From: a bacterium
Lineage (GTDB): Bacteria; UBP15; UBA6099; JAJRTR01
Assembly: GCA_024278215.1 (NCBI GenBank)
Contig: JAJRTR010000196.1
Coordinates: forward strand, 1 to 10,871
Direction: 5' to 3'
Length of the DNA: 10,871 bases
The notes below the pieces were generated by a model. The model did no database searches. It was given only the letters and a program-made list of their open reading frames with translations, and was not told where the DNA came from. This document shows positions 1 to 10,871 of the stretch, one piece after another. A program made the translations under genes and the position numbers. The first letter of the stretch is position 1, and each line of letters opens with the position of its first letter.

Positions 1-178
1 AGCCAATTGCAAAATTATGTTCGTAGCGAGGTCGAGCGAAATTGTTCAGAGCAAGGCGGAGGTGTAAAATCCTCGCAGACGTACTTGTAGAGTACGTCGA
101 GGACGATTTTATGCCGACAACGCAGCTATGGACAATAGTAGCCGACCGCAGCAGAATCAGAATTTTGCAATTGGCTCT
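1..178. repeat. Palindromic repeat element with 16-bp terminal inverted repeats
   Basis: The first 16 bases (AGCCAATTGCAAAATT) are exactly the reverse complement of 161-176. The middle holds a second inverted repeat: arms at about 68-86 and 94-112 carry AAAATC and GACGTAC motifs around a TTGTAGA-like loop. The flanks between these two pairs are only weakly complementary, so the whole unit would fold as one long imperfect hairpin. There is no room for a transposase. Size, terminal repeats and fold-back structure fit a MITE-like or dispersed intergenic element. Partial copies recur at 1814-1856, 7347-7357 and 7840-7876, which shows it is a family. The left boundary coincides with the window edge and may extend further. 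Mobility is inferred, not seen. Confidence 0.75.
42..70 (+). promoter_or_regulatory. Possible promoter inside the repeat, upstream of ALDH
   Basis: TTGTTC (42-47) and TAAAAT (65-70) are separated by 17 bp. The -10 is a good sigma-70 match; the -35 matches only TTG. It is the best candidate I could find for the ALDH gene, and transcription would start near 77, within the repeat. Confidence 0.3.
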
Positions 179-193
179 AACGAGGTGATGATT

Positions 194-1627
194 ATGCCGG
201 AACCGAAGCCCTTTTATTGTGCAGGTGAATGGAAGACAACAAGTGATGTGCTCGATGTCATCAACCCATACAACGGGGAAGTCGCCGGTCGTGTGTGCAT
301 GGCGGGAGAGAGCGAGGTGGAAGAAGCCACAGCCGGTGCAGTCGAGGCATTCGAAGAAACACGCCTGATGCCGGCATGGCGCAGGGAAGAGATACTGCTG
401 AATATATGCGATGAGATAATCGGTCGAAAAGAAGAATTCGCGGCGGCGATTTGCTCGGAGAACGGGAAGCCGATATCGGACGCGCGTGTGGAGGTGGAGA
501 GAGCGGCGACGGTTTTCAAAATAGCCGCCGAGGAGACAAAACGCATCGGCGGCGAGTATCTGCCTATGGACATCGCGCCGGGCGGCGAGTCCCGGCACGC
601 TCTCATCAGGCGTTTCCCGCTCGGGCCGGTTTTCGGGATAGCGCCGTTCAACTTTCCACTCAATCTCACGGCGCACAAAGTCGCGCCCGCGCTCGCTGCC
701 GGCAATACGATAGTGATCAAACCCGCATCGTCGACGCCACTTTCTTCGCTTCTGTTCGCGCAGGCGTGCGACAGGGCGGGCGCACTCAAAGGCTCGGTAA
801 GTGTGTTGCCGTGCAGGGTTCCGATCGCGGAGGCGATGGTGGAAGACGACAGGTTCAAAGCGCTCACATTCACAGGAAGCCCCGCTGTCGGATGGGCGCT
901 GAAGGCTAAATCGGGCCGCAAAAAAGTGACGCTCGAACTCGGCGGCAACGCGGGATGTATTGTTCATGCCGACGCGGACGTCGATCACGCGGCGACGCGC
1001 TGCGCGGCGGGCGCGTTCGCTTTCTCCGGCCAGGTGTGCATCTCGCTGCAACGAATATTCGTACACAAAGATATATTCGGGGAGTTCGCGGGCAGGTTTG
1101 TCGAACTGACAAAAGCGCTGAAAGTCGGCGACCCGCGCAGGGCCGACACGAACCTTGGTCCCATGATAAACGAGCGGGAAGCGCGCCGGGCAATGCAATG
1201 GATCGAGGAAGCGGCGGGCGCAGGCGCTAAAGTGCTGTGCGGCGGCGAGGCCGACGGCGCGATACTTCACCCGACAGTACTTTCCGACACGAGCGCGGAC
1301 ATGAAAGTGAGCTGCATGGAGGTTTTAGCGCCGGTCGTCACTCTTACGCAATATGACGATGTATATGAAGCCATAAGCATGGTGGACGATTCGGAATTCG
1401 GTCTCCAGGCGGGCATTTTCACAAATGACGCCCGCATCATCAACAGGGCTTATCGTGACATCGAAGTGGGCGGCCTGATGGTCAACGAAGTGCCCACCTA
1501 CCGGCTGGACCACATGCCCTACGGCGGTGTAAAAATGTCCGGCATGGGCCGCGAGGGACTCAAGTATGCCATCGAGGAGATGACCGAGCCTAAAATTATG
1601 GTTTATAACGACACGTCTCTGCTTTGA
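194..1627 (+). CDS. NAD(P)-dependent aldehyde dehydrogenase family protein
   Basis: A 477-residue protein of normal ALDH length that oxidises an aldehyde to the acid (or acyl-CoA) with NAD(P)+ in the cytoplasm. Visible family landmarks are PFNFPLN with the oxyanion-hole Asn153, IKPASS with cofactor-binding Lys176, FTGSP at 226-230, LELGG with general-base Glu248, the nucleophile Cys282 in SGQVC, and EVLAP at 376-380. All catalytic residues are present. I start at ATG 194 because GAGGTGAT at 182-189 is a strong Shine-Dalgarno at proper distance; the in-frame ATG at 128 lies inside the repeat element and would add 22 unrelated residues. The sequence recalls the lactaldehyde/succinate-semialdehyde/GapN-like part of the superfamily, but the substrate cannot be read from sequence. 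It is a single gene, convergent with the DedA-type gene, and its whole 5' leader is the repeat. Confidence 0.93.
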   Translation: MPEPKPFYCAGEWKTTSDVLDVINPYNGEVAGRVCMAGESEVEEATAGAVEAFEETRLMPAWRREEILLNICDEIIGRKEEFAAAICSENGKPISDARVEVERAATVFKIAAEETKRIGGEYLPMDIAPGGESRHALIRRFPLGPVFGIAPFNFPLNLTAHKVAPALAAGNTIVIKPASSTPLSSLLFAQACDRAGALKGSVSVLPCRVPIAEAMVEDDRFKALTFTGSPAVGWALKAKSGRKKVTLELGGNAGCIVHADADVDHAATRCAAGAFAFSGQVCISLQRIFVHKDIFGEFAGRFVELTKALKVGDPRRADTNLGPMINEREARRAMQWIEEAAGAGAKVLCGGEADGAILHPTVLSDTSADMKVSCMEVLAPVVTLTQYDDVYEAISMVDDSEFGLQAGIFTNDARIINRAYRDIEVGGLMVNEVPTYRLDHMPYGGVKMSGMGREGLKYAIEEMTEPKIMVYNDTSLL

Positions 1628-1674
1628 TGACGAACTGTACACGACCGGAACGCGGGCAAATGACGATGTGTTAC

Positions 1675-1701
1675 GGCTCTGTAGCCCGGCTGCGGGGAGC
1701 C
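1675..1701 (+). terminator. Hairpin 3' of ALDH, weak terminator candidate
   Basis: GGCTC (1675-1679) pairs with GAGCC (1697-1701), and an inner CCC/GGG pairing is possible. No T-tract follows, so intrinsic termination is doubtful. It is the only clear hairpin between the ALDH stop and the next repeat. Confidence 0.3.
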
Positions 1702-1813
1702 TTGATAACATACAACACACAGACGGTTTTCGCTTCTATCGGGTAGCCTTCAACTGGTTGCATCATGTGACCTGTATCAGCCGACACTGGCAGCTTGCAT
1801 ATTTGCTTTTGAT

Positions 1814-1856
1814 AAATTTCGTTCGACCTCGCTTCGAACATAATTTTGCAATTGGC
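1814..1856 (-). repeat. Inverted partial copy of the repeat element's left end
   Basis: Read on the minus strand, these 43 bases match 1-43 at 41 positions (mismatches opposite 24 and 36). Weaker similarity continues a little toward 1800. Only the left end is present; the element's centre and right end are missing. With the copy at 1 it forms a long inverted repeat enclosing the ALDH gene. It also lies just downstream of the convergent DedA-type gene's stop codon. Confidence 0.8.
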
Positions 1857-1876
1857 TCTATGGGCTAAAAGCTGAA

Positions 1877-2509
1877 TTATGCCATCGCTTTGTTCCTGCT
1901 TTTTGTTATCAGCCTGTATAAGAAAAACAGCAATATCACGCCGCCTGCAATGGCTAATGTAAGAATTTTGAAATCCGAACTTTCCAGGTAGCGTATAACC
2001 TCGTCGGGCGTTTTGTTCTTGAGCAGCATGAACGAGATCATGGCGATCAGCATGTAGCGTGTCCCGCGCGCGAATATCGACACGATCATGAACCTGATGA
2101 AATGGAGATTGAAAGCACCGGCTGAAATGGTGAATACTTTGTAAGGTATAGGCGTGAAAGCGGCGATTCCGATTGCCCAGACGTCATACTTCTGGAACAT
2201 GGTTTCGACTTTCTGCAACTTCTCCTTTTTAAACAACTTTTTAAGGAGCGGCTGCCCCCCGCGCTGCCCGATAAAGTAACCGAAAGCCGCACCCACTACC
2301 GAAGCGAATGTTGTAAAAAGTGTCAGGAATATCACTATCCCGAGCGGCTTGCCTATGGCGAGCAGCGGCAGCAGGAAATCAGGCGGTATAACAAAACAGC
2401 ACGATTCCGTGAACGAAATAATGAATAATGACGCCAGCACGTTGAATGTTATGCCGTTGTTGACACCGTAAAATGTTATCCAGAACGCTATTGTGAAATA
2501 TTTTTTCAA
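1877..2509 (-). CDS. DedA/VTT-family (YqaA-like) integral membrane protein
   Basis: A 210-residue membrane protein with a VTT (SNARE-associated/DedA) domain. Hydrophobic segments lie at roughly 7-34, 40-52, 56-80, 110-133, 138-164 and 182-200. Typical motifs are an acidic/proline re-entrant stretch (Glu35, IPPD 41-44), GYFIG at 77-81, FTPIPYK at 118-124, and the basic RGTR at 148-151. The family is linked to membrane homeostasis and lipid scrambling or transport, in the inner membrane; the exact substrate is unknown. The start is TTG (2507-2509), chosen because AGGAG lies 8 bases upstream (complement of 2518-2522) and no in-frame ATG fits the full first helix. The gene is visibly AT-richer than the metabolic genes beside it. 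It is transcribed alone from a near-consensus promoter and diverges from the hydroxyacyl-CoA dehydrogenase operon. Confidence 0.88.
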   Translation of the reverse strand: MKKYFTIAFWITFYGVNNGITFNVLASLFIISFTESCCFVIPPDFLLPLLAIGKPLGIVIFLTLFTTFASVVGAAFGYFIGQRGGQPLLKKLFKKEKLQKVETMFQKYDVWAIGIAAFTPIPYKVFTISAGAFNLHFIRFMIVSIFARGTRYMLIAMISFMLLKNKTPDEVIRYLESSDFKILTLAIAGGVILLFFLYRLITKSRNKAMA

Positions 2510-2548
2510 TTTGGCGTCTCCTGTATCTTTTGAAAGCCGGTAAGCCGA

Positions 2549-2577
2549 ATCATAATTGCAGGCTGTCCGCGTGTCAA
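2549..2577 (-). promoter_or_regulatory. Sigma-70 promoter for the DedA-type gene
   Basis: On the minus strand, TTGACA (complement of 2572-2577) is followed after 17 bp by TATGAT (complement of 2549-2554). The -35 is perfect and the -10 matches five of six positions. The predicted start near 2542 leaves a leader of about 33 nt with the AGGAG site. A perfect 6-bp inverted repeat with a one-base centre (AGGCAG/CTGCCT, 2606-2618) lies about 29 bp upstream and could be a regulator site. Confidence 0.7.
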
Positions 2578-2752
2578 TCTCGGCATATTATTCAGGCACG
2601 TTTTCAGGCAGCCTGCCTAGTCTGGGAAACCGGAATCCCGGAAACGAAAAAGACTCGCTATGACACTGATATAGTGCCAACCGGCGGCGCTCCGTTGTTG
2701 ACATCCGTCGCCCCGGCGGGCGCGTTTCAATTCCGCGGTTCCGCGCCCTGCT

Positions 2753-2781
2753 TTGAAAACGTATGTCCGCTATGGTATAAT
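2753..2781 (+). promoter_or_regulatory. Strong sigma-70 promoter for the dehydrogenase-thiolase operon
   Basis: TTGAAA (2753-2758), 17 bp, then a perfect TATAAT (2776-2781), with an extended -10 TG at 2773-2774. The transcript would start near 2788, giving a leader of about 84 nt before the GTG at 2872. This promoter lies inside the upward extension of the reading frame, which supports the downstream start. Confidence 0.75.
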
Positions 2782-2871
2782 TCGCCGATTCAGACGGGGG
2801 CGGCCGGTCGAACTTTTGTGACGAAACCGCACGAAAATTATGATAAATCCGGACTGATAAAGGATGAATTT

Positions 2872-4026
2872 GTGGAGATAAAAAAGATTGGGATCCTGGG
2901 CGCGGGCATCATGGGCGGCGAGATCGCATATGTAATGGCGCAGGCCGGGCTCGGCGTTGTCATGAAAGACGTCGAACAGCGCTTCCTCGATACGGGAATG
3001 GACAGGGTCAGGCAGATATTCGCGTTTAAGGTCAAAAGACGCCGCATGTCGCAGGATGATATGGACGCCGCGACCGGCCTTGTCGAAACGACGCTAGACT
3101 ACGACGCTTTCGCCGACGTCGATTTCATTATCGAGGCTGTGCCGGAAGAACTCGGACTGAAACAGCGCGTTTTCGCGGAAATAGAGGGGATATGCCGTGG
3201 CGACGTTATTATTGCGAGTAATACGTCGGCCCTGAGCATAACAGAAATCGCCGCCGCCTGCGATAAGCAGAGCAGAGTAGCCGGAATGCACTTTTTCAAC
3301 CCTGTTTCCATGATGAAACTTGTGGAAGTGATACGCGGAAAAGAAACGAGCGGCGAAACGATCGACACCGTATGCGCGCTCTGCGAACAACTGGGCAAAG
3401 CGCCCGTCGTTTGCGCGGACAGCGCTGGTTTCATCGTAAACCGGCTGCTGTGCGCCGCCATGATGGAAGCCGTCAGATGCGAACGTGAAGGCCTGCTGCA
3501 ACGCGGCTGGATAGACAATGTGCTTGTGAAACCCGCGGCGGGCCTCCCGGTGGGGCTTTTCAGGATGGCCGACCAGCTTGGGATCGACCTGCTGTTCAAA
3601 GTGATGAAGATACTCGAGTCCGCGTTCGGCGAACGTATGGCTGTGCCGCGGGAAATCGCGGAATTATTCGCCGCCGGGCAACTCGGACTGAAAACCGGGC
3701 GCGGCTTCTACGACTACAGCGCCGGGCCACCGCGAAAACCCGGCGGCCCGGAACCGGACGACGATATAAAACGCATTATTGTGTCCCGCGTGCTCGGGGC
3801 GGTCGTAGCCGAAGCGCGTCGGCTTGTGTCGGAAGGCGTTGCAGGTGCGGAAGATGTCGACACGGCGATGAAGTTCGGCGCTTTGTTTAAAAAGCCGCCG
3901 TTTAAATATACACTTGAAGTCGGCGCGGCGGAAATGGACGCGCGCCTTGCAGAATATGCGCTGAAATACGGCGGCGTGTTCGTGCGAAACGGCGAAGATT
4001 CCAACGTCACGTCAAATGGATTATGA
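2872..4026 (+). CDS. 3-hydroxyacyl-CoA dehydrogenase (3-hydroxybutyryl-CoA dehydrogenase type)
   Basis: A 384-residue NAD-dependent enzyme interconverting (S)-3-hydroxyacyl-CoA and 3-ketoacyl-CoA. The N-terminal Rossmann fold has GAGIMG at 10-15 and IIEAVPE at 86-92. The active site is visible as Ser119 (SNTS), the His140-Glu152 dyad in HFFNPV and VEVIRG, and Asn190 (GFIVN). A first C-terminal 3HCDH domain runs from about 183 to GRGFYDY (276-282). After a Pro/Gly-rich linker, a second 3HCDH-like domain (about 298-375, with AEDVDTAMKFG) follows. That makes it about 100 residues longer than compact 280-residue Hbd proteins. It resembles FadB-type or archaeal Hbd proteins without the crotonase half. 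I place the start at GTG 2872 because AAGGA (2860-2864) lies 7 bp upstream; GTG at 2818 is the alternative. It is followed after 34 bp by the thiolase, clearly one operon. Confidence 0.92.
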   Translation: MEIKKIGILGAGIMGGEIAYVMAQAGLGVVMKDVEQRFLDTGMDRVRQIFAFKVKRRRMSQDDMDAATGLVETTLDYDAFADVDFIIEAVPEELGLKQRVFAEIEGICRGDVIIASNTSALSITEIAAACDKQSRVAGMHFFNPVSMMKLVEVIRGKETSGETIDTVCALCEQLGKAPVVCADSAGFIVNRLLCAAMMEAVRCEREGLLQRGWIDNVLVKPAAGLPVGLFRMADQLGIDLLFKVMKILESAFGERMAVPREIAELFAAGQLGLKTGRGFYDYSAGPPRKPGGPEPDDDIKRIIVSRVLGAVVAEARRLVSEGVAGAEDVDTAMKFGALFKKPPFKYTLEVGAAEMDARLAEYALKYGGVFVRNGEDSNVTSNGL

Positions 4027-4047
4027 CGTAACATTATAAAGATAAAC

Positions 4048-4053
4048 GGAGGA
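4048..4053 (+). promoter_or_regulatory. Shine-Dalgarno site of the thiolase gene
   Basis: GGAGGA lies 7 bp before ATG 4061 and fixes the thiolase start. Translation is independent of the upstream gene, since the two coding regions do not overlap. Confidence 0.85.
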
Positions 4054-4060
4054 AAAACAG

Positions 4061-5239
4061 ATGGAAGATGTTGTAATAGTATCGGCAGTGCGAACCGCCA
4101 TCGGCACATTCGGCGGAATGTACAAGAATGTAACAACGACCGAACTCGGCAGAATCGTCGTCGAAGAAGCGATCAAACGCGCGGGCATCGAAGACAAGAG
4201 CATTATCGACGATGTGCTGTTCGGCAACTGCTTCATGCGGACCGACGAGATCAACGTGGCCCGCAGCATCCTGCTACAGGCGGGAATCCCTTTCACAACG
4301 CCCGGCTCGACGATACAGCGGCAGTGCAGTTCGGGTATGCAGGCCATCGCTTTCGGCATGCAGCAGATACAGACCGGCGAGAACGAGATCGTGGTGGCAG
4401 GCGGTGTCGAAAACATGACGCGCCTGCCCTACGCGCTATACTCGATGCGCTGGGGCGCCAAGAGCAGGGACGCAGCCGCGGTCGACACTCTGTTCGAGGG
4501 GCTCACCGATCCGCTGGACGGTTTTCTCATGGGCATCACCGCCGAGAATCTCGCCGCGAAACATGACATATCGCGCGAGGAGCAGGACGAACTCGCCCTC
4601 GTCAGCCAGCAGCGAGCCGTGGCGGCCATCGACGCCGGTAAGTTCAAAGACGAGATCACGCCCGTTTCGGTCCCGCAGAGAAGAAAGGATCCCATAATCT
4701 GCGACACCGACGAACACCCCCGCAGGGACGCAAGCATCGAGATGCTCGCGAAACTCAAACCCGCTTTCAAGAAAGACGGTACAGTAACGGCGGGCAACGC
4801 CAGCGGACTCAACGACGCCGCTTCGTGCGTCGTCATAATGAGCGCCAAAAGAGCCGCCGCGCTCGGTCTCAAACCCATGGCGACGATTACTGCACATGCC
4901 GTGGCGGGCGTCGAGCCGGAACTCATGGGTTATGGCCCGGTGCCGGCCACGAAGAAAGCACTCGCGCGCGTCGGCTACACGCTGGACGACATTGAGATTT
5001 TCGAAGTCAACGAGGCCTTCGCCGCCCAGTATCTCGCATGTGAAAAACTGCTCGGTCTCGACCGCGAAATAACAAACGTCAACGGCAGCGGCATCGCACT
5101 CGGCCACCCCGTGGGCTGCACAGGCAACAGGATCGTCGTCAGCCTGCTCTACGAAATGATCAGGCGGGATGCTAAGAAAGGTTGTGCAACGCTCTGTGTC
5201 GGCGGCGGCATGGGCAAGGCGATGATAATAGAAAGATAG
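4061..5239 (+). CDS. Acetyl-CoA acetyltransferase / thiolase
   Basis: A 392-residue thiolase, the usual length for the tetrameric acetoacetyl-CoA thiolase family. It condenses two acetyl-CoA to acetoacetyl-CoA or cleaves 3-ketoacyl-CoA with CoA. Catalytic residues are visible: nucleophile Cys89 in RQCSSG, the NEAF motif at 317-320, His349 in ALGHP, and the proton-donor Cys379 in CVGGGMG. The MGITAEN segment (157-163) is the typical substrate loop. All four elements are intact, so the enzyme should be active. It takes the product of the upstream dehydrogenase, so the pair links 3-hydroxyacyl-CoA to acetyl-CoA. Sequence cannot settle the direction (beta-oxidation or synthesis) or chain length. 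The gene is last in its operon. Confidence 0.94.
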   Translation: MEDVVIVSAVRTAIGTFGGMYKNVTTTELGRIVVEEAIKRAGIEDKSIIDDVLFGNCFMRTDEINVARSILLQAGIPFTTPGSTIQRQCSSGMQAIAFGMQQIQTGENEIVVAGGVENMTRLPYALYSMRWGAKSRDAAAVDTLFEGLTDPLDGFLMGITAENLAAKHDISREEQDELALVSQQRAVAAIDAGKFKDEITPVSVPQRRKDPIICDTDEHPRRDASIEMLAKLKPAFKKDGTVTAGNASGLNDAASCVVIMSAKRAAALGLKPMATITAHAVAGVEPELMGYGPVPATKKALARVGYTLDDIEIFEVNEAFAAQYLACEKLLGLDREITNVNGSGIALGHPVGCTGNRIVVSLLYEMIRRDAKKGCATLCVGGGMGKAMIIER

Positions 5240-5255
5240 TGCTGAAAACCACTGT

Positions 5256-5280
5256 CCTGACCCGGCATGGCCGGGTCAGG
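5256..5280 (+). terminator. Hairpin between convergent thiolase and methyltransferase genes
   Basis: CCTGACCCGGC (5256-5266) and GCCGGGTCAGG (5270-5280) form a perfect 11-bp G+C-rich stem with a 3-base loop, 16 bases after the thiolase stop. The next bases are TTAAAT rather than a T-run, so it may act as a transcript-end stabiliser or a weak terminator. Being symmetric, it could serve the convergent gene too. A smaller hairpin (GGATA/TATCC, 5335-5347) followed by a T-rich stretch at 5357-5374 may be the real stop for plus-strand transcripts. Confidence 0.6.
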
Positions 5281-5360
5281 TTAAATGGGTGGCAGTATGA
5301 AACGTAGACTTTGGATATCGGCCATATTCACACAGGATATTGTATCCGGATGTCCGTTTT

Positions 5361-5981
5361 TTACTTTTCTCTTTTGAACAGCGTGTAAATATATGGTCTT
5401 GGGTCACCATTCGGGTTTATGTATGTATAGTCAAAATGCGAAATAAGTTTGAAAGCCGGCCCCAGCCTCTCTTCGAGTTCTTCAATGGAATACCTGTGGA
5501 GAGTCAAACCGGCACATTTTTCCGCGCCTGTCTTTGAAAATTCGGCAAATATCGCGTGTCCGCCTGTTCTCAATATTGATTTTACATTATTAAAATACCC
5601 GACGATATCGTCTTCCTCTGTAAGGAAATGCAAAACAGCTCTATCAATCCAGATGCCGATATCCGGCAATGTTTTTGTAATCGGTTGCGAGATGTCCCGG
5701 CAAAGCGATTCAACGGTCTTTCCGTTGTCACGCAGTCTGTCTTTAACCCGGTTCAGTGCTTCAGCGCTGATGTCGTTAATGACCAGGCTTGCGCCTCTTG
5801 ATAGAAGCTCTTCCACCAGAACCGATGTGCCGACCCCGGGGAGAAATATCACGGATTGCTTCCATTCCGGAATCTGATCCAACAATTCAAGTGTTTGATC
5901 CGGATTCTTTTCATACCATCCCAGATTTGAATCAGCAGTGTTGCCGAATATTCTGTCCCAGTGTTTTCTGTTCGACGTCAT
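5361..5981 (-). CDS. Class I SAM-dependent methyltransferase
   Basis: A 206-residue cytoplasmic methyltransferase with a single Rossmann-like domain. It opens with the HWDRIF...GWYEKNP pattern (7-27) common to small class I enzymes. Motif I is IFLPGVGTS (45-53, glycine-rich SAM loop), followed by the ribose-binding acidic residue Asp70 in VINDIS. Asp96 (CRDIS) is the likely adenine-contact motif, then WIDRAVLHFLTEED (111-124) and a GG at 140-141. A conserved-looking EKCAGL...RYS stretch (154-165) follows. The acceptor substrate is unknown. The overall pattern recalls thiopurine-methyltransferase-like and other small-molecule methyltransferases. ATG 5981 is preceded by AAGGA at 7 bp. The gene is AT-richer than the thiolase operon it faces, and lies 109 bp downstream of the unrecognised gene on the same strand. 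Confidence 0.85.
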   Translation of the reverse strand: MTSNRKHWDRIFGNTADSNLGWYEKNPDQTLELLDQIPEWKQSVIFLPGVGTSVLVEELLSRGASLVINDISAEALNRVKDRLRDNGKTVESLCRDISQPITKTLPDIGIWIDRAVLHFLTEEDDIVGYFNNVKSILRTGGHAIFAEFSKTGAEKCAGLTLHRYSIEELEERLGPAFKLISHFDYTYINPNGDPRPYIYTLFKREK

Positions 5982-6013
5982 AGTTTATCCTTTATCCAAC
6001 AACAAGATAGTGT

Positions 6014-6019
6014 ATTATA
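6014..6019 (-). promoter_or_regulatory. Possible -10 box upstream of the methyltransferase
   Basis: The complement reads TATAAT, 33 bases before the ATG. The hexamer 17 bp further upstream (TCTCCA) is a poor -35. It may indicate separate transcription of the methyltransferase, but read-through from the upstream gene is also possible. Confidence 0.35.
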
Positions 6020-6090
6020 GTCTGATATTCCATGGGTGGAGAGCAGTTGTCTGACGCTTTCGACCGTGTCGCCACCCGGATCGATATTCG

Positions 6091-7068
6091 TCATAAAATT
6101 CTCGAAATGAATTTGCCGATATTGTGGTATGCGTCAATCTTCAGGGATCGCCCGGGCGTTTTCGGTTCACATTCGATCAGAGTCTCGAACCACTCTTCAG
6201 GGCGGTCGGAGCGAAGAATGCCTTCGAGGTTGAATATGGAAACATCCTCGATGAGTGCAGCCTTCACGGCCTGCATATCAGGTTTGAGTTCTTCGGGGGT
6301 TTCGTAATAGGGTTCGTCGCCGAGTTTGCCGATATATGTTACACCGATAGACACCCCGGCCCGGTCCCACAGGGCTTCCTTCATGTTTCGCATAAGTCGG
6401 TAAAGATGCCGGCGCGCGTCTCTTTCTGTCAGCAGTCCTTTCGAGTAGCCGGTCATCATCGACGTGTAAATCATGAAACTGAACATATCCCAGTTTATCG
6501 GCGAGACAGGAGTCTCGAGCAGGTCCTGAATGCCGATACTGCCTGTCGAGATGTCGGCGGCGGTTATGTCGGCAACAGCAGACAGCACCTTTACACCCCG
6601 GCCATGAACAGCTTCCACCAGCTTATTGTATTTCGAGACAGCATCGTAGAACCTGCCGCGATTGCGGTTTTCACGCATGAATCTGCCGAGCAGTTTCAAC
6701 TTTTCCGCAGGGCTCGCCTTTTTCACACTGTCCATCTGGTAGTGGGGTGGTTCCATATCCACGGCCAGCCATGGGAAACCGACCTTATTCTTATCCGCCC
6801 AATCGAAAATCTCTTCGATATATGCCGGAAACTCGACAGCAGTACGTTCGCTCGGCCAGTAGCCGAGTTCGTCGGACATCAGGGGCCACAACATGACAGG
6901 TGATCCCGCCTGTTCATATTCGCCGAGCAACCGGGCATACTCCCTGTTCATGCTCCCCGGCGGGAAAGACATGCCGAGTATCACACCATACTTCCCGAGC
7001 AGATTTATTACTTCCTTTTTTGCCGCTTCCTCCGGCGTAAGATATTCGGCCCATACCCTGATAGTCAC
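6091..7068 (-). CDS. Unrecognised protein, possibly a TIM-barrel glycosidase-like protein
   Basis: I do not recognise a named family. The 325-residue product has no signal peptide or membrane segment, so it is probably cytoplasmic. Short hydrophobic strands ending in acidic or polar residues alternate with amphipathic helices, as in a (beta/alpha)8 barrel: VMLWPLMSDE (58-67), WLAVDMEPP (100-108), VKVLSAVAD (159-167), MFSFMIYTS (195-203), VSIGVTYIG (239-247) and VSIFNLEGI (276-284). The Asp104/Glu106 pair in VDMEPP recalls the strand-end acid pair of some glycoside hydrolases, and the protein is rich in Trp and Tyr. That function is inference only. The first in-frame ATG is 7080, but it lacks a ribosome site; GTG 7066-7068 has GGGAG 5 bases upstream (complement of 7074-7078), so I prefer it. 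It precedes the methyltransferase on the same strand. Confidence 0.72.
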   Translation of the reverse strand: MTIRVWAEYLTPEEAAKKEVINLLGKYGVILGMSFPPGSMNREYARLLGEYEQAGSPVMLWPLMSDELGYWPSERTAVEFPAYIEEIFDWADKNKVGFPWLAVDMEPPHYQMDSVKKASPAEKLKLLGRFMRENRNRGRFYDAVSKYNKLVEAVHGRGVKVLSAVADITAADISTGSIGIQDLLETPVSPINWDMFSFMIYTSMMTGYSKGLLTERDARRHLYRLMRNMKEALWDRAGVSIGVTYIGKLGDEPYYETPEELKPDMQAVKAALIEDVSIFNLEGILRSDRPEEWFETLIECEPKTPGRSLKIDAYHNIGKFISRIL

Positions 7069-7104
7069 AGCGACTCCCATCGTTATCGTGTTTTTGTCAG
7101 TCTC

Positions 7105-7133
7105 ATTGTACTCCGATAAGTGCGGAGTGTCGT
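7105..7133 (-). promoter_or_regulatory. Promoter with internal palindrome for the unrecognised gene
   Basis: On the minus strand, ACGACA (complement of 7128-7133) and TACAAT (complement of 7105-7110) are separated by 17 bp. A perfect inverted repeat, ACTCCG/CGGAGT (7110-7115 and 7123-7128), fills the spacer and would suit a repressor. The start would be near 7098, with a short leader. Confidence 0.5.
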
Positions 7134-7229
7134 GTCACACTTGTAAAATCGCAAAATGTGCATGGAGCGGTCACCGTCCCGCGCCCGGGGACATTCCTCA
7201 CGAAAACGGCTTTTACAGACACAAGTTGA

Positions 7230-7252
7230 GGTGGGTTGCGGCGCACCCGCCC
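7230..7252. repeat. G+C-rich REP-like palindrome
   Basis: The sequence GGTGGGTTGCG followed by GCGCACCCGCC forms an imperfect hairpin (outer seven pairs with one G-T, then a bulge). It resembles the GTAGGGYGGGTG...AACCCACC type of intergenic palindrome that recurs in many bacterial genomes. Only one copy is in this window. Confidence 0.5.
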
Positions 7253-7346
7253 TACTCCCGATTTTTGGCCGGCATTGGTGAAATAAGCGGGTTTACACTA
7301 AAACGCGGGAATTTTATTCCTTCAAGGGAGATTATATAAAACCTTA

Positions 7347-7357
7347 GCAATTGGCTC
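7347..7357 (+). repeat. Short terminus of the repeat family
   Basis: GCAATTGGCTC matches 167-177 exactly (11 of 11). Similarity to the left is lost within a few bases, so this may be a decayed end of the element; a chance match is possible at this length. Confidence 0.4.
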
Positions 7358-7507
7358 GTAAGTAAGTTGGAAATAACAAACATAGCACGGTTACTATTCC
7401 GCGCCATGTTCCTTCGTGCGCAAAATACTTGCTTCCTGTGTTCCAACACGGAGCGTTGAAACGAGAGGAATTGTTATTCTCGCGTCATCTCTGTATCGGC
7501 AAGGCAA

Positions 7508-7525
7508 TTCGCGAAGTGTCGCGAA
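7508..7525 (-). terminator. Hairpin just after the SWIB gene
   Basis: TTCGCGA and TCGCGAA (7508-7514 and 7519-7525) pair perfectly around a 4-base loop. On the minus strand the hairpin starts one base after the TAA stop and is followed by TTGCCTTGCC, a weak T-tract. Confidence 0.45.
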
Positions 7526-7526
7526 C

Positions 7527-7811
7527 TTATTCCACGTGATTATTGATGATTTTCGCGAGTTCAAACATCGTGATCTGTTTTTTACCGAAAAGAGGTTCCA
7601 ATTTCTCATCGGCATTGATGTTTCTCTTATTCTCCGGGGCCTGCAGATCGTTTGCTTTGATGTAATCCCACATCTTTTTTACCATTTCAGTGCGCGGAAT
7701 CGGTTTACTGCCGATTACCGCTGCAAGTGTTTCGTCCGGCTGTAGCGGCTTCATGAAAGCTGCATTCGCTTTCCTTTTGGTTTTCTTCTTTGCGGCTTTT
7801 TTAGCTGGCAT
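7527..7811 (-). CDS. SWIB/MDM2-domain protein with lysine-rich tail
   Basis: A 94-residue protein made of a lysine/alanine-rich N-terminal tail (MPAKKAAKKKTKRK, 1-14) and one complete SWIB/MDM2 domain (about 18-92). Family-typical stretches are FMKPLQPDETLAAVIG (19-34), IPRTEM (38-43), MWDYIKANDLQ (47-57), INADEKLEPLFG (65-76) and TMFEL (81-85). In eukaryotes this domain belongs to BAF60b chromatin-remodelling subunits; stand-alone bacterial versions are known, best in Chlamydia, and a DNA-associated role is only presumed. The basic tail resembles histone-H1-like AKKK repeats and suits non-specific DNA binding. Start ATG 7811 is certain: AGGGAGGA (complement of 7816-7823) lies just upstream. 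It is monocistronic, with its own promoter and a hairpin after the stop. Confidence 0.93.
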   Translation of the reverse strand: MPAKKAAKKKTKRKANAAFMKPLQPDETLAAVIGSKPIPRTEMVKKMWDYIKANDLQAPENKRNINADEKLEPLFGKKQITMFELAKIINNHVE

Positions 7812-7839
7812 ATAATCCTCCCTGGATAATATTCTTATG

Positions 7840-7876
7840 AACCGATTGCAAAATTCTAATTCTGCGGCGGTCGGCT
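7840..7876 (-). repeat. Partial copy of the repeat element's right end
   Basis: This stretch matches the reverse complement of 140-176 at 33 of 37 positions, including the ATTGCAAAATTCT core and the GCGGTCGGCT motif. The remainder of the element is absent. It lies between the predicted start of the SWIB transcript and its ribosome site, so it would be part of the mRNA leader. Confidence 0.75.
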
Positions 7877-7879
7877 CTT

Positions 7880-7908
7880 ATGAAGCGGATTTTATCATCC
7901 GGCTTCAT
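7880..7908. promoter_or_regulatory. Inverted repeat over the SWIB -10 box, possible operator
   Basis: ATGAAGCGGAT (7880-7890) and ATCCGGCTTCAT (7897-7908) are inverted copies differing by one inserted base, around a 6-base centre. The repeat covers the predicted -10 and start site of the SWIB promoter. The half TCATCCGGCT (7895-7904) recurs exactly at 8116-8125. Confidence 0.45.
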
Positions 7909-7917
7909 TGGTGTCAA
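7889..7917 (-). promoter_or_regulatory. Sigma-70 promoter for the SWIB gene
   Basis: On the minus strand, a perfect TTGACA (complement of 7912-7917) and TAAAAT (complement of 7889-7894) are separated by 17 bp. The transcript would start near 7882, with a leader of about 70 nt that includes the repeat fragment. Confidence 0.7.
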
Positions 7918-8537
7918 TCACTTTTCTAAATAAAATATTTCCCATCTTCCGCAACTTTTATGATTTAGTATATAATCTGCCCGACAAAATGCCTGTTTAT
8001 TGCTTTTTCCCTATAATATTACCGTCTTCAGCATATAATTCATTCCGGATTATACAATAATATATGCATTAATATTAATATATATCATTACCAGATAAGA
8101 ATAATAAAGCACATTTCATCCGGCTCAGGATTCCAGAATTATTGCAGTCTGTGACACCAGGATGAATAAGCGGCATAAATAGTATAAATATAGCATAATG
8201 AGAATAATTATTGCCGAAAATGCGGATAATATATTGATTAAATAAACACAAATAATTACAAATATTGAGGTGCTTTTCGCGTTAAAACAGATGTTTTTCA
8301 TATTATATTATATTTTAAGCTATAAAAACACATAATTGAAACAAATTACAACTTCATTGCTGCAGATAGAAAATCTGTTGGTAGTGAATCTGAAATTCGG
8401 TGTAAAAGCAGGCTTACTTGTTGCATTACAGCTATACCTCACCTGGATAAAATACAAATTCACAATGTGTAATGATTATTAATAACATAGCGGGCAGTTT
8501 TTCCGGCGGGCTGTCATGTTGAGAAGCTGTCATGTGA
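7918..8537. other. AT-rich non-coding island
   Basis: No open frame of note exists here on either strand. A hand count over 7921-8460 gives about 158 G+C in 540 (about 29%), far below the flanking genes. It contains many TATAAT/ATTATA-like strings, so promoter calls within it are unreliable. I see no DnaA boxes, tRNA-like cloverleaf or tandem array. At 8510-8519 and 8526-8535 the 10-mer GCTGTCATGT is repeated with a 16-bp period, immediately after the mutS2 stop. Confidence 0.65.
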
Positions 8538-10871
8538 TCATTCGAAATAAGCTTTTGTAGCGCCAATGCCGCCGTGGCCGACACTGCAGAATTCGTGGCG
8601 GCGGATGAAGGGGCTCGAGACGAGGTATTCGTGGACGAACCGCATGAGAGCGCCGGTGCCGATGCCGTGAATGATGAGAACTTCTTTCGCGCCAGCGACG
8701 TTCAGGTTTTCGATCTCGCGGTCGAGGACCTCTTTTGCTTCGAGCACCCGCAGGCCATGCAGGTCTATTTCCTTCTTTGCAGTTTCTTTCGCTTTGTCCA
8801 CGTAGTTTACATAATCTGCTTTCGAGCGTTTGCGGGGTCGCGGCATAACGGTGCCGGGGACCGTGCCGCCGCCTGGCGGCGCGAGATTGTCGAGTGTCGT
8901 GCGGAGCGTGATGTCGCCAAGCAGCACTTTTACGCGGCCTTTGCGGTCGGGTCCTTCCTGGAACCTGACGGTTGAGTTAGTGTCTTTCATCAGCAACTCC
9001 ATATCAGGTTTCAGAGTGGCCGGGTCGAGCGTGTTCGGTTTATGAATGGTTTTCTTCTTTTTAGCCGCGATCTTTTTCCGCGTCTTCTTCACAGCGCCCT
9101 TGACAATAGCGGCCTGAGGGAGGGTGGCGGTTTTCCGGGCGGCGTTCAGGATCAACATGCAGCGGTCTTTTGTTTCCTCGACAACTCTTTCGGCTTCGAC
9201 GAAAGCCCGGTTCAGGATTTCATCGCGATCGCGCTGCGCGCTGCTCGTCACCTGTTCCTGCGCCGCGCGTTCGTGTTCGAGTTTTTTCTTTTCCCTGTCT
9301 ATAGCCATGCGTTCGGTGCTGATGAACGATTTCATTTCCTGGAGGTCGGCAAGTAGTTTTTCGGTCATTTTTGTCTGTTTGGAGATGTAAGCGCGAGCGG
9401 AGTCGATGATGGAGTCGGCGAACCCAACCTGCGAAGCGATTTCGAGAGCGTAGCTCTGACCCGGAATGCCGATCTCGACCTGGAACGCGGGACGACCCCG
9501 TCGCTCGTCGAAAATCATGCGTGCGTTTTCCGCGCCGGGTGTGTCGGCCGCGAAGTTTTTGAGACCGCTGTGATGCGAGGTCGCCATGCAGACCGCGCCG
9601 CGGCCCATGAGTTCGATGAGTATGCCGCAGGCGAGTGCGGCACCTTCCTCGGGGTCTGTGCCCGAGCATATTTCGTCTATCAGCACCAGGCTGCCGCTGT
9701 CAGCGTATTCCAGTATCGCCCGAATCTCCGAAAGGTGGGAAGAAAACGTGCTGAGATTATTCTCGATACTCTGCTCGTCGCCGATAACCGCGAAGATGTT
9801 GGTCATGACCGGCAGAGAAGTGCCCTGGGCGGCGGGCACATGCAGCCCCGTCTGCGCCATGAGCAGGAACAGGCCGATCATTTTCATCGTTACGGTTTTG
9901 CCGCCCGCGTTGGGGCCTGTCAGCAGGAGCGTCTGTATATCGCTGCCGAGTCTGATGTTCACAGGGACGACATCGCCGGTGAGGAGAGGGTGGCGTCCGT
10001 TTTTTATCTTTATGCTGCCGTGATCGTTTATCAGTGGTTCGACAGCGTTCATCTCGATGCTCAGACGGCCGCGCGCGACAAGGCAGTCGAGTTCGCCCAG
10101 CGCGTACAGCGAGTCTTCGATCTCGGAGAAGTGGTCGGAAAGCATCCGGCTGAGGTCGCGTAGAATCTTGAGCACTTCCGCCTTTTCGGAAAGTCGCGCG
10201 CGTATCAGGCCGTTGTTTTCCTCGACGAGTTCGAGTGGTTCGACGAAAGAAGTCGAGCCGGTGGCGGAGCGGTCCTGAAGTATCCACGAACCACGCCCGG
10301 CGTGTTCGGACTTGAGAGGAATGACAAACCTTCCGTTGCGGATCGTCACCACACGATCCTGTACGATGCTATCCATATCGGGGGAGGTGAGCAGTTTGCG
10401 AAGTCTGCCGGGGATACGGCGTTCGAATTCTTTTATCTTTTTACGTGTGCGGGCGAGCGCGGGCGAGGCATTGTCTTTGACGCGGTCGTTTTCGACGTCG
10501 ACAGCGGCGCTGATGCTGCGGGCGATGCGTGTGCCGGCGAAGAGGCGGTCGCGGAGTTCTTCGACGCGCGGGTACGCGCCCGGCTCGAGGCGTGCGCCTT
10601 TCACGCCGGCTGCGAAGTCGAGCGATTTCATAAAACCGCCGAGTTCGCGGGGTTCGAGCACGCGACCGCTCTCGAGCTTTACGAGTGCCTCGCGCAGGTC
10701 GGGTAGTGCGCCGAAATCCCAGAGCATCCCCTCGACGTCTATGAAGCGCCGCGCTTCAGTCGTTTCGGCGAGCGCTTCGCGGGTGTCCTCCGGGTTGTCG
10801 AAAAGCGGCAAGTCCGCGACTGTTTCTTTTCCCCATGCCGAACCGCACAGCCCGGCGATTTTTCGCATCAC
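8538..10871 (-). CDS. mutS2: MutS2 endonuclease/ATPase with C-terminal Smr domain (5' end beyond window)
   Basis: The 777 visible residues cover nearly the whole MutS2. It is a DNA- or ribosome-acting ATPase that, unlike MutS, lacks the mismatch-recognition domain; it is credited with suppressing homologous recombination and, in Bacillus, with rescuing collided ribosomes. The MutS core/clamp spans about 1-280. The ATPase has Walker A GPNAGGKT (319-326), STFSSHL (374-380), Walker B LVLIDE (395-400) and TSHHSGL (431-437). A coiled coil follows (about 500-580), then a lysine-rich stretch (about 594-612), a KOW-like segment and the Smr nuclease domain from about 701 (DLHG 703-706, HGIGTG 735-740). 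The first visible codon is a GTG at the window edge, but the homologous helix normally begins 10-20 residues earlier, so the gene continues to the right. No clear terminator follows the stop. Confidence 0.95.
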   Translation of the reverse strand: MMRKIAGLCGSAWGKETVADLPLFDNPEDTREALAETTEARRFIDVEGMLWDFGALPDLREALVKLESGRVLEPRELGGFMKSLDFAAGVKGARLEPGAYPRVEELRDRLFAGTRIARSISAAVDVENDRVKDNASPALARTRKKIKEFERRIPGRLRKLLTSPDMDSIVQDRVVTIRNGRFVIPLKSEHAGRGSWILQDRSATGSTSFVEPLELVEENNGLIRARLSEKAEVLKILRDLSRMLSDHFSEIEDSLYALGELDCLVARGRLSIEMNAVEPLINDHGSIKIKNGRHPLLTGDVVPVNIRLGSDIQTLLLTGPNAGGKTVTMKMIGLFLLMAQTGLHVPAAQGTSLPVMTNIFAVIGDEQSIENNLSTFSSHLSEIRAILEYADSGSLVLIDEICSGTDPEEGAALACGILIELMGRGAVCMATSHHSGLKNFAADTPGAENARMIFDERRGRPAFQVEIGIPGQSYALEIASQVGFADSIIDSARAYISKQTKMTEKLLADLQEMKSFISTERMAIDREKKKLEHERAAQEQVTSSAQRDRDEILNRAFVEAERVVEETKDRCMLILNAARKTATLPQAAIVKGAVKKTRKKIAAKKKKTIHKPNTLDPATLKPDMELLMKDTNSTVRFQEGPDRKGRVKVLLGDITLRTTLDNLAPPGGGTVPGTVMPRPRKRSKADYVNYVDKAKETAKKEIDLHGLRVLEAKEVLDREIENLNVAGAKEVLIIHGIGTGALMRFVHEYLVSSPFIRRHEFCSVGHGGIGATKAYFE

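Follow-up and report, generated by a model that had tools for sequence, protein, structure and literature searches.

The ALDH gene and its flanking repeats

The window analysed here is the entire contig C174, a stretch of 10,871 bp from a genome of 4.55 Mb in 207 contigs. An aldehyde dehydrogenase (ALDH) of 477 amino acids is encoded at positions 194-1627 of the plus strand, with 194 as the likeliest start, and it lies between two inverted arms, 1-48 and 1810-1857, which a repeat search of the window found to be 92% complementary with 1,761 nt between them. The initial annotation had described a 43-bp inverted repeat (1-43 and 1814-1856) enclosing the ALDH gene without a transposase. The core of this description is correct, the true outer end being 1858, and between the arms we indeed find an Aldedh match (Pfam, E 6e-143) and no transposase. 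The best NCBIfam match of the protein is lactaldehyde dehydrogenase, below the cut-off. Its best identity is 36% in genomes of the same order, compared to 48% in an unrelated genome; this greater closeness to proteins of unrelated genomes may reflect either a horizontal gain or a loss in the relatives.

The left arm is part of a larger structure. Positions 1-177 (plus strand) constitute one full copy of a palindromic 178-bp element, shown below to be a MITE (nhmmer model positions 2-178, 212 bits), the first G of the consensus having been cut by the contig start. The predicted DNA fold has an energy of -45.8 kcal/mol, to be compared with -19.5 +/- 2.5 for shuffled sequences (z = -10.5). What stands at 1-177 is the full element and not just a 43-bp arm. 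Within it, on the plus strand, are the box GCAAGGC (51-57), an apical hairpin of the form AGACGTACT-loop-AGTACG (77-96; elsewhere AGGCGTACT-loop-AGTACG) and the box AACGCAGC (119-126), and both boxes are common to several phyla. The TAAC that follows at 178-181 is the expected right copy of a 4-bp target duplication, according to a rule taken from 48 of 70 copies, and its left partner would lie beyond the contig. Since base 1, the first base of the contig, lies within the repeat, the left outer flank of this copy is unreadable. Several further contigs also begin in the MITE (for example C25:1-175, C28:6 and C31:37), which indicates that the break in C174 was caused by the repeat during assembly.

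The right arm belongs to a truncated MITE at 1803-1858 on the minus strand (model positions 1-55, 44.7 bits). It is the outer third of the element, with its outer end at 1858 and the interior missing, and full relatives of this end elsewhere assign it to the same element. The bases just outside 1858 are TATG. Another truncated MITE, comprising model positions 137-178, is located at 7839-7880 on the minus strand (26.8 bits), directly upstream of a gene with a SWIB domain (minus strand, 7527-7811). The 10.9 kb of the window hold in this way three MITE copies, two of which are broken.

On the other side of the SWIB-domain gene, the motif AGCAATTGGCTC at 7341-7357 may be a decayed MITE end; it was recognised by reading the sequence only and was not reached by nhmmer. 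With the remnants at 7341-7357 and 7839-7880, this would be the second gene in the window bracketed in such a manner. A second dispersed repeat, unrelated to the MITE, is found at 7127-7293, with the core CCCGATTTTTGGCCGGCATTGGTGAAATAAGCGGG at 7255-7291. Up to 14 matches to it occur in a 780-kb sample of the genome, and a similar sequence adjoins a truncated MITE at another sampled locus (L086).

A MITE family with a 4-bp target duplication

To estimate the copy number, a profile search with nhmmer was carried out on stretches of the genome amounting to 780 kb. The MITE was found at 83 places, 47 of them full and 36 truncated, which scales to about 480 copies genome-wide. The genome contains 533 end motifs, as against 0 for the reversed control, a number well above anything that chance would produce. 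As the initial annotation had proposed, the repeat was used to search the genome, and the copy at 1-178 was found to be 96-98% identical to other full copies, with at most 98% to the next best.

A total of 70 distinct full copies with flanks could be compared. Their mean pairwise identity is 91%, the length is 178 or 179 bp in 63 of them, no gene is present inside, and the 17-bp terminal inverted repeats read GAGCCAATTGCAAAATT / AATTTTGCAATTGGCTC. An exact 4-bp target duplication surrounds 48 of the 70, compared to 2.3 with shuffled flanks, and the signal drops to 4 when 5 bp are required; within the 780-kb sample, 26 of the 47 full copies carry the duplication. The 48 exact duplications mean that the element has been transposed. 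With a length below 600 bp, no transposase, terminal inverted repeats, a target duplication of fixed length and a high copy number, the element is a MITE by both anatomy and behaviour.

The copies avoid genes, 78 of the 83 being outside any ORF although some 86% of the sample is covered by ORFs. They are located in tandem (35), divergent (22) and convergent (16) gaps, roughly in proportion to the gap length, and there is therefore no sign of a rule concerning gene boundaries beyond the avoidance itself.

Outside the source genome, the exact 17-bp ends were found in 0 of 59 other genomes, and the two-ended pattern gave 0 matches in the GTDB collection scanned. Five single matches of the exact ends in viral contigs, none of them with a partner, are taken as chance. 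No match to the element was found in phages, and plasmids gave two weak partial ones. Relatives of the element, at 69% identity, are distributed along a genome of the same order but a different family (G005). Alongside fragments there are three full copies; the ends read GAGGCTCTAACAAAA or a close variant, and the flanks are TTA or TAA. The flanking repeats in G005 apparently have 3 bp, compared to 4 bp in the source genome.

Origin of the bracketed ALDH gene

The inverted repeat around the ALDH gene is best explained by members of one MITE family having inserted twice, independently and in opposite orientations, with a later truncation of the right copy; we assign this reading a probability of roughly 0.94. 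It was one of two options put forward in the initial annotation, and it is borne out by the approximately 480 copies, the duplications around single copies, the random spacing of the copies and the broken state of the right one. Regarding the spacing, 22 neighbouring pairs are observed within 4 kb, compared to 28.6 +/- 3.6 for random placement, and 10 within 1.7 kb, compared to 14.5 +/- 3.1. Equal outer 4-bp flanks were found in 0 of 21 testable close pairs, the left flank of the ALDH pair itself being off the contig, while of the 21 full copies that are part of a close pair, 11 have a 4-bp duplication of their own. These results show that the inserted unit is the single copy and not the pair. 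In the gap between the ALDH gene and the right copy, no other sequence is repeated within the 780-kb sample.

In this mechanism, a transposase acting in trans would recognise the GAGCCAATTGCAAAATT ends and insert the element with a 4-bp stagger, a step that we infer from established MITE biology. Two MITEs would have been inserted independently, in opposite orientations, to the left and to the right of the ALDH gene, and the right one would subsequently have lost its inner two thirds. Truncated copies in general would arise by later deletion, possibly via the hairpin. The ALDH gene itself would not have been moved by the repeats.

Another option considered was that the pair has been kept for expression, with the left copy serving as a 5' leader by the ALDH ribosome-binding site and the right copy as the ALDH terminator. 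A likely ribosome-binding site at 182-187 begins 5 bp after the left MITE, and the plus strand has one predicted terminator-like stem, at 1821-1839. However, the terminator scan yields 4 sites compared to 1.8 +/- 1.4 in shuffles, and the copies occupy tandem, divergent and convergent gaps alike, roughly by length, so that this explanation is quite improbable. Slightly less probable still is an assembly artefact, in which the repeat consensus has been glued to the contig: C174 does start at element base 2, and several other contigs start in the repeat too, but the left copy has differences of its own from the consensus, and no other copy is more than 98% identical to it, as would be the case for a real copy.

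The least probable explanation is the other option of the initial annotation, a composite non-autonomous cassette in which the ALDH gene was carried as a unit by a transposase acting on the outer ends 1 and 1858; exactly one gene is enclosed by the inverted ends and the genomes of the same order have no close ALDH homologue, but the copy on the right is decayed, and the random spacing, the lack of matching outer flanks in any of the 21 testable close pairs and the duplications around single copies leave this reading unsupported. The lack of a close homologue in these genomes would also be compatible with a recent gain of the gene by another route. A further bracketed gene, a radical-SAM-like ORF at C186:67714-69039, would seem to favour the cassette, but it lies between a truncated MITE and a separate, internally deleted MITE of 69 bp, and the outer flanks do not match (ATAA vs GTAT).

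A gene bracketed by inverted repeats, such as the ALDH gene, is the expected product of hundreds of scattered repeats, and genes bracketed in this way in the present genome should not be read as cassettes.

The hairpin core and known systems

The core of the element has the layout GCAAGGC, an arm of 18-21 nt, AGGCGTACT-loop-AGTACG, a complementary arm and AACGCMGC. A scan of GTDB with the pattern GCAAGGC-N12-28-AGGCGTACT-N1-12-AGTACG gave matches in at least 84 stretches, whereas about 6 are expected by our estimate. Three of the loci (L199, L231 and L258) look like chance. At least 80 loci, from about ten phyla, contain the core, and the carriers among the matches listed are Desulfobacterota, Nitrospirota, Acidobacteriota, Bdellovibrionota, Omnitrophota, Methylomirabilota, Planctomycetota, Myxococcota, Auribacterota, Eisenbacteria and Gammaproteobacteria; most of them are MAGs, so some of the phylum labels may be wrong.

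It is important to realise that the boxes are fixed by the scan, and that their conservation is therefore not evidence; the evidence lies in the fixed spacing, the pairing of the arms and the occurrence in many phyla. In all of the 77 excised loci except the chance-like L258, the first two boxes stand 18-21 nt apart, although 12-28 were permitted. The arms vary between genomes and are yet complementary: 59% of the bases pair, compared to 33% after arm shuffling, and 70 of the 77 loci exceed their own shuffles by more than two arm pairs. With RNAalifold on a MAFFT alignment, only the apical stem is obtained, as the divergence of the arms precludes their alignment, and the pairing was for this reason tested within each sequence. 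The box AACGCMGC follows on the other side of the hairpin; since the sequences were delimited with this box, a mismatch being tolerated, how often it occurs is partly a matter of selection.

The ends of the core-containing elements are lineage-specific, being CAGGCTGCTCAAAAA-like, GACGGCTTCGTAAAAAG-like or CTAGCCCGCATTTCTCAC-like, and those of a Phycisphaerae genome, GAGCTGGTTTCAAAACT, are the closest to the ends in the source genome. Several copies of the Acidobacteriota type appear, from inspection of the bases, to have the same four outside both ends, CTAG or TTAA. These are compatible with a 4-bp duplication, but they are palindromic and hence indistinguishable from longer ends. Many relatives in Deltaproteobacteria and Omnitrophota have a second copy of the left end some 26 bp further out, and the right arm could pair with either.

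No transposase bearing the MITE ends was found in the genome in searches with PF01609, PF13701 and PF13586. Among the DDE_Tnp_1 (PF01609) matches, the IS4-like one on C200 has its own ends, CCAATACCGTTCAGTTAAGC, and the transposase genes on C48 and C189, which we take to be IS1634-like, are also without MITE ends. PF13701 matches only an IS1380-family remnant on C44, a decayed transposase fragment about 145 bp beyond a MITE copy, whose surroundings likewise lack MITE ends, and PF13586 has no match in the genome. DDE_Tnp_1 matches are present in 9 of 12 core-carrying genomes, none of them with the MITE ends of the genome in question, and the core loci, as judged by end spacing only, contain no IS-sized end pair holding a transposase. 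The partner transposase may have been lost, may be unassembled, or may belong outside these three families.

In Rfam, neither the element nor the core reaches the gathering score of any family. No description of the core was found in the literature searched, which included the text of the paper on the 'multicopy nucleotide sequences' of Geobacter (PMC2700814). The element is possibly an undescribed MITE superfamily in which the core, and not the end, is conserved. We tentatively propose, at somewhat less than even odds, that this fold-back superfamily extends over about ten phyla, with a conserved structured core as the functional inherited part and with lineage-specific terminal repeats. The core would then be, for example, a hairpin that a protein recognises in replication or transposition, with ends fitted to the transposase available. 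The results point to a MITE superfamily that is widespread and apparently uncatalogued, with the internal hairpin as its conserved part. If confirmed, it would offer a way to study how non-autonomous elements are sustained across phyla by structure and not by their ends.

Among known systems, insertion sequences with 4-bp duplications are found in the families IS1380, IS701 and IS1182 and in the IS5 group. The element resembles them in the size of the target duplication, whereas the IS4-, IS1634- and IS1380-like sequences of the genome differ from it in having no MITE ends. A classification of the ALDH pair with composite transposons or mobile gene cassettes is not supported, a shared outer duplication being present in 0 of 21 comparable pairs (the left flank of the ALDH pair itself lies off the contig). 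REP/REPIN sequences are, like the present element, dispersed palindromic intergenic DNA, but they are defined as RAYT-dependent palindromes of 20-40 bp with a GTAG or CGTC tag (PMC3733652). The element is 178 bp long, and its 4-bp target duplication is in keeping with a transposase that makes staggered cuts; by both properties it is not a member of that class.

The closest resemblance is to the prokaryotic MITEs Correia, ERIC, Chunjie of Geobacter uraniireducens and MITEAba12, which are likewise non-coding, 100-300 bp long and intergenic, with inverted ends, a target duplication, high copy numbers and many truncated copies. ERIC reaches up to 711 copies, and Chunjie has 178-235 bp, conserved TIRs and DRs, and partial copies as well (PMC10969869). 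Chunjie may itself belong to the superfamily proposed here. What sets the present element apart from these four is that the fold-back core, and not the terminal repeat, is the part common to other phyla.
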